A DNA stretch of 64,000 bases from Halorubrum salinum. Lineage in GTDB: Archaea; Halobacteriota; Halobacteria; Halobacteriales; Haloferacaceae. The translations under genes and the position numbers were made by a program. Numbering within the stretch: position 1 is the first letter of the stretch; every line of letters starts with the position of its first letter. The stretch is from positions 248,001 to 312,000 of the forward strand of contig NZ_JANHDO010000002.1 of assembly GCF_024494575.1 (NCBI RefSeq), written 5' to 3'. The notes below the pieces were generated by a model that worked only from the letters and a program-made list of their open reading frames with translations, had not been told where the DNA came from and made no database searches. This document shows positions 1 through 64,000 of this stretch, one piece after another.

Positions 1-212
1 GTTCGATCCGGCGGACGACGGCCCGGAGGCGGTGCGATTCTCATCTCGCACGGCACCGCGACCTCACCCTCCCCAGCCTCGGTCGGCGGCGGCCGCGGGA
101 CCGCACCGGATCGCGGCCGCCGCCGACCTCCCTCGCGCGAGCGACTCGCGGCCGCCACTGTCGGCCGCTCGTCGGCACGCGCCGACCGCTGCGGGGCGGC
201 GGTGGCTCGGAG

Positions 213-926
213 TCAGTCCGTGAGCGCGTCGACGAGGTCCGCGCCCTCGACGTAGGGGATCCCCCGTCGTTCGGCGTAGGCGGCGGCGTCCCCGGGCGAC
301 AGCGCCGAGCCCGTCTCGTCGTCGAGCATCTCACAGACCACGGCGGCCGGCGCGGCGTCGACCGCCTCGGCCATCGCGAGCCCGAGTTCGGTGTGGCCGG
401 TCCGGCCGTCGAGCCCGTCGCGAGCGCCGCGGAGGACGTGGACGTGGCCGGGCGCGCGGAACTCGGCCGCGAAGTCGTCGGGGCCGTACCCGTCGGGGTC
501 GCCGTCGACGGCCGCGGCCGCGGCCGCCAACTCGACTATCGTCCGGGCGCGGTCCTCGTCCGTGATCCCCGTGAACGTCTCGCGGTGATTGACGGGAAGC
601 GAGAACGAGGAGCGGTCGTCGTACGCGGGGTCGTCGTCGACGGCGGGATGGTCGAGAGCGTCCGCGAGGAACGGGAGACCGAACGCGTCCGCGACGGGGT
701 CGTCGACGGCGACGCAGATCAGCCCGCCGGCGTCGTTTCGCATGTGCGCGACCGCGGCCTCGTCGACCGCGCCCGCGGGGTAGACGATGTCCGTCTCCCC
801 CTCGCGGTCCGCGAAGTCGTGGACGCAGACCGGATCGCCGGCGCGGAAGGCGTCGAGCGCCCGGTCGACCGGCGAGCTATCGGCGGTCGGACGGCCGGTG
901 TCCGGCCCGTCGGCGTCGACGCGCAT
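213..926 (-). CDS. ribB: 3,4-dihydroxy-2-butanone 4-phosphate synthase
   Basis: Converts ribulose 5-phosphate to 3,4-dihydroxy-2-butanone 4-phosphate plus formate, the four-carbon precursor of riboflavin; cytosolic. The 237-residue protein carries the family's acidic active-site loop REGETD at about residues 41-46, the RNDAGGLICVAV stretch at 63-74 and GHTELGLAMA near the C-terminus, and has the usual length for a stand-alone RibB. The ATG overlaps the stop of the upstream rbkR gene by the ATGA arrangement, so the two are translationally coupled in one minus-strand operon. The regulator/kinase encoded by that neighbour probably controls this gene through the operator upstream of rbkR. Family assignment is confident; regulation is inference. 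Confidence 0.95.
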   Translation of the reverse strand: MRVDADGPDTGRPTADSSPVDRALDAFRAGDPVCVHDFADREGETDIVYPAGAVDEAAVAHMRNDAGGLICVAVDDPVADAFGLPFLADALDHPAVDDDPAYDDRSSFSLPVNHRETFTGITDEDRARTIVELAAAAAAVDGDPDGYGPDDFAAEFRAPGHVHVLRGARDGLDGRTGHTELGLAMAEAVDAAPAAVVCEMLDDETGSALSPGDAAAYAERRGIPYVEGADLVDALTD

Positions 927-1675
927 CAGGCCACCTCCGTCTCGACGCTGTTTGTCGCCGTGTCGTCCGCCCGCTCGGCCGCGGCCACGCGGATCTCGAT
1001 TTCGCTCCCGTCGTCGAGCCCGAGGGCGTCGCGGAGGCGTTCCGGTGCGATGAGTTCCAGTTGGTCGTCGTCGTGGTGCGTACGGTCCGGGACTATCGCG
1101 TGGACCTCCTCGTAGCGCTCGTCGCCGGCGACGACGGTGACGCCGTAACACGAGGCCGCGCCGTAGGTCCGGTCGTCGTCCTCCCAGGCGTCTATCGGCA
1201 CCGCCTCGATTCCGGTCAGTTCGCCGCGGCGGCGGACGCTCTCCTCGCTCAGGTCGACGTTGAGCGTGCCGGGGAACGGCTCGTAGCCGAGCCGCGACCG
1301 GAACTGCTCGGCGTAGCCGGAGAGAGTGATGTAGTGTCGTCCCTCGCCCATCCCGCTCGTGACCACACCGCGGAGGACGAGGTCGACGTCGGTCTCGAAG
1401 AGCCGGCGGTAGTCGGCGTACTCCGCGCGCAGCGCCGCCTCTCCCGCCTCGGTGACCCGAACCCACTGGCCGTCGCCGACCACGTCGCGCTCGACGTACC
1501 CCGCGGATTCGAGGCTCTGGAGCCGCCGAGAAGCGGTCTGCGTCGAGGCGTCGAGGCGGTCGCCGAGCGCCGCACACGACACCTTCGTCTCGGTTAAGCC
1601 GCCGACGAGCCCGACGTGTTTCAGGGCCGCTACCGCGGCCGGGTCGAGGTCCGTCGCCGCCGTCGCTTCTGCCAT
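926..1675 (-). CDS. rbkR: CTP-dependent riboflavin kinase fused to winged-helix regulator (RbkR)
   Basis: Bifunctional archaeal protein: the N-terminal winged helix (about residues 12-90) binds DNA and the C-terminal domain (about 98-230) phosphorylates riboflavin to FMN using CTP. The kinase signature is visible at 108-140: [18 protein letters not shown] followed by PFPGTLNV. The chosen ATG at 1675 gives 249 residues and fits the family; an in-frame extension further upstream would run into the tRNA gene and is not credible. It is the first gene of an rbkR-ribB operon. An AT-rich inverted repeat lies 33 bases upstream of the ATG. RbkR proteins are known to regulate riboflavin genes in archaea; autoregulation here is inferred. 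Confidence 0.93.
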
Positions 1676-1707
1676 GTTCCGATCTGGGACCCGCGAACGC
1701 AAAAGTG

Positions 1708-1739
1708 TAACGAATATGGGATGCGTCTCAATATCGTTA
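1708..1739. promoter_or_regulatory. Candidate RbkR operator (inverted repeat)
   Basis: TAACGAATAT (1708-1717) and ATATCGTTA (1731-1739) form an imperfect inverted repeat separated by 13 bases. It starts 33 bases upstream of the rbkR start codon, in an otherwise GC-rich stretch, overlapping where the TATA/BRE region of a near-leaderless promoter would sit. Assignment to RbkR rests on position and symmetry only. Confidence 0.5.
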
Positions 1740-1950
1740 TTTACTGCGGGAGGGGGCGTCGTATCGGTGCGCGGACGACGCACGACGGACACGGCGTCGA
1801 CGACGCTGCGTACACGAGGTTCGGTGCGGCAGCCACCTAATCCCGTCGGTCTCGCAGACCCCCTCGCGTGGCGCTGGCGACTGAGAATGACTCGCGTGCA
1901 GGTCGAAGAAAGGTAAGGTACAAATACGAACGGCGATTGGTCGACGATGA

Positions 1951-2022
1951 GGGCTCGTAGATCAGCGGCAGATCGCTTCCTTCGCAAGGAAGAGGCCCGG
2001 GGTTCAAATCCCCGCGAGTCCA
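1951..2022 (+). tRNA. tRNA-Ala (anticodon CGC)
   Basis: A complete cloverleaf can be folded by eye: 7-bp acceptor (GGGCTCG with CGAGTCC, including the G3-U70 wobble pair that is the alanine identity element), GATC/GATC D stem, CTTCC/GGAAG anticodon stem with loop TTCGCAA, CGGGG/CCCCG T stem with TTCAAAT loop, and discriminator A. The anticodon is CGC, reading the GCG alanine codon. There is no intron and no encoded CCA. It lies alone on the plus strand upstream of the divergent rbkR-ribB operon. Confidence 0.97.
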
Positions 2023-2095
2023 CTCACTTCGTTCGTTCCCTCGCTTGGTCCCGTTCGCTGTGCTCACGGGACCCCCGCGAGTTCGTCTGAATTTC

Positions 2096-2125
2096 ACTCG
2101 ACTCCTCAGGACCAGAGAGTCGAGT
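2096..2125. repeat. 9-bp inverted repeat downstream of tRNA-Ala
   Basis: ACTCGACTC (2096-2104) and GAGTCGAGT (2117-2125) are perfect complements around a 12-base loop, about 75 bases after the tRNA end. It could be a processing or termination structure for the tRNA transcript, or an operator. No U-rich tract follows, so a classical terminator is not supported. Confidence 0.45.
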
Positions 2126-2671
2126 CTCGCGTTCTCTCACGGCCGTTTGGCTTCGACACTTATGTAGCTACTACCATCGGCGCTGAGAGAGTTCACCGGA
2201 ACTCCCGGCCCACTCCGACGCCGTCGGGACCGATCCGTCGTGAAACGGAGGCGGTCCGCATGAGCGACCGGAACGGACGAACCGGGCAGAGCAGTGCGCC
2301 TCTGACAGTTCACACCTCGTGCCCCGGCGGTGAGGAACTAGCAGGCAGTCGTGAAAACTGTCTTTCGATCGGGTGCGGCTCTCGCACAGCAGGTCCGCGA
2401 TCCTCGCGTGCTACGGCGTACTCGCCGAAACAACGACCGTCCTCGCGGCGAGCCCGGTCGATCCCAACGCGGAGGCGAGTCCAATCGTCGGGAGGCGCTT
2501 GCGCTCGGTGACCCCGCAACCACCGTCTATATCTGTGCTCGCGTCGCGGCCGCGGCCGTCACGCGGTCGACTGCCGCCATCACCGTCGACGCTCCCGCGT
2601 GGTAGACGCGCCGGGCGTCTCTGCGTCACCGGACGAACGCCGGGCGAACACGGGTCAAACGATTCTTGTGG
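2126..2671. other. Gene-free stretch between tRNA and nuclease
   Basis: Short open frames exist on both strands, but none has a start context, length or composition that I trust and none resembles a known family. Between about 2340 and 2640 both strands read through for 60-100 codons, as expected by chance at this GC, so a decayed gene cannot be excluded. The stretch probably contains only regulatory DNA for the nuclease gene that follows. Confidence 0.4.
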
Positions 2672-3358
2672 GTGCGACTGAACCGGAGACGCGTGAACGA
2701 GACGATCGCGGTGCTCGGGGTGACGCTGCTCGTCCTCCTCGCCGGGTGTGGCGGGTTCGCGGAAACCGGCGATCAGCCGTCGCCGTCGACCGATGCGGCC
2801 GAGCCGACGGGTTCGGGCGGTCCGGAAACGGGCACCGCGTGGGTCGTGACCGTCACGCGGGTGATCGACGGCGACACGATCGAGGTCGCGTTTCCGAACG
2901 GCGAGACGGACACCGTCCGACTGTTGGGCGTCGACGCCCCCGAGACGTCTCGCGAGTCCGTCACTCCGGACGAGTTCGAGGGAATTCCGGACACGTCCGC
3001 CGGGCGCGATCACCTCCACGCGTGGGGACAGAACGCGGCTCGGTACGCGGCCGAGACGCTCGCGGGGGAGACGGTCCGGATCGAGACGGACGAGCGCGCG
3101 GACCGCCGCGGCGGGTTCGGTCGACTCCTCGCATACGTGTACCTCGACGGTGAGAACGTCAACGAGCGGCTTCTCGCGAACGGCTACGCGCGGCTGTACG
3201 ACAGCCGGTTCACCATGCGCGACGCGTTCCGTGACGCGGAACGGGACGCACGCGAGGGCGGCGTCGGACTGTGGGGTTTCGAACCGGTGAGCAGTTCCGA
3301 TCCGGCACCCGGACGCGATATCGGCCGCCCCGCCTCCACGTCGGTTCCCACGCGCTGA
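2672..3358 (+). CDS. Secreted lipoprotein thermonuclease (SNase domain)
   Basis: Predicted Ca-dependent nuclease of the staphylococcal nuclease family, tethered outside the cell. From the GTG at 2672 the N-terminus is basic (RLNRRR), then a hydrophobic stretch ending in the lipobox LLAGC with the lipidated Cys at about residue 26, then a Ser/Thr/acidic linker and an SNase domain at about 57-205. Catalytic positions are retained: Arg in VRLLGVDAPET, Glu in that same PET, and Arg in GFGRLLAYVY. TTG at 2666 and GTG at 2693 are alternative starts; the 2672 start keeps the basic n-region. It stands alone on the plus strand just before the metal-regulated genes. Confidence 0.85.
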   Translation: MRLNRRRVNETIAVLGVTLLVLLAGCGGFAETGDQPSPSTDAAEPTGSGGPETGTAWVVTVTRVIDGDTIEVAFPNGETDTVRLLGVDAPETSRESVTPDEFEGIPDTSAGRDHLHAWGQNAARYAAETLAGETVRIETDERADRRGGFGRLLAYVYLDGENVNERLLANGYARLYDSRFTMRDAFRDAERDAREGGVGLWGFEPVSSSDPAPGRDIGRPASTSVPTR

Positions 3359-3378
3359 CGCGCCCGCCACCGGCGACA

Positions 3379-3431
3379 TTTAGGCAGGCCTAAAAACCGA
3401 AGCAGTTATATTCTTTTAGGGTAGCCTAAAA
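3379..3431 (+). promoter_or_regulatory. Two DtxR/IdeR-type operators flanking a TATA box
   Basis: Box 1 at 3379-3394 and box 2 at 3415-3430 both read TTTAGG-N4-CCTAAA; box 1 is a perfect 7-2-7 palindrome and box 2 is perfect over TTTTAGG/CCTAAAA (3414-3431). A TATA element (GTTATATT, about 3405-3412) lies between them and box 2 abuts the ATG at 3434. The sequence resembles the bacterial DtxR/IdeR consensus, so metal-dependent repression of the 3434-4008 unit is likely. A third copy occurs at 4046. Confidence 0.85.
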
Positions 3432-3433
3432 CC

Positions 3434-3595
3434 ATGCGAAGCGACGACCGCGGCTCCGCGAGGCGGACGCGCGCACACGCAAAGGCGTGGCTCTACTTCG
3501 CGCTCTTCGGTTCCGACGAGGAGACGGGCGAGCCGGAGGACCGCTCGGAGACGGCCCGCGACGACGCGAGTGACGGTCGGTCCGTAGAGGGGTGA
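3434..3595 (+). CDS. 53-residue protein, first gene of metal-box operon
   Basis: No family recognised. The 53-residue product has a very basic N-terminus (about residues 1-16, rich in Arg), a short hydrophobic/aromatic stretch AWLYFALFG at about 18-26 that is too short for a normal membrane span, and a strongly acidic tail. The ATG follows the second metal-type operator by two bases. The stop overlaps a possible GTG start of the regulator downstream and lies 11 bases before its preferred ATG, so the two genes form one operon. It could be a small iron-sparing or regulator-modulating protein; that is a guess. Confidence 0.7.
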   Translation: MRSDDRGSARRTRAHAKAWLYFALFGSDEETGEPEDRSETARDDASDGRSVEG

Positions 3596-3606
3596 GACGC
3601 GGATCG

Positions 3607-4008
3607 ATGAGCGATGACTCGCAGTACCTCCTCGTCGTGTTCCTCGCCGAGAAGCGGGACGCCGCCCCGGTCTCGCCCGGAACGGTCGCCGACGCCGTCG
3701 ACCGGTCGCCCGCGGCGACGACGGAGATGCTTCAGCGGCTCGCCGACCGGGGACTGGTCGCGTACGAACCCTACGAGGGTGCGACGCTGACTCCCGAGGG
3801 ACGCGAGGCCGCGGCGGAACTGTACGACACGTACGTCACACTGTTGCGGTTCTTCGAGACCGTCCTCGGGTTGGACGATCACCGGGCGGAGGCGATGGAA
3901 CTCGCCGGAACCGTGAGCCCGCTCGTCGCCGACCGGCTGGCGTCGACCCTTCCGCTCGACGCCGACCCCGGGCCACCCGAGAACCACCAGTTCGTCTCCG
4001 ACTCGTGA
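3607..4008 (+). CDS. DtxR/SirR-like metal-dependent regulator
   Basis: Predicted transcriptional repressor responding to Fe or Mn. The 133-residue protein has a winged-helix domain (about 1-65; TTEMLQRLADRGLVAYEPYEGATLTPEG is split across recognition helix and wing) and a helical dimerisation region (about 66-120). The usual DtxR metal-ligand cluster (E-A-C-x-x-E-H type) is not visible; the corresponding stretch reads AEAMELAGTVS, so metal sensing may be altered. ATG 3607 is preferred over GTG 3592, which overlaps the upstream stop. It is the second gene behind twin TTTAGG-N4-CCTAAA operators, suggesting autoregulation. A second family member lies at 27208. Confidence 0.8.
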   Translation: MSDDSQYLLVVFLAEKRDAAPVSPGTVADAVDRSPAATTEMLQRLADRGLVAYEPYEGATLTPEGREAAAELYDTYVTLLRFFETVLGLDDHRAEAMELAGTVSPLVADRLASTLPLDADPGPPENHQFVSDS

Positions 4009-4045
4009 CGACCCGCCGTCTCGGTGAAAACCGCACCCTTTTTGT

Positions 4046-4061
4046 TTTAGGCCTGCCTAAA
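4046..4061 (+). promoter_or_regulatory. Third DtxR/IdeR-type operator
   Basis: TTTAGG-CCTG-CCTAAA lies 9 bases upstream of the ATG at 4070, on top of the expected transcription start region. It has the same architecture as the two boxes at 3379-3431, so the 4070-4596 unit is probably controlled by the same regulator. Confidence 0.8.
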
Positions 4062-4069
4062 CACTGGCA

Positions 4070-4237
4070 ATGGCCGCTGGTACCCAGTCTCGTTCCGAAC
4101 CGGAGTCGCCCCCCGAGCCACGCGACGGACCCGAGATATCGCTCTGTGAGAGCTGTCCCGGGACGTCGGTGTTCCTCGAATCGGGGAACACGGACGGATG
4201 GATCGCGAGCGACGTGACCATCGACGTGACCCGGTGA
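4070..4237 (+). CDS. 55-residue CxxC protein, DUF7331-like tail
   Basis: The small protein has a disordered Pro/Glu-rich N-terminus (residues 1-22), a CESC motif at about 26-29 and a C-terminal pattern, FLESGNTDGWIASDVTIDV, that parallels the VVLFDAANPLAWVEANRTV segment of the 59-residue protein at 36342. This suggests a member of the small haloarchaeal family I recall as DUF7331. Its function is unknown. It starts directly behind a metal-type operator and ends two bases before the amphi-Trp gene, so it is the first gene of a metal-responsive pair. Confidence 0.7.
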   Translation: MAAGTQSRSEPESPPEPRDGPEISLCESCPGTSVFLESGNTDGWIASDVTIDVTR

Positions 4238-4239
4238 CG

Positions 4240-4596
4240 ATGGCCGACACAGACTCCGGTGCCGACGACGACAGTGCCGCCGCTGCCGACGACATCGACG
4301 ACGACACCGTAGCCGACAGCGCTGCCGACGACCGCGCGGTCATCAGGACCGGCCGAGACTTCGAACAGGCGTACCGCTTGGACGCGGCCGAAGCGGGGTC
4401 GTTCCTGATCGACGTGGGCGAACAGCTCCGCGACGCCGACGACCTGACGATCTCTACCGACGAGTGGACGCTGCCCTTCGCGTTCGGCGAGCCGGTGGAA
4501 CTGGAGATCGACTTCGACGGCGTCGACGAACCCGAACTGGAGATCGAACTGGAGCTGCCGGGGCGGACCGACGAGAGCGCGCCGGACGTGGAGTGA
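4240..4596 (+). CDS. amphi-Trp domain-containing protein
   Basis: The 118-residue acidic protein matches the short amphi-Trp family of haloarchaea and bacteria: after an Asp/Ala-rich N-terminal tail (1-35) come a helix with AEAGSFLIDVGEQLRDADDL, a strand with DEWTLPFAF, and the repeated acidic strands VELEIDF and ELEIELEL. The family normally ends in an ELEIELxW-type strand; here the last Trp is absent. The molecular role of the family is not established. ATG 4240 is chosen over the upstream ATG 4198 because the latter would overlap the 4070 gene. It is co-transcribed from a promoter with a DtxR-type box. Confidence 0.8.
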   Translation: MADTDSGADDDSAAAADDIDDDTVADSAADDRAVIRTGRDFEQAYRLDAAEAGSFLIDVGEQLRDADDLTISTDEWTLPFAFGEPVELEIDFDGVDEPELEIELELPGRTDESAPDVE

Positions 4597-4650
4597 AGCG
4601 CTGGCAGAAAAACTTCTGAGCGTACCAACGGGACGGAGCGGCGTCTCCCG

Positions 4651-5196
4651 TCAGTTCGCCGCGGAGTCGAGGACGAGCGTGTCGTCTTCGAGGTAGTGTT
4701 CGATGTGGTGGGCGTGTTCCTCGATCGTCTCGAGCTGTTCGCGCAGCATCTCCTCGGTCGCGTAGTCGCCGAGACCGGCGGCGAGTTCGATGTGGTCGCG
4801 GTAGCTCTCGATGATGTCACCCATCATCTCGAGATCGTTCGACAGCGACGTGCGGACGTCGTAGACGTCCTCGTCTTCGGCCTCGACCGTGGCGTTCTCG
4901 ACGAGCGCCGGCATGCTCGCGTGCGGCACGCCGCCGAGCGCCTGAAGCCGCTCCGCGAGCTCGTCGGCCGCGTCCTCGACGTCCTCGTACACCTCCTGTA
5001 AGAACACGTGGACCTCGAGGAACTCCGCGCCTTCGACGTTCCAGTGGTGTTTGTGCAGTTGGTGGTAGAGCACGTACGCGTCCGCGAGATCCGCGTTCAG
5101 TGCCTCGATGATCTGTGCGGCCTTTTCCTCGTCGAGCCGGACCGGATTCTCGCCGACGGTGCCAGCCTCCTGCCGGACGGTCTTCTGTGTGCTCAT
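4651..5196 (-). CDS. dpsA: DNA-starvation/iron-storage protein DpsA
   Basis: Ferritin-superfamily protein that oxidises and stores iron in a 12-subunit shell and limits Fenton chemistry. The 181-residue sequence is a four-helix bundle with the Dps dinuclear-site signature: HKHHWNV on the first helix (about 48-54), then a His/Asp/Glu-rich helix with FLEVHVFLQEVYEDVEDAADELAER split over the subunit interface. Length and motifs fit halobacterial DpsA. It converges with the amphi-Trp gene; the intergenic space is 54 bases. Its own upstream region holds an AT-rich TATA element near 5225-5232 and a degenerate copy of the metal box at 5252-5267. Confidence 0.94.
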   Translation of the reverse strand: MSTQKTVRQEAGTVGENPVRLDEEKAAQIIEALNADLADAYVLYHQLHKHHWNVEGAEFLEVHVFLQEVYEDVEDAADELAERLQALGGVPHASMPALVENATVEAEDEDVYDVRTSLSNDLEMMGDIIESYRDHIELAAGLGDYATEEMLREQLETIEEHAHHIEHYLEDDTLVLDSAAN

Positions 5197-5251
5197 TACG
5201 CCCCTACGTTCGTTCCCCACCGACTTAAAATTTTTCAGTAAGTGGACAATT

Positions 5252-5267
5252 TTTCGCACGGCCTAAA
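5252..5267. promoter_or_regulatory. Degenerate metal-type box upstream of dpsA
   Basis: TTTCGC-ACGG-CCTAAA keeps one perfect half-site (CCTAAA, 5262-5267) and half of the other compared with the three TTTAGG-N4-CCTAAA boxes at 3379-4061. It is centred about 64 bases upstream of the dpsA ATG, upstream of its TATA element. It may be a weak or activating site. Confidence 0.35.
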
Positions 5268-5650
5268 CCCGACCGGTAGGTTCTGAGAAGAGATGCGGTA
5301 ACGTCGCTTTGTTCGGCTTTCCGTGCCTCTGAGGGCCGTTTTGGGAAGTCGAAGTGGCGTGGGATACCGATCGATTACCGCACGATATCTCCATGACCTT
5401 TCTGGATGATTATGCTTTCTCTGTGACCGCAGCGACAGCACGCCCGCGGTCGAACGGCTGCTCGTCTCCCGACAGTTGGGGGGAGGTCCGTGAGCGCTGA
5501 CGACCGGCCTCGACGGCCGCACTCCGCGTGCGGACTCGGTCGCGTCCGACCGTATCCCTCCGCCGGGGAGCGCGGTTCCGCCCACTCGGCGTGGCGATGA
5601 CGCCTGCGCGAGACAGACCCATTATATACTCTCAGTGAATTGGTGCCGCT
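5268..5650. other. Non-coding stretch between dpsA and the 44-residue membrane protein
   Basis: No convincing gene was found: reading frames on both strands are short and lack plausible starts. Composition is mixed, with AT-rich patches around 5390-5420 and 5620-5640; the latter (ATTATATACTC, about 5621-5631) looks like the TATA box for the gene at 5651. Confidence 0.5.
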
Positions 5651-5785
5651 ATGGGCGTCTCAGAGATACTCGAGGGACAGAACCTCACGCATCGCCAGAT
5701 GGGTGCGATCATGATCGGGTGGTTGGTACTCGTGAGCGTGGTCTCCGTCGGACTACTGGTGTACACGTACCTCAACTTCGTGTAG
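5651..5785 (+). CDS. 44-residue single-pass membrane protein
   Basis: The reading frame gives 44 residues with a short polar N-terminus (MGVSEILEGQNLTHRQM) and one transmembrane helix at about 20-42 ending in the aromatic YTYLNFV. A TATA element lies about 25 bases upstream. No family recognised; its compact form suggests a real small membrane protein rather than chance. It stands alone before the MFS gene. Confidence 0.65.
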   Translation: MGVSEILEGQNLTHRQMGAIMIGWLVLVSVVSVGLLVYTYLNFV

Positions 5786-5855
5786 CTCGACCGCCTCGCG
5801 GCAACCCCGACGGGAACCCCGGCACCTATCAGCGCCGACGGCAAACGTCGGTTCG

Positions 5856-7100
5856 ATGGACGCAGCCGAGCGCCGGATCGTCGGATTCACCGCGGGTGCC
5901 CACGCGCTAGTTCACACCTACGAACTCTCGATACCGATCCTGCTCACGGTGTGGATCGCGGAGTTCTCCACCACTGCGGCGGCGCTCGGCGGAGTCGTCA
6001 CGATCGGCTACGGCCTGTTCGGGATCGGCGCGCTCCCCGGCGGGATCCTCGTCGATCGGATCGGCTCGAAGCCGCTCATCATCGCGTGTCTGGGCGGCAT
6101 GGCCGGGTCGTTTCTCCTCGTGAGCCTCGCTCCCACCCTTCCGATTCTCACGCTCGCGATCGCGCTCTGGGGTGTCACCGCGAGCGTCTACCACCCGGCG
6201 GGACTCGCGCTGATATCGACGTCTGTCGACCGGCGCGGCACCGCCCTCGGGTATCACGGTATCGGCGGCAACCTCGGGATCGCCCTCGGGCCGCTCGCGA
6301 CCGCGCTCCTCCTCTTGGCCTTCGACTGGGAGGTCGTCGCCGCGCTGCTCGCCGTCCCGGCGCTCCTCGTCGCGGGCTACGGCGCGACCGTCGACGTCGG
6401 CGAGGAGTCGGCGGAGAGCGGTCGCGGCGGCTCGGACACCGACACGACGGCGATGACGCTCCACAGCGTCGTCGGCGACACGCGGGCGCTCATGGCCGGC
6501 GGGTTCGTGCTCGTGCTGGCGTTCGCCGTGTCGAGCGGGCTCTACTACCGAACGTTCCTCACCTTCCTCCCGGATCTGCTCGGAGACGTGCTCTCGGGGC
6601 TCGTCGACGTGCAACTGATCGACCCCGAGAGCCCCTACGCCGAGGAGTTCGACCTCGCGCGGTACCTGTACGTCGCCGTCCTCACCGTCGGGGTGTTCGG
6701 CCAGTACCTCGGCGGACGCATCGCCGACCGGGTCCGCCCCGAACGCGGGCTGATCGGCCTCATGTCCGTGCTGGCCGCGCTCGCGCTGCTTTTCGCTCCT
6801 GCGAGCGAGACCACCGCGGCGTTTCTCGCGGTGTCGCTGCTCCTCGGCGTCGCGCTGTTCACCGTCCAGCCGCTCTCGCAGGCGACGGTCGCCGCGTACT
6901 CGCCGCCCGACTCCCGCGGACTCTCCTTCGGCTTCACCTACCTCGCCATCTTCGGGGTCGGGTCGCTCGGCGCGGCGCTCGCCGGCACGGTCCTGACCAG
7001 AGCGGGACCGGACGAGCTGTTCGTGGTGCTGGCCGGGATCGCGACCGTCGGCGCGCTCTGTGCGACCGCGGTCGTGCGGCTCGCGACGCGGCGGGACTGA
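5856..7100 (+). CDS. MFS transporter
   Basis: Major facilitator superfamily permease of 414 residues with about twelve hydrophobic segments. The loop between TM2 and TM3 carries a recognisable MFS signature (GGILVDRIGSKPLII), and the repeat of it in the second half reads GGRIADRVRPERG. A short acidic central loop (about residues 186-203) divides the two halves. The substrate cannot be told from sequence; the GYHGIGGNLGIALGP stretch on TM5 is typical of drug/organic-anion efflux branches. It is a single gene with a direct promoter. Confidence 0.88.
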   Translation: MDAAERRIVGFTAGAHALVHTYELSIPILLTVWIAEFSTTAAALGGVVTIGYGLFGIGALPGGILVDRIGSKPLIIACLGGMAGSFLLVSLAPTLPILTLAIALWGVTASVYHPAGLALISTSVDRRGTALGYHGIGGNLGIALGPLATALLLLAFDWEVVAALLAVPALLVAGYGATVDVGEESAESGRGGSDTDTTAMTLHSVVGDTRALMAGGFVLVLAFAVSSGLYYRTFLTFLPDLLGDVLSGLVDVQLIDPESPYAEEFDLARYLYVAVLTVGVFGQYLGGRIADRVRPERGLIGLMSVLAALALLFAPASETTAAFLAVSLLLGVALFTVQPLSQATVAAYSPPDSRGLSFGFTYLAIFGVGSLGAALAGTVLTRAGPDELFVVLAGIATVGALCATAVVRLATRRD

Positions 7101-7109
7101 GCGCTGAAA

Positions 7110-7149
7110 CTGACCGCCGGAACCGGAACTGACCGCCGGAACTGACCGC
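7110..7149. repeat. Short tandem repeat (CTGACCGCCGGAA)
   Basis: The 13-base unit CTGACCGCCGGAA occurs at 7110-7122 and 7129-7141, with an 8-base partial copy at 7142-7149, just after the MFS stop codon. It looks like slippage-derived repeat DNA; no function is evident. Confidence 0.6.
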
Positions 7150-7239
7150 TCGGCCGCGTCGGCGAGGCCGAGACCGTAGACGAGTCGGCGACTCGCGCGC
7201 GAACGCAACGCTCTTTTTCGGGTTCGCCGTCGCGGGCGT

Positions 7240-7965
7240 ATGGGACGAGCGAACGAGACGCACGATCAGAGCGAATCGAAGACGACGACCACGCCGGACG
7301 CGACGACCACGCCGAACGCCGGACGCGCCGGGGACGGAACCGACGAAATCGACGGAGTCGGTGCCGAGAGGCCCGCAACCGGACCGACCGCATCGGAGGA
7401 GACGCCCGTGACAGACGGCGGCACGGAGCGCCGGCTGGTCGCCGGGTGGCAGGGCCGCTACTACGAGGACTTCGCGGTCGGCGACGTCTACAAACACCCC
7501 TACGGGCGGACGGTGACCGAGACGGACAACGTCTGGTTCACGAACCTGTCGATGAACCTCAATCCGATGCACTTCAACGAGGCGTACGCCGCGGAGACGG
7601 AGTTCGGCGAGCGCCTCGTCGACGGCACCTTCGTCATCGCGCTCGCGGTCGGCATGAGCGTCATCGACGTGAGTGCGAACGCGACGGCGAACCTCGGCTA
7701 CGACGACATCCGCCACCACGAGCCCGTGTTTCACGGCGACACAATCTTCGCGGAGTCGGAGGTGCTCGAAAAGCGGGAGTCGTCCTCGCGCGACCACGTC
7801 GGCATCGTCACCACCGGGCTGCGCGCGTACAACCAGAACGGCGACCTCGTGCTCTCGTTAGAGCGCACGGTGATGGTTCTGAAACGGTCGCACGCGGAGC
7901 CGAGCGCGGCGCAGCCGACCGGATGGCCGGAGGGCATCGGCACGCAGCCGGAGGACCTGAGCTGA
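7240..7965 (+). CDS. MaoC-like hydratase (hot-dog fold)
   Basis: Predicted enoyl-CoA-type hydratase. After a long low-complexity Thr/Glu-rich N-terminal tail (about residues 1-65) comes a MaoC domain: YYEDFAVGDVYKHP, then NLSMNLNPMHFNEAYA and FGERLVDGTF, the usual catalytic Asn/His region of the fold. In haloarchaea such proteins act either as mesaconyl-CoA/beta-methylmalyl-CoA dehydratase in the methylaspartate cycle or as (R)-specific enoyl-CoA hydratase for polyhydroxyalkanoate; the sequence alone does not decide. The tail makes the start uncertain: the GTG before TDGGTERRLV would give a protein of ordinary length. Monocistronic. Confidence 0.82.
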   Translation: MGRANETHDQSESKTTTTPDATTTPNAGRAGDGTDEIDGVGAERPATGPTASEETPVTDGGTERRLVAGWQGRYYEDFAVGDVYKHPYGRTVTETDNVWFTNLSMNLNPMHFNEAYAAETEFGERLVDGTFVIALAVGMSVIDVSANATANLGYDDIRHHEPVFHGDTIFAESEVLEKRESSSRDHVGIVTTGLRAYNQNGDLVLSLERTVMVLKRSHAEPSAAQPTGWPEGIGTQPEDLS

Positions 7966-7992
7966 ACGGGCCGGGCCGTAGCGCGAGCCGAC

Positions 7993-9294
7993 TCAGGCCG
8001 TGTGTTTCGCCTCCTCGGGGTCCTCGACGACCTCGACGCCGCGGTTGTTCACCGCGTGCGGGTCGAGCCCCTCCTCTTGGAGGAACTGCTTGTAGAGCCG
8101 CTCTGCGGTCTCGCCGTCTTTCTGTTTGTCGCTGGCGTGGTCACAGAGTTCGAGGAGGTTCTCCGGCACGTCGTTCTCGTGGACGATCCAGTGGTTGATC
8201 GTGTCCGAGAGTCGGCGGATTGGCGAGGTGAAGTGGCCGTAGATGTCGAAGTTGAGCGCGTGGTGGCCGCCGAACGGGTCGTTCATGTACTTCGCGCGGG
8301 GCATCACCTTCAGCACCGCCCGCTGGATCTTGTTGAGTTGGCGGCCGGGAGAGGTCTCCAACGCGGCGTTGACCGCCTTCCGCGGGTCGTCGCCCCACGC
8401 GTCGCCCGGGATCGAGACGCCGTCGAGTTCTTGGATCTCTTTTAGCGCCTCGTTCCACTGGTCGGGCGTCGGCTGCGGGTGGACGCGGTACATCGCCTCG
8501 ACGCCGCGGTCCCACATCAGGGTGTGTGTCACCGCCTTGTTCGCCTTCAGCATCGACTCCTCGATGATGGTGTGCGCGCGGTCGCGGCTCGGGTTCAACA
8601 CGAGCGAGCCGTCCGCCTTGCGCTGTTCGTGCATCTGGTCCGCAAGCTCGAACGCGAGCGCGTTCTCCTCGCCGAGCGGGAGCGAGGGGTCCTCAAGCCG
8701 CTCCTCGCACTCGTTGTAGGTGAGCCGCTCGTCCGAGTTGATCACCGACTTGTAGATGTCGATGTCCTCGAAGGAGAGCGTCTCCTCGTCGATCTCCATC
8801 TCCACGGTGTGTGCGAGTCGGTCCTCGTTCGGGACGAGAGAGCAGACGGTCTCCGCGAGCACGGGCGGGAGCATGTGGATCGTGTAATCGGGGAGATACA
8901 CCGTGTTCGCGCGCTCGACCGCCTCCTCCCACATCGCGGTGTCGGGCGTGACGTAGTGGGTGACGTCGGCGATGTGGACCCACAGCCGGTAGGCGTCGTC
9001 CTCCCGCTCGATGGAGATGGCGTCGTCGAAGTCCTGCGCGTCGACGGGGTCCGTCGTCCACGTCGTCAACTCGCGGAGGTCGCGCCGCTCGTCGATCTCC
9101 GATTCGATCTCCTCGTAGACTCCCTCGGTCCGGGCCTCCGCCTCGCGGAGGACTTCACTCGGGAACTCGTCGCGGATCTCGAACTCCTCGAACAGTTCCT
9201 CGCGCTTCTCGGCGAGTCGATCGGCGAGCGCCGGCGTGATCGTCACGGGGCCTTGGTCCTCGGCGGACCCGGGTTTCGGCTCGTCGGCAGTCAT
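7993..9294 (-). CDS. rnr: RNase R/RNase II-like exoribonuclease (RNB domain only)
   Basis: 3'-5' exoribonuclease. The 433-residue protein is essentially an RNB catalytic domain without the cold-shock and S1 domains of bacterial RNase R, the form known from haloarchaea, which lack the exosome. The Mg-binding aspartates are visible at residues 82-91 (D82, D85, D88, D90, D91 in TDPVDAQDFDDAIS). The C-terminal part contains the RNB signature region HFTSPIRRLSDTINHW. It is convergent with the MaoC gene (28 bases apart). Confidence 0.9.
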   Translation of the reverse strand: MTADEPKPGSAEDQGPVTITPALADRLAEKREELFEEFEIRDEFPSEVLREAEARTEGVYEEIESEIDERRDLRELTTWTTDPVDAQDFDDAISIEREDDAYRLWVHIADVTHYVTPDTAMWEEAVERANTVYLPDYTIHMLPPVLAETVCSLVPNEDRLAHTVEMEIDEETLSFEDIDIYKSVINSDERLTYNECEERLEDPSLPLGEENALAFELADQMHEQRKADGSLVLNPSRDRAHTIIEESMLKANKAVTHTLMWDRGVEAMYRVHPQPTPDQWNEALKEIQELDGVSIPGDAWGDDPRKAVNAALETSPGRQLNKIQRAVLKVMPRAKYMNDPFGGHHALNFDIYGHFTSPIRRLSDTINHWIVHENDVPENLLELCDHASDKQKDGETAERLYKQFLQEEGLDPHAVNNRGVEVVEDPEEAKHTA

Positions 9295-9370
9295 ACGGCG
9301 ACCAACGCGCGTGCGTTAGAAAGGCCTGTCGGGGAACCGACGGCGTCGCCGATCGCGGACCGCGGTCGCG

Positions 9371-10267
9371 TCACCGGACGACCCCGCCGACAAGCGGCGA
9401 CAGCGCGAGCGCGGCGACGACGAACGAGACGATCCCGAGGACGACGGGCACCGCCGATCGCCCCACCAGCCGGCGCGCGACCTGCCGTGCGGACGCGTCG
9501 CCGACGACGAACGGCGACCCGGTCGCTATCGCCGATCTCACCTCGCCGACTGGCGCGTCGGGGAACGACTCGGCGTCGCCGATCACGGTCACCTCGTCGC
9601 CGGGGCGGAGCAGGCGCTGGCGGTAGCGCCGCCGGGGATCGTCGCCGATGGTGAGCGGCCCGAACTCGTAGCCGGTGTCGGTCTCCTCGACCTCCTCGAA
9701 CGCGTCGGTGAACCGCCTGATCCGCTCGGGCGGGCGCTCGCCGGCGTCGAGTTCATACTCCTCGTCGACGCCGAAGACGAACTCTGCGGCCGCGGGATCG
9801 ACGCGGACGGCGGACCCGCCGGTCGCGACGCGGAATGGAACTCCCGCCTCTCCGGAGTCGACCGTGACCCACGATCGCCCCTTCCCCTGGCTGCGGTACT
9901 CCGAAACGTCGTAGGCACAACAGAGGCACGCTTCGTCGGAGAACGGGGCGGGGAGCGTCGCGTCATCGTCTTCGGGGCTGTCGCGACCGGACGAGTCGGC
10001 GGACGGCGACCTCTTTGAAGCCCGCTCCGGCACGGTCTCGGCGCGTCCGGAGAGCCGGACGCGACTGTCGCCCTCGCGGAGCGATCGGGGGTCGGTCGGC
10101 GCGGCGCGGAGGACACGAACCGCGTCTAGCGAACCCCGCGCGCCGTACGCGAGGAACGCGACTCCGACCGTGGCCGCGGCGACGCCGATCAGCGTCGGGA
10201 CGACGTCGACCGCTGTTTGGAGAGGCGCTGGTGAGGGCGGTACGGACGGCTTGGGGAGGGCGAGCAT
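9371..10267 (-). CDS. Membrane protein with MULAN/GIDE-like domain
   Basis: The 298-residue protein has TM helices near both ends (about 25-45 and 272-295) and a soluble middle that resembles the GIDE/MULAN domain: a Cys-containing CLCCAYDVSEYR segment, WVTVDSGEAGVPFRV, a VRVDP strand, and the RRYRQRLLRPGDEVTVIGDA end. That domain sits between two TM segments in eukaryotic MUL1 E3 ligases; no RING is present here, so no ligase activity is implied. Function unknown, possibly envelope-related. Two 22-base direct repeats lie just upstream. Confidence 0.72.
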   Translation of the reverse strand: MLALPKPSVPPSPAPLQTAVDVVPTLIGVAAATVGVAFLAYGARGSLDAVRVLRAAPTDPRSLREGDSRVRLSGRAETVPERASKRSPSADSSGRDSPEDDDATLPAPFSDEACLCCAYDVSEYRSQGKGRSWVTVDSGEAGVPFRVATGGSAVRVDPAAAEFVFGVDEEYELDAGERPPERIRRFTDAFEEVEETDTGYEFGPLTIGDDPRRRYRQRLLRPGDEVTVIGDAESFPDAPVGEVRSAIATGSPFVVGDASARQVARRLVGRSAVPVVLGIVSFVVAALALSPLVGGVVR

Positions 10268-10331
10268 GCGACGAGCCGGTAGCGGCCCACGGCAGGAATG
10301 CGTATCGGTCGGGCGGGCGACGCCGGAGGCC

Positions 10332-10392
10332 GTCGCGGCGGGGTCGTAGCGGTATAGGGGTCGGTACGCGGTCGCGGCGGGGTCGTAGCGGT
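10332..10392. repeat. 22-bp perfect direct repeat
   Basis: The same 22 bases, beginning GTCGCGGCGGGG and ending CGTAGCGGT, occur at 10332-10353 and 10371-10392 (39-base period), and a third, imperfect copy follows to about 10416. They fill the gap between the 10409 gene and the MULAN-like gene, upstream of the latter. Confidence 0.75.
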
Positions 10393-10408
10393 CGCTGCGG
10401 GGCCGGCG

Positions 10409-10786
10409 TCAGCGGTCCCTGTCGGTTCGCTCGGACGTGTCGTCCGAACGGCCGGCGTCGTACGCGTCCGTCTCGCCGAACGTGTCCGTCGCCGAACCGT
10501 CGCCGTCCGTCGCGTCCGCCTCCACGGCGTCGGCGTACCGGTCGAGGAACTCCTCGCGCGAGAGGCCGTCGGACTCGATAGAGAGGATCAGCGATTCGAG
10601 GCCGTCGCGCGGCTGGTGGCAGATGTCGTCGTCGCAGTCGGTACAGAGGTACTCGAACTCCTTGTCGCGCCGGCTCCAGCGGTCGCCCTCCTTGTCGTAC
10701 TCGCGCGCGTCCTCGCGCAGCACCGAGTCCCCACACGCGATGCAGATCACCGTCCGCCGGTCCCGGTTTCTCCGGGCTCGCCACAT
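10409..10786 (-). CDS. Haloarchaeal zinc-ribbon protein (DUF7562-like)
   Basis: The 125-residue protein has a four-Cys zinc ribbon (CIAC at about 15-18 and CTDC at about 48-51, with a further Cys in DDDICHQPRDG), followed by a helix and an acidic low-complexity tail from about residue 90. The basic N-terminus (MWRARRNRDRR) and the zinc site suggest nucleic-acid contact, but no function is known. It matches a haloarchaea-only family that I recall as DUF7562. Confidence 0.7.
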   Translation of the reverse strand: MWRARRNRDRRTVICIACGDSVLREDAREYDKEGDRWSRRDKEFEYLCTDCDDDICHQPRDGLESLILSIESDGLSREEFLDRYADAVEADATDGDGSATDTFGETDAYDAGRSDDTSERTDRDR

Positions 10787-10880
10787 ACGGACAGCCTCGG
10801 TCCCGCCGTACTTAGCATTTGGTGCGCGGCTGACGCTCGTCCGACGACGCGGCGGGCGACCCGGCGGCCGTCGGTTCGGG

Positions 10881-11687
10881 CTACTCCAAGACGTGTTCGG
10901 TGTCGTACGACCCGAGCACGCGCACCCACCCGTTGTCGGCTATCGCCTCGACGTCGTCGACGGCCTGACGCATGTGTTCCTCGTAGAGCCCGGCGTCGAC
11001 GTCGAAGTGGAACAGGTAGTCGCCGAGGCGCTCGCCGCTCGGACGCGACTCGATCCGCGAGAGGTTGAGGTTGCGGTCGGCGAACGCCTCCAAGAGCTCC
11101 AAGAGCAGTCCGGGGTAGTTCGCGTTCGGGTAGACGATCAGGGTGGTCTTGCCGCCGGCGTCGGACCGGGCGGACGCGGGCGCGACCACCAGGAACCGCG
11201 TCGCGTTCGAGGTGCGGTCCTGGATGTCCTCGGCGAGGATCTCGAGGTCGTCGCCGGCGTTGTCGGGGTGGCCGATCCCGGCGACGCGGGCGTCCTCGCG
11301 GGCGCGCTCGACGCCGCGGGCGGTCGAGGCGACCGCTTCGAGGCCGGCGTCCGGGTGCTCCGCTTCCAGCCAGTTGCGACACTGCGCGAGCGCCTGCGAG
11401 TGGCTGGCGACGACCTCGAACTCCGGTCCCTGCGCTAAGAGCGCGTGGCGGATCGGCGTGACGACCTCGCGGGTGACCGCGACGTCGTAGTCGGCCAAGG
11501 CGTCGAGGCTCTCCGTGACGGAGCCCTCGATGCTGTTCTCGATCGGGACGACACCGCGCTCGAACTCGCCGGACGCGACCGCGTCGACGATGGCGGTGAC
11601 GGATTCACGGAACGACACCTCGGCGGCGACGGCTCGCGCCGCGCGGTGTGAGTACGTGCCGGCGGGACCGAGCGTGACGGCGTTCAT
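10881..11687 (-). CDS. pheA: Prephenate dehydratase
   Basis: Converts prephenate to phenylpyruvate in phenylalanine synthesis. The 268-residue monofunctional protein has the PDT domain first (LGPAGTYSHRAA at 5-16, VVPIENSIEGSV, and the catalytic DRTSNATRFLVV motif containing Thr-Arg-Phe), then an ACT regulatory domain from about 185 with the ESRP element (NLSRIESRP) that senses phenylalanine. ATG 11687 is preferred over an in-frame GTG seven codons upstream. No other aromatic gene is adjacent. Confidence 0.95.
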   Translation of the reverse strand: MNAVTLGPAGTYSHRAARAVAAEVSFRESVTAIVDAVASGEFERGVVPIENSIEGSVTESLDALADYDVAVTREVVTPIRHALLAQGPEFEVVASHSQALAQCRNWLEAEHPDAGLEAVASTARGVERAREDARVAGIGHPDNAGDDLEILAEDIQDRTSNATRFLVVAPASARSDAGGKTTLIVYPNANYPGLLLELLEAFADRNLNLSRIESRPSGERLGDYLFHFDVDAGLYEEHMRQAVDDVEAIADNGWVRVLGSYDTEHVLE

Positions 11688-11754
11688 CGACCGCACCAAC
11701 ACGGTCACCGCTGAAAAGCGTGCGGGTGCGCGGAAACGAACGGACGCGGTGCCC

Positions 11755-12570
11755 TCAGGCGACGAACTCCGAGCCGTCGAGAAGCTCTCGTTTCGCGCGT
11801 TCGAGCTCTGGTCCCTCCGGAACCAGTCCCGGAACCGTGGCGTCGTCGTCGAAGCGGTCCGGGTCCGGGTCGAGCGGCCCGAGGTACTCCGAGAACACCG
11901 ATCCCTGTCGCCCGGTAACGTAAATGAACCCGCCGTACTTTCGCTCGTCGAAAGGCGTCGAGTCCGGGTCCGGAACGGCGTCGCGGACGTGATGAATCCG
12001 GTCGCTGATGTACTCGGCCGCCTGCCGCTGTGAGTACTGGCACTCCGCGAAGTACCGCTCGTGGTGGTCGGTGGTGAGGTCCGTGTCGGCGTGTCGCGGC
12101 GACTCGTAGTGGACGGCGTCGCCGCCGACCTCGCCGACGGCGAAGCTGAGGTTCACGGTGAAACAGTCCGGATACCGGAGCACCGCCAAGAGGAATATCT
12201 CCTCGTCGAGCGTCAGCCGCTCTTGCAGCCGATAGTAACACTCCAGGTAGTACACTGCGAGGGCACCGACCCAGTCGTCGCGCTCGCCCCGGAGGTACGC
12301 GTCCGCGACCTCGCGGTAGTCCTCACCCGTGAGCTGTCGGAGTTGATGCTCGAATCCGCGGTGCATCTCGTCGAGCTCGACGCCGTACGCCTCGGTGAGC
12401 GGGAGGTCCGGGTCGGCGAGCAGTTCGCTCCGGCGAACGCTGGCGTCCGCGAAGCTCGTGATGTGGTCGCGGAGCGTCCGTTCGGCGTCGACGTTCGGGA
12501 GCGGGATCCGGACCGCCCGGTCGTAGAGGATAGTCGCGCCATCTTCCCACCGACGCCGGCGTGTGTCCAT
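11755..12570 (-). CDS. Conserved haloarchaeal protein of unknown function
   Basis: The 271-residue soluble, acidic protein is predicted mostly helical and rich in Tyr/Arg/Glu (for example YYLECYYRLQERLTLDEE). It has no signal peptide, no membrane segment and no Cys pair suggesting metal binding. I do not recognise the family. Coding is supported by codon-position bias and by an AT-rich promoter region immediately upstream (12571-12625, TTATATCC and ATTAATAAATTG). Confidence 0.65.
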   Translation of the reverse strand: MDTRRRRWEDGATILYDRAVRIPLPNVDAERTLRDHITSFADASVRRSELLADPDLPLTEAYGVELDEMHRGFEHQLRQLTGEDYREVADAYLRGERDDWVGALAVYYLECYYRLQERLTLDEEIFLLAVLRYPDCFTVNLSFAVGEVGGDAVHYESPRHADTDLTTDHHERYFAECQYSQRQAAEYISDRIHHVRDAVPDPDSTPFDERKYGGFIYVTGRQGSVFSEYLGPLDPDPDRFDDDATVPGLVPEGPELERAKRELLDGSEFVA

Positions 12571-12774
12571 CAGTACCCGTTATATCCTATACATTAATAA
12601 ATTGAGCAGTTATAGTACATGTTATGACATGACACGACTGTGGCCGCACCGGAGCCAGGCGTCGGACTGCCCGAACGGGAGCTGGAACCGGTCCGTTCGG
12701 CTTCGCGCGCGGCGGCTGCGACGCGGAACCGAGACAGCCGGATCGCACGCCGAGAGCCGGACCGAGAGGTCGTC
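12571..12774. promoter_or_regulatory. AT-rich promoter region of the 11755-12570 gene
   Basis: 12574-12632 is strikingly AT-rich for this genome and contains the stretches GTTATATCC and ATTAATAAATTG and a small ACATGTTATGACATG dyad. It lies directly before the minus-strand start at 12570. Nothing further is seen up to 12774. Confidence 0.45.
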
Positions 12775-13293
12775 TCACTCGTCGGTCGGGACGGCCGTCA
12801 GAGCGGCCTCGACGATCCGCACCGCAGTCGGACCGTCGCGACGTTCCACGGCGACGACGAGCGAGTCACCCACGACGGCGGCGACAGAGGGGCGAACGTC
12901 CGCCGCGTCGAGGCGGCGGAGGACCGTCGCGAGCGCCGCCGCGTCGACATCGCCGGTCGCGAGGATCGCGGTGTCGGAGCCGCCCTCGCAGAGGGCGGCG
13001 TCGCCGAGGCGGACGAGGGCGTCGGCCGCCGGCCCCTCGCCGTCGCAGTCGTGGACTACCGTCACCCCGCTCCGCATCGAGACGCTGACGTCGCGTCCCG
13101 CGGTCTCGTAGGCGGGAAGCTCCGATCGGAACCGGCGGAGCGCGGTCGCGACCGCGTCGACGTCGCCGTCGAGGTCGGCGTCGGCGACGAGCCACGCGGC
13201 GGCGGCGCTGTGGTTCACCACGCCGGCGCGGAGCGCGTCGCGGAGGAACGGCCGTTCTCGAACCGCCTCGCGTGCGTCTGCTGCGAGCGACAT
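12775..13293 (-). CDS. Conserved haloarchaeal protein (DUF7523-like)
   Basis: The 172-residue acidic protein has an N-terminal helical part (REAVRERPFLRDALRAGVVN then SAAAAWLVADA) and two alpha/beta segments resembling tandem small-molecule-binding halves (GVTVVHDCDGEGPAADALVRLGD and SLVVAVERRDGPTAVRIVE). This pattern fits a haloarchaea-specific family that I recall as DUF7523, possibly ACT-like. No enzymatic motif is visible. It is divergent from the cbiX gene. Confidence 0.7.
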   Translation of the reverse strand: MSLAADAREAVRERPFLRDALRAGVVNHSAAAAWLVADADLDGDVDAVATALRRFRSELPAYETAGRDVSVSMRSGVTVVHDCDGEGPAADALVRLGDAALCEGGSDTAILATGDVDAAALATVLRRLDAADVRPSVAAVVGDSLVVAVERRDGPTAVRIVEAALTAVPTDE

Positions 13294-13436
13294 GGTGGTC
13301 GCTCCGCGCCGACGGACATGGCCGTTTCGGTCGCGGGGAGGGCGTCGACGCGGACCCGGCGAACGCGCAGCGAAGCGGATTCCCGCGCGCTCGCACGCTC
13401 CGAAGTCCCTAAGAGCGGCGCGCCCCCAGAACCGGT

Positions 13437-14306
13437 ATGCAGTCGCTCGTCATCGTCGCACACGGCTCGCACCTGAATCCGGAGTCGAGCGCGCCGACGT
13501 ACGACCACGCGGACACGATCCGCGCGACCGGCGCGTTCGACGAGGTGAAGACCGGATTCTGGAAGGAGGAGCCGCACTTCCGAGAGGTGCTCCGCACCGT
13601 CGAGGGCGACGAGGTGTACGTCGTCCCGCTCTTCGTCTCCGAGGGGTACTTCACGGAGCAGGTGATCCCCCGCGAGCTTCGGCTCGACGGGTGGGACGTC
13701 TCGGCGTGGGGCTCCGACGGCCTCTCCGCCGACCAGGCCACGCTCGTCGCCGAGGACATCGACCGCGAGGTCCGCTACTGCGGCCCGGTGGGGACCCACC
13801 GCGCGATGACGGACGTGATCGTCCGGCGCGCGGAGTCGGTCACGGACGACCCCGACGTAGGCGAGGGGTTCGGGCTGGCGGTGGTCGGCCACGGCACCGA
13901 GCGCAACGAGAACTCGGCGAAGGCGATCGAGTACCACGCAGACCGGATCGCGGAGCGCGACCGCTTCGACGAGGTGGAGGCGCTGTACATGGACGAAGAG
14001 CCCGAGGTCGACGACCTCCCCGACTTCTTCGAGAGCGACGACGTCGTCTTGGTCCCGCTTTTCATCGCCGACGGCTACCACACCCAAGAGGACATCCCTG
14101 AGGACGTCGGACTCTGTGAAGATCACACCGAGGGGTACGACGTGCCGACCGCGGTCGAGGACACGCGGATCTGGTACGCGGGCGCGGTGGGAACGGAGCC
14201 GCTCATGGCCGACGTGGTACTGGAGCGCGCGGCCGACGCCGGGGCGGACCTCGGGACCGCGCTCGACGACGTGCGCGAGACGACCCGCGTCGCCACGGGG
14301 GACTGA
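13437..14306 (+). CDS. cbiX: CbiX/sirohydrochlorin chelatase family protein
   Basis: Class II chelatase that inserts Co or Fe/Ni into sirohydrochlorin. At 289 residues it is the long form with two homologous halves, each with the HG signature carrying the metal-delivering His: VAHGSHLNPESSA at 7-19 and VVGHGTERNENSA at about 148-160; the matching second motif reads VPLFVSEGYFTEQVIP in the first half and VPLFIADGYHTQEDIP in the second. The pairing with a DR2241-family Fe-S protein two bases downstream is typical of haloarchaea and Deinococcus and suggests they work together in tetrapyrrole metal handling. Confidence 0.92.
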   Translation: MQSLVIVAHGSHLNPESSAPTYDHADTIRATGAFDEVKTGFWKEEPHFREVLRTVEGDEVYVVPLFVSEGYFTEQVIPRELRLDGWDVSAWGSDGLSADQATLVAEDIDREVRYCGPVGTHRAMTDVIVRRAESVTDDPDVGEGFGLAVVGHGTERNENSAKAIEYHADRIAERDRFDEVEALYMDEEPEVDDLPDFFESDDVVLVPLFIADGYHTQEDIPEDVGLCEDHTEGYDVPTAVEDTRIWYAGAVGTEPLMADVVLERAADAGADLGTALDDVRETTRVATGD

Positions 14307-14308
14307 CC

Positions 14309-15562
14309 GTGGCGGACCAGTCTCCCGACGCGGACCGCGAAACGGACGACGACGGCTCGCCGACCGAGACGCAGGCGGCCGATTCCGAGCCCGCGGTCCC
14401 CGATATCGACCTCCCGAGCGACGCGTTCGACGCCGTCCTCGACGCGCTCGGAGAGCGCGCCGATCCCGACGAGGGAGCGCCCGAACCGATCCGGTTCGAG
14501 GGGTTCGCTGTCGCCGTCTCGGGCGGCGACCGCGCTGACGACGCCGACGCCCGCTACGTCCTCGATCCCGCCGGCGACGACCCCCGAACGGGACTGAGCG
14601 AGCGCGAACTCCACGCGGCGCTCGCCGAGCGCGCCCCCGCGGTCACGGACTGGTACGCCTTCGAGCGCGTCGTCGGCGAGTTCGGTCCCCGGCGCGCGTT
14701 CCTGCGGTGGATCGAGGACGCCGACGGGGCGACCGTCGCGGCGCGGTACGCCGCGCTCGCCGAGGGGATCGAACGCGCGTGGGGGCAGCTTCGGGTCACG
14801 GCTCGGGTCACCGACCGCGGCGAGCGCCGGTACGACGTGCGTCACGCCGACGACGCCGGCGTCCCGATCGACGAGCTGGACGCCCACGACGACCCGCTCG
14901 ACGCCCGCGAGATCGTGAAACTGGACGAGAAGGGTCGCTACCGCCCCCTCAAGACCGCGCCCACGCTGCGGGACGGGTGGGTGTTCGCCGATCTGGGCCC
15001 GAGAGACGCCTACGAGGTCGTCGAGACGGTCTACCCCGCGACGGTCGCCAACTGGCACCGCGAGCGCGAGGGCGACCTCGACGTGACTCACTGGCGCGAG
15101 ACGATGGAGCGGCAGTCCGGCATCTACGGCGTGGTCAAGACGTGGGACCGCGGCGAGGGCCACGAGCACGTCAACTGGGTCGCGGAGGCCTGCTGTGACG
15201 ACTCACAGTGTCTCAAACGGCGCGAGTGGGAGTACGACGCAGACACCGAACTCGACGTCGACGGCGGCGACGGCGCCTTCCCCTGCCGGGAGCCCTGCTC
15301 GGTCGTCGTGAGCGCCGCGCGCAAGTGGACCAGACTGGAGAGCGAGCAGCCGCGAACCTACGAGTTCGAACTGACGCCGAGCGAGAAAGAGCAGGTGGAA
15401 GACATCATCGATGCGGTCGCCGACGGTCGGATCGACGAGATCCGCGAGGCCGACACGAAGGAGGGCGCGAACCGGTACCGAGCGCGGTTCCTCCGCGCCA
15501 AGCGGTTCGACGACGAGGGGAACCTCGGCGGCGTGCCGACCGACGAGGACGCAGAGGAGTAG
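14309..15562 (+). CDS. DR2241-family protein (4Fe-4S, CbiX partner)
   Basis: The 417-residue acidic protein starts with GTG two bases after cbiX. It matches the DR2241 family: a disordered acidic N-terminus (1-45), a mixed alpha/beta stabilising domain and a C-terminal region with clustered cysteines (ACCDDSQC and PCREPC at about 294-331) expected to bind a 4Fe-4S cluster. In Deinococcus the equivalent is linked to a CbiX domain. A role in redox or metal steps of cobalamin/siroheme synthesis is likely but unproven. Confidence 0.85.
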   Translation: MADQSPDADRETDDDGSPTETQAADSEPAVPDIDLPSDAFDAVLDALGERADPDEGAPEPIRFEGFAVAVSGGDRADDADARYVLDPAGDDPRTGLSERELHAALAERAPAVTDWYAFERVVGEFGPRRAFLRWIEDADGATVAARYAALAEGIERAWGQLRVTARVTDRGERRYDVRHADDAGVPIDELDAHDDPLDAREIVKLDEKGRYRPLKTAPTLRDGWVFADLGPRDAYEVVETVYPATVANWHREREGDLDVTHWRETMERQSGIYGVVKTWDRGEGHEHVNWVAEACCDDSQCLKRREWEYDADTELDVDGGDGAFPCREPCSVVVSAARKWTRLESEQPRTYEFELTPSEKEQVEDIIDAVADGRIDEIREADTKEGANRYRARFLRAKRFDDEGNLGGVPTDEDAEE

Positions 15563-15632
15563 AATCCTCGCACGCGCGATCTTACGCTGTGTCACGAAAC
15601 CTTTAGACGCAGGACCGGCGTATCTCGGCGCA

Positions 15633-18227
15633 ATGAGTCGCGGCCCCGAACTGATAATCACGGAGAAAGACAACGCCGCCCGGCGCATCGCCGACATCCT
15701 GAGCGGCGAGTCCGCGACGGCGGAGCGGAAAAACGACGTGAACGTGTACAAGTGGGGCGGCAAGCGCTGTATCGGCCTCTCCGGGCACGTCGTCGGCGTC
15801 GACTTCCCGCCGGAGTACAACGACTGGCGCGACGTGGAGCCGGTCGAACTCATCGACGCTCCGACGACGAAACAACCCACTCAAGAGGGGATCGTCGCGG
15901 CCCTCCGCACGCTCGCGCGAAACGCCTCTCGGGTGACGATCGCGACCGACTACGACCGCGAGGGCGAACTCATCGGCAAGGAGGCGTACGAACTGGTCCG
16001 CGAGGTCAACGAGGACGCGCCGATCGACCGCGTCCGGTTCTCCTCGATCACGGAAAACGAGGTGCGGGAGGCGTTCGCGAACCCCGACGACCTGGACTTC
16101 GATCTCGCCGCCGCCGGGGAGGCCCGGCAGGTGATCGACCTCACGTGGGGCGCGGCGCTCACCCGGTTCCTCTCGCTTTCCGCCCGCCAGCTCGGCGACG
16201 ACTTCATCTCCGTCGGCCGGGTGCAGGGGCCGACGCTCAAGCTGATCGTCGACCGCGAACGCGAGATACAGGCGTTCGACCCCGAGTCCTACTGGGAGCT
16301 GTACGGGAACCTGACCAAGTCCGGCGGCGACCCCTTCGAGGCGCGCTACTTCTACCTGAACGACGAGGGCAACGAGGCCGAGCGCGTCTGGGACGGGGAC
16401 ACAGCGGAGATCCTGACGGAGGCGCTCGACGCGGCCGAGGCGGCCGTCGTCGACGACGTGACCCGCCGGACCCAGACTGACGACCCGCCGACGCCGTTCA
16501 ACACCACGGCGTTCATCCGCGCTGCGGGCTCGCTGGGCTACTCCGCACAGCGCGCGATGTCGCTCGCGGAGGACCTGTACACCGACGGCTACCTCACGTA
16601 CCCGCGGACGGACAACACGGTGTACCCCGAGGACTTGGAGCCCCGAGAGCTTCTCGAAGACCTCGCTTCCGCCTCGACGTTCGGCTCCGACGCCGCGAGC
16701 CTGCTGGAACTGGACGAGATAGAGCCAACCGAGGGCGACGAGGAGACGACGGACCACCCGCCGATCCACCCCACCGGCGAGATCCCCTCGGCGTCGGACC
16801 TCTCGGAGGACGAGTGGGAGGTGTACGAGCTCGTCGTGCGGCGGTTCCTCGCGACCTGTGCCGAGCCCGCGACGTGGGAGCGGCTGCGCGTCGTCGCGCT
16901 CGCGAACGGGGAGGCGACGCCCATCGCCGAGCGCGCGGACGGGCTCGCCGCGCTCCGGACCACCGAGGACGCGGACGGCCCGGCCGACCTCGTCGCAGAC
17001 GGCGGGCTCCGGCTGAAGGCGAACGGGAAGCGCCTGCTCTCTGCCGGCTACCACGAGGTCTATCCGTACCGCTCCAGCGACGAGCGGATCGTCCCCGACG
17101 TGGAGGTCGGCGAGACGCTCGCGCTCGACGAGCGACACACCGAGGCCAAAGAGACCCAGCCGCCGCGCCGCTACGGTCAGTCGCGACTCATCGAGGAGAT
17201 GGAAAAGCGCGGCGTCGGAACCAAGGCGACCCGGCACCGCACCTTGGAGAAGCTCTACGACCGAAACTACATCGAGAGCGACCCGCCGCGACCGACCCGG
17301 CTCGCGGAGGCGGTCGTCGAGGCCGCAGAGGAGTTCGCCGAACACGTCGTGAGCGAGGAGATGACCGCCCAACTGGAACAGGACATGCAGGCGATCGCGG
17401 CGGGCGAGAAGGAGTACGACGAGGTGACCGCGGAGTCGCGCGAGCTGCTCGAACGCGTGTTCGACGACCTCACCGAGTCGCGTGAGGCGGTCGGAGATCA
17501 CCTCCAGAAGTCGCTGAAGGCGGACAAGACGCTCGGGCCCTGTCCCGAGTGCGGCTCGGACCTGCTCGTTCGGAAGTCCAGGCAGGGGTCGTACTTCGTG
17601 GGCTGTGACGGCTACCCCGACTGCGAGTACACCCTGCCGCTCCCCTCGACGGGCAAACCGCTCATCCTCGACGAGACCTGCGAGGAGCACGACCTCAGGC
17701 ACGTGAAGATGCTCGCCGGGCGGAAGACGTTCGTCCACGGCTGTCCGCAGTGCAAGGCCGACGAGGCGGACGAACAGGAGGACGAGGTGATCGGCACGTG
17801 TCCCGACTGCGGCGACGAGCACGGGGGGAAGCTGGCGATCAAGCGGCTCCGCTCCGGCTCCCGACTCGTCGGCTGTACGCGCTACCCCGACTGTGACTAC
17901 TCGCTGCCGCTCCCCCGTCGCGGCGAGATCGAGGTCACGGACGAGACCTGCGAGGAGCACGACCTCCCCCACCTCCGCGTCCACTCGGGCGACGAGCCGT
18001 GGGAGCTTGGCTGTCCGATCTGTAACTACCGGGAGTTCACGGCCCGACAGAAGGGATCCGAGCTACAGGCCGTCGAGGGGATAGGCGAGAAGACGGCCGC
18101 GAAGCTGCAGGCGGCTGGCGTCGCCGGCGTCGACGACCTCAAGTCGGTCGACCCGGACGAACTCGCGGCCGACGTCGACGGCGTCGGCCCCGACACGGTC
18201 CGCGACTGGCAGGCGAACGCCGACTGA
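15633..18227 (+). CDS. topA: DNA topoisomerase I (type IA)
   Basis: Relaxes negative supercoils through a covalent 5'-phosphotyrosine. The 864-residue protein has a TOPRIM domain (VTIATDYDREGELIG near 100-120), the type IA core with catalytic Tyr at residue 323 in YLTYPRTDNT, and from residue 637 two pairs of zinc ribbons (CPECGSDL, CDGYPDCEYTLPLP, CPDCGDEHG, CTRYPDCDYSLPLP). The C-terminus (about 808-864) is a helix-hairpin-helix module (GIGEKTAAKLQAAGV and DGVGPDTVRDW). ATG 15633 removes a spurious N-terminal extension into the upstream gene. Monocistronic. Confidence 0.96.
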   Translation: MSRGPELIITEKDNAARRIADILSGESATAERKNDVNVYKWGGKRCIGLSGHVVGVDFPPEYNDWRDVEPVELIDAPTTKQPTQEGIVAALRTLARNASRVTIATDYDREGELIGKEAYELVREVNEDAPIDRVRFSSITENEVREAFANPDDLDFDLAAAGEARQVIDLTWGAALTRFLSLSARQLGDDFISVGRVQGPTLKLIVDREREIQAFDPESYWELYGNLTKSGGDPFEARYFYLNDEGNEAERVWDGDTAEILTEALDAAEAAVVDDVTRRTQTDDPPTPFNTTAFIRAAGSLGYSAQRAMSLAEDLYTDGYLTYPRTDNTVYPEDLEPRELLEDLASASTFGSDAASLLELDEIEPTEGDEETTDHPPIHPTGEIPSASDLSEDEWEVYELVVRRFLATCAEPATWERLRVVALANGEATPIAERADGLAALRTTEDADGPADLVADGGLRLKANGKRLLSAGYHEVYPYRSSDERIVPDVEVGETLALDERHTEAKETQPPRRYGQSRLIEEMEKRGVGTKATRHRTLEKLYDRNYIESDPPRPTRLAEAVVEAAEEFAEHVVSEEMTAQLEQDMQAIAAGEKEYDEVTAESRELLERVFDDLTESREAVGDHLQKSLKADKTLGPCPECGSDLLVRKSRQGSYFVGCDGYPDCEYTLPLPSTGKPLILDETCEEHDLRHVKMLAGRKTFVHGCPQCKADEADEQEDEVIGTCPDCGDEHGGKLAIKRLRSGSRLVGCTRYPDCDYSLPLPRRGEIEVTDETCEEHDLPHLRVHSGDEPWELGCPICNYREFTARQKGSELQAVEGIGEKTAAKLQAAGVAGVDDLKSVDPDELAADVDGVGPDTVRDWQANAD

Positions 18228-18311
18228 CGCGGCGATCGAACGGCTCCGTCGGCGATTCCGTCGATCCCACCCCCAAACCAATAAGTCGCGACCGCGTCGA
18301 CAGAGGTAGCG

Positions 18312-19805
18312 ATGGAACGCCGCGAGGGCGACGGCGGGTCGAGCGGAGATCTCCCGTCCGGAGACGGCCCCGTGTCGCCCGCCCTCCGGTCGGTGCTGTC
18401 CGCGATGCCGACGCCGGCGCTCGCGTGCGATCCGGAGACGCACGCGATCCGGGCGGCGAACTCACCCGCCGTCTCCCTCCTCGATCGGGAGCCCGCGGCG
18501 CTGCGGGTGCTCGATCTGTCCACCCTCACTGCCGCCGGGACCACAGTCGACGGCGATTCGGTCGACACGGCGATCGACCGCGCCCGAACCGCCGACGGTG
18601 ACGCCGGCACGGTCGCGGTGGAGACGGAAGCGGTCGACGGAGATGAGAGTCGACAACGGCTCGAACTCACGCCGCGGCTGTCGACGGTCGACGGAGACGA
18701 GTGGCTGATCGTCGGGGTCACCGACGTCACGGACCGCCTTCGAGCCGAGAGCCAACTGCGGTCACAGCTGCGCGTCACGGAGGCGATCGCGTCGACGCTT
18801 CCGGGCGCGTTGTTCGAGTGCACCGCGAACGGCACTCTCCACCGATGGAACGATCAGTTCGCCGCGGACACCGGCTACGAGGGACGCGAACTGTCGTCGA
18901 CCGAACTCACCTCGCTGTTCGTCGAGTCCGGTCCCGACCGCGGAAGCGACGCGGTCGGGGCGAGCGTCACCGAGATGCTCCGACGGGTGTACCGCGACGG
19001 CGACATCGCCGACCGCGAGGTGACGCTTCTCACCCGCGCCGGCGAGCGCGTCGCCTACCGGCTCACGCTCGGACCGATCACCGACGGCGACGAGGTGGTC
19101 GGCGCGATCGGGATCGGCGAGGACGTGACTGCGACCTCGCTCCGAGAGGAGCGACTCGCCGTGTTGACGCGGGTGTTACGACACAACTTCCGCAACGACC
19201 TCAACGTGGTGACGGGGTTCACGGAACGGGCGATCGAGGCCACCGACGACCCGCAACGCGCCGCGGAACTCGACCGCGTCGTCGACACCGCAGAGCGGCT
19301 GCTTCGGGTCGGCGAGACGGCGCGAAAAGTCGAGCGACTGCTCGCCGACCGGCCGGATCCGCAGCCGCTCGACCTCCGTGAGACCGTCGCCGAGGCGATC
19401 GCGTCGCTGCCGAGAGACCCCCGCGAGCGCGCCGAGATCCACGTCGACGTACCCGGGGGAGTCACCGTCACCGCGATCGGCTATCTCGCCGAGGCGCTCG
19501 CGGAGCTCGTCGACAACGCGATCCGACACAACGACACTGAGCACCCGCGCGTCGAGATCTCGGCCGCGGAGCTGCCGAGCGAGTCGTGGACGTCGCTGGT
19601 CGTCGACGACGACGGCCCCGGTATTCCCCCCGCCGAGCGAGCGGTGCTCACCGGCGAGGAGACGCCCTTGGACCACGCGAGCGGCCTCGGACTCTGGTAC
19701 GTCAGTTGGATCGTCGGGGCGAGCGGCGGGACGCTCAACATCACCGAGAGCAGCGACGGCGGGAGTCGGATCGAGATCGAACTCAAGACGTCCGAGACCG
19801 GGTGA
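18312..19805 (+). CDS. PAS-domain histidine kinase
   Basis: Cytoplasmic sensor kinase of 497 residues without membrane segments. Two PAS-like domains (about 25-145 and 155-280) precede the haloarchaeal H-box LRHNFRNDLNVV with phospho-acceptor His291, then a HATPase domain: N box ELVDNAIRHND, G1 DDDGPGIP, G2 ASGLGLWYV. No response regulator is adjacent, as is common for haloarchaeal orphan kinases, so the partner and signal are unknown. Confidence 0.9.
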   Translation: MERREGDGGSSGDLPSGDGPVSPALRSVLSAMPTPALACDPETHAIRAANSPAVSLLDREPAALRVLDLSTLTAAGTTVDGDSVDTAIDRARTADGDAGTVAVETEAVDGDESRQRLELTPRLSTVDGDEWLIVGVTDVTDRLRAESQLRSQLRVTEAIASTLPGALFECTANGTLHRWNDQFAADTGYEGRELSSTELTSLFVESGPDRGSDAVGASVTEMLRRVYRDGDIADREVTLLTRAGERVAYRLTLGPITDGDEVVGAIGIGEDVTATSLREERLAVLTRVLRHNFRNDLNVVTGFTERAIEATDDPQRAAELDRVVDTAERLLRVGETARKVERLLADRPDPQPLDLRETVAEAIASLPRDPRERAEIHVDVPGGVTVTAIGYLAEALAELVDNAIRHNDTEHPRVEISAAELPSESWTSLVVDDDGPGIPPAERAVLTGEETPLDHASGLGLWYVSWIVGASGGTLNITESSDGGSRIEIELKTSETG

Positions 19806-19850
19806 GCGGTGCGGTCGAGGTCGTTCGACCGGTGTTCCTGCGCCGCGTGC

Positions 19851-20240
19851 TCACTCGACGAGCCGAACCTCGTCGCCGACCGCGACCTCGTCGGCCGCGC
19901 CGGCCGGCAGCTCGACGACCGTGTCGGCGCGTCCGCGGCCGAGTCCGACGAACGGGGCGAGCCGTTTCCGTTTCGTCACCTCTCCGTCGACGAGCCACAG
20001 CGCGTCGATCGCGAAGGGGACGAAGAGCATGTGGAGCCACTGGCTATCCGCCTCTGAGAACGGGAACACGAGCGCGTAGCCGTCGGGGACGGAGCGCCGA
20101 AACATCAGGCCGCGGCCCTGTTCGAGCGTCGATCGGGCGACGTCGACGTCGCCGGCGAGGACGGTCTCGGTCTCGCCCTCACTCCCGGCTCCGGCCGCCG
20201 TCTGCTCGCCGAGCGTGTCGCGGCGGTGGACGAGTCGCAC
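19851..20240 (-). CDS. DUF192 family protein
   Basis: The 129-residue protein belongs to DUF192: the conserved core EQGRGLMFRRSVPDGYALVFPF and the strand pair HMLFVPFAIDALWLVDG are visible, followed by the VVELPAG..VAVGDEV end. The start is GTG. Family members are small beta proteins of unknown function, often secreted; no clear signal peptide is present here. Convergent with the kinase gene (45 bases). Confidence 0.85.
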   Translation of the reverse strand: MRLVHRRDTLGEQTAAGAGSEGETETVLAGDVDVARSTLEQGRGLMFRRSVPDGYALVFPFSEADSQWLHMLFVPFAIDALWLVDGEVTKRKRLAPFVGLGRGRADTVVELPAGAADEVAVGDEVRLVE

Positions 20241-20346
20241 GCTCGTCAGTCGACGCCGTCGAATAAATAGCCTCGTGGTCGACTGCGGGCGTCACACCCC
20301 GGCGGGATCGGTTCGCGTCCGCCTTGCGATCAGCTTCGCCTCGCGA

Positions 20347-20601
20347 TCAGCTCGCGTCGCCGTACGTCTCGTCGAGGTACTCGACGATGTCGTCGCTCTC
20401 GGCCATCCCTTCGATGCCGTTGGCCTCGTCGACGAGCACGGGGACGCCGGTCTGGCCGCTTATCGCCTCGACTTCGGTTCGCTCGTCGTGTGAGCGCGGC
20501 ACCATGACGGAGTCGTACTCCACGCCGAGGTCGGCGAGTTTGGTCTTCACTTTCGCACAGTACGGGCACCCGTCTAGTTCGTACAGCGTCAGGTCGGCCA
20601 T
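20347..20601 (-). CDS. Glutaredoxin-like protein
   Basis: Small thioredoxin-fold redox protein of 84 residues with the CPYC active site at residues 12-15, the cis-Pro in GVPVLVDE and a final helix SDDIVEYLDETYG. Haloarchaea use gamma-glutamylcysteine rather than glutathione, so that thiol is the probable partner (known for the group, not visible here). It is likely transcribed alone. Confidence 0.92.
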   Translation of the reverse strand: MADLTLYELDGCPYCAKVKTKLADLGVEYDSVMVPRSHDERTEVEAISGQTGVPVLVDEANGIEGMAESDDIVEYLDETYGDAS

Positions 20602-20713
20602 CGGCGACGGCTACGGGACAGACGCGTAAAGAAGTACTGCGGTCGGTGCGCGCCGCGCGCACGGGCGGCGCGCCGAGAGGCTGGTAGCGTCAACCGGCGG
20701 AGTGACGCGTCAA

Positions 20714-22093
20714 CTAGAGGATGACGCCGCGGGTCTGGAGGACGTAGTAGGCGGCGAGCAGGGCCGCGATAGCGTACTGACCGAGGTCGACGTCGCTCGC
20801 CTCGCCGATCGCGACCTTGATGATCGGGTACGCGACGATCCCGGCCGCCAGTCCGTCGGCGATGGAGTAGGCGAACGGCATCACGGTGACGGTGAGCCCG
20901 GCCGACACCGCCCACGCGGGGTCGCTCCAGTCGACCTCGACGAGTCCCTGCAGCATCATCACGCCGACGACGATCAGCGCGATGAAGGAGGCGTACTCCG
21001 GGATGGCCGCCACCACGGGTATCACGGCGAGCGATACGAGGAATAAGGCGGCGACGACGAGCGCCGTGAGCCCCGTTCTCCCGCCCTCTTCGACGCCGGT
21101 CGACGACTCGATGAACGTCGTCACCGTGGAGGTGCCGACCACGGCGCCGAAGGTGGTCCCGACCGCGTCTGCCATAAGCGGGCGGTCCATGTCGGGGAGG
21201 TCACCGTCCTCGTCGAGGAAGTCACCGAACTGCGAGACGCCGATGAGCGTCCCGGCGGTGTCGAAGAAGTCGACGAAGAAGAACGTGAACACGACGAGCC
21301 CGAACGTGAGCGGGTCGATGTCGGCGAGCCCGTCGACGAACGCGCCCGCGAGCGGCGTGATGTCGTACTGCGCCGACGGAAGCGTTTCGGGGGTGACCGT
21401 TCCGCGCTCGAAGACCCCGGCGAGCGTGAGCCCCCAGCCGACGAGCGACGTGGTCAGGATGCCGGTGACGATCGCGCCGGTGACGTTGCGCGCCCACAAC
21501 ACGAACGTCAACACGAGCCCGAGCACGCCCAAGATCGCCCACGGGTTCCCGAAGATCCCGCCGAGCGTGACGAGCGTCGCCTCGTCGGGAACGACGATCT
21601 GCAGCTCCTGAAAGCCGATGAAAAGCAGGAACAGCCCGATACCGGCACCGACCGAACGCTTGACCGGTTCCGGGAACAGCCGGATGACGTACTCGCGCGC
21701 GCCGACGGCCGTTAAGAGCATGAACAGCACGCCCTCGACGAAGACGGCCGCGAGCGCCGTCTGCCACGGAATTCCGAGCCCCAACACGACCGTGTACGCG
21801 AAGAAGGCGTTGAGCCCGAGACCCGGTGCGAGCCCGAACGGCCGGTTGGCGTAGACGGCCATGACGAAGGTCGCGACGGCCGCGGACAGCACCGTCGCGA
21901 TGGCGATCATCTGGACGACCTCGAAGAACTCGTACCCGGGGATCTGGATCGCCTCGGCCAGAATAAACGGATTCACGACGATGATGTACGACATCGCGAG
22001 GAACGTCGTGAGCCCCGCAACCAGCTCCGTGCGGACGTCTGAGCCGTGCGCTTCTACGTCGAACCGAGCGGCCAGCGTGTCTGAAAGCCCCAT
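20714..22093 (-). CDS. NCS2/AzgA-like purine permease
   Basis: Proton-coupled guanine/hypoxanthine/adenine uptake permease. The 459-residue protein has about 13 TM segments; the AzgA-type signatures are present: ELVAGLTTFLAMSYIIVVNP near the N-terminus, NRPFGLAPGLGLNAFFAY, and FFFVDFFDTAGTLIGV with GTSTVTTFIESSTGVEEGGRTG in the second half. ATG 22093 is used because the upstream in-frame extension is not hydrophobic and lies in the promoter. It lies 134 bases downstream of a phosphoribosyltransferase-type regulator on the same strand, a context suggesting purine or PRPP linkage. Confidence 0.9.
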   Translation of the reverse strand: MGLSDTLAARFDVEAHGSDVRTELVAGLTTFLAMSYIIVVNPFILAEAIQIPGYEFFEVVQMIAIATVLSAAVATFVMAVYANRPFGLAPGLGLNAFFAYTVVLGLGIPWQTALAAVFVEGVLFMLLTAVGAREYVIRLFPEPVKRSVGAGIGLFLLFIGFQELQIVVPDEATLVTLGGIFGNPWAILGVLGLVLTFVLWARNVTGAIVTGILTTSLVGWGLTLAGVFERGTVTPETLPSAQYDITPLAGAFVDGLADIDPLTFGLVVFTFFFVDFFDTAGTLIGVSQFGDFLDEDGDLPDMDRPLMADAVGTTFGAVVGTSTVTTFIESSTGVEEGGRTGLTALVVAALFLVSLAVIPVVAAIPEYASFIALIVVGVMMLQGLVEVDWSDPAWAVSAGLTVTVMPFAYSIADGLAAGIVAYPIIKVAIGEASDVDLGQYAIAALLAAYYVLQTRGVIL

Positions 22094-22227
22094 TGAACGG
22101 GTGTGGATACCGCCGGATCGGATGATAAGTGTTGCTGAACGGGGCGGATCGATATCCAAGAACGTGGGTGAATTCGGCGAACGAGCGTCCGATCAGTCAC
22201 CGAAAATGCGCGAACGTGCCTACTCGC

Positions 22228-22941
22228 CTACTCGAACGTCGTCAGCGCGCCGACCGGGGCGTCCGTGATCGCTCGCGCGCGCTCCATCCCTTCATCGCCG
22301 ACGGCGATGAGCGTGAACACGCCCGTGATGTCGGCGTCGGCCTGCAGGGCGATATCGAGGAGCAGCTCCTGTGTTTCGCCCGACCGGATCAGGTCGTCGA
22401 CGACGAGCACCGTGTCGCCGGCGTCGATGGCGCGAGCGGGCAGGTAGTAGGTGAGTTCGATCCCGGAGGCGAGCCGCTGGCGCGACTCGATGAACTCCTC
22501 GACCGCGGTCTCCTTCGACTTCTTGGCGTACGCGAGCCGCGCGTCGAAGAAGGACGCCATGGCCGCGCCGAGCGTGATGCCGTCGGTCGCCGCGGTGAGG
22601 ATCACGTCCGGCGACTCGAACGAGAACGTCTCGGCGGCGACCGGCGCGACCAGGTCGAGGAACGACTGGTCGAAGACGACGCCGCTGTTGTCGACGTACC
22701 CCTCGTCGTCGAACGAGACGCGGGCGATAAGCTCGTCCGCGAGCGCGTCGCGACCCACCGCTTCGACCACCTCGCTCGCGCGATCTGCACCGGGCAGCAC
22801 GTGGCCGTTCACGTAGCGGTTCAGGTCGCCGGCTGGGAGCCCCGTCACCGCGGACAGCTCCTCGTACGTTCGCGTCTCCTTGAGCATTCGTAGCACGGCG
22901 ACCGCCTGCAACTGGAGGGCCGCCTTCTCTGCTCGATTCAT
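22228..22941 (-). CDS. gfcR: HTH-phosphoribosyltransferase regulator (GfcR type)
   Basis: The 237-residue protein has an N-terminal helix-turn-helix (about 20-60, YEELSAVTGLPAGDLNRYVNG) and a type I phosphoribosyltransferase domain (about 80-225) with the PRPP loop VLVVDDLIRSGET. Haloarchaeal proteins of this architecture include GfcR, reported as regulator of glucose/fructose degradation in Haloferax. The fold also fits purine-type regulators, and a purine permease lies downstream, so the regulon is open. The 22942-22975 region upstream contains CGATCACGATCATCG, a short direct repeat that could be an operator. Confidence 0.82.
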   Translation of the reverse strand: MNRAEKAALQLQAVAVLRMLKETRTYEELSAVTGLPAGDLNRYVNGHVLPGADRASEVVEAVGRDALADELIARVSFDDEGYVDNSGVVFDQSFLDLVAPVAAETFSFESPDVILTAATDGITLGAAMASFFDARLAYAKKSKETAVEEFIESRQRLASGIELTYYLPARAIDAGDTVLVVDDLIRSGETQELLLDIALQADADITGVFTLIAVGDEGMERARAITDAPVGALTTFE

Positions 22942-23063
22942 GTCGATGATCGTGATCGCACAAGTATGAATACGTCGAAGTGTCGTTCGCGCGAGAACGC
23001 CCGATCGACCCCACGGGTGTGGACATCTCGGACGAGTCGCCGGCCGATCGGCTCGGTGATCCC

Positions 23064-23906
23064 TTACCGCTCTCTGACGACGACGAACTCGGCCAGATCG
23101 CGGAGGTACTCGATCGCCTCCGTCTCGGGCGGGTCAGCGCGGTCGAGCGCGGCGAGCGCGAGTTCGGACTGCTCGCGCGCTCGCTCGTCGATCTCGCCGG
23201 GCGTGAGCGACGTGACCTGCACCACCGAGGGGCGGTCCATCTCCGCGTCCTGTCCGGTCGGCTTGCCGAGTTCCTCTGCGTCGGCGGTGGCGTCCAACAC
23301 GTCGTCACGCATCTGGAAGGCGACGCCGACGCGCTCTGCGTACTCGCCGAACGAGTCGATCGCCTCGGGGTCGGCGTCGCCCGCGACCGCGCCGAGTTCG
23401 GCTGCCGCTCGGAACAGCGCGCCGGTCTTTCGCCGGGCGAGCTCCATGTATTCCTCCTCGTTCGTCGGGCGGGCGGCGAGCTCCGTCGCCTCGCCCTCGC
23501 CGAGTTCGACCATCGCCTCCGCGACGGTCCGCATCGCCCGCGGCTCGCCGGAGAAGAGCGCGAACGCCTCCCCGAGCAGGCCGTCGCTGGCGACGATCGC
23601 CGGACCGTAGCCGAACTCCGCCCACGCCGAGGGCGTTCCCCGCCTGACTTCGGAGCGGTCGATGATGTCGTCGATCACGAGCGACGCGTTGTGGACGAAC
23701 TCGATCCCGGCGGCGAAGTTGACGGCGTCGTCGGGGTCGCCGTCGAACGCCTCGCACGCGAGGATCGTCACCGCGGGCCTGACTCGCTTGCCGCCGGCGA
23801 GGACGACGTGACCGACCTCAGCGGACAGCTCCTCGGGCTCCACCTCGTCGATCACGGCTTCGAGCCGCTCTTCGACGAGCGCGACCCGGCGCTGCAGGTA
23901 CTCCAT
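23064..23906 (-). CDS. Short polyprenyl (GGPP/FPP) synthase
   Basis: Trans-isoprenyl diphosphate synthase making C15/C20 chains for archaeal lipids. The first aspartate-rich motif is DDIID at 79-83 preceded by GIEFVHNASLVI, the GGKRVRP substrate loop is at 38-44, and the second motif reads MRDDVLD near 205. At 280 residues it is shorter than the main haloarchaeal GGPP synthase, so it may be a paralogue of IdsA. ATG 23906 removes a non-homologous extension. Divergent from argS, with a shared 152-base promoter region. Confidence 0.88.
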   Translation of the reverse strand: MEYLQRRVALVEERLEAVIDEVEPEELSAEVGHVVLAGGKRVRPAVTILACEAFDGDPDDAVNFAAGIEFVHNASLVIDDIIDRSEVRRGTPSAWAEFGYGPAIVASDGLLGEAFALFSGEPRAMRTVAEAMVELGEGEATELAARPTNEEEYMELARRKTGALFRAAAELGAVAGDADPEAIDSFGEYAERVGVAFQMRDDVLDATADAEELGKPTGQDAEMDRPSVVQVTSLTPGEIDERAREQSELALAALDRADPPETEAIEYLRDLAEFVVVRER

Positions 23907-24058
23907 CTGGTATACGAACGGGACCGCCGCGCAAAGGCCTAACGGAAGGACGGCGGAGCCCGTCTCCTCCACCGCACGCCGCGCGTCGCCGCGGAGCGCC
24001 GCGTTCGCGGCCGAGCCGCTTCGGAAGGCCCTTTTAACCCGCCGGTCGAACGGACGGT

Positions 24059-25840
24059 ATGTTCAGGCAGTTCCGGTCGGAGGTCGAGGCCGCGCTCGCG
24101 GACGCGCTCGCCGCCTTGGACCTCCCGACCGACGACCTCGGCATCGAACGCCCGCCCGACGACATGGACGCGACGCTCGCCTCGAGCGTCGCCTTCCGAC
24201 TCGCAGGCGAGGTCGGCGACGCCCCGCCGAACGTCGCGGCGCAGGTCGCCGAGGCGGTCACCGTCGACGACGCCGCGTACGTCGCGAGCGTCGACACCGC
24301 CGGGCCGTACGTGAACTTCCACGCGAACGAGCGCTACCTCGCGGACACCCTCGACGCGGCCGCCCCCGCCGACGACTACGGCGCGCTCTCCGACCGAGCC
24401 ACCTCCGTCGTCGTCGAGCACACGAGCGCGAACCCCACCGGCCCCGTCCACGTGGGACGCGCCCGCAACCCCATCGTCGGCGACGCCGTCGCGAACCTGC
24501 TCGCGTACGCCGGCTACGACGTCGACCGCCACTACTACGTCAACGACGCCGGCCGCCAGATGGCGGTGTTCACGTGGGCGTACGAGCGGTTCGACGAGTC
24601 CGACCTCGACGCCGAACCCGCCCGCGACCGCGCCGAGTACGACCTCGTGCGCTACTACCGGAAGGGGAACGCCTACCTCGAAGCGGCCGACCCCGACGAC
24701 GTCGAGGCCGCGGAAGCGGAGATATCGGCGATCCTCCAGGGGCTCGAAGCCGGCGACGAGGAGACGTACGAGCGCGTCGGCGAGGTCGTCGACGCCGTGC
24801 TCGGCGGGATGAAAGACTGCCTCGCGCGCCTGCCCGCCGAGTTCGACGAGTTCGTCAAGGAGACTCGGTTCATGCGCGACGGGTCGACAGACGAGGTCGC
24901 GGCGCGGCTCAAGGAGACGGAGTACGCCGTCTACGAGGAGGACGCGTGGCAGTTGGAGCTCGACGACTGGGGGATAGACAAGAACCTCGTCTTTCTCCGC
25001 TCCGACGACACCAGCCTCTACACCACCCGCGATCTGGCCCACCACGAGTGGAAGTTCGCGAACTACGACCGCGCCGTTACCGTGCTCGGCGAGGACCACA
25101 AGCTGCAGGCCGACCAGCTCGACGCGACGCTCGAACTCCTCGGCAACGACGTCGACCGGCTCGGTCACGTCATCTACTCGTACGTTAACCTCCCGGAGGG
25201 GAAGATGTCGACCCGCCGGGGGACCGGCGTGATGCTCGACGACCTCCTCGACGAGGCCATCGACCGCGCCCGCGAGGCGGTCGAGTCCCGGATGGACGAC
25301 CGCATCCGCGACGACGACCTGACCGACGCCGACGTCGAGCGGATCGCCCACCAGGTCGGGATCGGCGCGGTCCGGTACGACATCGTCTCGAAACAGCCCG
25401 CGAAGGCGATCACCTTCGAGTGGGACGACGCGCTCGACTTCGAGGGGCAGTCCGCCCCGTTCGTCCAGTACGTCCACGCGCGCTGTTGCGGAATCTTGGA
25501 CGAGGCCGAAGCCGAGGGCGTGGCCGTCCCCGAACCGGGCGAACCGCTCGACGTCGACGCGAGCGCCCTCGAAACCGACGAGGCGCGAGACCTGCTGCGC
25601 GAGGTCGCGCGGTTCCCGGCCGCGATCGAGTCCGCAGCCGAGGACTTAGAGCCCCACACGATCGCGACGTTCACCCGCGAGTTCGCCGACGCGTACAACG
25701 CCTTCTACCGCGAGTGTCCGGTCGTCACCGCCGAGAGCGACGACCTCCGGGCCGCCCGCGTCGCGCTCGTCGCCGCCGCGAGACACACGATGGCGAACGC
25801 GCTCGACGTGCTCGGGGTCGAAGCGCCGGAGTCGATGTAG
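24059..25840 (+). CDS. argS: Arginyl-tRNA synthetase
   Basis: Class I synthetase charging tRNA-Arg. The 593-residue protein contains the N-terminal additional domain, the HIGH-like signature as HVGR (within [19 protein letters not shown]), the KMSKS equivalent as GKMSTRRG and a C-terminal DALR anticodon-binding domain. An AT-containing promoter (CTTTTAACCC) lies about 30 bases before the ATG. Monocistronic, 99 bases before prf1. Confidence 0.97.
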
Positions 25841-25939
25841 GTCGCTCGCGGATCCGTTCTCTCCGGCCCCGAGTCATCCGATCGCGGTCGAATCGACAGG
25901 TCAAAGCTTACTTACACGCACGCGACCGTATCTGAGACA

Positions 25940-27190
25940 ATGAGTAGCGACGCACAGGAGGCGAACGAGGACCGCCGGAAGTACGAGTTCCGGAAGGTCA
26001 TAGAGGAGCTCAGAGACTACGAGGGCTCCGGTACCCAGCTCGTCACCATCTACATCCCGGACGACAAGCAGATCTCCGACGTGGTGGCACACGTCACCCA
26101 AGAGCACAGCGAAGCGTCGAACATCAAATCGAAACAGACCCGGACGAACGTCCAGGACGCGCTCACGTCGATCAAAGACCGGCTCCGCTACTACGACACG
26201 TATCCGCCCGACAACGGCATCGTGATCTTCTCCGGCGCGATCGACGCCGGCGGCGGCCAGACCGACATGGTCACCCGGACGCTCGAATCGCCGCCGCAGC
26301 CGGTGGAGTCGTTCCGGTACCACTGCGACTCCGCGTTCCTCACCGAACCGCTCGAACACATGCTGGAGGACTCCGGGCTGTTCGGGCTCATCGTCTTGGA
26401 CCGCCGCGAGGCCAACGTCGGGTGGCTGAAAGGCAAGCGGATCGAGCCAGTCAAGTCCGCCTCCTCGCTCGTGCCCGGCAAACAGCGGAAGGGCGGACAG
26501 TCCGCACAGCGGTTCGCCCGGCTCCGCTTGGAGGCCATCGACAACTTCTATCAGGAGGTCGCGGGGATGGCCAACGACCTGTTCGTCGACAAGCGACACG
26601 AGCTCGACGGCATCCTCGTCGGCGGCCCCTCGCCGACGAAAGACGAGTTCCTCGACGGCGACTACCTCCACCACGAGCTACAGGACAAGGTCCTCGGCAA
26701 GTTCGACGTGGCCTACACCGACGAGTCCGGTCTCAAAGACCTCGTCGACAACGCCAGCGAGGCGCTCGCCGATCAGGAGATAGTCGAGGACAAACGCAAC
26801 ATGGAGGAGTTCTTCGAGAAGCTCCACACCGGCGAGGAGGCGACCTACGGCTTCGAGCAGACCCGCCGGAACCTGATCATGGGTTCGGTCGACCGCCTTC
26901 TCATCTCCGAGGACCTCCGCTCCGACGTCGTCGTCTACGAGTGTCCGAACGGCCACGAGGAGTACGAAGTCGTCGACGCGCGACACTCGACGCCGGATCA
27001 CGAGTGTTCGGAGTGCGGCGAGGACGCCGACGTCGAGGAGCGCGAGGACGTCATCGAACACCTGATGGCCATCGCCGAGCAGCGCGGGACGGAGACGAAG
27101 TTCATCTCGACCGACTTCGAGAAGGGCGAGCAGCTGCTCGACGCGTTCGGCGGAATCGCGGGCATCCTCCGGTACTCGACGGGCGTCTGA
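25940..27190 (+). CDS. prf1: Peptide chain release factor aRF1
   Basis: Reads all three stop codons and releases the nascent chain. Of the 416 residues, the NIKS stop-recognition motif is at 61-64, YxCxxxF as YHCDSAF at 127-133, and the catalytic GGQ at 185-187 (KGGQSAQRF). The C-terminal domain 3 includes a mini-zinc region (CPNG and CSECGED). A promoter element (AAGCTTACTTA) is about 25 bases upstream. Convergent with the 27208 regulator, 17 bases apart. Confidence 0.97.
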   Translation: MSSDAQEANEDRRKYEFRKVIEELRDYEGSGTQLVTIYIPDDKQISDVVAHVTQEHSEASNIKSKQTRTNVQDALTSIKDRLRYYDTYPPDNGIVIFSGAIDAGGGQTDMVTRTLESPPQPVESFRYHCDSAFLTEPLEHMLEDSGLFGLIVLDRREANVGWLKGKRIEPVKSASSLVPGKQRKGGQSAQRFARLRLEAIDNFYQEVAGMANDLFVDKRHELDGILVGGPSPTKDEFLDGDYLHHELQDKVLGKFDVAYTDESGLKDLVDNASEALADQEIVEDKRNMEEFFEKLHTGEEATYGFEQTRRNLIMGSVDRLLISEDLRSDVVVYECPNGHEEYEVVDARHSTPDHECSECGEDADVEEREDVIEHLMAIAEQRGTETKFISTDFEKGEQLLDAFGGIAGILRYSTGV

Positions 27191-27207
27191 GAACGGACCC
27201 CGTTCCG

Positions 27208-27645
27208 TCAGTCCTGCTCGACCGCCGCCGCCGTGACCTCCAAGCACGCGCAGGCGTCCGTCTCGGGGTCGAAACAGTCCGGACACTCCGGCTCGCGGTC
27301 GATTATCGTGTCGAGTCGATCGGCGACGGTGTCGTCGATCACGGCTTCCAGCTCCCGGGCCTCCGCACGGAACTCGTCGACGGCGAGCACGTTCGCGAGG
27401 AACCGCTCGATGATACAGTACGTCTGCAGGGCGTCTCGGGCCTGCACGATACCGTCGTCGGTCAGCCGAACGCCCTTGTACTTCTCGTGTTCGGCGAGCC
27501 CGCGCGATTCGAGCTTACCGATCATCTCGTTGGCGCTCGCCGGACTCACGCCGAGCGCGTCGGCGATGGACCCGGTCGAGGCGGGGCCGTCTTCCTGCTT
27601 CTGTACGACGTATATCGTCTTGAGGTACTGGTCTGCGGTGTTCAC
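27208..27645 (-). CDS. DtxR/SirR-family metal-dependent regulator
   Basis: The 145-residue protein begins with GTG. It has a DtxR-type winged helix (about 1-70; STGSIADALGVSPASANEMI then KYKGVRLTDDG), a dimerisation/metal helix region with FLANVLAVDEFRAEARELE, and a C-terminal Cys cluster ECPDCFDPETDACAC (about 123-137) likely binding metal. It resembles the haloarchaeal iron regulators called Idr/SirR. It is the last gene in a row with sufC-sufB-sufD and a ferritin-like gene, so it may tie Fe-S assembly to iron status. Confidence 0.88.
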   Translation of the reverse strand: MNTADQYLKTIYVVQKQEDGPASTGSIADALGVSPASANEMIGKLESRGLAEHEKYKGVRLTDDGIVQARDALQTYCIIERFLANVLAVDEFRAEARELEAVIDDTVADRLDTIIDREPECPDCFDPETDACACLEVTAAAVEQD

Positions 27646-27718
27646 GGCGTCCCTCCGTCGGCGGTCGTCGTTCGCTTCGCCCCGGTCTCTCGGCCCGTCG
27701 TCACGTTCGTCGCTCGGT

Positions 27719-28204
27719 TCATCGTCGTTCCATGACCTCCGTCACCTCGCTCACGCCCTCGGCCTCGTCCGCGCGGATAGCCCGGAGCGTCTCCATGAGC
27801 TCCGCGCGGTCGATCGAGAACTCGGCGTCCGAGGCCTCTATCGCCTCGATGAGGTCGTCGTAGAACTTGTAGGCGGTCTCTTCGTTGCACAGCTGGTCGT
27901 ACAACACGCCGTCGAAGTCGTCGGGCTGTGTCCGCCCGTACCGGGCGTCGACGAGCGACTCGATCTCGTCGAACGGGACGCTGTCGACGCCGAGCCCCTC
28001 GATGAGCGCCTCTAGCCGCTCGCGGTGGTCGGCGGATTCCTCTGCGGCGTCCGCGAGCAGCGTCTCGATCTCCTCGTCGAGCTCGGCGTCGAGGCTCTGG
28101 TAGTGATGGTGGGCCCGCGCCTCCACGACCTCCTCCAGTACGATCCCGATCTGTAACAGCCGGGCGAGCTGGTCGTCGGACGCGATACGCTGGCTCACGC
28201 TCAC
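27719..28204 (-). CDS. Ferritin-like domain protein of the suf cluster
   Basis: The helical 161-residue protein has a ferritin/rubrerythrin-like pattern of Glu and His: LEEVVEARAHHHYQSL at about 19-34, EESADHRERLEALIEGLG at about 52-69, and later NEETAYKFYDDLIEAIE. That is consistent with a diiron site. The GTG at 28204 is chosen because it begins the conserved SVSQRIASDDQLARL; a longer form from 28246 is less likely. It sits between sufD and the DtxR-type regulator on the same strand, so a role in iron buffering for Fe-S assembly is plausible but unproven. Confidence 0.8.
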   Translation of the reverse strand: MSVSQRIASDDQLARLLQIGIVLEEVVEARAHHHYQSLDAELDEEIETLLADAAEESADHRERLEALIEGLGVDSVPFDEIESLVDARYGRTQPDDFDGVLYDQLCNEETAYKFYDDLIEAIEASDAEFSIDRAELMETLRAIRADEAEGVSEVTEVMERR

Positions 28205-28367
28205 GGCGACCACCCGATCCCGGTCGATACGCCCGTTCGCATACACGCCAACTCGGCCGTAGTCCGACTTAAGCCGTTCCCCTCGCGGCCCGTCGAGCGT
28301 CGGGAAAAAAACGAACGCGCAGCACGCGCGGTCCGGTCGGAGTCCCCGACCGAAGCCGGGAGTGAGG

Positions 28368-29588
28368 CTACTGCAGCCGCCGCAAGACGAGTTCCTGAAC
28401 GTCGTCGCGGAACTCGTCGACCGCGATCTCCTCTAACACGGGCACGAAGAACCCCTCTACGAGCATGTTCCGCGCCGTGCGCGAGTCGATCGAACGGCTC
28501 TCCAAGTAGAACAGGTCCTCGGCGTCGACCTGTCCGACCGTGGCCGAGTGTGACGCCTCGGTGTCGTGGTTGTGGATGATCAGCTTCGGTGACGCGTCGG
28601 CCTCGGCGTCGTCCGAGAGCATCAGCGTGTTCTCGCGCTGGTAGCTGGAGGTGTTCCACGCGTCCTCGCCGACGTCCTGAACGCCCTCGTAGACGGAGCG
28701 GGCGACATCGTCGAGCACCCCGCGGGTGACGAGGTCGGCCGTCGTCTGCTCGGCCTGGTGCCACACGCGGGCGTTGATGTCGAAGTGCTGGTCGTCGGTC
28801 CCGAAGAACGTCCCGACGATCTGGCTCTCGGAGCCGTCGCCGTTCAGTTCGGTCTCGACGTCCGAGCGGGTCAGCTTCGAGCCGAAGTTGCTCTCGATCC
28901 AGTCGACCGTCGCGTACGTATCCGTGACGGCACGCTTCAGCGAGTAGGTGTAGGTGTCCGTATCGAGGTTCTGGAGCGAGCCGAACTGGACGTTCGAGTT
29001 CTCACCGGCGACGATCTCGACCAGGTTCGAGAAGTACCGATCGCCCTCGACGGCGGCCTCGTCGTCTCCCGACTCGATCGCTTCGAGGATCGTCACCGAC
29101 GACGACTCCTCGGCGACGACGAGCGTCTGGCTGAACAGCGACCGCGAGTTCATCTCCGCGCGGACGGTGACGTCCTCGACGTCGACGCCCTCCGGGACGT
29201 ACACGAACGTGCCCGTCGTGAAGAGCGCGACCGAAAGCGCCGTGAGGTAGTTGTGCTCGGGGTCGAGCACGGAGCCGAAGTTCGCCTCGATGACGTCGCC
29301 GTACTCGTCGAACGCCTCCGTGAACGGGAGCACGACGACGTCGTCGTCGCCGCCGCCGCGCTCGGTCGCGTCCGACTGGTTCAGCGGGTCGACGAGCGAC
29401 TCGAAGTCGAGCGACTCCAGATCGGTCCACAGGCGGCCGGGCGTCTGGATCACGTCGGGGAGATCTGCCGTCTCCAACGCCGACAGGGCGTCCAGTCGGG
29501 TCTCCAAGAGCCACTCGGGCTCGTCGCGTTCGTCGGCGATGCGTCGTACCGTGTCCTCTGAGAGGCTCTCGATTGCTTTCGTGCTCAT
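28368..29588 (-). CDS. sufD: Fe-S cluster assembly protein SufD
   Basis: Scaffold partner of SufB in the SufBC2D complex. The 406-residue protein has the SufB/SufD beta-helix core; recognisable elements include FVYVPEGVDVEDVTVRAEM, YSLKRAVTDTYATVDW, and the C-terminal SHSATVGQVDAEDLFYLESR with TARNMLVEGFF. Its ATG is one base beyond the sufB stop, giving tight coupling. The normal order sufC-sufB-sufD is kept. Confidence 0.96.
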   Translation of the reverse strand: MSTKAIESLSEDTVRRIADERDEPEWLLETRLDALSALETADLPDVIQTPGRLWTDLESLDFESLVDPLNQSDATERGGGDDDVVVLPFTEAFDEYGDVIEANFGSVLDPEHNYLTALSVALFTTGTFVYVPEGVDVEDVTVRAEMNSRSLFSQTLVVAEESSSVTILEAIESGDDEAAVEGDRYFSNLVEIVAGENSNVQFGSLQNLDTDTYTYSLKRAVTDTYATVDWIESNFGSKLTRSDVETELNGDGSESQIVGTFFGTDDQHFDINARVWHQAEQTTADLVTRGVLDDVARSVYEGVQDVGEDAWNTSSYQRENTLMLSDDAEADASPKLIIHNHDTEASHSATVGQVDAEDLFYLESRSIDSRTARNMLVEGFFVPVLEEIAVDEFRDDVQELVLRRLQ

Positions 29589-29589
29589 G

Positions 29590-31017
29590 TTATCCGAGCG
29601 AACCCTCCATCTCTAACTCGACGAGCCGGTTGAGCTCGACGGCGTACTCGATGGGCAGCTCCTCCGTGATCGGCTCGATGAAGCCCGAGACGATCATCTG
29701 TTTCGCGTCGTCGTCGTCGAGGCCGCGCGACTGCAGGTAGAAGATGTCCTCGTCGCCGATCTTCCCGACGGTCGCCTCGTGGGCGACGTCGACCTTCGAC
29801 TCGTTGATCTCCATGTACGGCATCGTGTCGGAGGTCGACTCGTTGTCGAACATCAGCGCGTCACACTCCACGGCGGTCGAGGAGTTCTCCGCCCCGTCTG
29901 CGATGTGAACGAGCCCGCGGTAGTTCGTGCGACCGCCGTCCTTCGCGATCGATTTCGACTCGACGGTGGACTTGGTGTCCGGCGCGTTGTGATACACCTT
30001 CGCGCCGGTGTCGATGTCCTGTCCCTCGCCGGCCATGGCGATGGTGATGTGGTTGTCGGACGCGCCGCGGCCCTTCAGGATCGTCGAGGGGTACAGCATC
30101 GTCGCCTTCGACCCCATCGACCCGGAGATCCACTCCATGCGCCCGCCCTTCTCTGCGATGGCGCGTTTCGTGTTCAGGTTGTACGTGTTCTTCGACCAGT
30201 TTTGCACCGTGGAGTACTGGACGTGCGCGTCCTCGCCGACGAACACCTCGACGCCGCCGGAGTGGAGGTTGAACGCCGAGTACTTCGGCGCGGAACAGCC
30301 CTCGATGTAGTGGACCTCGGAGCCCTCCTCGGCGATGATGAGCGTGTGTTCGAACTGGCCCATCCCCTCGGAGTTCATCCGGAAGTACGCCTGCACCGGC
30401 ATGTCGACGGTGGTGTTCTCCGGAACGTACACGAACGAGCCGCCGGACCAGATAGCGCCGTGGAGCGCGGCGAACTTGTTGTCGCTCGGGGGGACGCACT
30501 TCGTCATGAAGTGCTCTTTGACGATCTCTTCGTGCTCTTGGACCGCCTTGTCCATGTCACAGAAGATGACGCCCTTCTCCTCCCACCGCTCCTGCATGTT
30601 CTGGTAGACGATCTCGGACTCGTACTGCGCGCCGACGCCCGAGAGCGCGTTCTTCTCGGCCTCCGGAATGCCCAGCTTGTCGAACGTGTCCTGGATCTCC
30701 TCGGGGAGGTCCTCCCAGCTGTCGGCACCGCCGCGGGCCTCGATGTCCGGGCGGATGTAGGGAACGATCTCGTCGATGTCGACCTCAGAGAGGTCCGGCT
30801 GTCCGGGCCAGTCGGTCGGCATCGGCATCTCTTGGAACTGCTTGAGCGCGCGAAGGCGACGCTCTAACATCCACTCCGGCTCGTCTTTGTCCTCCGAGAT
30901 GACGCGGACCGTCTCCTCGGTGAGTCCCTTCTCGCTCTTGAAGGCGGACTTTTCCTCCTTCTTGAACTCGAAGCGCTCCTCCGTGTTCGTGTCTTTCAGG
31001 TGGTCTTGTGAACTCAT
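29590..31017 (-). CDS. sufB: Fe-S cluster assembly protein SufB
   Basis: Main Fe-S scaffold of the SUF system. The 475-residue protein has the charged N-terminus, WMLERRLRALKQF, CSAPKYSAFNLHSGGVEVF with the conserved Cys region, NWSKNTYNLNTKRAIA, GSMGSKATMLYPS, and the C-terminal HEATVGKIGDEDIFYLQSRG. Its start lies 52 bases after the sufC stop. Part of the sufCBD operon on the minus strand. Confidence 0.97.
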   Translation of the reverse strand: MSSQDHLKDTNTEERFEFKKEEKSAFKSEKGLTEETVRVISEDKDEPEWMLERRLRALKQFQEMPMPTDWPGQPDLSEVDIDEIVPYIRPDIEARGGADSWEDLPEEIQDTFDKLGIPEAEKNALSGVGAQYESEIVYQNMQERWEEKGVIFCDMDKAVQEHEEIVKEHFMTKCVPPSDNKFAALHGAIWSGGSFVYVPENTTVDMPVQAYFRMNSEGMGQFEHTLIIAEEGSEVHYIEGCSAPKYSAFNLHSGGVEVFVGEDAHVQYSTVQNWSKNTYNLNTKRAIAEKGGRMEWISGSMGSKATMLYPSTILKGRGASDNHITIAMAGEGQDIDTGAKVYHNAPDTKSTVESKSIAKDGGRTNYRGLVHIADGAENSSTAVECDALMFDNESTSDTMPYMEINESKVDVAHEATVGKIGDEDIFYLQSRGLDDDDAKQMIVSGFIEPITEELPIEYAVELNRLVELEMEGSLG

Positions 31018-31054
31018 ATCAATTGGTTACCGTTCTGGTTGTATAGTGTTGTTG

Positions 31055-31074
31055 CGTAATCACGAGCGATTACG
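31055..31074 (-). repeat. Hairpin overlapping the sufC stop codon
   Basis: CGTAATC (31055-31061) and GATTACG (31068-31074) form a perfect 7-bp stem with a 6-base loop spanning the sufC TAA. In the sufC-sufB mRNA this could act in processing, stability or partial termination between the two genes. Confidence 0.55.
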
Positions 31075-31996
31075 CGTCGGCGAACGCTTCCTCGCGGACC
31101 CAGTCGTAGCCCTCGTCTTCGAGCTGCTCCGCGAGCTCCGCGCCCCCGCTCTTGGCGACTTCGCCGTCCAACATCACGTGGACGTGGTCGGGCTCGACGT
31201 AGTCGAGGATGCGCTGGTAGTGGGTGATCTGGAGGATACCGGTTCCCTGCTCGTCGCGCAGCGCGTTGATCCCCTTCGAGACGTCCTGGAGGCGGTCGAT
31301 GTCGAGCCCGGAGTCGATCTCGTCGAGCACGGCGACGGCGGGTTCCAACATCGCGGCCTGGAGGACCTCGTTCTGCTTCTTCTCGCCGCCCGAGAAGCCG
31401 GCGTTGAGGTACCGCTGCATGAACTTCTCGTCCATGTCGAGAAGCTCCATCTTCTCGGAGAGGATCTCCTGGAACTCGGCGACGCCGATCTCGCCGTCGT
31501 CCGCTGGGCCCTCCATCGGGGAGGTGTCGTAGCCCTCGTCGTCCGCGTCGGCCTCGGCCGACTCCTCGTCTTCGTCCTCGTCTTCGAACAGCTCCTCGCG
31601 CTCGTCCGCCTTGGCGTTGAGCGCCTGTCGGAGGAAGTTCGTCATGGTGACGCCCTCGATCTCCGCGGGATACTGGAAGCCGAGGAAGATACCGAGCGCG
31701 GCGCGCTCGTTGGGTTCGAGCTCCAGAAGCTCCCAGTGGTAGTCTTCGTCGTCGAGGTCGACGTCGACGTCGGCGACGTCCTCGTCGTCGAGGTGGAGGA
31801 GGATCTCGCCCTCGGTCACCTCGTAGGCGGGGTGTCCGGCGATGACCTTCGCGGTCGTCGATTTCCCGGACCCGTTCGGCCCCATCAGGGCGTGGATCTC
31901 GCCGGAGTTCACCGTGAGATCGACACCGCGGAGAATCCGTTCGCCGCCCTCTTCAGCCACTCGTGCGTGTAGATTGTTGATTTCGAGAGTTGCCAT
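31070..31996 (-). CDS. sufC: Fe-S assembly ATPase SufC
   Basis: ABC-type ATPase of the SUF complex. The 308-residue protein has Walker A GPNGSGKST at 39-47, the signature FSGGEKKQNE, and Walker B VAVLDEIDSGLDID. It is about 60 residues longer than bacterial SufC because of two acidic insertions, at about 68-86 and 131-169. ATG 31996 starts the conserved MATLEINNL; the longer in-frame form is unlikely. First gene of the suf operon. Confidence 0.96.
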   Translation of the reverse strand: MATLEINNLHARVAEEGGERILRGVDLTVNSGEIHALMGPNGSGKSTTAKVIAGHPAYEVTEGEILLHLDDEDVADVDVDLDDEDYHWELLELEPNERAALGIFLGFQYPAEIEGVTMTNFLRQALNAKADEREELFEDEDEDEESAEADADDEGYDTSPMEGPADDGEIGVAEFQEILSEKMELLDMDEKFMQRYLNAGFSGGEKKQNEVLQAAMLEPAVAVLDEIDSGLDIDRLQDVSKGINALRDEQGTGILQITHYQRILDYVEPDHVHVMLDGEVAKSGGAELAEQLEDEGYDWVREEAFADA

Positions 31997-32133
31997 ATAT
32001 CGTCTCGTTACCTCGTAGGTGAACACTGGTGACTTAGGAGGTTAATGGTTACGCATCTCCCCGTCAAAACTCTCGAATCTAGTAAGAAATTTTCTACTGA
32101 TCGAAAACTGATTTCAGATATCCTCGGTCGCGT

Positions 32134-35100
32134 TCACATGAACGAGCCCAGTCCGGTCTGCTCTTGACCCGTTTTGACCTCCTCCCACGACATCCCGAGG
32201 GCCTCGATAACGCGCTCTATCGGCCCCTTCAGCGTCTTGTCGAGCATCTTCTCCCAGTCGACTTCGAACTCCTCGGGGACCTGATCGGCGTACTCGAAAC
32301 AGATCACGTCCGGATCGCGTTTGAACTCTCCGTACAGCGGGTCACGCTGCGGATCGAGCCCCCGCTCGTCTTCCATCCGCGCCCAGAAGTCCGGATGCAC
32401 CTTCTCGACGTACAGCCGCTTCGGCTTCGACCCGCTCCCGAAGTTGGTCCCGAGCATCAGGTTGGCGTACTTCGCCCCCCGGACCTGTGCGGTCGGCGTC
32501 TCGTAGGCGTCGAGCTTCTTGCCGATCCCGCCCGGAATGCCGATCTCCTCCAAATCGACGTCGCCGTCGAGCACGCGCGCGATGACGTCCACGAGGTACG
32601 CTTTCACCTCTTCCATGTCCTCGTCGATGTCGTCGCCCGTCACGATCGTCTCGATGACGTTCTGTTGGACCTCCTTCGTGATGCCGGCGATGTCCGAGCG
32701 CTTGTACTCGAAGCCGGTGATGTCGATGTCGTCGACGTCTTTCCCCTCCTTCCAGACGATGTGGCCGGCGTACCGCTTCTTTTTGCCCGCCTGGAAGAAC
32801 CGCCGGTAGAGCTTCTCGAACTCGATCTCGAAGCGGTGGGAGTCGGCGTTGAGCTCTTCGCGCGCGAAGTCGTCGTAGCGCTCGTTGATGTGATCCGCTA
32901 TCTCGAAGGAGGTCTCGATGGCCCGTTCTTTCGATAAATCACCGAGTGAAAGCATAACGGAGTCGGTGTTGTGAAGCACCACGCCACCGACGCCATCGAC
33001 GAAATTCTCGTTGTCGGCGACGCTGAGGTCGTACACGTATCCGTCGTGATCCACCTCTTTCACGACCGGATCACGACCTCGGCGATAGAAGTCGCACGTT
33101 CGAATCGTGTAGCTGTCCTTCGCGTCTCGGTACTTGAGCGAGTGTTTCCTCTCGCGCTGGGTGAGTAGCATGGACAGCCCAGCAGCGAGTTCCCGGCTCG
33201 TCGTCTCGAAGTCGAAATTCCGCTCCGCGTACTCCTTAGAATACCGCGGGAATTCACGCGACCCGTCGCCCTCGACGAGCACGTCGACGAAGAGCTGCTG
33301 TAATTCGTCTGGGAGACTGAATACGAACCCGGGAACTCGCTTCCCGCGTGACGTCTGTCCGGCGAACTCGCGGAAGAAGACCGCCGACAGCTCGTTCATC
33401 ATCTGGAGCTTGCAGGTGGTGTCGTCGTACGTGACGGACTGCTCGCCGTCACCGGTTTCGTACGCCACCCTGCGCTCCGCCGCTGTGTCGGATGCAATGA
33501 CACTAGCTGTCGCTCCCTCGAATAGCCGATGGTAGTCCTCGCGAAGGCCCTCTAGCCACTCTTCACGCGACTCGGCGATACTCGCACCGAATTTTGAATC
33601 AGTAGTCTCGATGGTAGAGGCGCTTCCCTCGGTCACGTACGCCGCGAGCAGTCGGACGAGCGATCGGCCCTCTTCGGAACGAAGGTCGATGTATCGACGC
33701 ACCTTGATTGCCTTCTCAATAGCGTCGTGGTGCTCATGCCCGAACCAGACCCACTGGTCGTCTGCGTGGATCCGTTTGGTTTTCGACCTGGCGTTTTCGC
33801 TGCCGACGCTACGTCCGTCCTCATACTCCCGAGCGTAGCCGTTTAACACCTCGTACACGTCAATTGTGTCGATGGTGTCCACGTTGGGAAACCCTGGAAT
33901 CCGAACCGGCTCCTTGACGTCTTCGGGAGCCGTCTCGACGAACTCGTCACCATCATCAACAACGTAGGAGTGATCCCGCGTCGTCGTCGATTCGCCGAAC
34001 TTGTGCTGAAGGCTGACTACGGGTTTGTCCGTCTCGTGCCGGATCGCCTGTTCGATCGGTTTCCACTCCGGCTTTCCATCGGAGGAGAGGGATAGGGCTT
34101 CCCAGCCTGGAAGCCGTCTCCTGTCTTTTCCGAAGACGCTCGACGCGACCGGCCCTCCATCGGCCGTGACAAGGACCTCTGCGGTCGCGTCTCGGTCGGC
34201 TCGATCGAAGAGATCCTCGATGGGAAGGATTCGAACGATCCCCTCTGGATCCCGGACGACGACTGGTCGGTCACCGGTAACGCTGTCCCCGTACGTTACT
34301 TCTCTATCGAGCTCTTCGGTCACGTCGGAGGTGAAGTCGATCACCTCACGGTTGGTGGAGGTGACGCCGGCGCTCATCTCGCGGTCGTACAGGCGGAATC
34401 GGTCCCATCCAAAGACGCCGTACAAACTGTTCATCAAAACCTTGACAGCTCCCTGCTGGCGATCGTACTGTTCGTACGCCTCGGTTCCGGGATCGTGTTC
34501 GTTTCGGAGCGCCTTCTTCTCCTCGCGCTCGTCGAGCAGTTCGTTCACCATCTCCCGGATGATGCCGTCCGGCTCCTTCCGGAAGTGAACGCCCGTCGGG
34601 GTCTGATAGGTGTCGCCGTCGTACTCGCCGGGGTCGACTTTCGTCTCCGGGGACGCGTTGATCGTCACCATCGACATGGGGTACAACGACTTCAGGTCGA
34701 GCACGCTCACCATCTCGCGGACCCCCGAGATCGGGTCGAACACCGCGCCGCCCTCGAACTCCTCGGCCTCCTGTTGACCCTTGGAGGGGAGCGCGAAGTT
34801 GCCGTACGCCATGTGGAGCACGTACATGTCGACCGCGTCGCCCGGCGTCGTCGCGTCCTCCAGCTTACACCCGACGATCTTGCGGGCGTCGTCCCAGAAG
34901 GCGATCACGTCCTGCGCGCGGTCGATCTCGACGCACAGTTCCACGTCGCGGATGCTGTACTCTAAGAGCCGCTCGGGGTCCTGCTCCCAGAGGTCGCCGA
35001 TGTCGCCCGTGTAGCGCTCCTTGCCGACCCCGAGTTCCCGCTCGCCGACGGCGTCGAGCCGGTACGACTCAAGCTCCGTGAACATGGTACGCTTGTAGGC

Positions 35101-36246
35101 GTACAGGAGATCGAACACTACTCGCCCCTTGATGTCCGGACCGCCCCAGCCGGAGCGCCACACCTCGCCGATCCGGGAGAGCCGGTCGACGGAGAGGTCG
35201 TACTGGCTCCCGTCGTCGAGCACCTCCAACCGGTCGAGGACGTACGGCGCGTCGAAGTCCTCGAAGTTCCACCCGGTCAACAGGTCCGGGTCGGTGTCGT
35301 CTATGTACGCGACGAACGCGTCCAGCATCGCGGCCTCCTCCTCGAAGGTGCGGACCGTGAACTCGAGGTCCGCGCTCTCGTCGCCGACGATCCCCTCGTA
35401 GCCGGGGAGGTCGTCCGGGGGCGGGATCTCGGCTTCGGGCGCGTCGTACAGCCAGACGACGTACTCGTCGTCGTAGGAATCGTGGCTCGTGAGACAGATG
35501 ATCGGCTCCTCGCCGTCTTCGGGGAAGCCGCGGCGGTCGTCGACCTCGATGTCGAAGGTGTTCACCCGGAGGTCGGCGTCGACCTCCGCGGGTTCGAGCA
35601 TGCCCTCGTGGACCTGAATCGTTCCCTCTTCGTCGTCGAGCCGCCGCTCCTCGACGCGGATGCCGCCGTTGAGCCCGTTGTCTATCAGAAAGCGGTTCGG
35701 GAAGAGGATGTCCGCCTCGAACGTCGTCGCGAAGTCGTCTCGGATGTTCCCGACGTCGCGGGGCGTCCGCGTGACGATCCGGGTGAGCGGCTCGCCGCGA
35801 ATGCTCTCGTACGTCTCGCCGTCGGCGTCCTCCTCGCGCGTTCCGATCACCACGTCGTACTCCTCCACCGGGTCGCGGTCGAGATCGGTCGTGGGAACGT
35901 AGAAATACGGTTCGACGCCCAGCACGCGGACGTGTTCGACGACGTCGTGATCGGCGTCGACGCGGTCCGCCGGACGCCGCCCGAAGACGTGGACGACCGG
36001 GTACTCGTCGCTCCCGTACCCCTCGACGGCGTAGTCGATCTGCGTGATCATCAGCTCGACGGTCCCGGTCGAGTCCGGGAACTTCGCCTCGTCGACGTCG
36101 ACCACGTCGCTGACGCGGCCGCGTCCGCCGCCGGCGACGACCGCCGCTTCCTCCGCGGCGAGGTCGTCGCGGTCGGCCGCGCCGCCTCCCGAGCCGTCGT
36201 CCGTCACGTCGGACGACGAGAAGTCCGACAGCCCCGACTGAGTCAT
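32134..36246 (-). CDS. polB: Family B DNA polymerase with intein
   Basis: Replicative-type archaeal PolB with 3'-5' proofreading. The precursor has 1370 residues; removing the intein leaves 931, the usual haloarchaeal size. Exonuclease motifs are NTFDIEVDD, GWNFEDFDAPYVLDRL and YSIRDVELC. Polymerase motifs are SLYP (LDLKSLYPMSMV), KVLMNSLYG and YGD/TDS, the last interrupted after Asp654 by the intein. The C-terminus QTGLGSFM is a PIP-box-like PCNA-binding peptide. ATG 36246 gives the conserved MTQSGLSDF start; a longer in-frame form would cross the divergent promoter. Transcribed alone, divergent from the 59-residue gene at 36342. Confidence 0.97.
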   Translation of the reverse strand: MTQSGLSDFSSSDVTDDGSGGGAADRDDLAAEEAAVVAGGGRGRVSDVVDVDEAKFPDSTGTVELMITQIDYAVEGYGSDEYPVVHVFGRRPADRVDADHDVVEHVRVLGVEPYFYVPTTDLDRDPVEEYDVVIGTREEDADGETYESIRGEPLTRIVTRTPRDVGNIRDDFATTFEADILFPNRFLIDNGLNGGIRVEERRLDDEEGTIQVHEGMLEPAEVDADLRVNTFDIEVDDRRGFPEDGEEPIICLTSHDSYDDEYVVWLYDAPEAEIPPPDDLPGYEGIVGDESADLEFTVRTFEEEAAMLDAFVAYIDDTDPDLLTGWNFEDFDAPYVLDRLEVLDDGSQYDLSVDRLSRIGEVWRSGWGGPDIKGRVVFDLLYAYKRTMFTELESYRLDAVGERELGVGKERYTGDIGDLWEQDPERLLEYSIRDVELCVEIDRAQDVIAFWDDARKIVGCKLEDATTPGDAVDMYVLHMAYGNFALPSKGQQEAEEFEGGAVFDPISGVREMVSVLDLKSLYPMSMVTINASPETKVDPGEYDGDTYQTPTGVHFRKEPDGIIREMVNELLDEREEKKALRNEHDPGTEAYEQYDRQQGAVKVLMNSLYGVFGWDRFRLYDREMSAGVTSTNREVIDFTSDVTEELDREVTYGDSVTGDRPVVVRDPEGIVRILPIEDLFDRADRDATAEVLVTADGGPVASSVFGKDRRRLPGWEALSLSSDGKPEWKPIEQAIRHETDKPVVSLQHKFGESTTTRDHSYVVDDGDEFVETAPEDVKEPVRIPGFPNVDTIDTIDVYEVLNGYAREYEDGRSVGSENARSKTKRIHADDQWVWFGHEHHDAIEKAIKVRRYIDLRSEEGRSLVRLLAAYVTEGSASTIETTDSKFGASIAESREEWLEGLREDYHRLFEGATASVIASDTAAERRVAYETGDGEQSVTYDDTTCKLQMMNELSAVFFREFAGQTSRGKRVPGFVFSLPDELQQLFVDVLVEGDGSREFPRYSKEYAERNFDFETTSRELAAGLSMLLTQRERKHSLKYRDAKDSYTIRTCDFYRRGRDPVVKEVDHDGYVYDLSVADNENFVDGVGGVVLHNTDSVMLSLGDLSKERAIETSFEIADHINERYDDFAREELNADSHRFEIEFEKLYRRFFQAGKKKRYAGHIVWKEGKDVDDIDITGFEYKRSDIAGITKEVQQNVIETIVTGDDIDEDMEEVKAYLVDVIARVLDGDVDLEEIGIPGGIGKKLDAYETPTAQVRGAKYANLMLGTNFGSGSKPKRLYVEKVHPDFWARMEDERGLDPQRDPLYGEFKRDPDVICFEYADQVPEEFEVDWEKMLDKTLKGPIERVIEALGMSWEEVKTGQEQTGLGSFM
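32968..34284 (-). mobile_element. PolB intein with LAGLIDADG endonuclease (YGD/TDS site)
   Basis: A 439-residue protein-splicing element, precursor residues 655-1093. It starts with Ser (SVTGDRPVVV, block A), has the TxxH of block B (STTTRDHSYVV), two DOD endonuclease motifs (LLAAYVTEGS and LFVDVLVEGDGS) and ends VDGVGGVVLHN followed by Thr1094 as the +1 nucleophile. It sits between Asp and Thr of the catalytic YGDTDS motif, the site often called pol-c. Base composition is clearly less GC-rich than the flanking polymerase, consistent with horizontal homing. All splice residues appear intact, so splicing is expected. Confidence 0.95.
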
Positions 36247-36341
36247 ACGCGTCCTTCGTCGCACCCGGCTAAAAAGCCCGTCTTTCGGGTGCGGCGAGGA
36301 CTCCCGCCACGGAAAGGCATATATCGTGCCACGCCGTACCA

Positions 36342-36521
36342 ATGTCCATGTCTTCGGACCCACGTTCGGACTTCGGGCGGTCTCGTGCGGTCGAGCGCGA
36401 CGCGGACGACGCCGAGGTGGAGGTGTACGAGGACGACGGAAACGTGGTGCTTTTCGACGCCGCCAACCCGCTCGCGTGGGTCGAAGCGAACCGAACGGTC
36501 AGGCTCGCGGACGCGCTCTGA
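36342..36521 (+). CDS. 59-residue DUF7331-like protein
   Basis: The small acidic protein has a disordered first half and the conserved-looking segment VVLFDAANPLAWVEANRTVRL at about 35-55. I recall this pattern from a haloarchaea-wide family of roughly 60 residues (DUF7331). A second in-frame ATG at 36348 is an alternative start. A TATA element (CATATATCG, about 36319-36327) lies upstream. Function unknown; compare the metal-regulated 55-residue protein at 4070. Confidence 0.8.
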   Translation: MSMSSDPRSDFGRSRAVERDADDAEVEVYEDDGNVVLFDAANPLAWVEANRTVRLADAL

Positions 36522-36590
36522 ACGCCCCGGACGGTTCGGCGCGGGCCGAGCAGTGCGGACGGAACCCCTTTGGCCCACCCTGACCTACCG

Positions 36591-37004
36591 GTGGCCGTGT
36601 TCCCCTTCGACGAGGACGACGAGGGCGAGGTCTCCTTCGGCGAGCAGTCCGACGCCGAGCGCGAGATGACGCCGGACATCCCGAAGGCCCCCTCGGTGCG
36701 GTCGTTCGACGACGACGGGGACTTCGAGGGGGCGAGCGACGTGGACCCGGGGACGCTCCGGGCGTTCGTCGCCGCGGTGATCTACGCCAACGCGGCGGTG
36801 CTTTTCGTCGCGCTCGGACCGCTGGTGTGGTACTTCGAGGGATGGACGCGGATCGGGGCGGGACTGTTCGTCGCCGGTCTCCTCGCCGGGATCCGAACGT
36901 ATCAGACGTACCGCGCGTGGCGGCGAGACCGCGATGCGGCGGAGTCTGCGGACGCGACCCAGCCCGACGACGCCGACGGAGACGACGGGCCCCCGGAAGC
37001 GTAA
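36591..37004 (+). CDS. Two-TM haloarchaeal membrane protein (DUF7322-like)
   Basis: From the GTG at 36591 the protein has 137 residues: a very acidic N-terminal half (FPFDEDDEGEVSFGE), two membrane helices at about 55-80 and 85-103, then a basic turn (YRAWRRDRD) and an acidic tail. TTG 36570 and GTG 36597 are alternative starts. No function is known. Confidence 0.72.
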   Translation: MAVFPFDEDDEGEVSFGEQSDAEREMTPDIPKAPSVRSFDDDGDFEGASDVDPGTLRAFVAAVIYANAAVLFVALGPLVWYFEGWTRIGAGLFVAGLLAGIRTYQTYRAWRRDRDAAESADATQPDDADGDDGPPEA

Positions 37005-37031
37005 TAGCCGGGAAGCCGCTCTGTCATCTCG

Positions 37032-37457
37032 ATGCAAACGGTTCGTGGCGCGGACGGCGAGACGTACCTCCTCGTGAAACGCTCCGCGGAGTCGAGCCGA
37101 GTGCGCGATCCGGCCACCGGCGAGGAGCGGTACGTCGACAACGAGGAACTGTCGGTCGTGGCGGGCGAATCTCCCCTCGCGACCGCGGCCAGCGGCGTTC
37201 CGGCGGCGGTTCGGCGGGTCCTGCGAGCGGTACACGACGACCGCTCGCTCGGCCTGCTCGCTATCGTCGTCGACGACGGGCCGATCGCCGTGCTCGACCT
37301 GCTCGATACCGCCGACATGTGCGAGTCCGACCTTCACGGGACGGTCGCCGAACTCCGCGCGGCCGGACTGATCGGCGAAACCGAGGTCGCCGGTCGGCGC
37401 GGCTACGAGGCGACCGCCGTCGCCGTCGAGGGACTGGCGCTGCTCCGGGGCGAGTGA
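37032..37457 (+). CDS. Haloarchaeal HTH-like protein (DUF7346-like)
   Basis: The 141-residue protein has an N-terminal beta part (ETYLLVKRSAESSRVRDP with GEERYVDNEEL) and a C-terminal winged-helix-like part (VLDLLDTADMCESDLHGTVAELRAAGLIGE). This resembles a haloarchaeal family that may bind DNA; DUF7346 is my recollection. It follows the two-TM gene by 27 bases and may be co-transcribed. Confidence 0.7.
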   Translation: MQTVRGADGETYLLVKRSAESSRVRDPATGEERYVDNEELSVVAGESPLATAASGVPAAVRRVLRAVHDDRSLGLLAIVVDDGPIAVLDLLDTADMCESDLHGTVAELRAAGLIGETEVAGRRGYEATAVAVEGLALLRGE

Positions 37458-37532
37458 CCGCATCTGACGGGCGCGACGGCGGGTCCGTCGACGCGTAGTC
37501 CCCTCCGACCCCACGGCGTCGGTCTGTGGTCG

Positions 37533-38174
37533 TCAGTCGTCGGGGTACTTCGGCTCGCGGCGCTCGGCGCGTTCGGTCGCGCGTTCGAGGGCCTCGCGGA
37601 CGGTGTCGGGGCCGTCGCTCGCGCGGTAGACGTCGCCGTGTCCGGGGTACATCGCGTCGACGGTATCCGGCACCCGATCGAGGAGCGTGTGGAGGCTCTC
37701 GATCAGGCGCTCGCGCGACTGCCCGGCCATGTCGGTGCGACCGAACGAGCCGTCGTCGAACGCCCCGTCGTTGTACACGAACACGTCGCCGGAGTAGAGC
37801 CGCGCGTCGCCGACGAGCGAGACGTGGTCGTCGGCGTGCCCGGGCGTGAACACGACCTCGCACGCCTCGTCCCCGACGAGGATCTCGTCGCCGTCGCCGA
37901 TCGCCACGTCCCGTCGCGGGTGCGATCCGTTCGCGTACATCGTCGCGTCGAAGCGGTCGAGCACCGCGTCCAGCTCTCCGACGTGGTCGTGGTGCTGGTG
38001 GGTTACGACGACGCGGTCGAGCCCGTCGACGCCGGCGTCGTCGAGCGCGTCTGCGATCACGTCCCCGACGCCGGGCATCGTGCCGGCGTCGACGAGCGTC
38101 GTCGCCTCGCCGGGGACGAGGTACGCGTTGCAGGTGAACTCTTCCGCGTCTGCGGTAACCGTGATCGGTTCCAT
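37533..38174 (-). CDS. MBL-fold metallo-hydrolase
   Basis: Predicted Zn hydrolase of 213 residues in the glyoxalase-II-like branch. All metal-ligand motifs are present: HQHHDH (about 59-64), His in TPGHADDHVS, Asp in YSGDVFVY and the late His in YPGHGDVY. Substrate unknown, likely a thioester or lactone. ATG 38174 is preferred over the start two codons upstream. Just upstream of its TATA element lie two 19-base direct repeats with 21-base period. Confidence 0.9.
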   Translation of the reverse strand: MEPITVTADAEEFTCNAYLVPGEATTLVDAGTMPGVGDVIADALDDAGVDGLDRVVVTHQHHDHVGELDAVLDRFDATMYANGSHPRRDVAIGDGDEILVGDEACEVVFTPGHADDHVSLVGDARLYSGDVFVYNDGAFDDGSFGRTDMAGQSRERLIESLHTLLDRVPDTVDAMYPGHGDVYRASDGPDTVREALERATERAERREPKYPDD

Positions 38175-38204
38175 ACACACGCGACGTCGCGCGGCGAGTA
38201 AAAA

Positions 38205-38244
38205 CGTGCAGTTCGGCAGACGAATCGTGCAGTTCGGCAGACGA
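38205..38244 (-). promoter_or_regulatory. Tandem 21-bp-period sites upstream of MBL gene
   Basis: The identical 19-mer CGTGCAGTTCGGCAGACGA occurs at 38205-38223 and 38226-38244, exactly two helical turns apart. It directly abuts the TATA-like element of the minus-strand MBL gene (about 38196-38203) and lies about 70 bases before the plus-strand gene at 38315. The arrangement suggests binding of two regulator dimers on the same DNA face. Confidence 0.7.
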
Positions 38245-38314
38245 CGGATTCCGGCACTGAGCCCCGCTACCGACAGGGGTTTTATTTGTCGTCAGCCGCT
38301 ATTTCGGGGTAGAC

Positions 38315-38497
38315 ATGGGCTTCGGAAGCTACGACGAATCCGAACAGGAGAACCAGGACCTGGACGCGGATTTCGACGACGACAACGGAGTCCGCGCGGC
38401 CGAATCGGCTCACGAGGGGTCGGTCGACTACGAGCCCGGCGCGTCGAACGACGAGCTCCTCGACCGCCTCAAAGACATCAAATCCGAGGAGACCTGA
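38315..38497 (+). CDS. DUF5786 family protein
   Basis: The 60-residue, very acidic protein begins with the conserved MGFGSYDESEQ of DUF5786 and ends in a short helix ELLDRLKDIKSEE. It is present throughout haloarchaea; function unknown. A TATA element (GTTTTATTTG, 38279-38288) precedes it. The DUF99 gene starts 4 bases after its stop, so they are co-transcribed. Confidence 0.9.
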   Translation: MGFGSYDESEQENQDLDADFDDDNGVRAAESAHEGSVDYEPGASNDELLDRLKDIKSEET

Positions 38498-38501
38498 TCG
38501 G

Positions 38502-39155
38502 GTGCGACCGCCGAGCCGGACGCTCGGAATCGCGTTTTCAGACGGCACCCGACACAGCCGCGTAGCCGGCGCCGTCGTCAGGGCCGACGGCACGCTCGAC
38601 GGCCTCGGCTTCGAGCGGTGTACGGTCGGCGGCACCGACGCGGCCGACGCCGTGGCCGACCTCGTCGGCGCGCTCGGCCGCGAGGACGTTCGCCACGTCG
38701 CCTGCGACGGGATCGCCCCCGCGTGGTTCAACGTCCTCGACCTCCGTCGGCTTCACGAGGTGCTCGACGCGCCGGTGTACTCGGTGAGCTACGAGCCGAG
38801 CCCCGGGCTCGAACCGGCGCTCCGCGAGGCGTTCGACGGGGACGCGCTCGCGGCCCGCCTCGCGACCTACCGGTCGCTCCCGCCCCGAGTTCGGGTCGAG
38901 ACGCCGGACTCGGACGGGGCAGACGGGTCGAGCCCGCTGTTCGTCCGCGCCGTCGGGCTCGACACCGACGCCGCGGCGGCCGCGGCCCGCGGGCTCGTCG
39001 GCGAGGGGTTTCGGCGGCCGGAGCCGCTCCGGGTCGCCGGTATCGCGGCGAGCGCGCACCGCGAGGCGATCGAGGCGGACGGAACGGCCGACGTCGACGG
39101 GCCGGTCGACGCCGACGAGACGGCCGAAGCCGGCGACCCGGACGGCCCGCAGTGA
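38502..39155 (+). CDS. DUF99 family protein (putative endonuclease)
   Basis: The 217-residue protein matches DUF99: LGIAFSDG near the N-terminus, TDAADAVADLVGAL, the ACDGIAPAWFNVLDLRRLHE segment, and PVYSVSYEPSPGLEPALREAF. The family has been annotated as endonuclease dU; the fold relates to endonuclease V-type nucleases. The start is GTG. The C-terminal 30 residues are low-complexity acidic. A DNA-repair role would fit the uracil-DNA glycosylase that follows 50 bases later. Confidence 0.82.
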   Translation: MRPPSRTLGIAFSDGTRHSRVAGAVVRADGTLDGLGFERCTVGGTDAADAVADLVGALGREDVRHVACDGIAPAWFNVLDLRRLHEVLDAPVYSVSYEPSPGLEPALREAFDGDALAARLATYRSLPPRVRVETPDSDGADGSSPLFVRAVGLDTDAAAAAARGLVGEGFRRPEPLRVAGIAASAHREAIEADGTADVDGPVDADETAEAGDPDGPQ

Positions 39156-39205
39156 CGCGGGGCGAACGGGGGCCACTTATGTCGCGGCCGTGCCGATACG
39201 GGCGC

Positions 39206-39817
39206 ATGAGCGAACTCGACGACGACCTCCGCGTGTCCGCCTGCGAGCGCTGTCCGGCGCTCGTCGAGTCCCGGACTCGGATCGTCGACGGCGTCGGCCC
39301 GACGGACGCCGACCTGCTGTTCGTGGGCGAGGGGCCGGGAGCGAACGAAGACGAGCGGGGGGAGCCCTTCGTCGGGCGGTCCGGCGACGTGCTCGACGAG
39401 GCGCTCCGCGACGCCGGACTCGCGCGGGCAGACGTGCGCATCACGAACTGCGTCCGGTGTCGGCCGCCGGACAACCGCGACCCGACGGGCGAGGAACTGG
39501 CGAACTGCCGCGGCTACCTCGACGCCGAGATCGACCGCCTCGCGCCCGACCTGATCGTGACCCTCGGAAAGGTCCCGAGCGAGCACCTGCTCGACCGGTC
39601 GGTCGCGATCACGTCGGAGGCGGGCGAGGTCGTCGACGCCCGGATCGCGGACGCGTCGCGCCGGGTGCTCCTCTCCGTCCATCCGGCGGCGACGCTGTAC
39701 GACCGGAGCCAGCGCGAGGGGTTCTTCGAGGGGATCGCACTGGCCGCGGAGGTCGCCGGCGTCGGCGACGCGACGAAATCGGGCGGTGACGGTCAGTCGC
39801 GCCTCGGCGAGTTCTGA
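39206..39817 (+). CDS. Uracil-DNA glycosylase, family 4
   Basis: Removes uracil from DNA. The 203-residue protein has the Fe-S cysteines at C13, C16, C85 and C101 (with C82 nearby), motif 1 GEGPGANEDERGEPFVGRSG at 41-60 and motif 2 as HPAATLY. The extreme C-terminus QSRLGEF fits a PIP-box for PCNA. ATG 39206 is preferred; another in-frame ATG lies nine codons upstream at 39179. Confidence 0.94.
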   Translation: MSELDDDLRVSACERCPALVESRTRIVDGVGPTDADLLFVGEGPGANEDERGEPFVGRSGDVLDEALRDAGLARADVRITNCVRCRPPDNRDPTGEELANCRGYLDAEIDRLAPDLIVTLGKVPSEHLLDRSVAITSEAGEVVDARIADASRRVLLSVHPAATLYDRSQREGFFEGIALAAEVAGVGDATKSGGDGQSRLGEF

Positions 39818-39880
39818 GGTCGCGGTCGGGCCGACTGTCGCAAGGGAAACCGACTTTTCCGTGCCCCTCCGAGTGGGCCT

Positions 39881-40540
39881 ATGAGCTCCTTCGAGCCGCC
39901 GGCGGAGACGCTTGCGGACGTCGTGTTAGTCGACTACGGCCTCGGGAACCTCCGGTCTGCCACCCGCGGGCTCGAACGCGCGGGCGCGTCGGTCGAGATC
40001 ACCGACGACCCCGAGGCGTTCGCCGAGGCCGACGGGGTCGTCCTCCCCGGCGTCGGCGCGTTCCGCGAGGGGATGGAGAACGCCGGTCCGCTGCGCGAGG
40101 CGCTGACTGACCACGCCGACGCCGGTCGCCCGCTCTTCGGGATCTGTCTCGGCATGCAGATGCTTCTCACGTCGAGCGAGGAGGCCGACCACGAGGGCGA
40201 AGGCGAGGTGACCGGCCTCGATCTCGTCCCCGGGACGAACGTTCGGTTCGACGTCGATCGCAAGGTGCCACACATGGGGTGGAACGAGCTGTCGGTGGAG
40301 CGCGATCATCCCATCGTCGACGGGGTGGACGGCCGGTACGCCTACTTCGTCCACTCCTACTACGCCGAACCGGACGACCCCGACAGCGTGGTCGCCACCG
40401 CCGACTACGGCGTCGACTTCCCCGCCGTCGTGGCCAACGACGCGGGCAACGTGTTCGGCACGCAGTTCCACCCCGAAAAGAGCGGGGAGACGGGGCTTCA
40501 GATCCTGCGGAACTTCGTCGAGTTCTGCGCGGACCGCTAG
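39881..40540 (+). CDS. hisH: Imidazole glycerol phosphate synthase subunit HisH
   Basis: Glutaminase subunit supplying ammonia to HisF in histidine synthesis. The 219-residue class I amidotransferase has the nucleophile Cys89 in GICLGMQ, the oxyanion PGVGAF at 56-61, and the His-Glu pair in QFHPEKSG. No other his gene is adjacent. An inverted repeat 47 bases past the stop may end the transcript. Confidence 0.95.
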   Translation: MSSFEPPAETLADVVLVDYGLGNLRSATRGLERAGASVEITDDPEAFAEADGVVLPGVGAFREGMENAGPLREALTDHADAGRPLFGICLGMQMLLTSSEEADHEGEGEVTGLDLVPGTNVRFDVDRKVPHMGWNELSVERDHPIVDGVDGRYAYFVHSYYAEPDDPDSVVATADYGVDFPAVVANDAGNVFGTQFHPEKSGETGLQILRNFVEFCADR

Positions 40541-40586
40541 GCTCGGAGACACCGCTCGTCGCGGCCACACCGTCGAAAAACCCACG

Positions 40587-40610
40587 ATACGGGGAATATC
40601 TACCGTATTT
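40587..40610 (+). terminator. Inverted repeat followed by T-run after hisH
   Basis: ATACGG (40587-40592) and CCGTAT (40603-40608) pair around a 10-base AT-rich loop, and TTTTT begins within the second arm (40606-40612 region). It could terminate hisH or be an operator for the downstream zinc-finger gene. Confidence 0.4.
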
Positions 40611-40696
40611 TTCCATGCGTGTCCGGCTTCTCTGCCACGCGGTTCCGTGAGAACCACGGCAAGATATATATACGCGCATGGCATTACCTAGCATGC

Positions 40697-40879
40697 ATGT
40701 CTAGTAGTGCACCCAGCTCGGACGACGACGTGTTCGACGAGTTCCTGTCCGATCGCGGCCACGAGACAGAGATCGTACGCTGGGAACGATCCTATAACAA
40801 GCTTCAGTGCCCGGAGTGCGGTGCACTACACCCCGAGGGAACGGCCCGGTGTGGCGTCTGCGACTGGCGGCCGACCTGA
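40697..40879 (+). CDS. HVO_0416-family zinc finger protein
   Basis: 60-residue haloarchaeal zinc-ribbon protein: conserved DDVFDEFLSDRGHETE, then ERSYNKLQCPECGALH and CGVCDW, giving a Cys4 site (residues 38, 41, 52, 55). A strong TATA box (AAGATATATATA, about 40661-40672) sits about 28 bases upstream of the ATG, indicating a leaderless, probably abundant mRNA. The family matches HVO_0416; role unknown. Confidence 0.88.
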   Translation: MSSSAPSSDDDVFDEFLSDRGHETEIVRWERSYNKLQCPECGALHPEGTARCGVCDWRPT

Positions 40880-40967
40880 CCGTCTGCCCGTCAGTCGACC
40901 GGCGAGCGGCTTTCTTTCGGGCGCAATCGGCGGTAGCATTATATAGTATCAATCGTGAGTCACGACC

Positions 40968-41126
40968 ATGCCGACCTGCCAGAACTGCGGCTCGTTCGTC
41001 ACGGCCGACTACGTTCGGGTGTTCACCCCGAACGAGGTCGACCGTCCGCGCGTCTGTCCGGCCTGCGAGAATCTCGTGCGCGACGGGGGTGACGTCCGCG
41101 AGGCCCGCGCAACCCGGGGCAACTGA
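40968..41126 (+). CDS. 52-residue zinc-ribbon protein (DUF7563-like)
   Basis: Cys4 zinc ribbon with CQNC at residues 4-7 and CPAC at about 30-33, separated by SFVTADYVRVFTPNEVDRPR. It resembles the haloarchaeal DUF7563 family. A TATA box (TTATATAGTA, 40939-40948) lies about 20-29 bases upstream of the ATG. Function unknown; zinc ribbons of this size often bind nucleic acid or other proteins. Confidence 0.82.
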   Translation: MPTCQNCGSFVTADYVRVFTPNEVDRPRVCPACENLVRDGGDVREARATRGN

Positions 41127-41231
41127 AACGCGCCTCCGACGATGCGTCACCGAGCACACCCCGGCCGAGCGACATTCCCGCCGTCTCCCTGACCCACGGC
41201 GTTTAAGAAGAACCGGAATCTGGGGTAGATA

Positions 41232-43076
41232 ATGACCGATCCCACGGTGACGCGACTCTTCGGCGGTCCGGGCAGCGGGAAGACCACGGCGCTTCTGGAC
41301 CGCGTCGAAGGGATCCTCGACGACGAGGGCGCGGACGTTCGCGACGTCCTCGTCGTCTCGTACACGCGCGCGGCAGCGGCCGAGATCCGCGAGCGGCTCG
41401 CAGAGCGGCTCGACATCTCGCCGCGGAGCCTCCAGGGGAACGTTAGCACGATGCACGCGAAGGCGTACGAGCTGCTCGACCTCTCCCGCGGCGACGTGGT
41501 CGGCGAAGACGACAAGGAGGCGTTCTGTGAGGAGTACGGCATCGAGTTCGAGGACCAACACGGCGGTGCCGGCCGCCGGACCGCCCGGTCGACGACGATC
41601 GGCAACAAGATCATCGCCACCTCGCAGTGGCTCCAGCGCACCGAGCGCGACGTGGCAGACTGGTACGACGTCCCCTTCCAGTGGAACGTCGAAGAGGTCA
41701 GACTGCCGCCCGAAGAGGACCCGAACGCCCAGCAGGGGAACAAGTACACGCCGACGTGGCCTTCCGACGACGACCGGATCGACATCCCGGAGACGATCCG
41801 CGCGTGGCGTGCGTACAAGGGCGACAACGACCTCGTCGGCTTCGCCGACATGCTCGAACGCGTCGCCCAGCGATCGCTCGTCCCGAACGTCGACTACCTG
41901 ATCATCGACGAGTTCCAGGATATCACGACGCTGCAGTACAACGTCTTCGAGGAGTGGCGGCCGCACATGCGGAAGGTCCTCATCGCCGGCGACGACGACC
42001 AGGTCGTCTACGCGTGGCAGGGTGCCGACCCCGACCTCCTCTTGGACACGGACGTGGACGAAGACGTCGTCCTCCCGAACTCCTACCGGCTCCCCTCCGA
42101 GATACTCAACGTCGTCAACGCGGAGATACGCCACATCGACAAGCGACAAGAGAAGGATCTGCATCCCCGCAAGGAGGGCGGCACCGTCGAGGCGATCGAG
42201 TCGCCGTCGATGCTCGAACTCGTCCGGAACGTCCGGTACACGGTCGACGACGACGAGGGGAGCGTGATGTGTCTGTTCCGTGCGCGCTATCAGATGTTCG
42301 ATTTCATCGACGAGTTCATCGACCACGGGATCCCCTTCACGATGCTGACGGACGGTCGGATGTGGACCGACCGCATCCAAGACTACGTCAGCGCCATCGA
42401 GAAATCGGACGCGGGCGATCCCGTGAACGGGCTGGAGGCCCGCCGGCTCGCCGACATGTTACAGGACTCGGCGTTCGGCACGCACGACCGCGACGAGTTC
42501 TACGACTTCCTCGACGACCGCGAGGAGGCGGCCGACGCGGACGACGTCGCGCAGATCGAGGTGACGACGGACGAGCTGGACGACTTCATCCCCTTCATGC
42601 CCGACGCGGAGAGCGCCGACGACATGGTGCGGAAGGTGACGAGCTTCCAGCGGAAGTCGATGGGCGCGTACTTCGGCGGCGAGTACGAGGGGATGGACCC
42701 GACTCGCGTCCGCGTCGGCACCATCCACTCGGCGAAGGGCCGCGAGGCCGACCACGTGTTCGTCGCGACCGACCTCACGGAGAAGGTCGTCGAGCAGATG
42801 GCGGCCTCCATCGACGATCCCACCAACATCGACGGGGTCGAAGAGTTCACCAAGACCACGAGCCCGGTCCCCGTTCTCACCGACAACGAGCGCCGCGTCT
42901 TCTACGTCGGAATGTCGCGTGCCCGCGAGCGGCTGGTGATCATGGAGAGCCTGATAAGCGGTGCGCCGACCCTCCCGATCAGCGTCCTTCTGTTCAACGA
43001 GCTGCGCGAGGAGCCGGCACAGGACCTCATAGACGAGGTACAGGCGGAGCTGGCGGTCCCCGAGCCCGAGCCGTGA
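41232..43076 (+). CDS. UvrD/Rep-type superfamily 1 helicase
   Basis: ATP-dependent DNA helicase of 614 residues. Walker A GGPGSGKTT at 11-19, motif Ia TRAAAAEIRERL, motif II DEFQD near 226, motif III AGDDDQVVYAWQGADP, motif V HSAKGREADHVFVATDL and motif VI VFYVGMSRARERLV are all present. It is shorter than bacterial UvrD but has all SF1 motifs. Its stop overlaps the GTG of the next gene by four bases, so the two are co-translated. Confidence 0.93.
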   Translation: MTDPTVTRLFGGPGSGKTTALLDRVEGILDDEGADVRDVLVVSYTRAAAAEIRERLAERLDISPRSLQGNVSTMHAKAYELLDLSRGDVVGEDDKEAFCEEYGIEFEDQHGGAGRRTARSTTIGNKIIATSQWLQRTERDVADWYDVPFQWNVEEVRLPPEEDPNAQQGNKYTPTWPSDDDRIDIPETIRAWRAYKGDNDLVGFADMLERVAQRSLVPNVDYLIIDEFQDITTLQYNVFEEWRPHMRKVLIAGDDDQVVYAWQGADPDLLLDTDVDEDVVLPNSYRLPSEILNVVNAEIRHIDKRQEKDLHPRKEGGTVEAIESPSMLELVRNVRYTVDDDEGSVMCLFRARYQMFDFIDEFIDHGIPFTMLTDGRMWTDRIQDYVSAIEKSDAGDPVNGLEARRLADMLQDSAFGTHDRDEFYDFLDDREEAADADDVAQIEVTTDELDDFIPFMPDAESADDMVRKVTSFQRKSMGAYFGGEYEGMDPTRVRVGTIHSAKGREADHVFVATDLTEKVVEQMAASIDDPTNIDGVEEFTKTTSPVPVLTDNERRVFYVGMSRARERLVIMESLISGAPTLPISVLLFNELREEPAQDLIDEVQAELAVPEPEP

Positions 43077-44341
43077 ACGACGGGAGCGCCTCGCCGCATC
43101 GACCTCCCCGAACCGATCTCACCCAGATCACCGAGGCGGTCGCGGCGGCGGACGCCGACGCCTTCGTCGCGGTCGGCGACCGGTTCGACGACGACCTCCG
43201 GTATCTCACGCGCGCCGCCGGATCGGACCGGGCGTCCGCGCTTGTCGTCACCCCGTCGGAAGACGCCGGGGGACGTGCCGTCTACTGCGTGCCGTCCGCG
43301 CTCCGCGAGCGGGCCGAACGGCGGTTCGTCGAGGCCGCGCGCGACCGGGACGGCGGGTTCCACGACTCCATCTCCCGCGAGGTGCGCACCGACCGCGCCG
43401 GCGACCACGCGGGCGAGCGCGCGACCGGAGTCGTCCGCGACCTGATCGGCGACGCGGGCGGCGACGGGACCGCCCTCGTTCCGGCGTCGATCCCGCACGA
43501 CGCGGCGGTGTACCTCGAACGCGCCGGCAACGAACTCGCGTCGACCGACGCGGTCGCGACGGCCAGATCGCTGAAGACGGACGCCGAGATCGACCGGCTC
43601 GGCCGGATCCAGCGCGCGGCCGTCGCGGGGGTCTCTCGCGCGCGAACGGTGCTGGCCGAAAGCGCGGTCGAAGGCGCTCGCCCCACCGGGGACGACCGGC
43701 CGGACCGACGCCCGGCCCTCCGCTGGGACGGATCCCCTCTGACCGCCGAGCGCCTGCGGCGGGCGGTGAACGTCGCGCTCGCGGCAGAGGGCGTCGGCGA
43801 CGCCGGCGACACGGCGATCGGCGTCGGTGGGTCCGCGACCAGCCACCGCCGGGCCGGAACCACCGATATCCGACCGGGCGAGACCGTCGTCGTCGGCGTC
43901 TCGCCCCGCGGACCGGACGGGTATCACGGGGATCTGACTCGCACCTTCGTCGTCGACGGTGACGGCGGGTGGGAGCGGCGGGCGTCCGTCGCGGTCGAGG
44001 CCGCGCGCGAGGCCGCGCTCGCAGAGGTCGAGCCGGGAACGCCGGTCGCGACCGTCGGCGGCGAAGCGGCAGCGGAGCTCGCGGCGTACGGGTTCGACCC
44101 GAACCCCGAACCGGGCGAAGCGGGAGCCACCGGCGAGCCGGTCCGCGGCGTCGGGCTGAGCCGGTGTGAGGCACCGTCGGGCGGGACGGAGCTGCGACCG
44201 GGCCACGTGATCGCCGTCGAGCCGGGCGTCCGCGATCCGACGGTCGGCCGCGTGCGTCTGGGCGACCTCGTCGTCGTCACCGACGACGGCTACGAACCCC
44301 TCGCCGAGCATCCGCTCGGTATCGCGCCCGAACCGCGGTAA
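43073..44341 (+). CDS. M24 (Xaa-Pro peptidase-like) protein with degenerate metal site
   Basis: The 422-residue protein begins with a GTG overlapping the helicase stop. It has a creatinase N-terminal-like domain (about 10-160) and a pita-bread M24 domain (about 165-420). Of the five expected metal ligands only the second Asp (HGDLTRTF) and the first Glu (AVEPGV) are visible. The first Asp is replaced (VVVGVSPRG), the His of GHGIG is Arg (VRGVGL) and the last Glu is Gly (VRLGDLVVV). It is probably not an active metallopeptidase. Confidence 0.8.
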   Translation: MNDGSASPHRPPRTDLTQITEAVAAADADAFVAVGDRFDDDLRYLTRAAGSDRASALVVTPSEDAGGRAVYCVPSALRERAERRFVEAARDRDGGFHDSISREVRTDRAGDHAGERATGVVRDLIGDAGGDGTALVPASIPHDAAVYLERAGNELASTDAVATARSLKTDAEIDRLGRIQRAAVAGVSRARTVLAESAVEGARPTGDDRPDRRPALRWDGSPLTAERLRRAVNVALAAEGVGDAGDTAIGVGGSATSHRRAGTTDIRPGETVVVGVSPRGPDGYHGDLTRTFVVDGDGGWERRASVAVEAAREAALAEVEPGTPVATVGGEAAAELAAYGFDPNPEPGEAGATGEPVRGVGLSRCEAPSGGTELRPGHVIAVEPGVRDPTVGRVRLGDLVVVTDDGYEPLAEHPLGIAPEPR

Positions 44342-44364
44342 ACCGCCGACAGCGTCGGAGAACG

Positions 44365-44670
44365 CTACTCGTCGGGCGCGCTGACCGTCCGGTCCTCCGC
44401 CGCCGCGTCGTCTCCGGGCGTCTCAGGGGAGTCGCCAGACGGCGCGCTCCGGAGCTGTCGGGGGAGGAGGCCGGCGAGGAGCCCGCGGACGAGACGGCCG
44501 GGGTCGAGGAAGTACTGCGGGAGGACGACCATCGCGGCGGCGACGGCGAAGAGGCCGACGCCGAGCGCGAGTTCGCCGGCGAGAAGCCGGATGACGGCGT
44601 AGTTCGCGAGCGGGAGGGCGAAGGCGAGCGACGCCGCCAGTCCGATCATATCCATCACGCCAAGTCTCAT
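44365..44670 (-). CDS. Two-TM membrane protein (DUF7533-like)
   Basis: The 101-residue protein has TM helices at about 7-28 and 33-53, then a basic amphipathic stretch (DPGRLVRGLLAGLLPRQLR) and an acidic tail. It matches a small haloarchaeal membrane family that I recall as DUF7533. Convergent with the M24 gene. Confidence 0.72.
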   Translation of the reverse strand: MRLGVMDMIGLAASLAFALPLANYAVIRLLAGELALGVGLFAVAAAMVVLPQYFLDPGRLVRGLLAGLLPRQLRSAPSGDSPETPGDDAAAEDRTVSAPDE

Positions 44671-44801
44671 CGCCGTTCGGTTGATTCCGAGAGAACAAAA
44701 ACGGCTCGTCGCGAGGCACCCGCCGCCGGTCAGACGCCGGACCGAGCGCCGCCGCCGAGCGAAGGCCGAACCGATATGTGTCGCGCGCGCCCACGTCGGG
44801 T

Positions 44802-45431
44802 ATGTTCACCGGCATCGTCGAGGACACCGGAACGGTTCGCGAGCGGACCGAAACCGCGGACGGGCTCCGGCTACAGATCGGCGTCGAGGGGTTCGACGAC
44901 CTCCACCACGGTCAGTCGATAAGCGTCAGCGGCGTCTGTCTGACCGTCGAAGAGTACGGTTTCAGCGGCGAAGACGGCGATTCGGAGGAAATCGATTCGG
45001 CCGGCGGCTGGTTCGAGGTGTTCCTCGCGAGCGAGACGGTCGCGAAGACGTACCTCGGCGAACTCCGCGAGGGCGACGCCGTCAACGTCGAGCGCGCGAT
45101 GCCCGCCGACGGCCGGTTCGACGGCCACGTGGTACAGGGCCACGTCGACACGGTGGCCGAGGTGACGGGAACGGAGCGCGTCGGCGAGGACTGGCGATTC
45201 GCCTTCGCGATCCCGGAGGGCCACGACCGCTACCTCGTCGAGAAGGGATCGGTGACACTCGACGGGATCTCGCTGACGGTCGCCGAGAAGCGAGACGGCG
45301 AGTTCGACGTCGCGATCATCCCGACGACCCACGACCTCACGACGCTCTCGGAGAAGTCGGTCGGCGACCCGGTTCACCTGGAGGTCGACGTGATCGCGAA
45401 GTACGTCGAAAACATGCTCGACGGGTACTGA
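44802..45431 (+). CDS. ribE: Riboflavin synthase
   Basis: Dismutates 6,7-dimethyl-8-ribityllumazine to riboflavin. The 209-residue protein is the two-barrel bacterial type: MFTGIVEDTGTV begins the first lumazine-binding domain, and the second begins near DGHVVQGHVDTVAEV. SVSGVCLTV and TLDGISLTV are the paired repeats. ATG 44802 is used because family members begin MFTGI. It is 43 kb from rbkR-ribB and lacks the AT-rich inverted repeat seen there. An acidic insertion (about residues 57-72) extends the first barrel. Confidence 0.95.
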   Translation: MFTGIVEDTGTVRERTETADGLRLQIGVEGFDDLHHGQSISVSGVCLTVEEYGFSGEDGDSEEIDSAGGWFEVFLASETVAKTYLGELREGDAVNVERAMPADGRFDGHVVQGHVDTVAEVTGTERVGEDWRFAFAIPEGHDRYLVEKGSVTLDGISLTVAEKRDGEFDVAIIPTTHDLTTLSEKSVGDPVHLEVDVIAKYVENMLDGY

Positions 45432-45464
45432 TCGGGACCGCTCCGTCTCTCCGAAAAACGCCGG

Positions 45465-46163
45465 CTACGCGTCTTTCGCGCCCTTCACCGTCTCGCGGAC
45501 CGCGTCGACGCCCTCGTCGTGGAGCAGATCGCCGACGACGACGACGTCACTGTGTGCGGCCATCTCGTTCGCCGACTCGTAGTCGTGAATGCCGCCGCCG
45601 TAAAACAGGGTGGCGTCGTCGAGCGCGTCGTGGGCGGCAGCGACCTTCTCGGTATCTCCGAACATCCCCGAATACTCCACGTAGACGATCTCTTGGCCGA
45701 ACATCCGCTCTGCGATCTTCGCGTAGGCCGCGACGTCGTCCGCCGCGAGGTCGCAGTTCGCCTCCGTCAGCTGTGCGACCGAGGCCTCCGGGTTCAACAC
45801 GATGTACGCCTCGGTGTGCGTGCGGTCCCAGTCGAGGTCGTCGATGCGGACCCACTCTTTGTGCGCACCGGTGATCCAGAACGGGCCGCCGGCGTTGAAC
45901 ACCGTCGGGATCAGGTAGCCGTCGAGGGCGGGCGAGTCGATGACCACGCCCGGATTCGACGGTTCCTGGTACAGCGGCACGTCGTACTCGGCCGCGGCGT
46001 CGACGACCCGCGTCATCTTCTCCGCGGTGACGTCGAGGGTCCCGCCGATCTCGATCGCGTCGGTTCCGGTCCGGCAGACGTCCTCGAAGGTCTCCCCGTC
46101 CCGAAGCTCCTTGTCGGGATCGACTTTCAGCACGTGATCCCAGTCGTCCCACGGATTGCTCAT
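45465..46163 (-). CDS. Geranylgeranylglyceryl phosphate synthase
   Basis: Makes the first ether bond of archaeal lipids from sn-glycerol 1-phosphate and GGPP. The 232-residue TIM barrel shows [39 protein letters not shown], the glycerophosphate-binding VEYSGMFGD and [12 protein letters not shown], and VVVVGDLLH. Size and motifs fit group I archaeal GGGPS. Convergent with ribE (33 bases). Confidence 0.95.
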
Positions 46164-46256
46164 CGGACACGAATCCTCCGGGCGGAACCAAAAAGGTGCG
46201 GAACCGTCCCCGCGGCGGGAAGCGTTCCGACCGCCCGTGACCGGTCTTGCGAGCGG

Positions 46257-46285
46257 TTATATACTAGGCCGCGGCCAGCCTCCGC
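46257..46285 (+). promoter_or_regulatory. Pilus-cluster promoter element, copy 1
   Basis: TTATAT (46257-46262), six-base spacer, CCGCGGCCA (46269-46277), then eight bases to the GTG start at 46286. The same arrangement, with identical spacing, occurs at 47430 and 51304. The element overlaps the expected promoter of a leaderless mRNA. Confidence 0.75.
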
Positions 46286-46855
46286 GTGACAGAGACACCC
46301 CGATCCGACGATCGATCGACCGGCGGCGAGTCGCTCGCGATAGACGAGCGGCTCAGCGCCGTCGAACGGGCGCTCACCGGGTCCGACGCCGCGGTGGCGG
46401 ACGTGACAGACGGCGCGGAGGCGGCCGCCGAGCGACGGGCGATCGGCTCGCGACTGTCCGATCTCGAGGCGCGCGTCGAGGAACTGGAGGCGGCGACGCA
46501 GGCGCTTCGGGGATACGCCGGCGCGGTCCGCGCTGTGAACGCCGAAGTCGAGCGACGGGCGGACCTCGCGCTCGCCCGATCGAGCCGCGGTCAGCGCTCC
46601 GACGACGCGCAGGGAGAGCCGGCGGCGGGCTCGGAGCCGAGAGCGGAGGTGCCGACGCCGCCGGCGCTCGACGCCGCCGTGCCTGCCGACCCCGGAAGCG
46701 AGGGGAGCGCCGCCCGGCTCGACGGGCCTCGGTCTCACGGTCGCGCGGGCGGATCGGATGCGGCGGACGGATCCGGTCCGGCCGGCGACGATGACGAGAG
46801 CGACGGGACGCCGTGGAGCCGCGACGCGCTGGACCGCCTCCGTGAGACGCTGTAA
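46286..46855 (+). CDS. Coiled-coil protein of pilus cluster (DUF7310-like)
   Basis: The 189-residue protein has no membrane segment. A coiled coil spans about residues 17-95 (IDERLSAVERAL, RLSDLEARVEELEAATQALRGYAGAV, VNAEVERRADLAL), followed by a Gly/Ala/Asp-rich disordered tail ending in a short helix WSRDALDRLRETL. It matches a haloarchaeal family that I recall as DUF7310, found with type IV pilus-like ATPases. It probably bridges or regulates the machine. First gene of unit 1, behind the shared promoter element. Confidence 0.75.
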   Translation: MTETPRSDDRSTGGESLAIDERLSAVERALTGSDAAVADVTDGAEAAAERRAIGSRLSDLEARVEELEAATQALRGYAGAVRAVNAEVERRADLALARSSRGQRSDDAQGEPAAGSEPRAEVPTPPALDAAVPADPGSEGSAARLDGPRSHGRAGGSDAADGSGPAGDDDESDGTPWSRDALDRLRETL

Positions 46856-46891
46856 CGACCCGACGGTCCTCCGAGACGCGTCGCGATCTGC

Positions 46892-47425
46892 GTGGCCGAT
46901 GCGGACGAACCGGTCGAGCCGGTCGGGACGACGAGTCCGACCGGTCGGATCGCCGTGATCCGAGTCGTGTTGACGGTCGCCGTCGCCGCCGCGCTCCTCG
47001 CCGCGTCGATGCCCGCCTTGGAGACGGCCCGTGTCACCACGACGGCGGAGCGGCTCGACTCCGAGGTGGACCGGATCGAGCGGGCGACGGCGCGCGTCGT
47101 CTCCGGGTCGATCGCGGTCGAAGATCCCTCGCTCGCCGCTCGCGCAGGCATGACCGTCCGCGCTCCGAGCGGTGTCACGGCGGCCACGATCCACCGGCTC
47201 GCTCTCGTCGAGGTCGACGGCCCGCGGCCCGACTCCCGCATCGCGTTGCGCTACCGACCCGCCGGCGGACGCGACCGGTACCTCCCTCTCCGCGTCGACG
47301 CCGTCCCCGCGAAGATCGACCTCGTCACCGGCGTGATCGACCTCCGCCCGGGCGGCGAGAGCAGGCTCGAACTCCGGTATGTCGACGACGGCGGGCCGAC
47401 GGTTCGGATAACCCGCGTCGGGTGA
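46892..47425 (+). CDS. Single-TM pseudopilin-like protein (DUF7311-like)
   Basis: 177 residues from a GTG start: a polar N-terminus (1-19), one TM helix (about 20-40, RIAVIRVVLTVAVAAALLAA) and directly after it an amphipathic helix (ETARVTTTAERLDSEVDRIERA), as in TadE-like and pilin proteins, then a beta-rich extracellular part. Second gene of unit 1. The role as minor pilin is inferred from topology and neighbours. Confidence 0.75.
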   Translation: MADADEPVEPVGTTSPTGRIAVIRVVLTVAVAAALLAASMPALETARVTTTAERLDSEVDRIERATARVVSGSIAVEDPSLAARAGMTVRAPSGVTAATIHRLALVEVDGPRPDSRIALRYRPAGGRDRYLPLRVDAVPAKIDLVTGVIDLRPGGESRLELRYVDDGGPTVRITRVG

Positions 47426-47429
47426 GGCT

Positions 47430-47458
47430 TTATATTCGATCCCGCGGCCACGGCCGCC
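47430..47458 (+). promoter_or_regulatory. Pilus-cluster promoter element, copy 2
   Basis: TTATAT (47430-47435), six-base spacer, CCGCGGCCA (47442-47450), eight bases to the ATG at 47459. It drives the secretion ATPase and platform genes; the TATA begins only five bases after the stop of the gene upstream. Confidence 0.75.
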
Positions 47459-49426
47459 ATGACATTCGATCGCTCCGCGTTCTCGCGTCTCGGTGGGGGG
47501 TCGCTCCGCTCGCTTCCGTGGGTCGAGAGCGACGCGCCCAGCTGTCGGTGCGACCCGGCGTTCAGAGAACCGATCGGGACCGGTGTCGACGACCGCGTCG
47601 TGCTCGCCGTCGACGCCGACGAGTGTCCCGGTGGCGGCGACCTCGCCGCCAGTCCCGACTGCCTCTCGACAGTGGTCGCGGCGCTGACGGACCGCGACGC
47701 TGACGTGATCCGGACGCACCACGGCGGGAGAGAGCGGACGTACGCGGGCCGCGCCGCCGCGTGTCTGCTCGCCGCCGGTCGGTTCCGCGAGCAGGTCGCG
47801 TTCCATGAGACGCGGCTCGCAGACCGGGTGTGTCGAGACCCGGTCGGGGCCGCCCGCGAGGCCGACGGTCGCGCTGGCGCGCCGAGGCGGATCGCCGCCG
47901 AATCCGGGCTGTCCGAGGTGGTCGCGGGCGCTGACGAGACCGGTGACGTGCTCCGCGCACACGCCGGGCCGCGGATCGCGGCCACCCGCGTGGCGTCCGA
48001 ACCGCCGCCGCGAGCCGCGCTCGTCGATCGATGGGACCTCGACACCGGTGCGACGGTACGACTGTACGAAGGCGAAGAGGCCCTGCGGACGTATCACCTC
48101 ACGCCCCCTTCGGCCGACCTCGACGACGAGGCGATCGCGCGGCTCGCGGCGGCCAAAGACCGGCTCCTCGACGATCCGGTCGGCGGCGACCGGGCACCGG
48201 GACGGGCCGTCAGAGCGGTCGCGGTCGAGGGAGATCCGGTACCCACGCTCGTCGACGTGCTTCGGCGACACACCCGGGGATACGGCGTGTTCGAGCACGT
48301 CTTCGCAGACGACCGCGTGAGTGACGCCACGCTGACGGCACCCGTCACCGACAATCCGCTCCGCGTGGTCGTCGACGGGGAACGCTGTCGCACGAACGTC
48401 CGGCTCCCCCCGGAGGGTGCGGCCACGCTGGCGTCTCGGCTTCGACGAACGAGCGGGCGGGGGTTCTCCCGCGCCAGTCCGACGCTCGACGCGACGCTGG
48501 AGACGGAGGCTGGTCGGGTCCGGGTCGCAGCGACGACCGCCCCGGCGAGCGACGGACTCTCCTTCGCGTTCCGCCGAGGTGACCCAGACGCGTGGACGCT
48601 CGCACGGCTCGTCGACGTCGGGACGATCACGGCCGACGCCGCGGGGCTCGTCTCCGTCGCCGTCAAGCGGGGCGTGACCGGTCTCGTCGCGGGCGGCCGC
48701 GGTGCCGGGAAGACGACCGCGCTCGGCTCGCTCCTCTGGGAGCTTCCGTCCGCGACTCGGTCGGTCCTCATCGAGGACACGCCGGAGCTACCGGCGGCCG
48801 CGCTGGCCGCCGCCGGTCGCGACGCTCAGCGACTCCGCGTCGGCGACGGTGCCGAGCCCTCACCGAGCGAGGCGGTCCGGACCGCGCTGCGGCTCGGGGG
48901 CGGTTCGATCGTGGTCGGCGAGGTTCGCGGCGAGGAGGCACGGGCGCTGTACGAGGCGATGCGCGTCGGCGCGACCGGCGAGACGGTGCTCGGAACGATC
49001 CACGGAGAGGACCCGGCCGCCGTCAAGGAGCGCGTCGTCACGGACCTCGGGGTTCCGGCGTCGTCGTTCGCTTCGACCGACCTCGTCGTGCTCCTCGACG
49101 ACTGCGAGGTCGACGTGATCGCCGAAGTCGTCGACCGCGACGGCGACGCTCAGTTCGAGCCGCTGTACGAGCGGACTGCGACGGGACTCGCGCCGACCGG
49201 GCGGATCGACCGCGGCGAGAGCCGACTGGTCGGCGCGCTCGCCGCGCCGGACGAGTCGTACGCGGAGGTCAGAACGGTGATCTCCCGGCGAGCGGAACGC
49301 GTCGCGACCGCGGTTCGGCGGCGACGGCTGGCACCGAGCCGGTACGCCGCCGTCGACGTCGCCGACCGCGACACCGGCGCATCCGGCCGCGACGCCGACG
49401 CTCCGGACGGCGGTACGGCCCGATGA
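47459..49426 (+). CDS. Type II/IV secretion system ATPase
   Basis: Hexameric assembly motor of a type IV pilus-like system. In the 655-residue protein the N-terminal domain (1-280) is haloarchaea-specific, with several Cys near 29-57. The RecA-like domain has Walker A GGRGAGKTT at 412-420 (Lys418), an Asp box around VLIEDTPELP, Walker B GGSIVVGEVRG and the His box TGETVLGTIHGE. Compared with archaellum ArlI it is longer at the N-terminus. The ATGA overlap with the next gene shows coupling to the membrane platform. Confidence 0.93.
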   Translation: MTFDRSAFSRLGGGSLRSLPWVESDAPSCRCDPAFREPIGTGVDDRVVLAVDADECPGGGDLAASPDCLSTVVAALTDRDADVIRTHHGGRERTYAGRAAACLLAAGRFREQVAFHETRLADRVCRDPVGAAREADGRAGAPRRIAAESGLSEVVAGADETGDVLRAHAGPRIAATRVASEPPPRAALVDRWDLDTGATVRLYEGEEALRTYHLTPPSADLDDEAIARLAAAKDRLLDDPVGGDRAPGRAVRAVAVEGDPVPTLVDVLRRHTRGYGVFEHVFADDRVSDATLTAPVTDNPLRVVVDGERCRTNVRLPPEGAATLASRLRRTSGRGFSRASPTLDATLETEAGRVRVAATTAPASDGLSFAFRRGDPDAWTLARLVDVGTITADAAGLVSVAVKRGVTGLVAGGRGAGKTTALGSLLWELPSATRSVLIEDTPELPAAALAAAGRDAQRLRVGDGAEPSPSEAVRTALRLGGGSIVVGEVRGEEARALYEAMRVGATGETVLGTIHGEDPAAVKERVVTDLGVPASSFASTDLVVLLDDCEVDVIAEVVDRDGDAQFEPLYERTATGLAPTGRIDRGESRLVGALAAPDESYAEVRTVISRRAERVATAVRRRRLAPSRYAAVDVADRDTGASGRDADAPDGGTAR

Positions 49427-51231
49427 CCGATCCGAACGGATCGGCGGGCGCTTCGACACGGGTGTCCGCGGAACGCGACGACGAGGCGGGATCGCCGGAA
49501 CTCCGCCGATCGCTCTCGTTTCTCGGGTGGAACCGCCCACCGGAAGCCGTGATCGCGATCGGAAATCGGTCGGGGATCGTCGTCGGCCTCGTCGCCGCGC
49601 TCGTCGCTCTGCTCGCCCTCGGGCCGGCAGCGAGCGGACTCGCCGGACTCGTCGCTGGGCTCGGCGCGACGCACGCCGTCCACCGAGGACCGGTGTGGAT
49701 CGCCTCGCTCCGCCGAACTCGAGCGCTCGGAGCCGCGCCCGGACTCGTCGGGCGCCTCGTGTTGCGGATGCGGCTCGACCCCTCGACGGAACGCGCGGTC
49801 CAGTTCGCCGCCCGGACCGGAAACGGGCCCTTGGCGGACGCACTGTCCCGTCACGAGCGGGGGAGCGCAGACGTCCCGACGAGTGGGCTCCGGGCGTTCG
49901 CCCGCGAGTGGCAGCCTTGGTTTCCGGCCATCGACCGCGCCGCAGCGCTCGTCAGAACCGCGGCGTCGGCACCGGCAGAGCGACGGGGGCGGTGTCTCGA
50001 CCGGGCCCTCGAGGCGACGATCGCCGGAACGACGGATCGGCTCGCCGCCTTCGTCGGCGAGGTTCGCGGCCCGGTCTCCGCGCTGTACGCGTTCGGCGTC
50101 CTCCTTCCGCTGGCGATGATAGCGCTGTTGCCCGCGGCCGCGGCGTCCGGCGTTCCGATCGGCCCGGGCGTCGTCACTGGGTTGTATCTCGTCGCGCTGC
50201 CCGCCGGCCTGCTCGCCGCGTCCGGATGGCTGCTCTCGCGCCGCCCGGTCGCGTTCGCCCCGCCGGCGATAGGGAGCGATCACCGGGACGTTCCGAGTCG
50301 CGGCCCGCACGCCGTGGTGCTCGGAGTCGGAACCGGTGTCACGGCGGCGGTGGCGGCCGCGTTGGGAGTCGCCCGATGGGCGGCACCCGTGGCGGGGATC
50401 GGCGTCGGAGTCGGCGTCGCGCTGCTCGTCTCCGTCCGCGCCCGCCGCTCTGTGCTCGCGGACGTGCGTGCGGTCGAGCGAAGCCTCCCAGACGCGATGA
50501 CCGTGATCGGCGGCGACGTCGCCGAGGGCGTCTCGGTCGAGGCCGCGGTCGCGAACGCGGGCGAGCGGATCGACGACGCGACCGGCGAGCTGTTCGAGCG
50601 CGCCGGCCGTCGGAGCGACGCGCTTCGCGTCGGGGTGCGAGAGGCGTTTCTCGGCCGCGGCGGGCCCGCCGTTGCGGTCCCGTCCCCGCGAGTCAACGGG
50701 GCGGTCGCGCTCCTCGCCGTCGCGGCGAGAGAGGGTCGTCCCGCCGGCGACGTCCTGCTCGAATTGGCAGACCAGTTAGAAGAGCTCCGCGCGCTCGAGG
50801 CCGACGCACGTCGACAGCTCGCGACCGTGACGGGAACGCTGACGAACACCGCAGCCGTGTTCGCTCCGCTCGTCGGTGGAGCGACGATCGCGCTCGCGAC
50901 CGGGATCGACACGGTCGACGTCACGACGGTCGGAGCCGGGGCCGCTGCGGGTGCGGACGCGCTCGGATCCGGCGGCGTTCCGGCGGACACTGCGGGACCG
51001 TCCGTGGGGTCCGGGACCGAGCCGAGGGCGTCGTCGGCGCTCGCGGTGCCGGTGCTCGGCCGGATCGTCGGCGCGTACGTCCTGGTACTCGCGGGACTGC
51101 TCACCGCACTCGCGACGGGGCTCGAGCGGGGGTTCGACCGGACGCTCGTCGCGTATCGGATCGGGATCGCCCTGCCGACCGCGACGGCGACGTACCTCGT
51201 CTCCTTCCTCGGAGCCGGACTCCTGTTATAA
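49423..51231 (+). CDS. Type II secretion F/TadB-TadC-like platform protein
   Basis: Polytopic membrane platform of the pilus machine, 602 residues with about eight or nine TM segments. Two T2SSF-like halves can be seen: the first has a cytoplasmic domain (LRRTRALGAAPGLVGRLVLRM onward, about 85-200); the second begins near VRAVERSLPDAMTVIGGDVAEGVSVEAAV, the typical TadC/FlaJ sequence, and ends with TM helices at the C-terminus. It overlaps the ATPase gene by four bases. Equivalent to fused TadB+TadC. Confidence 0.9.
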   Translation: MTDPNGSAGASTRVSAERDDEAGSPELRRSLSFLGWNRPPEAVIAIGNRSGIVVGLVAALVALLALGPAASGLAGLVAGLGATHAVHRGPVWIASLRRTRALGAAPGLVGRLVLRMRLDPSTERAVQFAARTGNGPLADALSRHERGSADVPTSGLRAFAREWQPWFPAIDRAAALVRTAASAPAERRGRCLDRALEATIAGTTDRLAAFVGEVRGPVSALYAFGVLLPLAMIALLPAAAASGVPIGPGVVTGLYLVALPAGLLAASGWLLSRRPVAFAPPAIGSDHRDVPSRGPHAVVLGVGTGVTAAVAAALGVARWAAPVAGIGVGVGVALLVSVRARRSVLADVRAVERSLPDAMTVIGGDVAEGVSVEAAVANAGERIDDATGELFERAGRRSDALRVGVREAFLGRGGPAVAVPSPRVNGAVALLAVAAREGRPAGDVLLELADQLEELRALEADARRQLATVTGTLTNTAAVFAPLVGGATIALATGIDTVDVTTVGAGAAAGADALGSGGVPADTAGPSVGSGTEPRASSALAVPVLGRIVGAYVLVLAGLLTALATGLERGFDRTLVAYRIGIALPTATATYLVSFLGAGLLL

Positions 51232-51303
51232 CGCGGCGGCCGGACGCCGCGACCGCTCGGTCGTCCCGGAGCGCCCCGCCTGTCTCAGACGTTGCCCGGC
51301 ATC

Positions 51304-51332
51304 TTATATATCGAGCCGCGGCCAGCCGACCC
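51304..51332 (+). promoter_or_regulatory. Pilus-cluster promoter element, copy 3
   Basis: TTATAT (51304-51309), six-base spacer, CCGCGGCCA (51316-51324), eight bases to the ATG at 51333. Together with copies at 46257 and 47430 it marks the start of the third unit of the cluster. Confidence 0.75.
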
Positions 51333-51830
51333 ATGTTCGAGACGAACGTCGACGCCACCTACGCGTGGCTCGGACTCGCTCTGGTGAGCGTCGCGGCGGC
51401 GGGCGTCGCGGCGACGCTTCCGGCGTCTCCGCCGCCGGACGCGAGCGGTGTGGCGCACACGATCGACTCGGTCGCCGACGGTCCCCACCCGGCGCGAGCC
51501 GAACACGGCCTCGCGGCGAGCCAGATGCGACTCACGGAGCGATCGATCGGACTGCGGAGCGACGGCGGCGTCGGATTCGCGTCGTTACACGGTCCGAAAG
51601 TGACACCCGTGCCAGCGGGACACGCCGACCGGAATCGGACCGACGGAATCAACCGACTTCGCCCCGTGCTCGACGGCGTTCCACCGTCGTCGGCGTTCGA
51701 CGATCCGGACGCCTTCGCGGCCGCGGCGTCCCGCGCCCGCGCCGCCGCCGGAGCGTGGCGACCGGCACCGGAGCGGCTCACCGTGCGGCGGGTTCACTAC
51801 GGAGGTGTCCATGTCACGCTCGTCGGGTGA
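51333..51830 (+). CDS. Single-TM pilin-like protein (DUF7283-like)
   Basis: The 165-residue protein has ten residues before a TM helix (about 11-30, AWLGLALVSVAAAGVAATLP), then an extracellular Ala/Arg/Pro-rich part and a small C-terminal beta segment (ERLTVRRVHYGGVHVTLVG). No Cys. It is first in unit 3 and overlaps the next gene by 20 bases. Probably a pilin or minor pilin; N-terminal processing by PibD is not obvious from sequence. Confidence 0.75.
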   Translation: MFETNVDATYAWLGLALVSVAAAGVAATLPASPPPDASGVAHTIDSVADGPHPARAEHGLAASQMRLTERSIGLRSDGGVGFASLHGPKVTPVPAGHADRNRTDGINRLRPVLDGVPPSSAFDDPDAFAAAASRARAAAGAWRPAPERLTVRRVHYGGVHVTLVG

Positions 51831-52296
51831 ACGGTTGTTCGGCCGCGACGGTTCGACGGGACGCACGGAGACGGACACCGCCGGTACGGACGGCCGGTCC
51901 ACGGCCCGAGCCGCGGTCGAGCCGATCGCCGCGCTCGTCGCGGTTGTGGCCGTCGGTGCGGCGCTCGGACTGTACGTCACCGCCATCGACGACGCGACGC
52001 CGGCACCCGAGCGAGCGGTCGCCGAGGCGACGCTCGATCGGATCGAGCCGGCGGTCACCGCCGGCGGCGTCGTGGTCCCGAACCGACTGGGCGGGGTGCC
52101 GCGCCTTCGGTACGCGGCCACGGTCGCGATTCGCGCCGACGGTGAGACGTGGCGCATCGATTCCGGACCGGGAGCACCGGAGTTGAACGATCCGTTCGCG
52201 TCCGATCGGATCGACACCGCTCGACGGACCGTGACCGTGCGGACCGCGCCGGGACGGAACGTCCGCGGCACGCTGCACGCGGCGGTGCGGCGATGA
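51811..52296 (+). CDS. Pilin-like protein with class III-type signal (DUF7285-like)
   Basis: 161 residues from ATG 51811: a polar, disordered leader (1-32), then TARAAVEPIAALVAVVAVGAALG, where a basic residue plus Ala precede a hydrophobic helix with Glu at its start. This resembles archaeal type IV pilin signal peptides cleaved by PibD. The rest is a beta-rich domain. It overlaps its upstream neighbour and is followed by an ATGA overlap, so all unit-3 genes are coupled. Confidence 0.78.
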   Translation: MSRSSGERLFGRDGSTGRTETDTAGTDGRSTARAAVEPIAALVAVVAVGAALGLYVTAIDDATPAPERAVAEATLDRIEPAVTAGGVVVPNRLGGVPRLRYAATVAIRADGETWRIDSGPGAPELNDPFASDRIDTARRTVTVRTAPGRNVRGTLHAAVRR

Positions 52297-52880
52297 CGAG
52301 CACCGTGCTTGACGTAACGGTGATGCTCCTTTGCGTCTCGGCGAGCGTCGTCGCGCTCTCGTCCGGCGGGCTCCCGAACGGCGCAGGAACGCCGACCGCG
52401 AGCGAGAGCGCGGACCGCCTCGCGACGGAGACGGTGACGGTGACCTACGCGGCCCCGGAAGCTCCGGGCGAAACCCGAACCGTTCACGCGACACGCGCGG
52501 AGTTTCTGGCGCTTCTTGTCGCCGGTCAGGCAGCATCCACGGACGACGACGCGTCCGCGGATGACGGCGTGCCCACCGACCAGAACCGGCCCGTAGATAC
52601 GTTCGAGAAACGGGCGCTGGCCGCGGTCCAGACGGGGCTCGACGACCGAACGCGGATCGACGCCCGGGTGCGAGCGACGAGGCCGGCCGATCGGTCCTCG
52701 GAGCCGGGCGAGACTAACGGCACCACGCCGGCGGAGGCGGACGGAACCCCCACCGCCGTCACCGTCGGTAGGCCACCGCCGCGGAGCGCCGACACCACGG
52801 TCGCCGTGATCACTCACCCCGTTCCGGACGTCGCCGCTGCGCCGGACGACCACGTCCGAATCGTGGTCAGGCGGTGGTGA
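52293..52880 (+). CDS. Single-TM pseudopilin-like protein (DUF7284-like)
   Basis: The 195-residue protein has an immediate TM helix (about 5-22, VLDVTVMLLCVSASVVAL), then a Thr/Glu-rich extracellular part with a central disordered stretch and a C-terminal strand region (TTVAVITHPVPDVAAAPDDHVRIVV). It resembles TadE/TadF-type minor pilins in topology. ATG 52293 overlaps the upstream stop by ATGA; the downstream gene overlaps by GTGA. Confidence 0.75.
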   Translation: MTSTVLDVTVMLLCVSASVVALSSGGLPNGAGTPTASESADRLATETVTVTYAAPEAPGETRTVHATRAEFLALLVAGQAASTDDDASADDGVPTDQNRPVDTFEKRALAAVQTGLDDRTRIDARVRATRPADRSSEPGETNGTTPAEADGTPTAVTVGRPPPRSADTTVAVITHPVPDVAAAPDDHVRIVVRRW

Positions 52881-55800
52881 CCGTGCGAAACCGACGCGTC
52901 CGGGACGACTCCGGCCGGTGGTCGCCGATCGACCGGCGGCGTCGGGTGTTCGTCGCCGACGAACGGGCCCGCGTGCCGTTCGCGCTGATCGGCGTCCTCC
53001 TTTTGGTGTCGAGTTCGGCGTACGCCGCGGGCGTCGCGGATCAGGGACTGATCGCCGAGGACCGAAGCGTGGAGCGGGCGGTCGAGCGAGTGGACGCCGA
53101 TTCGACGGCGGCGCTCCGGGTCGCAGCGCGCGAGACCGCACACGCCGCGGCCGCGGAACCCGTAACCGCACCGCCGGACGCCGACGGCGGCGCTGGAGCG
53201 GCGGTACGCGACGGATCGGCGTTCGAGGACGCGTTCCGGATCCGACTCGCGATCGCCGGGAGTGCGGCCCTATCGAACGTCACGGCCGACGTGGGTCCAG
53301 TCACCGCGAACGCGTCGCTCCCGCCGGTCGACGAGGCGAGCGACCTCGTCGACGCACGCGAGCGCGTGCGAATCGCTCCGGCCGCGAACGGAACCGCGGT
53401 GCGCGCGACGTTCGAGGGGGTGACCACGACCGCGGCGCGGAACGGCCGAACCGTCGCGGAGGAGACCGCGGACCGAACCGTCGTCGTGGCGGTGCCGACC
53501 CTCTCGGCGCACGAGCGGACGGAGCGGTTCGAAGCCCGACTCGACCGAGGGCCGGTCGAGGGGCCGGGCCTCGGACGGCAGATCACGGCGAGCCTCTATG
53601 CGACCACGTGGGCCCGCGGATACGGCCAGTACGGCGGGGCACCCATCGAGAACGTGCTCGCGAACAGACACGTCGAGCTGTCGACGAACGCGGGGATCGT
53701 TCGGATACAGCGGGACGTCTTCGGCGCGAGCGATCCGGCGGCGCGTGGCGGCGTCGCTCGCGCGACCGCCCGAACGGGACTCGTGGACTTTCTCGAACCG
53801 ACCGGCGTCCACGAGGCGGCGTGGACTGACGCCGTGCTCTCGGCACCCGCGCCGCAGACCGAGGGCGCGTCCGACGGAGAACGGGCGGTGTACGACCCCG
53901 AACGCGACAGGGAGGCCGAACGGGCGTCGGTGTCGGTCGGTCACGCCGCCGACGTCGCGGCGGTCGCGGTCCACGACGATGCCGCGGCGATCGCCGACCG
54001 CGCGTATCGCGTGACTGCGACGCTTCGAACGTCGACGATCCAGACGGTCGACGGCGGGCGTCTCGACCCTCCCCGTCCGGACTTCGCCGAGGACTGGGTC
54101 CTCGATGACGTCGAGCGCGACGAGCGGACGCCGGTCGTCCGCGGAAGCGGCGTCCCGCGCGGGACGCCGACCGGAATCACGGAGCCGGGAGAGCGGCGCT
54201 CGTTCGGCGACGCGACGCGGTCCGTGTCTGTCGAACGGACCGCGAAGGCTCGGTGGGAGCGGACGGTCGTCCACGAGGGAGCAGACGGGACCATAACCGG
54301 GGTAAGCACGCACAAGACGACGACGTACGACCGGACCACGGACCGGTACCGGGTCCGCGTCGACGTCACGGGACGGCACGCGCCGACCGACGATGCACCC
54401 GACCGGCCCGCGAAGACGTTCGGAGCGGGCGGTCGGACCGACGGCCCCGATCTGCGCGATACGCCGGCATCCGCTCGCGGTGAACTCGGTGTCGACACCG
54501 ACGCCGGCGTCGACCGTATCGCGCGCGACGCGATCGAACGTGGGACAGTCAGGCGATCCGCGACCGTCTACGGCGGGCGGTCTGACGCCGATCGCGCGCT
54601 GATCGCGGACGACGTCTCCGCGCTGTCGGCAGCGGTGCGAGATATCGAGACGTCGGCCTCGATGGAGGCCGCCGCGGTCGGCGAGGCCGAACCGTACGCC
54701 GACCTCGCCGACGCGGTCCGCGACCGCCGCGGCGGTCTGATCGACGCGCCTCGAACGTACGACGGTGCCGCGGACCGCGCCCGAACGGCCGCGCGCGCTG
54801 CGTTCGTCGACGCCGTCGTCGCGGAGCTCGAGTCGGCCGCAGACGATCGGCGATCCGCGACGACGGGGTTCCTCGACCGCGTGAACGGCGCGTTCGACGG
54901 GCCGCCGGTCGGCGACGTGATCGCGAGCCGCGAGGCCGCACGGGACCCCGGGACCTACACCGTGGCCGAGAGCGGTCCGGGCGGAGCGGTGACGTTCGCC
55001 CCGACCGGCGGTCCGGGGTACCTCCCGCGAACGGCGGTCGACGGGGCGGACGTCGAGGGGCTGAACGGCACGACGACGCGGCCGCTCGCAGTCCGGAACG
55101 TCAACTACGTCACCGTCCCGTACGGCGACGTGTCGAGCGGCATCGTCGACCGGCTGCTCGGGACGGGCGACACGGTTCGGGTGGGGACCGCCGGGCGCGC
55201 GCTGCGTCTGGCCGACGACGCGCTCGCCGAGGGAGACGACCCGGACCTGCGGGCGGACCGGGACGCGCTCGCCGGACAGGTATCCGGATCGCTGCGAGCC
55301 GTCGACCGAGAGCTCGCGGTCGCGCTTCGCACGCAGACGTCGCTTTCTGCGACCCAGCGCCGTGACGTACTCGACCGCGTGGCGACCCGGTACGACTCGG
55401 TCGGCGATCGGGCCGTCGCGGTCGGCGACGGTACGTATCCGGACCGCGTCGCGGCCGAGGCCGCGGCGGTCGGAACGCTGTCGGAGGCCGCGGAGACGGG
55501 GCTCGCGGCGCGGCTCCGGGTACAGACGCGGACCGCGGCCGGTCGCGACGCGGTCCGGATCCCCGCGCGGTTCGTCGAGGGGCCGACGGACGGCGCTCGG
55601 CTGCTGCTCCGTGACCGGATGGAGAAGTCCATCGAAGCCGAGATGGCGGCGGCCGGCGACCGCGCCGCGGAGGCGGTGAGAGAGAAGGCCGTCGAGGAGT
55701 ACGGCGAGGAGGCGGTCGAGAAGTGGGAGCCGAAGCCGGTCCGACGCGTCGGCGCGGGGCTGCCGGTCGCTCCCGTCCCCGGCTACTGGGTGGCGACGGT

Positions 55801-56119
55801 GAACGCGTGGCGGGTGCAGGTGCGCGGCGAGTACCCGCGGTTCGCGCTGCGAGCCGACGTGGGAACGCCGGACAGTCGCTTCGAGTACGTTCGCGAAGAG
55901 GGAACCGTCGCGGTCGACGTCGGCGGGACCTCGATTCCGATCGGAGAGACGGAGCCGGTGCGCTTCGAGACGGGGACCGTCGTCGTGGTCGCCGTGCCGG
56001 CCGGTCCGCCGGGCGTCGGCGACGTCGACGGAGTCCGCGACGAGACGTCGAGCGGGTGGCCGTGTCCGGGACCGATGGACGCCACACCGGACGCAGACGA
56101 TGGCTGTGCGGTGTCGTGA
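52877..56119 (+). CDS. Giant surface protein of pilus cluster (DUF7286-like)
   Basis: The 1080-residue protein has a basic cytoplasmic N-terminus (1-31), one TM helix (about 32-52, RVPFALIGVLLLVSSSAYA) and a roughly 1000-residue extracellular region of repeated Ala/Arg/Asp-rich helices and beta segments, with predicted N-glycosylation sequons (for example NVTAD and NGTT). The position and anchor recall TadG or a pilus-tip adhesin. GTG 52877 is chosen for the overlap with the preceding stop; GTG 52874 and 52883 are alternatives. No catalytic motif recognised. Confidence 0.8.
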   Translation: MTVRNRRVRDDSGRWSPIDRRRRVFVADERARVPFALIGVLLLVSSSAYAAGVADQGLIAEDRSVERAVERVDADSTAALRVAARETAHAAAAEPVTAPPDADGGAGAAVRDGSAFEDAFRIRLAIAGSAALSNVTADVGPVTANASLPPVDEASDLVDARERVRIAPAANGTAVRATFEGVTTTAARNGRTVAEETADRTVVVAVPTLSAHERTERFEARLDRGPVEGPGLGRQITASLYATTWARGYGQYGGAPIENVLANRHVELSTNAGIVRIQRDVFGASDPAARGGVARATARTGLVDFLEPTGVHEAAWTDAVLSAPAPQTEGASDGERAVYDPERDREAERASVSVGHAADVAAVAVHDDAAAIADRAYRVTATLRTSTIQTVDGGRLDPPRPDFAEDWVLDDVERDERTPVVRGSGVPRGTPTGITEPGERRSFGDATRSVSVERTAKARWERTVVHEGADGTITGVSTHKTTTYDRTTDRYRVRVDVTGRHAPTDDAPDRPAKTFGAGGRTDGPDLRDTPASARGELGVDTDAGVDRIARDAIERGTVRRSATVYGGRSDADRALIADDVSALSAAVRDIETSASMEAAAVGEAEPYADLADAVRDRRGGLIDAPRTYDGAADRARTAARAAFVDAVVAELESAADDRRSATTGFLDRVNGAFDGPPVGDVIASREAARDPGTYTVAESGPGGAVTFAPTGGPGYLPRTAVDGADVEGLNGTTTRPLAVRNVNYVTVPYGDVSSGIVDRLLGTGDTVRVGTAGRALRLADDALAEGDDPDLRADRDALAGQVSGSLRAVDRELAVALRTQTSLSATQRRDVLDRVATRYDSVGDRAVAVGDGTYPDRVAAEAAAVGTLSEAAETGLAARLRVQTRTAAGRDAVRIPARFVEGPTDGARLLLRDRMEKSIEAEMAAAGDRAAEAVREKAVEEYGEEAVEKWEPKPVRRVGAGLPVAPVPGYWVATVNAWRVQVRGEYPRFALRADVGTPDSRFEYVREEGTVAVDVGGTSIPIGETEPVRFETGTVVVVAVPAGPPGVGDVDGVRDETSSGWPCPGPMDATPDADDGCAVS

Positions 56120-56212
56120 GCGCGGGTCGGCTACCCCGTCTGGGGGCCCGCCGCTCCCGGCACCGATCCGCGCGACCACAGACGTTTTGCGCTCCGCCCG
56201 TCGATAGGGACC

Positions 56213-56680
56213 ATGTTTCACGAGGTCGTCGGCGACGCGGCGGACGAACGCGGGGAGTCGACGGTACCGACCGGAGAGTCGCCAGACGTGACCGCATCCG
56301 AGCTTCGATCGGCCTTCGCCGCGGCGTTGCGTGAGGCGGCCGCCGAGGCCGGCCGGACGAGGCTCACATCGGACCTCGGACTGGACGCCGCGAGCGTCGA
56401 CGCGGCGCTCGACGGCGACGTCGACGAGCTGACCGTGGCCGACGGCGCGGCGGTGCTGGCGCTGTCGGACGACCGCGACGCCGACGTCGCCGTGGCCGAA
56501 CTCAGAGATCACTTGTTGATGGGCATGACGACGGCGGTACTCGACGTCGACACGATCGCCGCCGGGATCGACGCGGACCTGACCGGACAGGAAGTCCAGC
56601 AGGCGCTTGAGGGACGCGCCGCGATGACGGTCGGTGAGCTCGCGGAGATAGCCGCGCTCATCGAGCGCCGGAAGCGATGA
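56213..56680 (+). CDS. DUF5791 family protein
   Basis: The 155-residue, acidic, all-helical protein carries the family's two tandem helical repeats (ASELRSAFAAALREAA with LGLDAASVDAALDGDVDELTV, and DVDTIAAGIDADLTGQEVQQALEG with MTVGELAEIAALI). Function unknown. The ATGA overlap with the epimerase gene shows co-transcription. It is separated from the pilus genes by 93 bases without the shared promoter element. Confidence 0.85.
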   Translation: MFHEVVGDAADERGESTVPTGESPDVTASELRSAFAAALREAAAEAGRTRLTSDLGLDAASVDAALDGDVDELTVADGAAVLALSDDRDADVAVAELRDHLLMGMTTAVLDVDTIAAGIDADLTGQEVQQALEGRAAMTVGELAEIAALIERRKR

Positions 56681-57609
56681 ACGTCGCTATCGTCGGCTGT
56701 GGGTACGTCGGCACGGAGCTCGCGCGACAGCTCGCCGAGCGCGGACACGACGTGTCGGGCGTGCGGCGGTCAGACGACGGGCTCGCCGCGATCCGGGAAC
56801 TCGGCGAGCGCGTCGACGAAGCCGACGGGGGCGTCTCTGCCGTCCGCGCGGACGCGACCGACCCCGCGTCGCTCGAATCGCTCCCCGACGCCGACGCGGT
56901 CGTGTTCGCGGCGAGTTCCGGGGGGCGCGGGGCCGAGGCCGCCCGGTCCGTGTACGTCGAGGGGCTCCGGAACGTCGTCGACGAGTACGGCTCGCGGTCG
57001 CCGACGCCGGATCGGCTCGTGTACACCTCCTCGACCGGCGTGTACGGCGACCACGGCGGCGCGTGGGTCGACGAGGAGACGCCGATCGACCCCACGACGG
57101 AGAAGACTCGCGTCCTCGCGGAGGCGGAGCGGATCGCGATCGAGGAGGCCGGCGAGGCCGGGATCGACGGGACCGTCGCCCGGTTCGCGGGGCTGTACGG
57201 CCCGGACCGCTACCGGATCGACCGCTACCTCGACGGGCCGGTCACGGCGGGGTACCTGAACATGGTCCACCGCGACGACGCCGCCGGGGCGGTCCGGTTC
57301 GTTCTGGACGCCGACGCGGCTCGCGGTGAACCAGTCCTCGTCGTCGACGACGAGCCGGTGGACAAACACGCGTTCGCCGACTGGCTCGCGGACGCGTGCG
57401 GCGTTCCCCGCCCGGCCAAGCGATCGAAGGCGGAGCGGATCGCCGACGGCGACCTCTCTCAGGCGGCCGAGCGGCGGATCCGGACGAGCAAGCGCTGCTC
57501 GAACGCGCGGCTTCGCGAACTCGGCTACGCGTTCGCGTATCCGACGTACCGCGAGGGGTACTGTGACGCGATACGGGCAGTTCGGACTCGAAGCGAGCGA
57601 CGCTCGTGA
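56677..57609 (+). CDS. NAD(P)-dependent epimerase/dehydratase (SDR)
   Basis: Extended SDR protein of 310 residues. The Rossmann motif is GCGYVGTEL at 6-14, a variant with GxGxxGxxL. The catalytic region shows VYTSSTGVYGDHGG with Ser/Tyr; the usual YxxxK is not conserved, as in atypical SDRs of the YeeZ type. NMVHRDDAAGAVRFVL is the late conserved segment. Substrate unknown. Confidence 0.88.
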   Translation: MNVAIVGCGYVGTELARQLAERGHDVSGVRRSDDGLAAIRELGERVDEADGGVSAVRADATDPASLESLPDADAVVFAASSGGRGAEAARSVYVEGLRNVVDEYGSRSPTPDRLVYTSSTGVYGDHGGAWVDEETPIDPTTEKTRVLAEAERIAIEEAGEAGIDGTVARFAGLYGPDRYRIDRYLDGPVTAGYLNMVHRDDAAGAVRFVLDADAARGEPVLVVDDEPVDKHAFADWLADACGVPRPAKRSKAERIADGDLSQAAERRIRTSKRCSNARLRELGYAFAYPTYREGYCDAIRAVRTRSERRS

Positions 57610-57687
57610 CGGCGTTCGACCGCCCCGATCGCGTCGAACCGGAACCGTAACCAACCTTCATGTAGCGGGAGCGAGTCGCGGACAGAC

Positions 57688-58863
57688 ATGTGGGAACAGA
57701 GCGTGACCGACGGGCGACTATCGCGAGCGGCTACGCTCGCGCGTGAGAACCCGGAGCTGGCCGCGGCGGCGCTCCTCGCCGTCGGCGTCGGTGTCGTCGT
57801 CGCGTACGCGCTGTTCCGCGCCCGCCGCCCGACCGGCGTCACGTTCCGTCGGCTGCTGGCCGAACAGGACGAGATCGCGGTGTTGATGCACCCGAATCCC
57901 GATCCCGACGCGATGTCGGCCGCGCTCGGCGTCGCCTCCCTCGCGAACCAGGTCGGCGTCGATGCGACGGTTCAGTACCCCGGACAGATCCGGCACCAGG
58001 AGAACCGGGCGTTTCGGACCGTTCTCGACCTCGATTTAGACCCCATCGAACACGTGAGCGATCTCGCCGCCGAGTCGGTGGTGTTGGTCGACCACAACGA
58101 GCCACGGGGATTCGCGGGGGCCGACGGCGTCCTTCCGACGGCGGTAGTCGATCATCACCCGGGTGACGGATCCGGGGAGCGGTTCACTGACGTCCGGACC
58201 GATTACGGTGCAACCGCGTCCGTCGTCGCGGAGTACTTCGAGGAGAACGGTGCGACACCCGTCCCCCCCGACAAGCACGCGAGCGAGACGAAAAGCGACC
58301 TCACGCTCCCCACCGACACGGCGACCGGACTGCTGTACGGGATCTTAGCCGACACGAAACACCTGACGGTCGGCGCGAGCGAACCCGACTTCGCGGCCGC
58401 CGCCTACCTGTACCCGGGCGTCGACCAAGACCGACTCGACCGGATCGCCAACCCGGCGGTCGACGCGGAGGTGCTGGAAGTGAAAGCGCGGGCGATCGCG
58501 GGCCGCCGGATCGAGGGATCGTTCGCCGTCGCAGACGTCGGCGGCGTGAACAACGTGGACGCGATCCCGCAGGCCGCAGACGAGCTGATCCAGCTGGAGG
58601 GGGTGAGCGCCGTCGTCATCATCGGCGAACGAGACGGAACGATCCATCTTTCGGGGCGATCGCGGGACGACCGCGTCCACATGGGCAACGCGATCGACTC
58701 GGTGCTCTCGGACGTCGATAACGGCGACGGCGGAGGACACTCACGGATGGGCGGCGGGACGATCACTCCGACGGTCGATCCGACCGACGACGAGGGCGCG
58801 ACGACGGTGGACCGAGACGAGTTGACTGACGCGCTGTTCCGCGCGATGGCGGGGGACGTGTGA
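57688..58863 (+). CDS. Membrane-anchored DHH-family phosphoesterase
   Basis: The 391-residue protein has an N-terminal TM anchor (about 24-43) and cytosolic DHH and DHHA1 domains: HPNPDPDAMSAA (68-79), VLVDHNEP, VVDHHPGDG with the DHH triad, and later GGGHSRMGGGTI. It resembles RecJ/NrnA-like and GdpP-like enzymes, so it could hydrolyse nano-RNA or cyclic di-AMP at the membrane. The sequence alone does not decide. It overlaps the next small gene by four bases. Confidence 0.88.
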   Translation: MWEQSVTDGRLSRAATLARENPELAAAALLAVGVGVVVAYALFRARRPTGVTFRRLLAEQDEIAVLMHPNPDPDAMSAALGVASLANQVGVDATVQYPGQIRHQENRAFRTVLDLDLDPIEHVSDLAAESVVLVDHNEPRGFAGADGVLPTAVVDHHPGDGSGERFTDVRTDYGATASVVAEYFEENGATPVPPDKHASETKSDLTLPTDTATGLLYGILADTKHLTVGASEPDFAAAAYLYPGVDQDRLDRIANPAVDAEVLEVKARAIAGRRIEGSFAVADVGGVNNVDAIPQAADELIQLEGVSAVVIIGERDGTIHLSGRSRDDRVHMGNAIDSVLSDVDNGDGGGHSRMGGGTITPTVDPTDDEGATTVDRDELTDALFRAMAGDV

Positions 58864-58997
58864 GCGCGGACCCCGGACAGACGATCGGCGAGCAGTGGCG
58901 CGCGCTCGCGGCCGTCGGACTCGGGTACGCTGCCGCGGTCGGACTGGTGTTCGCGCTCGTGTTTCTGGGTCCGTATCTGGTCGTCGTCGGAGCGTGA
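58860..58997 (+). CDS. 45-residue membrane protein coupled to DHH gene
   Basis: From a GTG overlapping the DHH stop, 45 residues: a short polar N-terminus and one or two hydrophobic segments (about 14-43, ending FLGPYLVVVGA). The overlap and hydrophobic composition support a real gene. It may stabilise or regulate the membrane-bound phosphoesterase; this is inferred from context only. Confidence 0.65.
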   Translation: MSADPGQTIGEQWRALAAVGLGYAAAVGLVFALVFLGPYLVVVGA

Positions 58998-59026
58998 ACG
59001 GTCGATAAAACGCAGGCGAAACGCGA

Positions 59027-60241
59027 TCAGGCGAACGCCAGCGAGTCGTCCGCCCCGCTCTCGTCGTCCTGTCGGAGCTTCTCGTGTGCGTCGAGGAAGT
59101 CGTCGAGGGTGACCTCCGTGCGGTCGTCGCGGATCGCGAACATCCCGGCTTCGGTACAGATCGCCTTGATGTCGGCACCCGAAGCGTCGGGCGTCAGCTC
59201 GGCGAGCTCGGTGAAGTCGATGTCGCTCGCGAGGTTCATCTTCCTGGTGTGGATCTGGAAGATGATCTCACGGCCCTCGGTCTCGGGCTTGGGGACCTCG
59301 ATGAGGCGGTCGAAGCGGCCCGGCCGGAGGATGGCGGGGTCGAGCATGTCGAAGCGGTTGGTCGCGGCGATGATCCGCACCTCGCCGCGCTCGTCGAACC
59401 CGTCCATCTCGGAGAGCAGTTGCATCATCGTCCGCTGGACCTCGGCGTCCCCGCTCGTCTTCGAGTCCGTCCGCTTCGAGGCGATCGCGTCGATCTCGTC
59501 GATGAATAGGACCGCGGGCTGATTCTCGCGGGCGACCTCGAACAGGTCGCGCACGAGCTTCGCGCCCTCGCCGATGAACTTGTGGACGAGCTCGGAGCCG
59601 GCCATCTTGATGAACGTGGCGTCCGTCTCGTTGGCGACGGCCTTCGCGAGCATCGTCTTCCCCGTTCCGGGCGGGCCGTACAGCAGCACGCCGCTCGGCG
59701 GCGTGATTCCCACGTCCTCGAACATGTCGGGGTGTTCGAGGGGCATTTCGACGGTCTCGCGGACCTCCTGCATCTGATCGTCGAGCCCGCCGATGTCGGC
59801 GTAGGTGACGTCCGGCGAGTGCTCGACCTGCATCACGCGGGCGCGGACGTCGGTCTCTTTCTCCAGCTTCTTCACGACCGACAGCGAGTTGTTGACGGCG
59901 ACGCGGTCGTCGGGGTCGAGATTCTCCCGCATCTCGTCTGTGATCTCCGTCAGCGCCTCCTGATTGTTACCGTGCTGTTTGATCACCGCACCGTCCGGCG
60001 TGATCTCCTGGACCGTCGCCACGAACAGCGGGGACTGTTTCAGCTTCTTGTTCTCGTGGGTGAGCCGTTCGAGCTTCTGCTGGTACTTGTTGTTCTCGGC
60101 GTTCGCGTCGAGGAGCTTGTCGCGCATCTCCTCGTTTTGCGACTCTAGGACGTCGAGCTCCTCTTGGAGCGACTCGATCTTCTCCTGTCTCGACGCCGAC
60201 CCCTCGTAGGGCATCTCGACGTCGTCGACGGTGTCTGTCAT
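59027..60241 (-). CDS. pan: Proteasome-activating nucleotidase PAN
   Basis: AAA+ ATPase that unfolds substrates for the 20S proteasome. The 404-residue protein has a coiled coil at about 16-68, an OB domain at about 72-130, and an AAA domain with Walker A GPPGTGKT at 189-196 and Walker B LFIDEID at 245-251. The C-terminus reads SLAFA, so the usual HbYX docking motif is present only in modified form (Phe for Tyr). ATG 60241 gives the family start; the in-frame extension lies in AT-rich promoter DNA. Confidence 0.95.
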   Translation of the reverse strand: MTDTVDDVEMPYEGSASRQEKIESLQEELDVLESQNEEMRDKLLDANAENNKYQQKLERLTHENKKLKQSPLFVATVQEITPDGAVIKQHGNNQEALTEITDEMRENLDPDDRVAVNNSLSVVKKLEKETDVRARVMQVEHSPDVTYADIGGLDDQMQEVRETVEMPLEHPDMFEDVGITPPSGVLLYGPPGTGKTMLAKAVANETDATFIKMAGSELVHKFIGEGAKLVRDLFEVARENQPAVLFIDEIDAIASKRTDSKTSGDAEVQRTMMQLLSEMDGFDERGEVRIIAATNRFDMLDPAILRPGRFDRLIEVPKPETEGREIIFQIHTRKMNLASDIDFTELAELTPDASGADIKAICTEAGMFAIRDDRTEVTLDDFLDAHEKLRQDDESGADDSLAFA

Positions 60242-60297
60242 TGGACGTAATAAAGCGTCTCGCGCGTAAGAGGTTTCGGGTGGGGGACGATCTGTCG

Positions 60298-60379
60298 GGA
60301 GGCGCTTTAAAATATTCTTAACAGTAATTAAAATGGATAGCAAATATTATTATACAGCATTCACAATAGAGCGGTATAC
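60298..60379. promoter_or_regulatory. AT-rich divergent promoter between pan and HTH gene
   Basis: 60305-60365 is extremely AT-rich for this genome (GCTTTAAAATATTCTTAACA and TAATTAAAATGG then AAATATTATTATACAGC). Two AATATT palindromes about 37 bases apart sit in it. It most likely holds the promoter of the 60380 regulator, and perhaps its own operator; pan starts 139 bases away on the other strand. Confidence 0.6.
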
Positions 60380-60643
60380 ATGAGCACCACCGATGCCGTC
60401 GTCGCCGAGGAGAGCAGTACAGACCGCTGGAGCGACGTGCGAGACCTTCCGCCGAGCGCGAAGCTCGTCGCGAAGGTGCTCGATTACAACGACACCCTGA
60501 CCCAGAGCGAACTCGCCGAGGAGACGCTGCTTCCGGCGCGGACGGTCAGGTACGCCCTCTCGCGGCTGGAAGACGAGGGCGTCGTGGACGCGCGGTTCTC
60601 GTTCACCGACGCGCGAAAGCGCCTGTATACGCTCGCGGTGTGA
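60380..60643 (+). CDS. MarR-type winged-helix regulator
   Basis: The 87-residue single-domain winged-helix protein has LPPSAKLVAKVLDYNDTLTQSELAEETLLPARTVRYALSRLEDEGVVDARFS as helix, recognition helix and wing (about 24-75). There is no ligand domain. This tiny regulator type is widely conserved in haloarchaea. It may regulate itself through the AT-rich region upstream. Confidence 0.85.
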   Translation: MSTTDAVVAEESSTDRWSDVRDLPPSAKLVAKVLDYNDTLTQSELAEETLLPARTVRYALSRLEDEGVVDARFSFTDARKRLYTLAV

Positions 60644-60703
60644 GCCGCGCTCTTCGTGTACGCACACCCGAGCGTTGACAAGCGATAGCGACGCAGAGCG
60701 CCC

Positions 60704-60970
60704 GTGGTCTCCACTACCGCGGTCAAACGCGCGCTCGCCGCGCTCGCGACACGGACCGACACCGCGACGTCTCCCGCCGTCGCCGTGATAGACGAGGCGG
60801 ACGCCGCGCGCACTGATCTCAGACGGGCCGCCGGATTCGTCCGCGCCGTCGGACTCGATCGCCTGCGCGAGGCGATCGCGACCGCCGAGCGCGACGGCGA
60901 CGACGCGGCGGCAGAGCGAGGTCGCGAGGCGCTCGACGCGTATCGGCGGTTCCGGGCCGCCGCCGGCTGA
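60704..60970 (+). CDS. Small haloarchaeal helical protein (DUF7855-like)
   Basis: From a GTG start, 88 residues form three amphipathic helices rich in Ala, Arg and Asp (AVKRALAALATRTD, AVIDEADAARTDLRRAAGFVRAVG and ERGREALDAYRRFRAAAG). No motif or membrane segment. It lies 79 bases upstream of mre11 and may be co-transcribed with mre11-rad50. I recall the family as DUF7855. Confidence 0.7.
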   Translation: MVSTTAVKRALAALATRTDTATSPAVAVIDEADAARTDLRRAAGFVRAVGLDRLREAIATAERDGDDAAAERGREALDAYRRFRAAAG

Positions 60971-61049
60971 TCCCGATCGGACTGGTCGCGTCGGCGAGGC
61001 ACCGTTCCCCCGGAACCCCTAAACCCGATACCGGCCAAGACGCGGACAG

Positions 61050-62372
61050 ATGACACGGGTGATCCACACCGGCGACACCCACATCGGGTACGCGCAGTAC
61101 CACTCGCCGGTCCGACGCCGAGACTTCCTCGACGCGTTCGCCGCCGTGGTCGACGACGCCGTCGACGGCGACGTCGACGCCGTCGTCCACGCGGGCGACC
61201 TCTTCCACGACCGGCGGCCGGAACTTCCCGACCTGATGGGGACGATCTCCGTCCTCCGACGGCTCGACGACGCCGGAATTCCCTTCCTCGCGGTGGTCGG
61301 CAACCACGAGTCGACGCGGGGCGGCCAGTGGCTCGACCTGTTCGAGCGGCTGGGGCTCGCGACCCGCCTCGGCGACGCGCCGACCGTCGTCGGCGACACC
61401 GCCTTCTACGGGCTCGATCACGTTCCCGTCTCCCGTCGCGACGACCTCGACTACGCGTTCGCCGACCACGACGCGGAGTACGCCGCCTTAGTCGCCCACG
61501 GCCTGTTCGAGCCGTTCGGCTACGCCGACTGGGACACGGAGGAGGTGCTCGCGGAGAGCGACGTGGCGTTCGACGCGATGCTCCTCGGCGACAACCACAC
61601 GCCGGACGTCGCCGAGGTCGCGGGCACGTGGGTCACCTACCCGGGATCGACGGAGCGCGCGAGCGCGAGCGAGACGGAGGGCAGGGGATACAACCTCGTC
61701 ACCTTCGACGCGGACGCCGCGGGCGGCGACGACCGCGTGGAGATCCGACGGCGCGCGCTCGACACGCGTCCGTTCGTCTTCGTCGAGGTCGACCTCCGCG
61801 AGGGCGAAGGCGAGTCGCGCGTTCGCGAGCAGGTGCGCCAGCACGATCTGGACGACGCAGTCGTCCTCGTCGACGTGACCGGCGGGGGCGACCCGGTCAC
61901 GCCGGCCGCGGTCGAGGCGTTCGCGACCGACGAGGGCGCGCTCATCGCCCGCGTGACCGACCGCCGAGAGGTCGAGACGGAGACCGAGGTAGACGTGAGC
62001 TTCGCGGACCCCGAAGACGCCGTCCGCGAGCGCCTCGACGGGATGTCGCTCTCACCGGCCGCGACCGACGTCGAGGACGCGGTCCGGTCGGAGACCGTCT
62101 CAGACAGCAACGTCAGGGAGACGGTGAAACGACGCGTCGAAGAGCGGCTCGACGATCTCGACGCGTTCGATTCCGGGGGAGAGGGCGGAAACGAGGACTC
62201 GGCGTCCGGCGGGATCGACACGTCTGACGGCGCCGACGAACCGTCCACCGACGATGCGGACCCGACCGACAGCACTGACGACGCGGACGGCGACGCAGAC
62301 GCCGATGACGACGCGGACACCGATGACTCCGATCCGACCGACGGCCAAGTCTCCATGGAGGACTACCTGTGA
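61050..62372 (+). CDS. mre11: DNA double-strand-break repair nuclease Mre11
   Basis: Mn-dependent nuclease of the Mre11-Rad50 complex. The 440-residue protein has phosphoesterase motifs GDTHIG (8-13; Asp9, His11), GDLFHD (about 49-54), GNHES, and the His motifs AHGLFEPFG and LGDNHTPD. The C-terminal third is a Rad50-binding/capping region followed by about 60 acidic low-complexity residues and a conserved-looking tail QVSMEDYL that fits a PIP-box. Its stop overlaps the rad50 GTG by four bases. Confidence 0.96.
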   Translation: MTRVIHTGDTHIGYAQYHSPVRRRDFLDAFAAVVDDAVDGDVDAVVHAGDLFHDRRPELPDLMGTISVLRRLDDAGIPFLAVVGNHESTRGGQWLDLFERLGLATRLGDAPTVVGDTAFYGLDHVPVSRRDDLDYAFADHDAEYAALVAHGLFEPFGYADWDTEEVLAESDVAFDAMLLGDNHTPDVAEVAGTWVTYPGSTERASASETEGRGYNLVTFDADAAGGDDRVEIRRRALDTRPFVFVEVDLREGEGESRVREQVRQHDLDDAVVLVDVTGGGDPVTPAAVEAFATDEGALIARVTDRREVETETEVDVSFADPEDAVRERLDGMSLSPAATDVEDAVRSETVSDSNVRETVKRRVEERLDDLDAFDSGGEGGNEDSASGGIDTSDGADEPSTDDADPTDSTDDADGDADADDDADTDDSDPTDGQVSMEDYL

Positions 62373-64000
62373 ACTTCGACCGCGTCCGGCTCTCGAACTT
62401 CAAGCCCTACGGCGACGCCGACCTTCGGCTGACGGAGGGCGTCACCGTCATCCACGGTCTCAACGGGAGCGGGAAGTCCTCGCTCCTGGAGGCGTGTTTC
62501 TTCGCGTTGTACGGCTCGACGGCGCTCGATGGGACGCTCGACGACGTGATCACGAACGGCGAGGAGGAGACGGAGGTGGAGCTGTGGTTCACGCACGACG
62601 GCGCGTCCTACCGCGTCGAGCGACGACTCAAGGCGTACGACGGGCGGATCGACCACCAGTGCACCCTCGAAGCGACGGACGGAAGCGACGTGACCCGCGA
62701 CGGCGCGCGCGCGGTCCGCGAGTTCGTCACCGAACTCCTCCGGATGGACGCCGAGGCGTTCGTCAACTGCGCGTACGTCCGGCAGGGCGAGGTGAACAAG
62801 CTGATCAACGCCACACCCTGCGAGCGCCAGGACACGATCGACGACCTGCTCCAGCTCGGGAAGCTGGAGGAGTACCGCGAGCGCGCGGGCGACGCCCGCC
62901 TCGGCGTCGAGGACGTGTTGGAGAACCGCCGCGGGCGGCTCGACCAGCTCGACGACCAGATCGGAACGAAGGAAGCGAAGAACCTCCACGACCGGCTCAA
63001 CGAGCTCGAAAGCGACCTCACGGCGGTCACGGGGGAGATCGACCGGTACGAGACGCAGCGCGAGCAGGCGAAACAGACCCGAGAGGCGGCCGCCGAGACG
63101 CTCTCGACCCACGCGGAGAAACGGGAGAAACTGGAGGCGGTCGAAGCGGAGATCGACGAGATCGAAGCGGCGATCCGGGCGACCGAACGGAAGCGAGACG
63201 AGCACCGCGACGCGATCCGCGAGGCTCGCGAGCGGATCGGAGAGGTCGAAAGCGAGATCGCCGACCGACTCGACGACGCCGGGCTCGACGCGGCGAGCGA
63301 GGAGGCCATCGTCGAGCGCCGCGAGGAGCTCGACGACCGCGAGAGCGAGATCCGCGAGGAGCTCGACGACGAGCGGGTGAGCGCCGAGGCGTTCCGGAAT
63401 CAGGCGACGAACCTCGCCGGGAAGGCGGACGACCGCGACGAGCGCGCCGCGGAGGTTGAGTCCGAGGCCGACGACCTCGACGCCGAGGCCGAGGCGGCCG
63501 CGGATGAGGCCGACGAGCGAGAGGCGTCGATCGAGGAGCTCCGCGAGGAGGCCGAGACGCTGCGCGAGCGGTTCGCGACCGCCGACGCCGACGTCGATCG
63601 CGACGGGGTGACCGACCGGCGGGAGGCCCTCCGCGAGCGGCGCGGCGAGGTCCGCGAGCGGATCGCGGAGCTGACCGCGGAGCTGAAGAACGCCCGCCAG
63701 CGCGTCGAGGAGGCCGAAGAGCTGCTCGCGGCCGGGAAGTGTCCCGAGTGCGGCCAGCCGGTCGAGGACTCCCCGCACGCGAGCGGGATCGACGAGGACC
63801 GCGAGCGAGTCGCCGAGCTGGAAGCGGAACTGGCGGACGCCCGCGAGCGCGAGCGCGGCCTCGACGAGCGGGTCGAAGAGCTGGACGACCTCGCGAGCGC
63901 GGCCGATCGGCTCGACGAGATAGACGAGCGGGTCGAGACTCTCGATGAGCGGGTCGACGAGAAGCGTTCGGAGACGGAACGGAAGCGGGAGGCGGCCGCG
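62369..64000 (+). CDS. rad50: Rad50 ATPase (partial, runs off window end)
   Basis: SMC-like partner of Mre11; the first 544 residues are present and the frame is open at the window edge. It starts with GTG overlapping the mre11 stop. Walker A is GLNGSGKSS at 30-38, and the Q-loop region YVRQGEVNKLI follows near 145-155. The first coiled-coil arm runs from about 165 to 450, and the zinc hook CPEC is at 458-461. The returning coil follows; the C-terminal ATPase lobe lies beyond 64000. Confidence 0.97.
   Translation, partial: MNFDRVRLSNFKPYGDADLRLTEGVTVIHGLNGSGKSSLLEACFFALYGSTALDGTLDDVITNGEEETEVELWFTHDGASYRVERRLKAYDGRIDHQCTLEATDGSDVTRDGARAVREFVTELLRMDAEAFVNCAYVRQGEVNKLINATPCERQDTIDDLLQLGKLEEYRERAGDARLGVEDVLENRRGRLDQLDDQIGTKEAKNLHDRLNELESDLTAVTGEIDRYETQREQAKQTREAAAETLSTHAEKREKLEAVEAEIDEIEAAIRATERKRDEHRDAIREARERIGEVESEIADRLDDAGLDAASEEAIVERREELDDRESEIREELDDERVSAEAFRNQATNLAGKADDRDERAAEVESEADDLDAEAEAAADEADEREASIEELREEAETLRERFATADADVDRDGVTDRREALRERRGEVRERIAELTAELKNARQRVEEAEELLAAGKCPECGQPVEDSPHASGIDEDRERVAELEAELADARERERGLDERVEELDDLASAADRLDEIDERVETLDERVDEKRSETERKREAAA

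Follow-up and report, generated by a model that had tools for sequence, protein, structure and literature searches.

The DNA analysed here (the window) is a stretch of 64,000 nucleotides from Halorubrum salinum, and it includes a pilus-like gene cluster arranged in three runs: DUF7310-DUF7311 (unit 1), a T2SSE ATPase with a PilC-like protein (unit 2), and DUF7283-DUF7285-DUF7284-DUF7286 (unit 3). The original prediction placed the arrangement TTATAT-N6-CCGCGGCCA-N8-start at the head of each of three transcription units. Exact matches were recovered at 46257, 47430 and 51304, all on the + strand, and each precedes a same-strand gene run as proposed. The distance from the start of the TATA box to the start codon (GTG 46286, ATG 47459 and ATG 51333, respectively) is exactly 29 nt in all three copies, again as predicted. 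The elements and genes are as follows.

46257..46285 (+): element copy 1, head of unit 1; TATA 46257-46262, GC element 46269-46277, N8
46286..46855 (+): DUF7310 coiled-coil protein, gene 1 of unit 1 (PF23991, E=1.8e-25)
46892..47425 (+): DUF7311 protein, gene 2 of unit 1 (PF23993, E=1.1e-33)
47430..47458 (+): element copy 2, head of unit 2; TATA 47430-47435, GC element 47442-47450, N8
47459..49426 (+): type II/IV secretion ATPase (PilB/TadA/CpaF-like), unit 2 (T2SSE, E=2.2e-18)
49423..51231 (+): PilC-position membrane protein, unit 2 (from position and hydrophobic composition; overlaps the ATPase gene)
51304..51332 (+): element copy 3, head of unit 3; TATA 51304-51309, GC element 51316-51324, N8
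51333..51830 (+): DUF7283 protein, gene 1 of unit 3 (PF23954, E=2.2e-51)
51814..52296 (+): DUF7285 protein, single TM, unit 3 (PF23956, E=2.7e-26)
52293..52880 (+): DUF7284 protein, unit 3 (PF23955, E=2.9e-7)
52874..56119 (+): DUF7286 protein, large, last of unit 3 (PF23957, 1062.6 bits)

The cluster contains the secretion ATPase expected of a type IV pilus or Tad-like machine (T2SSE, E=2.2e-18). The best NCBIfam model for this ATPase is TadA-type TIGR03819, which scores below its cut-off, and the nearest PDB entries are archaeal GspE-type and CpaF structures, with CpaF and FlaI structures matched. No match was found in Pfam or NCBIfam for the PilC-position membrane protein. By position, the DUF7285 protein may be a pseudopilin or TadE-like protein, and the DUF7286 protein is probably surface-exposed. 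The DUF7310 mRNA is presumed to be leaderless with a GTG start. The true start of DUF7311 is probably GTG 46955, as judged by comparison with orthologues in two other genomes (G060 and G088), which begin MIRVVLAVLL. A PcrB-family gene (window 45465-46163, – strand) is divergent from unit 1, and the element is absent from its upstream sequence.

When up to three mismatches were allowed, the window contained 5 element matches, compared to 0.40 expected from dinucleotide shuffles (largest shuffle count 4).

Conservation and geometry of the element

The upstream regions of orthologous clusters were compared across 28 named Halorubrum loci, and the element was found to be kept ahead of most unit heads. 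It lies at –29/–30 of DUF7310 in 15 of the 23 starts that were located, of PilB in 27/28 loci, and of DUF7283 in 27/27 loci. In the same 28 loci it never precedes the internal genes DUF7311, PilC, DUF7285, DUF7284 and DUF7286, which served as a negative control and whose best upstream match always carries at least 5 mismatches in 15 positions. A natural experiment is provided by G060 and G088, in which DUF7311 is separated from DUF7310 and bears an element of its own. Beyond Halorubrum, most of 20 clusters from other haloarchaeal families keep the element at their unit heads, and DUF7283 is preceded by it order-wide. These comparisons support the view that the element is functional-looking cis-DNA common to all three units.

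Outside Halorubrum, five target sets comprising 185 sites independently reach one consensus, CCGAAGG-TTTAARTnCGAAnCCGCGGCCA. This consists of a BRE-like CCGAAGG, a TATA box (TTTAAAT/TTATAT) and then CGAAnCCGCGGCCA, which ends 8-9 nt before the start; the GC element CGCGGCCA lies at –17 to –9. The start used for DUF7382, the Cas4-like gene and units 1 and 2 outside Halorubrum was the best-fitting in-frame one, which inflates their scores. The NucS-like and DUF7283 profiles were made without such a choice of start, and the NucS-like, DUF7283 and RNA promoter profiles outside Halorubrum agree closely. With the two halves positioned independently, 108 sites could be placed uniquely, and 102 of them have a TATA-to-GC-element spacing of 14 nt. 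Since this spacing is fixed while the distance from element to start codon splits between two adjacent values, the GC element is tied to the TATA box.

Some of this geometry is ordinary: a TTWT-type TATA box about 29 nt before a presumed leaderless start is present here, and the usual haloarchaeal layout is a TATA box near –29 with a leaderless start, the published basal elements being BRE CGAAA, TATA TTWT and WW at –10 (PMC4983044). The proposal that the GC stretch is just the usual look of a leaderless core promoter in a GC-rich genome is nevertheless very improbable: WW at –10 occurs in 1/185 sites, its place being occupied by CCA, internal and unrelated starts are without the element, at most 0.4% of ATG/GTG codons score ≥13, and the reversed-pattern control gave 0 matches in all genomes.

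Targets beyond the pilus-like cluster

The arrangement had not been noticed before other genes here. The rest of the window is indeed without copies, but the genome has more. A fourth exact copy is located upstream of a gene for a pilin-like DUF7382 protein (C2:350627, – strand), the HerA-like ATPase gene divergent from it has a weaker copy, and looser 29-nt copies precede a NucS_N zinc-ribbon gene, a gene for a PLD-type secreted protein and a Cas4-like gene. The DUF7382 proteins share a conserved N-terminal segment, (A/G)IEGLPxRLVIAxVVGV, and gave no match to Pilin_N.

The genus was scanned with a TTAWRT form of the pattern that included the start codon and allowed at most one mismatch, using the reversed pattern as a control. 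Matches were obtained in 38 of 39 Halorubrum genomes (1-8 sites each; reversed control 0), and a few gene families recur repeatedly among the sites. Across the order, 29/59 genomes matched, with the reversed control at 0 in every genome. The element is found upstream of NucS_N zinc-ribbon, DUF7382 and Cas4-like genes across the order. HerA-like and DUF7857 genes were not queried in other families, yet they score highly in an all-start scan of the fetched loci, in which 0.4% of ATG/GTG codons score ≥13, an upper bound that includes the regulon members themselves. The PLD-type secreted protein was observed as a target only in Halorubrum. Domains present among the targets include HerA-like (PF01935), Cas4-like, NucS_N and PLDc_2. 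Viral contigs gave 30 pattern matches, none with the RNA described below.

In total, the composite element precedes at least six gene families outside the cluster plus a multi-copy RNA family, so the predicted regulator dedicated to the cluster is not upheld. The motif had been expected to be missing from unrelated genes if the prediction was right: its presence there removes cluster specificity and leaves a regulon standing, as its targets form a limited group that is found repeatedly, unlike background. The original interpretation is therefore partly supported, in that the element marks putatively co-regulated units, which extend beyond the pilus cluster alone.

Several further observations concern individual targets. 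A recurring one in Halorubrum (L172, L181, L187, L193, L205) is a small protein whose N-terminus looks disordered and which has a conserved segment of membrane-like character, LSAVxPxxxxAVxGxxxGSxGRR; a Pfam search with one member gave no match. Single-genome sites before genes for a MinD/ParA-like ATPase (L444, G074), HNH-type proteins (L438/L445, G082 and G089) and a type IV pilin with Pilin_N (L194, G008) possibly represent further members. Single-genome matches at DUF4870, TctA and HNH may be due to chance and were left out of the counts. In four genomes (G091:C3:199112, G020:C1:589279, G058:C15:6442 and G090:C1:1189160) the Cas4-like match continues past an in-frame stop, which could reflect decay, sequencing error or alignment beyond the true end. 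On the Haloterrigena turkmenica plasmid pHTUR04 (16677-25144, L511), a search with a composite query built from several DUF7382 proteins located a DUF7382-like protein adjoining a secretion ATPase, a membrane protein, an AAA ATPase and an HTH gene; this cassette is a second version of the machine, one that may be mobile.

A multi-copy pseudoknotted RNA behind the same element

At many element sites there is no protein-coding gene: a single codon and then a stop follow the start codon, and a hairpin comes next. The loop of this hairpin forms a pseudoknot with a strand further downstream, which ends in CTGTTCGCC. The resulting RNA is ~88 nt long, with up to 15 copies per genome, and nearly all copies have the promoter element. 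In the genome of the window (G000) there are five copies, all outside the window:

C1:19746-19832 (+): RNA copy
C1:814869-814956 (–): RNA copy
C2:422086-422170 (+): RNA copy, begins GTG ACG TAA
C1:467891 (–): RNA copy
C1:741866 (–): RNA copy, start codon lost (ACG)

A covariance-model match within the window (39493-39576, – strand, E 0.0013-0.005) lacks an upstream promoter element and was set aside as chance.

Sixteen Halorubrum copies align cleanly and show covariation in both helices. A covariance model was built from the hairpin alone, leaving the pseudoknot outside the model, and it matched 18/24 Halorubrum genomes and, across the order, 32/59 genomes, 26 of them with E<1e-3. The pseudoknot, which had been proposed from Halorubrum, was then assessed in 85 copies from outside that genus, in which 93.2% of cells are paired, double changes occur in all 7 pairs, and the score is 0.467, compared to 0.227 in shuffles (0/500 reach the score) and ≤0.154 in slid controls. 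The hairpin is paired at 97.5% in these 85 copies, a figure that is fitted to the model. Minimum-free-energy folding of single copies gave z near 0 in 4/5, and is uninformative here, the dominant interaction being a pseudoknot within GC-rich sequence. A search against all 4227 Rfam covariance models gave no match to the RNA up to E=1; the alignments thus describe a candidate RNA family that is previously uncatalogued and missing from Rfam.

The 5′ end of the RNA follows the form RTG-NNN-stop. Among the 85 copies from genera other than Halorubrum, GTG or ATG opens 83, and in 81 the third triplet is a stop codon (TGA 75, TAA 5, TAG 1); the middle triplet takes 17 different forms. The departures include a copy whose stop comes a codon later (ATG ACC TGC TGA), a copy whose stop comes a codon earlier (GTG TGA, counted in the 81 via a following TAG), and a Halorubrum copy that reads GTG ACC TGT TGA. 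Since TAA replaces TGA in some copies, a real stop codon appears to be kept rather than a fixed sequence. We infer that the 5′ end is a leaderless start-X-stop mini-ORF.

In three Halorubrum loci (L174, L182, L191), one RNA paralogue lies directly downstream of uvrC and convergent with it; other paralogues there adjoin CheF-like, YigZ-like and MoeA-like genes (names assigned by eye). The copies look like fixed paralogues and not a mobile element, because their positions are kept between species.

To compare the distribution of the RNA and the machine, the latter was scored as DUF7283 or DUF7382 in a sample of 59 genomes of the order. Both are present in 24, the RNA only in 2, the machine only in 8, and neither in 25 (Fisher p=1.7e-7, uncorrected for phylogeny). 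The two RNA-only genomes are represented by assemblies that are 86% and 63% complete. Most Halorubrum species without the RNA keep the element ahead of the cluster, and some genera keep it solely before the NucS-like and Cas4-like genes. The latter genera and the 8 genomes having the machine without detected RNA indicate that parts of the regulon are separable.

A putative order-wide regulon and its relatives

The explanation that we consider likely is an order-wide regulon, in which a TATA-locked composite element across Halobacteria is read by one factor acting inside the pre-initiation complex. The three window sites belong to a composite promoter element that is in use across Halobacteria, alongside those of DUF7382, the divergent HerA-like ATPase, the NucS_N zinc-ribbon protein, the Cas4-like nuclease, DUF7857, the PLD-type secreted protein and the hairpin-pseudoknot RNA. 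Transcription would start on the start codon, giving leaderless mRNAs, and one dedicated factor (a TFB paralogue, adaptor or repressor) would recognise the GC element relative to the TATA box within the pre-initiation complex, switching the whole set together. A single factor of uniform specificity is an assumption, given that the element is degenerate outside Halorubrum, where the CCGCGG core occurs in 36/185 sites.

One concrete form of this explanation is the recruitment of a specialised TFB/TBP pair, resembling a sigma-factor regulon. Haloarchaea encode several TFBs, and the GC element is TATA-locked and asymmetric, overlaps the stretch contacted by TFB and is accompanied by a modified BRE. 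No TFB is linked to the regulon, however, and a protein other than a TFB is equally possible; we place this form at somewhat below an even chance. The NucS-like protein was also considered as the regulator. Its gene carries the element nearly everywhere, but this candidate was set aside because, at 45/59 genomes, it is too widespread for co-occurrence to be informative.

In the original prediction, a dedicated protein would bind the GC element ahead of the pilus units and block RNA polymerase. The position of this element between TATA and start, and its retention at unit heads only, are as a repressor operator would have them. Nevertheless, unrelated families and RNAs bear the same element, which refutes the cluster-specific form, and a palindromic operator is not upheld, since the 10-bp palindrome GGCCGCGGCC of copy 1 occurs in 1/185 sites outside Halorubrum, with no conserved dyad. 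Repressor sites usually tolerate shifts in spacing, while the spacing to TATA here is rigid, and the fixed TATA-GC spacing is no less consistent with recognition in the pre-initiation complex than with a repressor. A cluster-specific repressor is thus improbable, while a repressor reading widened to the whole regulon is viable.

Returning to the order-wide regulon, its gene set resembles in kind the Ups/Ced set of Sulfolobales (a pilus machine and a HerA-like ATPase), where pilus assembly and DNA-import genes including CedB are co-induced by DNA damage (PMC11868833); CedB is a HerA/VirB4-like ATPase (PMC11868833, and in part general background). The haloarchaeal set is described by its gene content, and differs in having an element between TATA and TSS and a multi-copy RNA family. 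Because of this likeness, we hypothesize a role of the regulon in DNA uptake or exchange; this is its likeliest theme, although a doubtful one that is assigned through guilt by association. A fuller version, which we regard as rather unlikely, is a DNA-import or exchange regulon that includes regulatory RNAs of a new class, present as 1-15 pseudoknotted paralogues per genome with leaderless start-X-stop 5′ ends, at which ribosome initiation and immediate termination would be functional, co-expressed with the co-occurring pilus machine.

Haloferax volcanii has five pilB-C sets (PMC6491452), which like unit 2 pair a T2SSE ATPase with a membrane protein in the PilC position, and it also carries DUF7283 and a DUF7382 match. 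Compared to haloarchaeal type IV pilus loci, the present cluster carries DUF7310/7311/7283-7286. The CdrS regulon of H. volcanii is similar in that a conserved DNA motif is common to ~18 sites, but 15/18 of these are found 41-110 nt ahead of the TSS and hence upstream of the promoter (PMC8406309), as against –17 to –9 here, and an identity of the two was rejected. Ribosome-associated sRNAs of H. volcanii are, by description, likewise intergenic: s194 has 97 nt and such sRNAs bind ribosomes (PMC6104027), and ribosome occupancy is also seen for sRNAs that are not translated (PMC12482152). Neither a start-X-stop 5′ end nor a pseudoknot family in multiple copies was found described. The element and the RNA were likewise not encountered in the open-access literature searched, a weak sign of novelty.

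The order-wide regulon would give a common context to the unstudied DUF7310/7311, DUF7283-7286, DUF7382, DUF7857, NucS_N-zinc ribbon and Cas4-like genes, through a cis-element that is testable in genetically tractable hosts. It also adds a structured RNA family, absent from Rfam, whose 5′ end resembles a two-codon ORF without a leader. Should DNA uptake be the role of the regulon, it would offer a handle on DNA exchange in haloarchaea.
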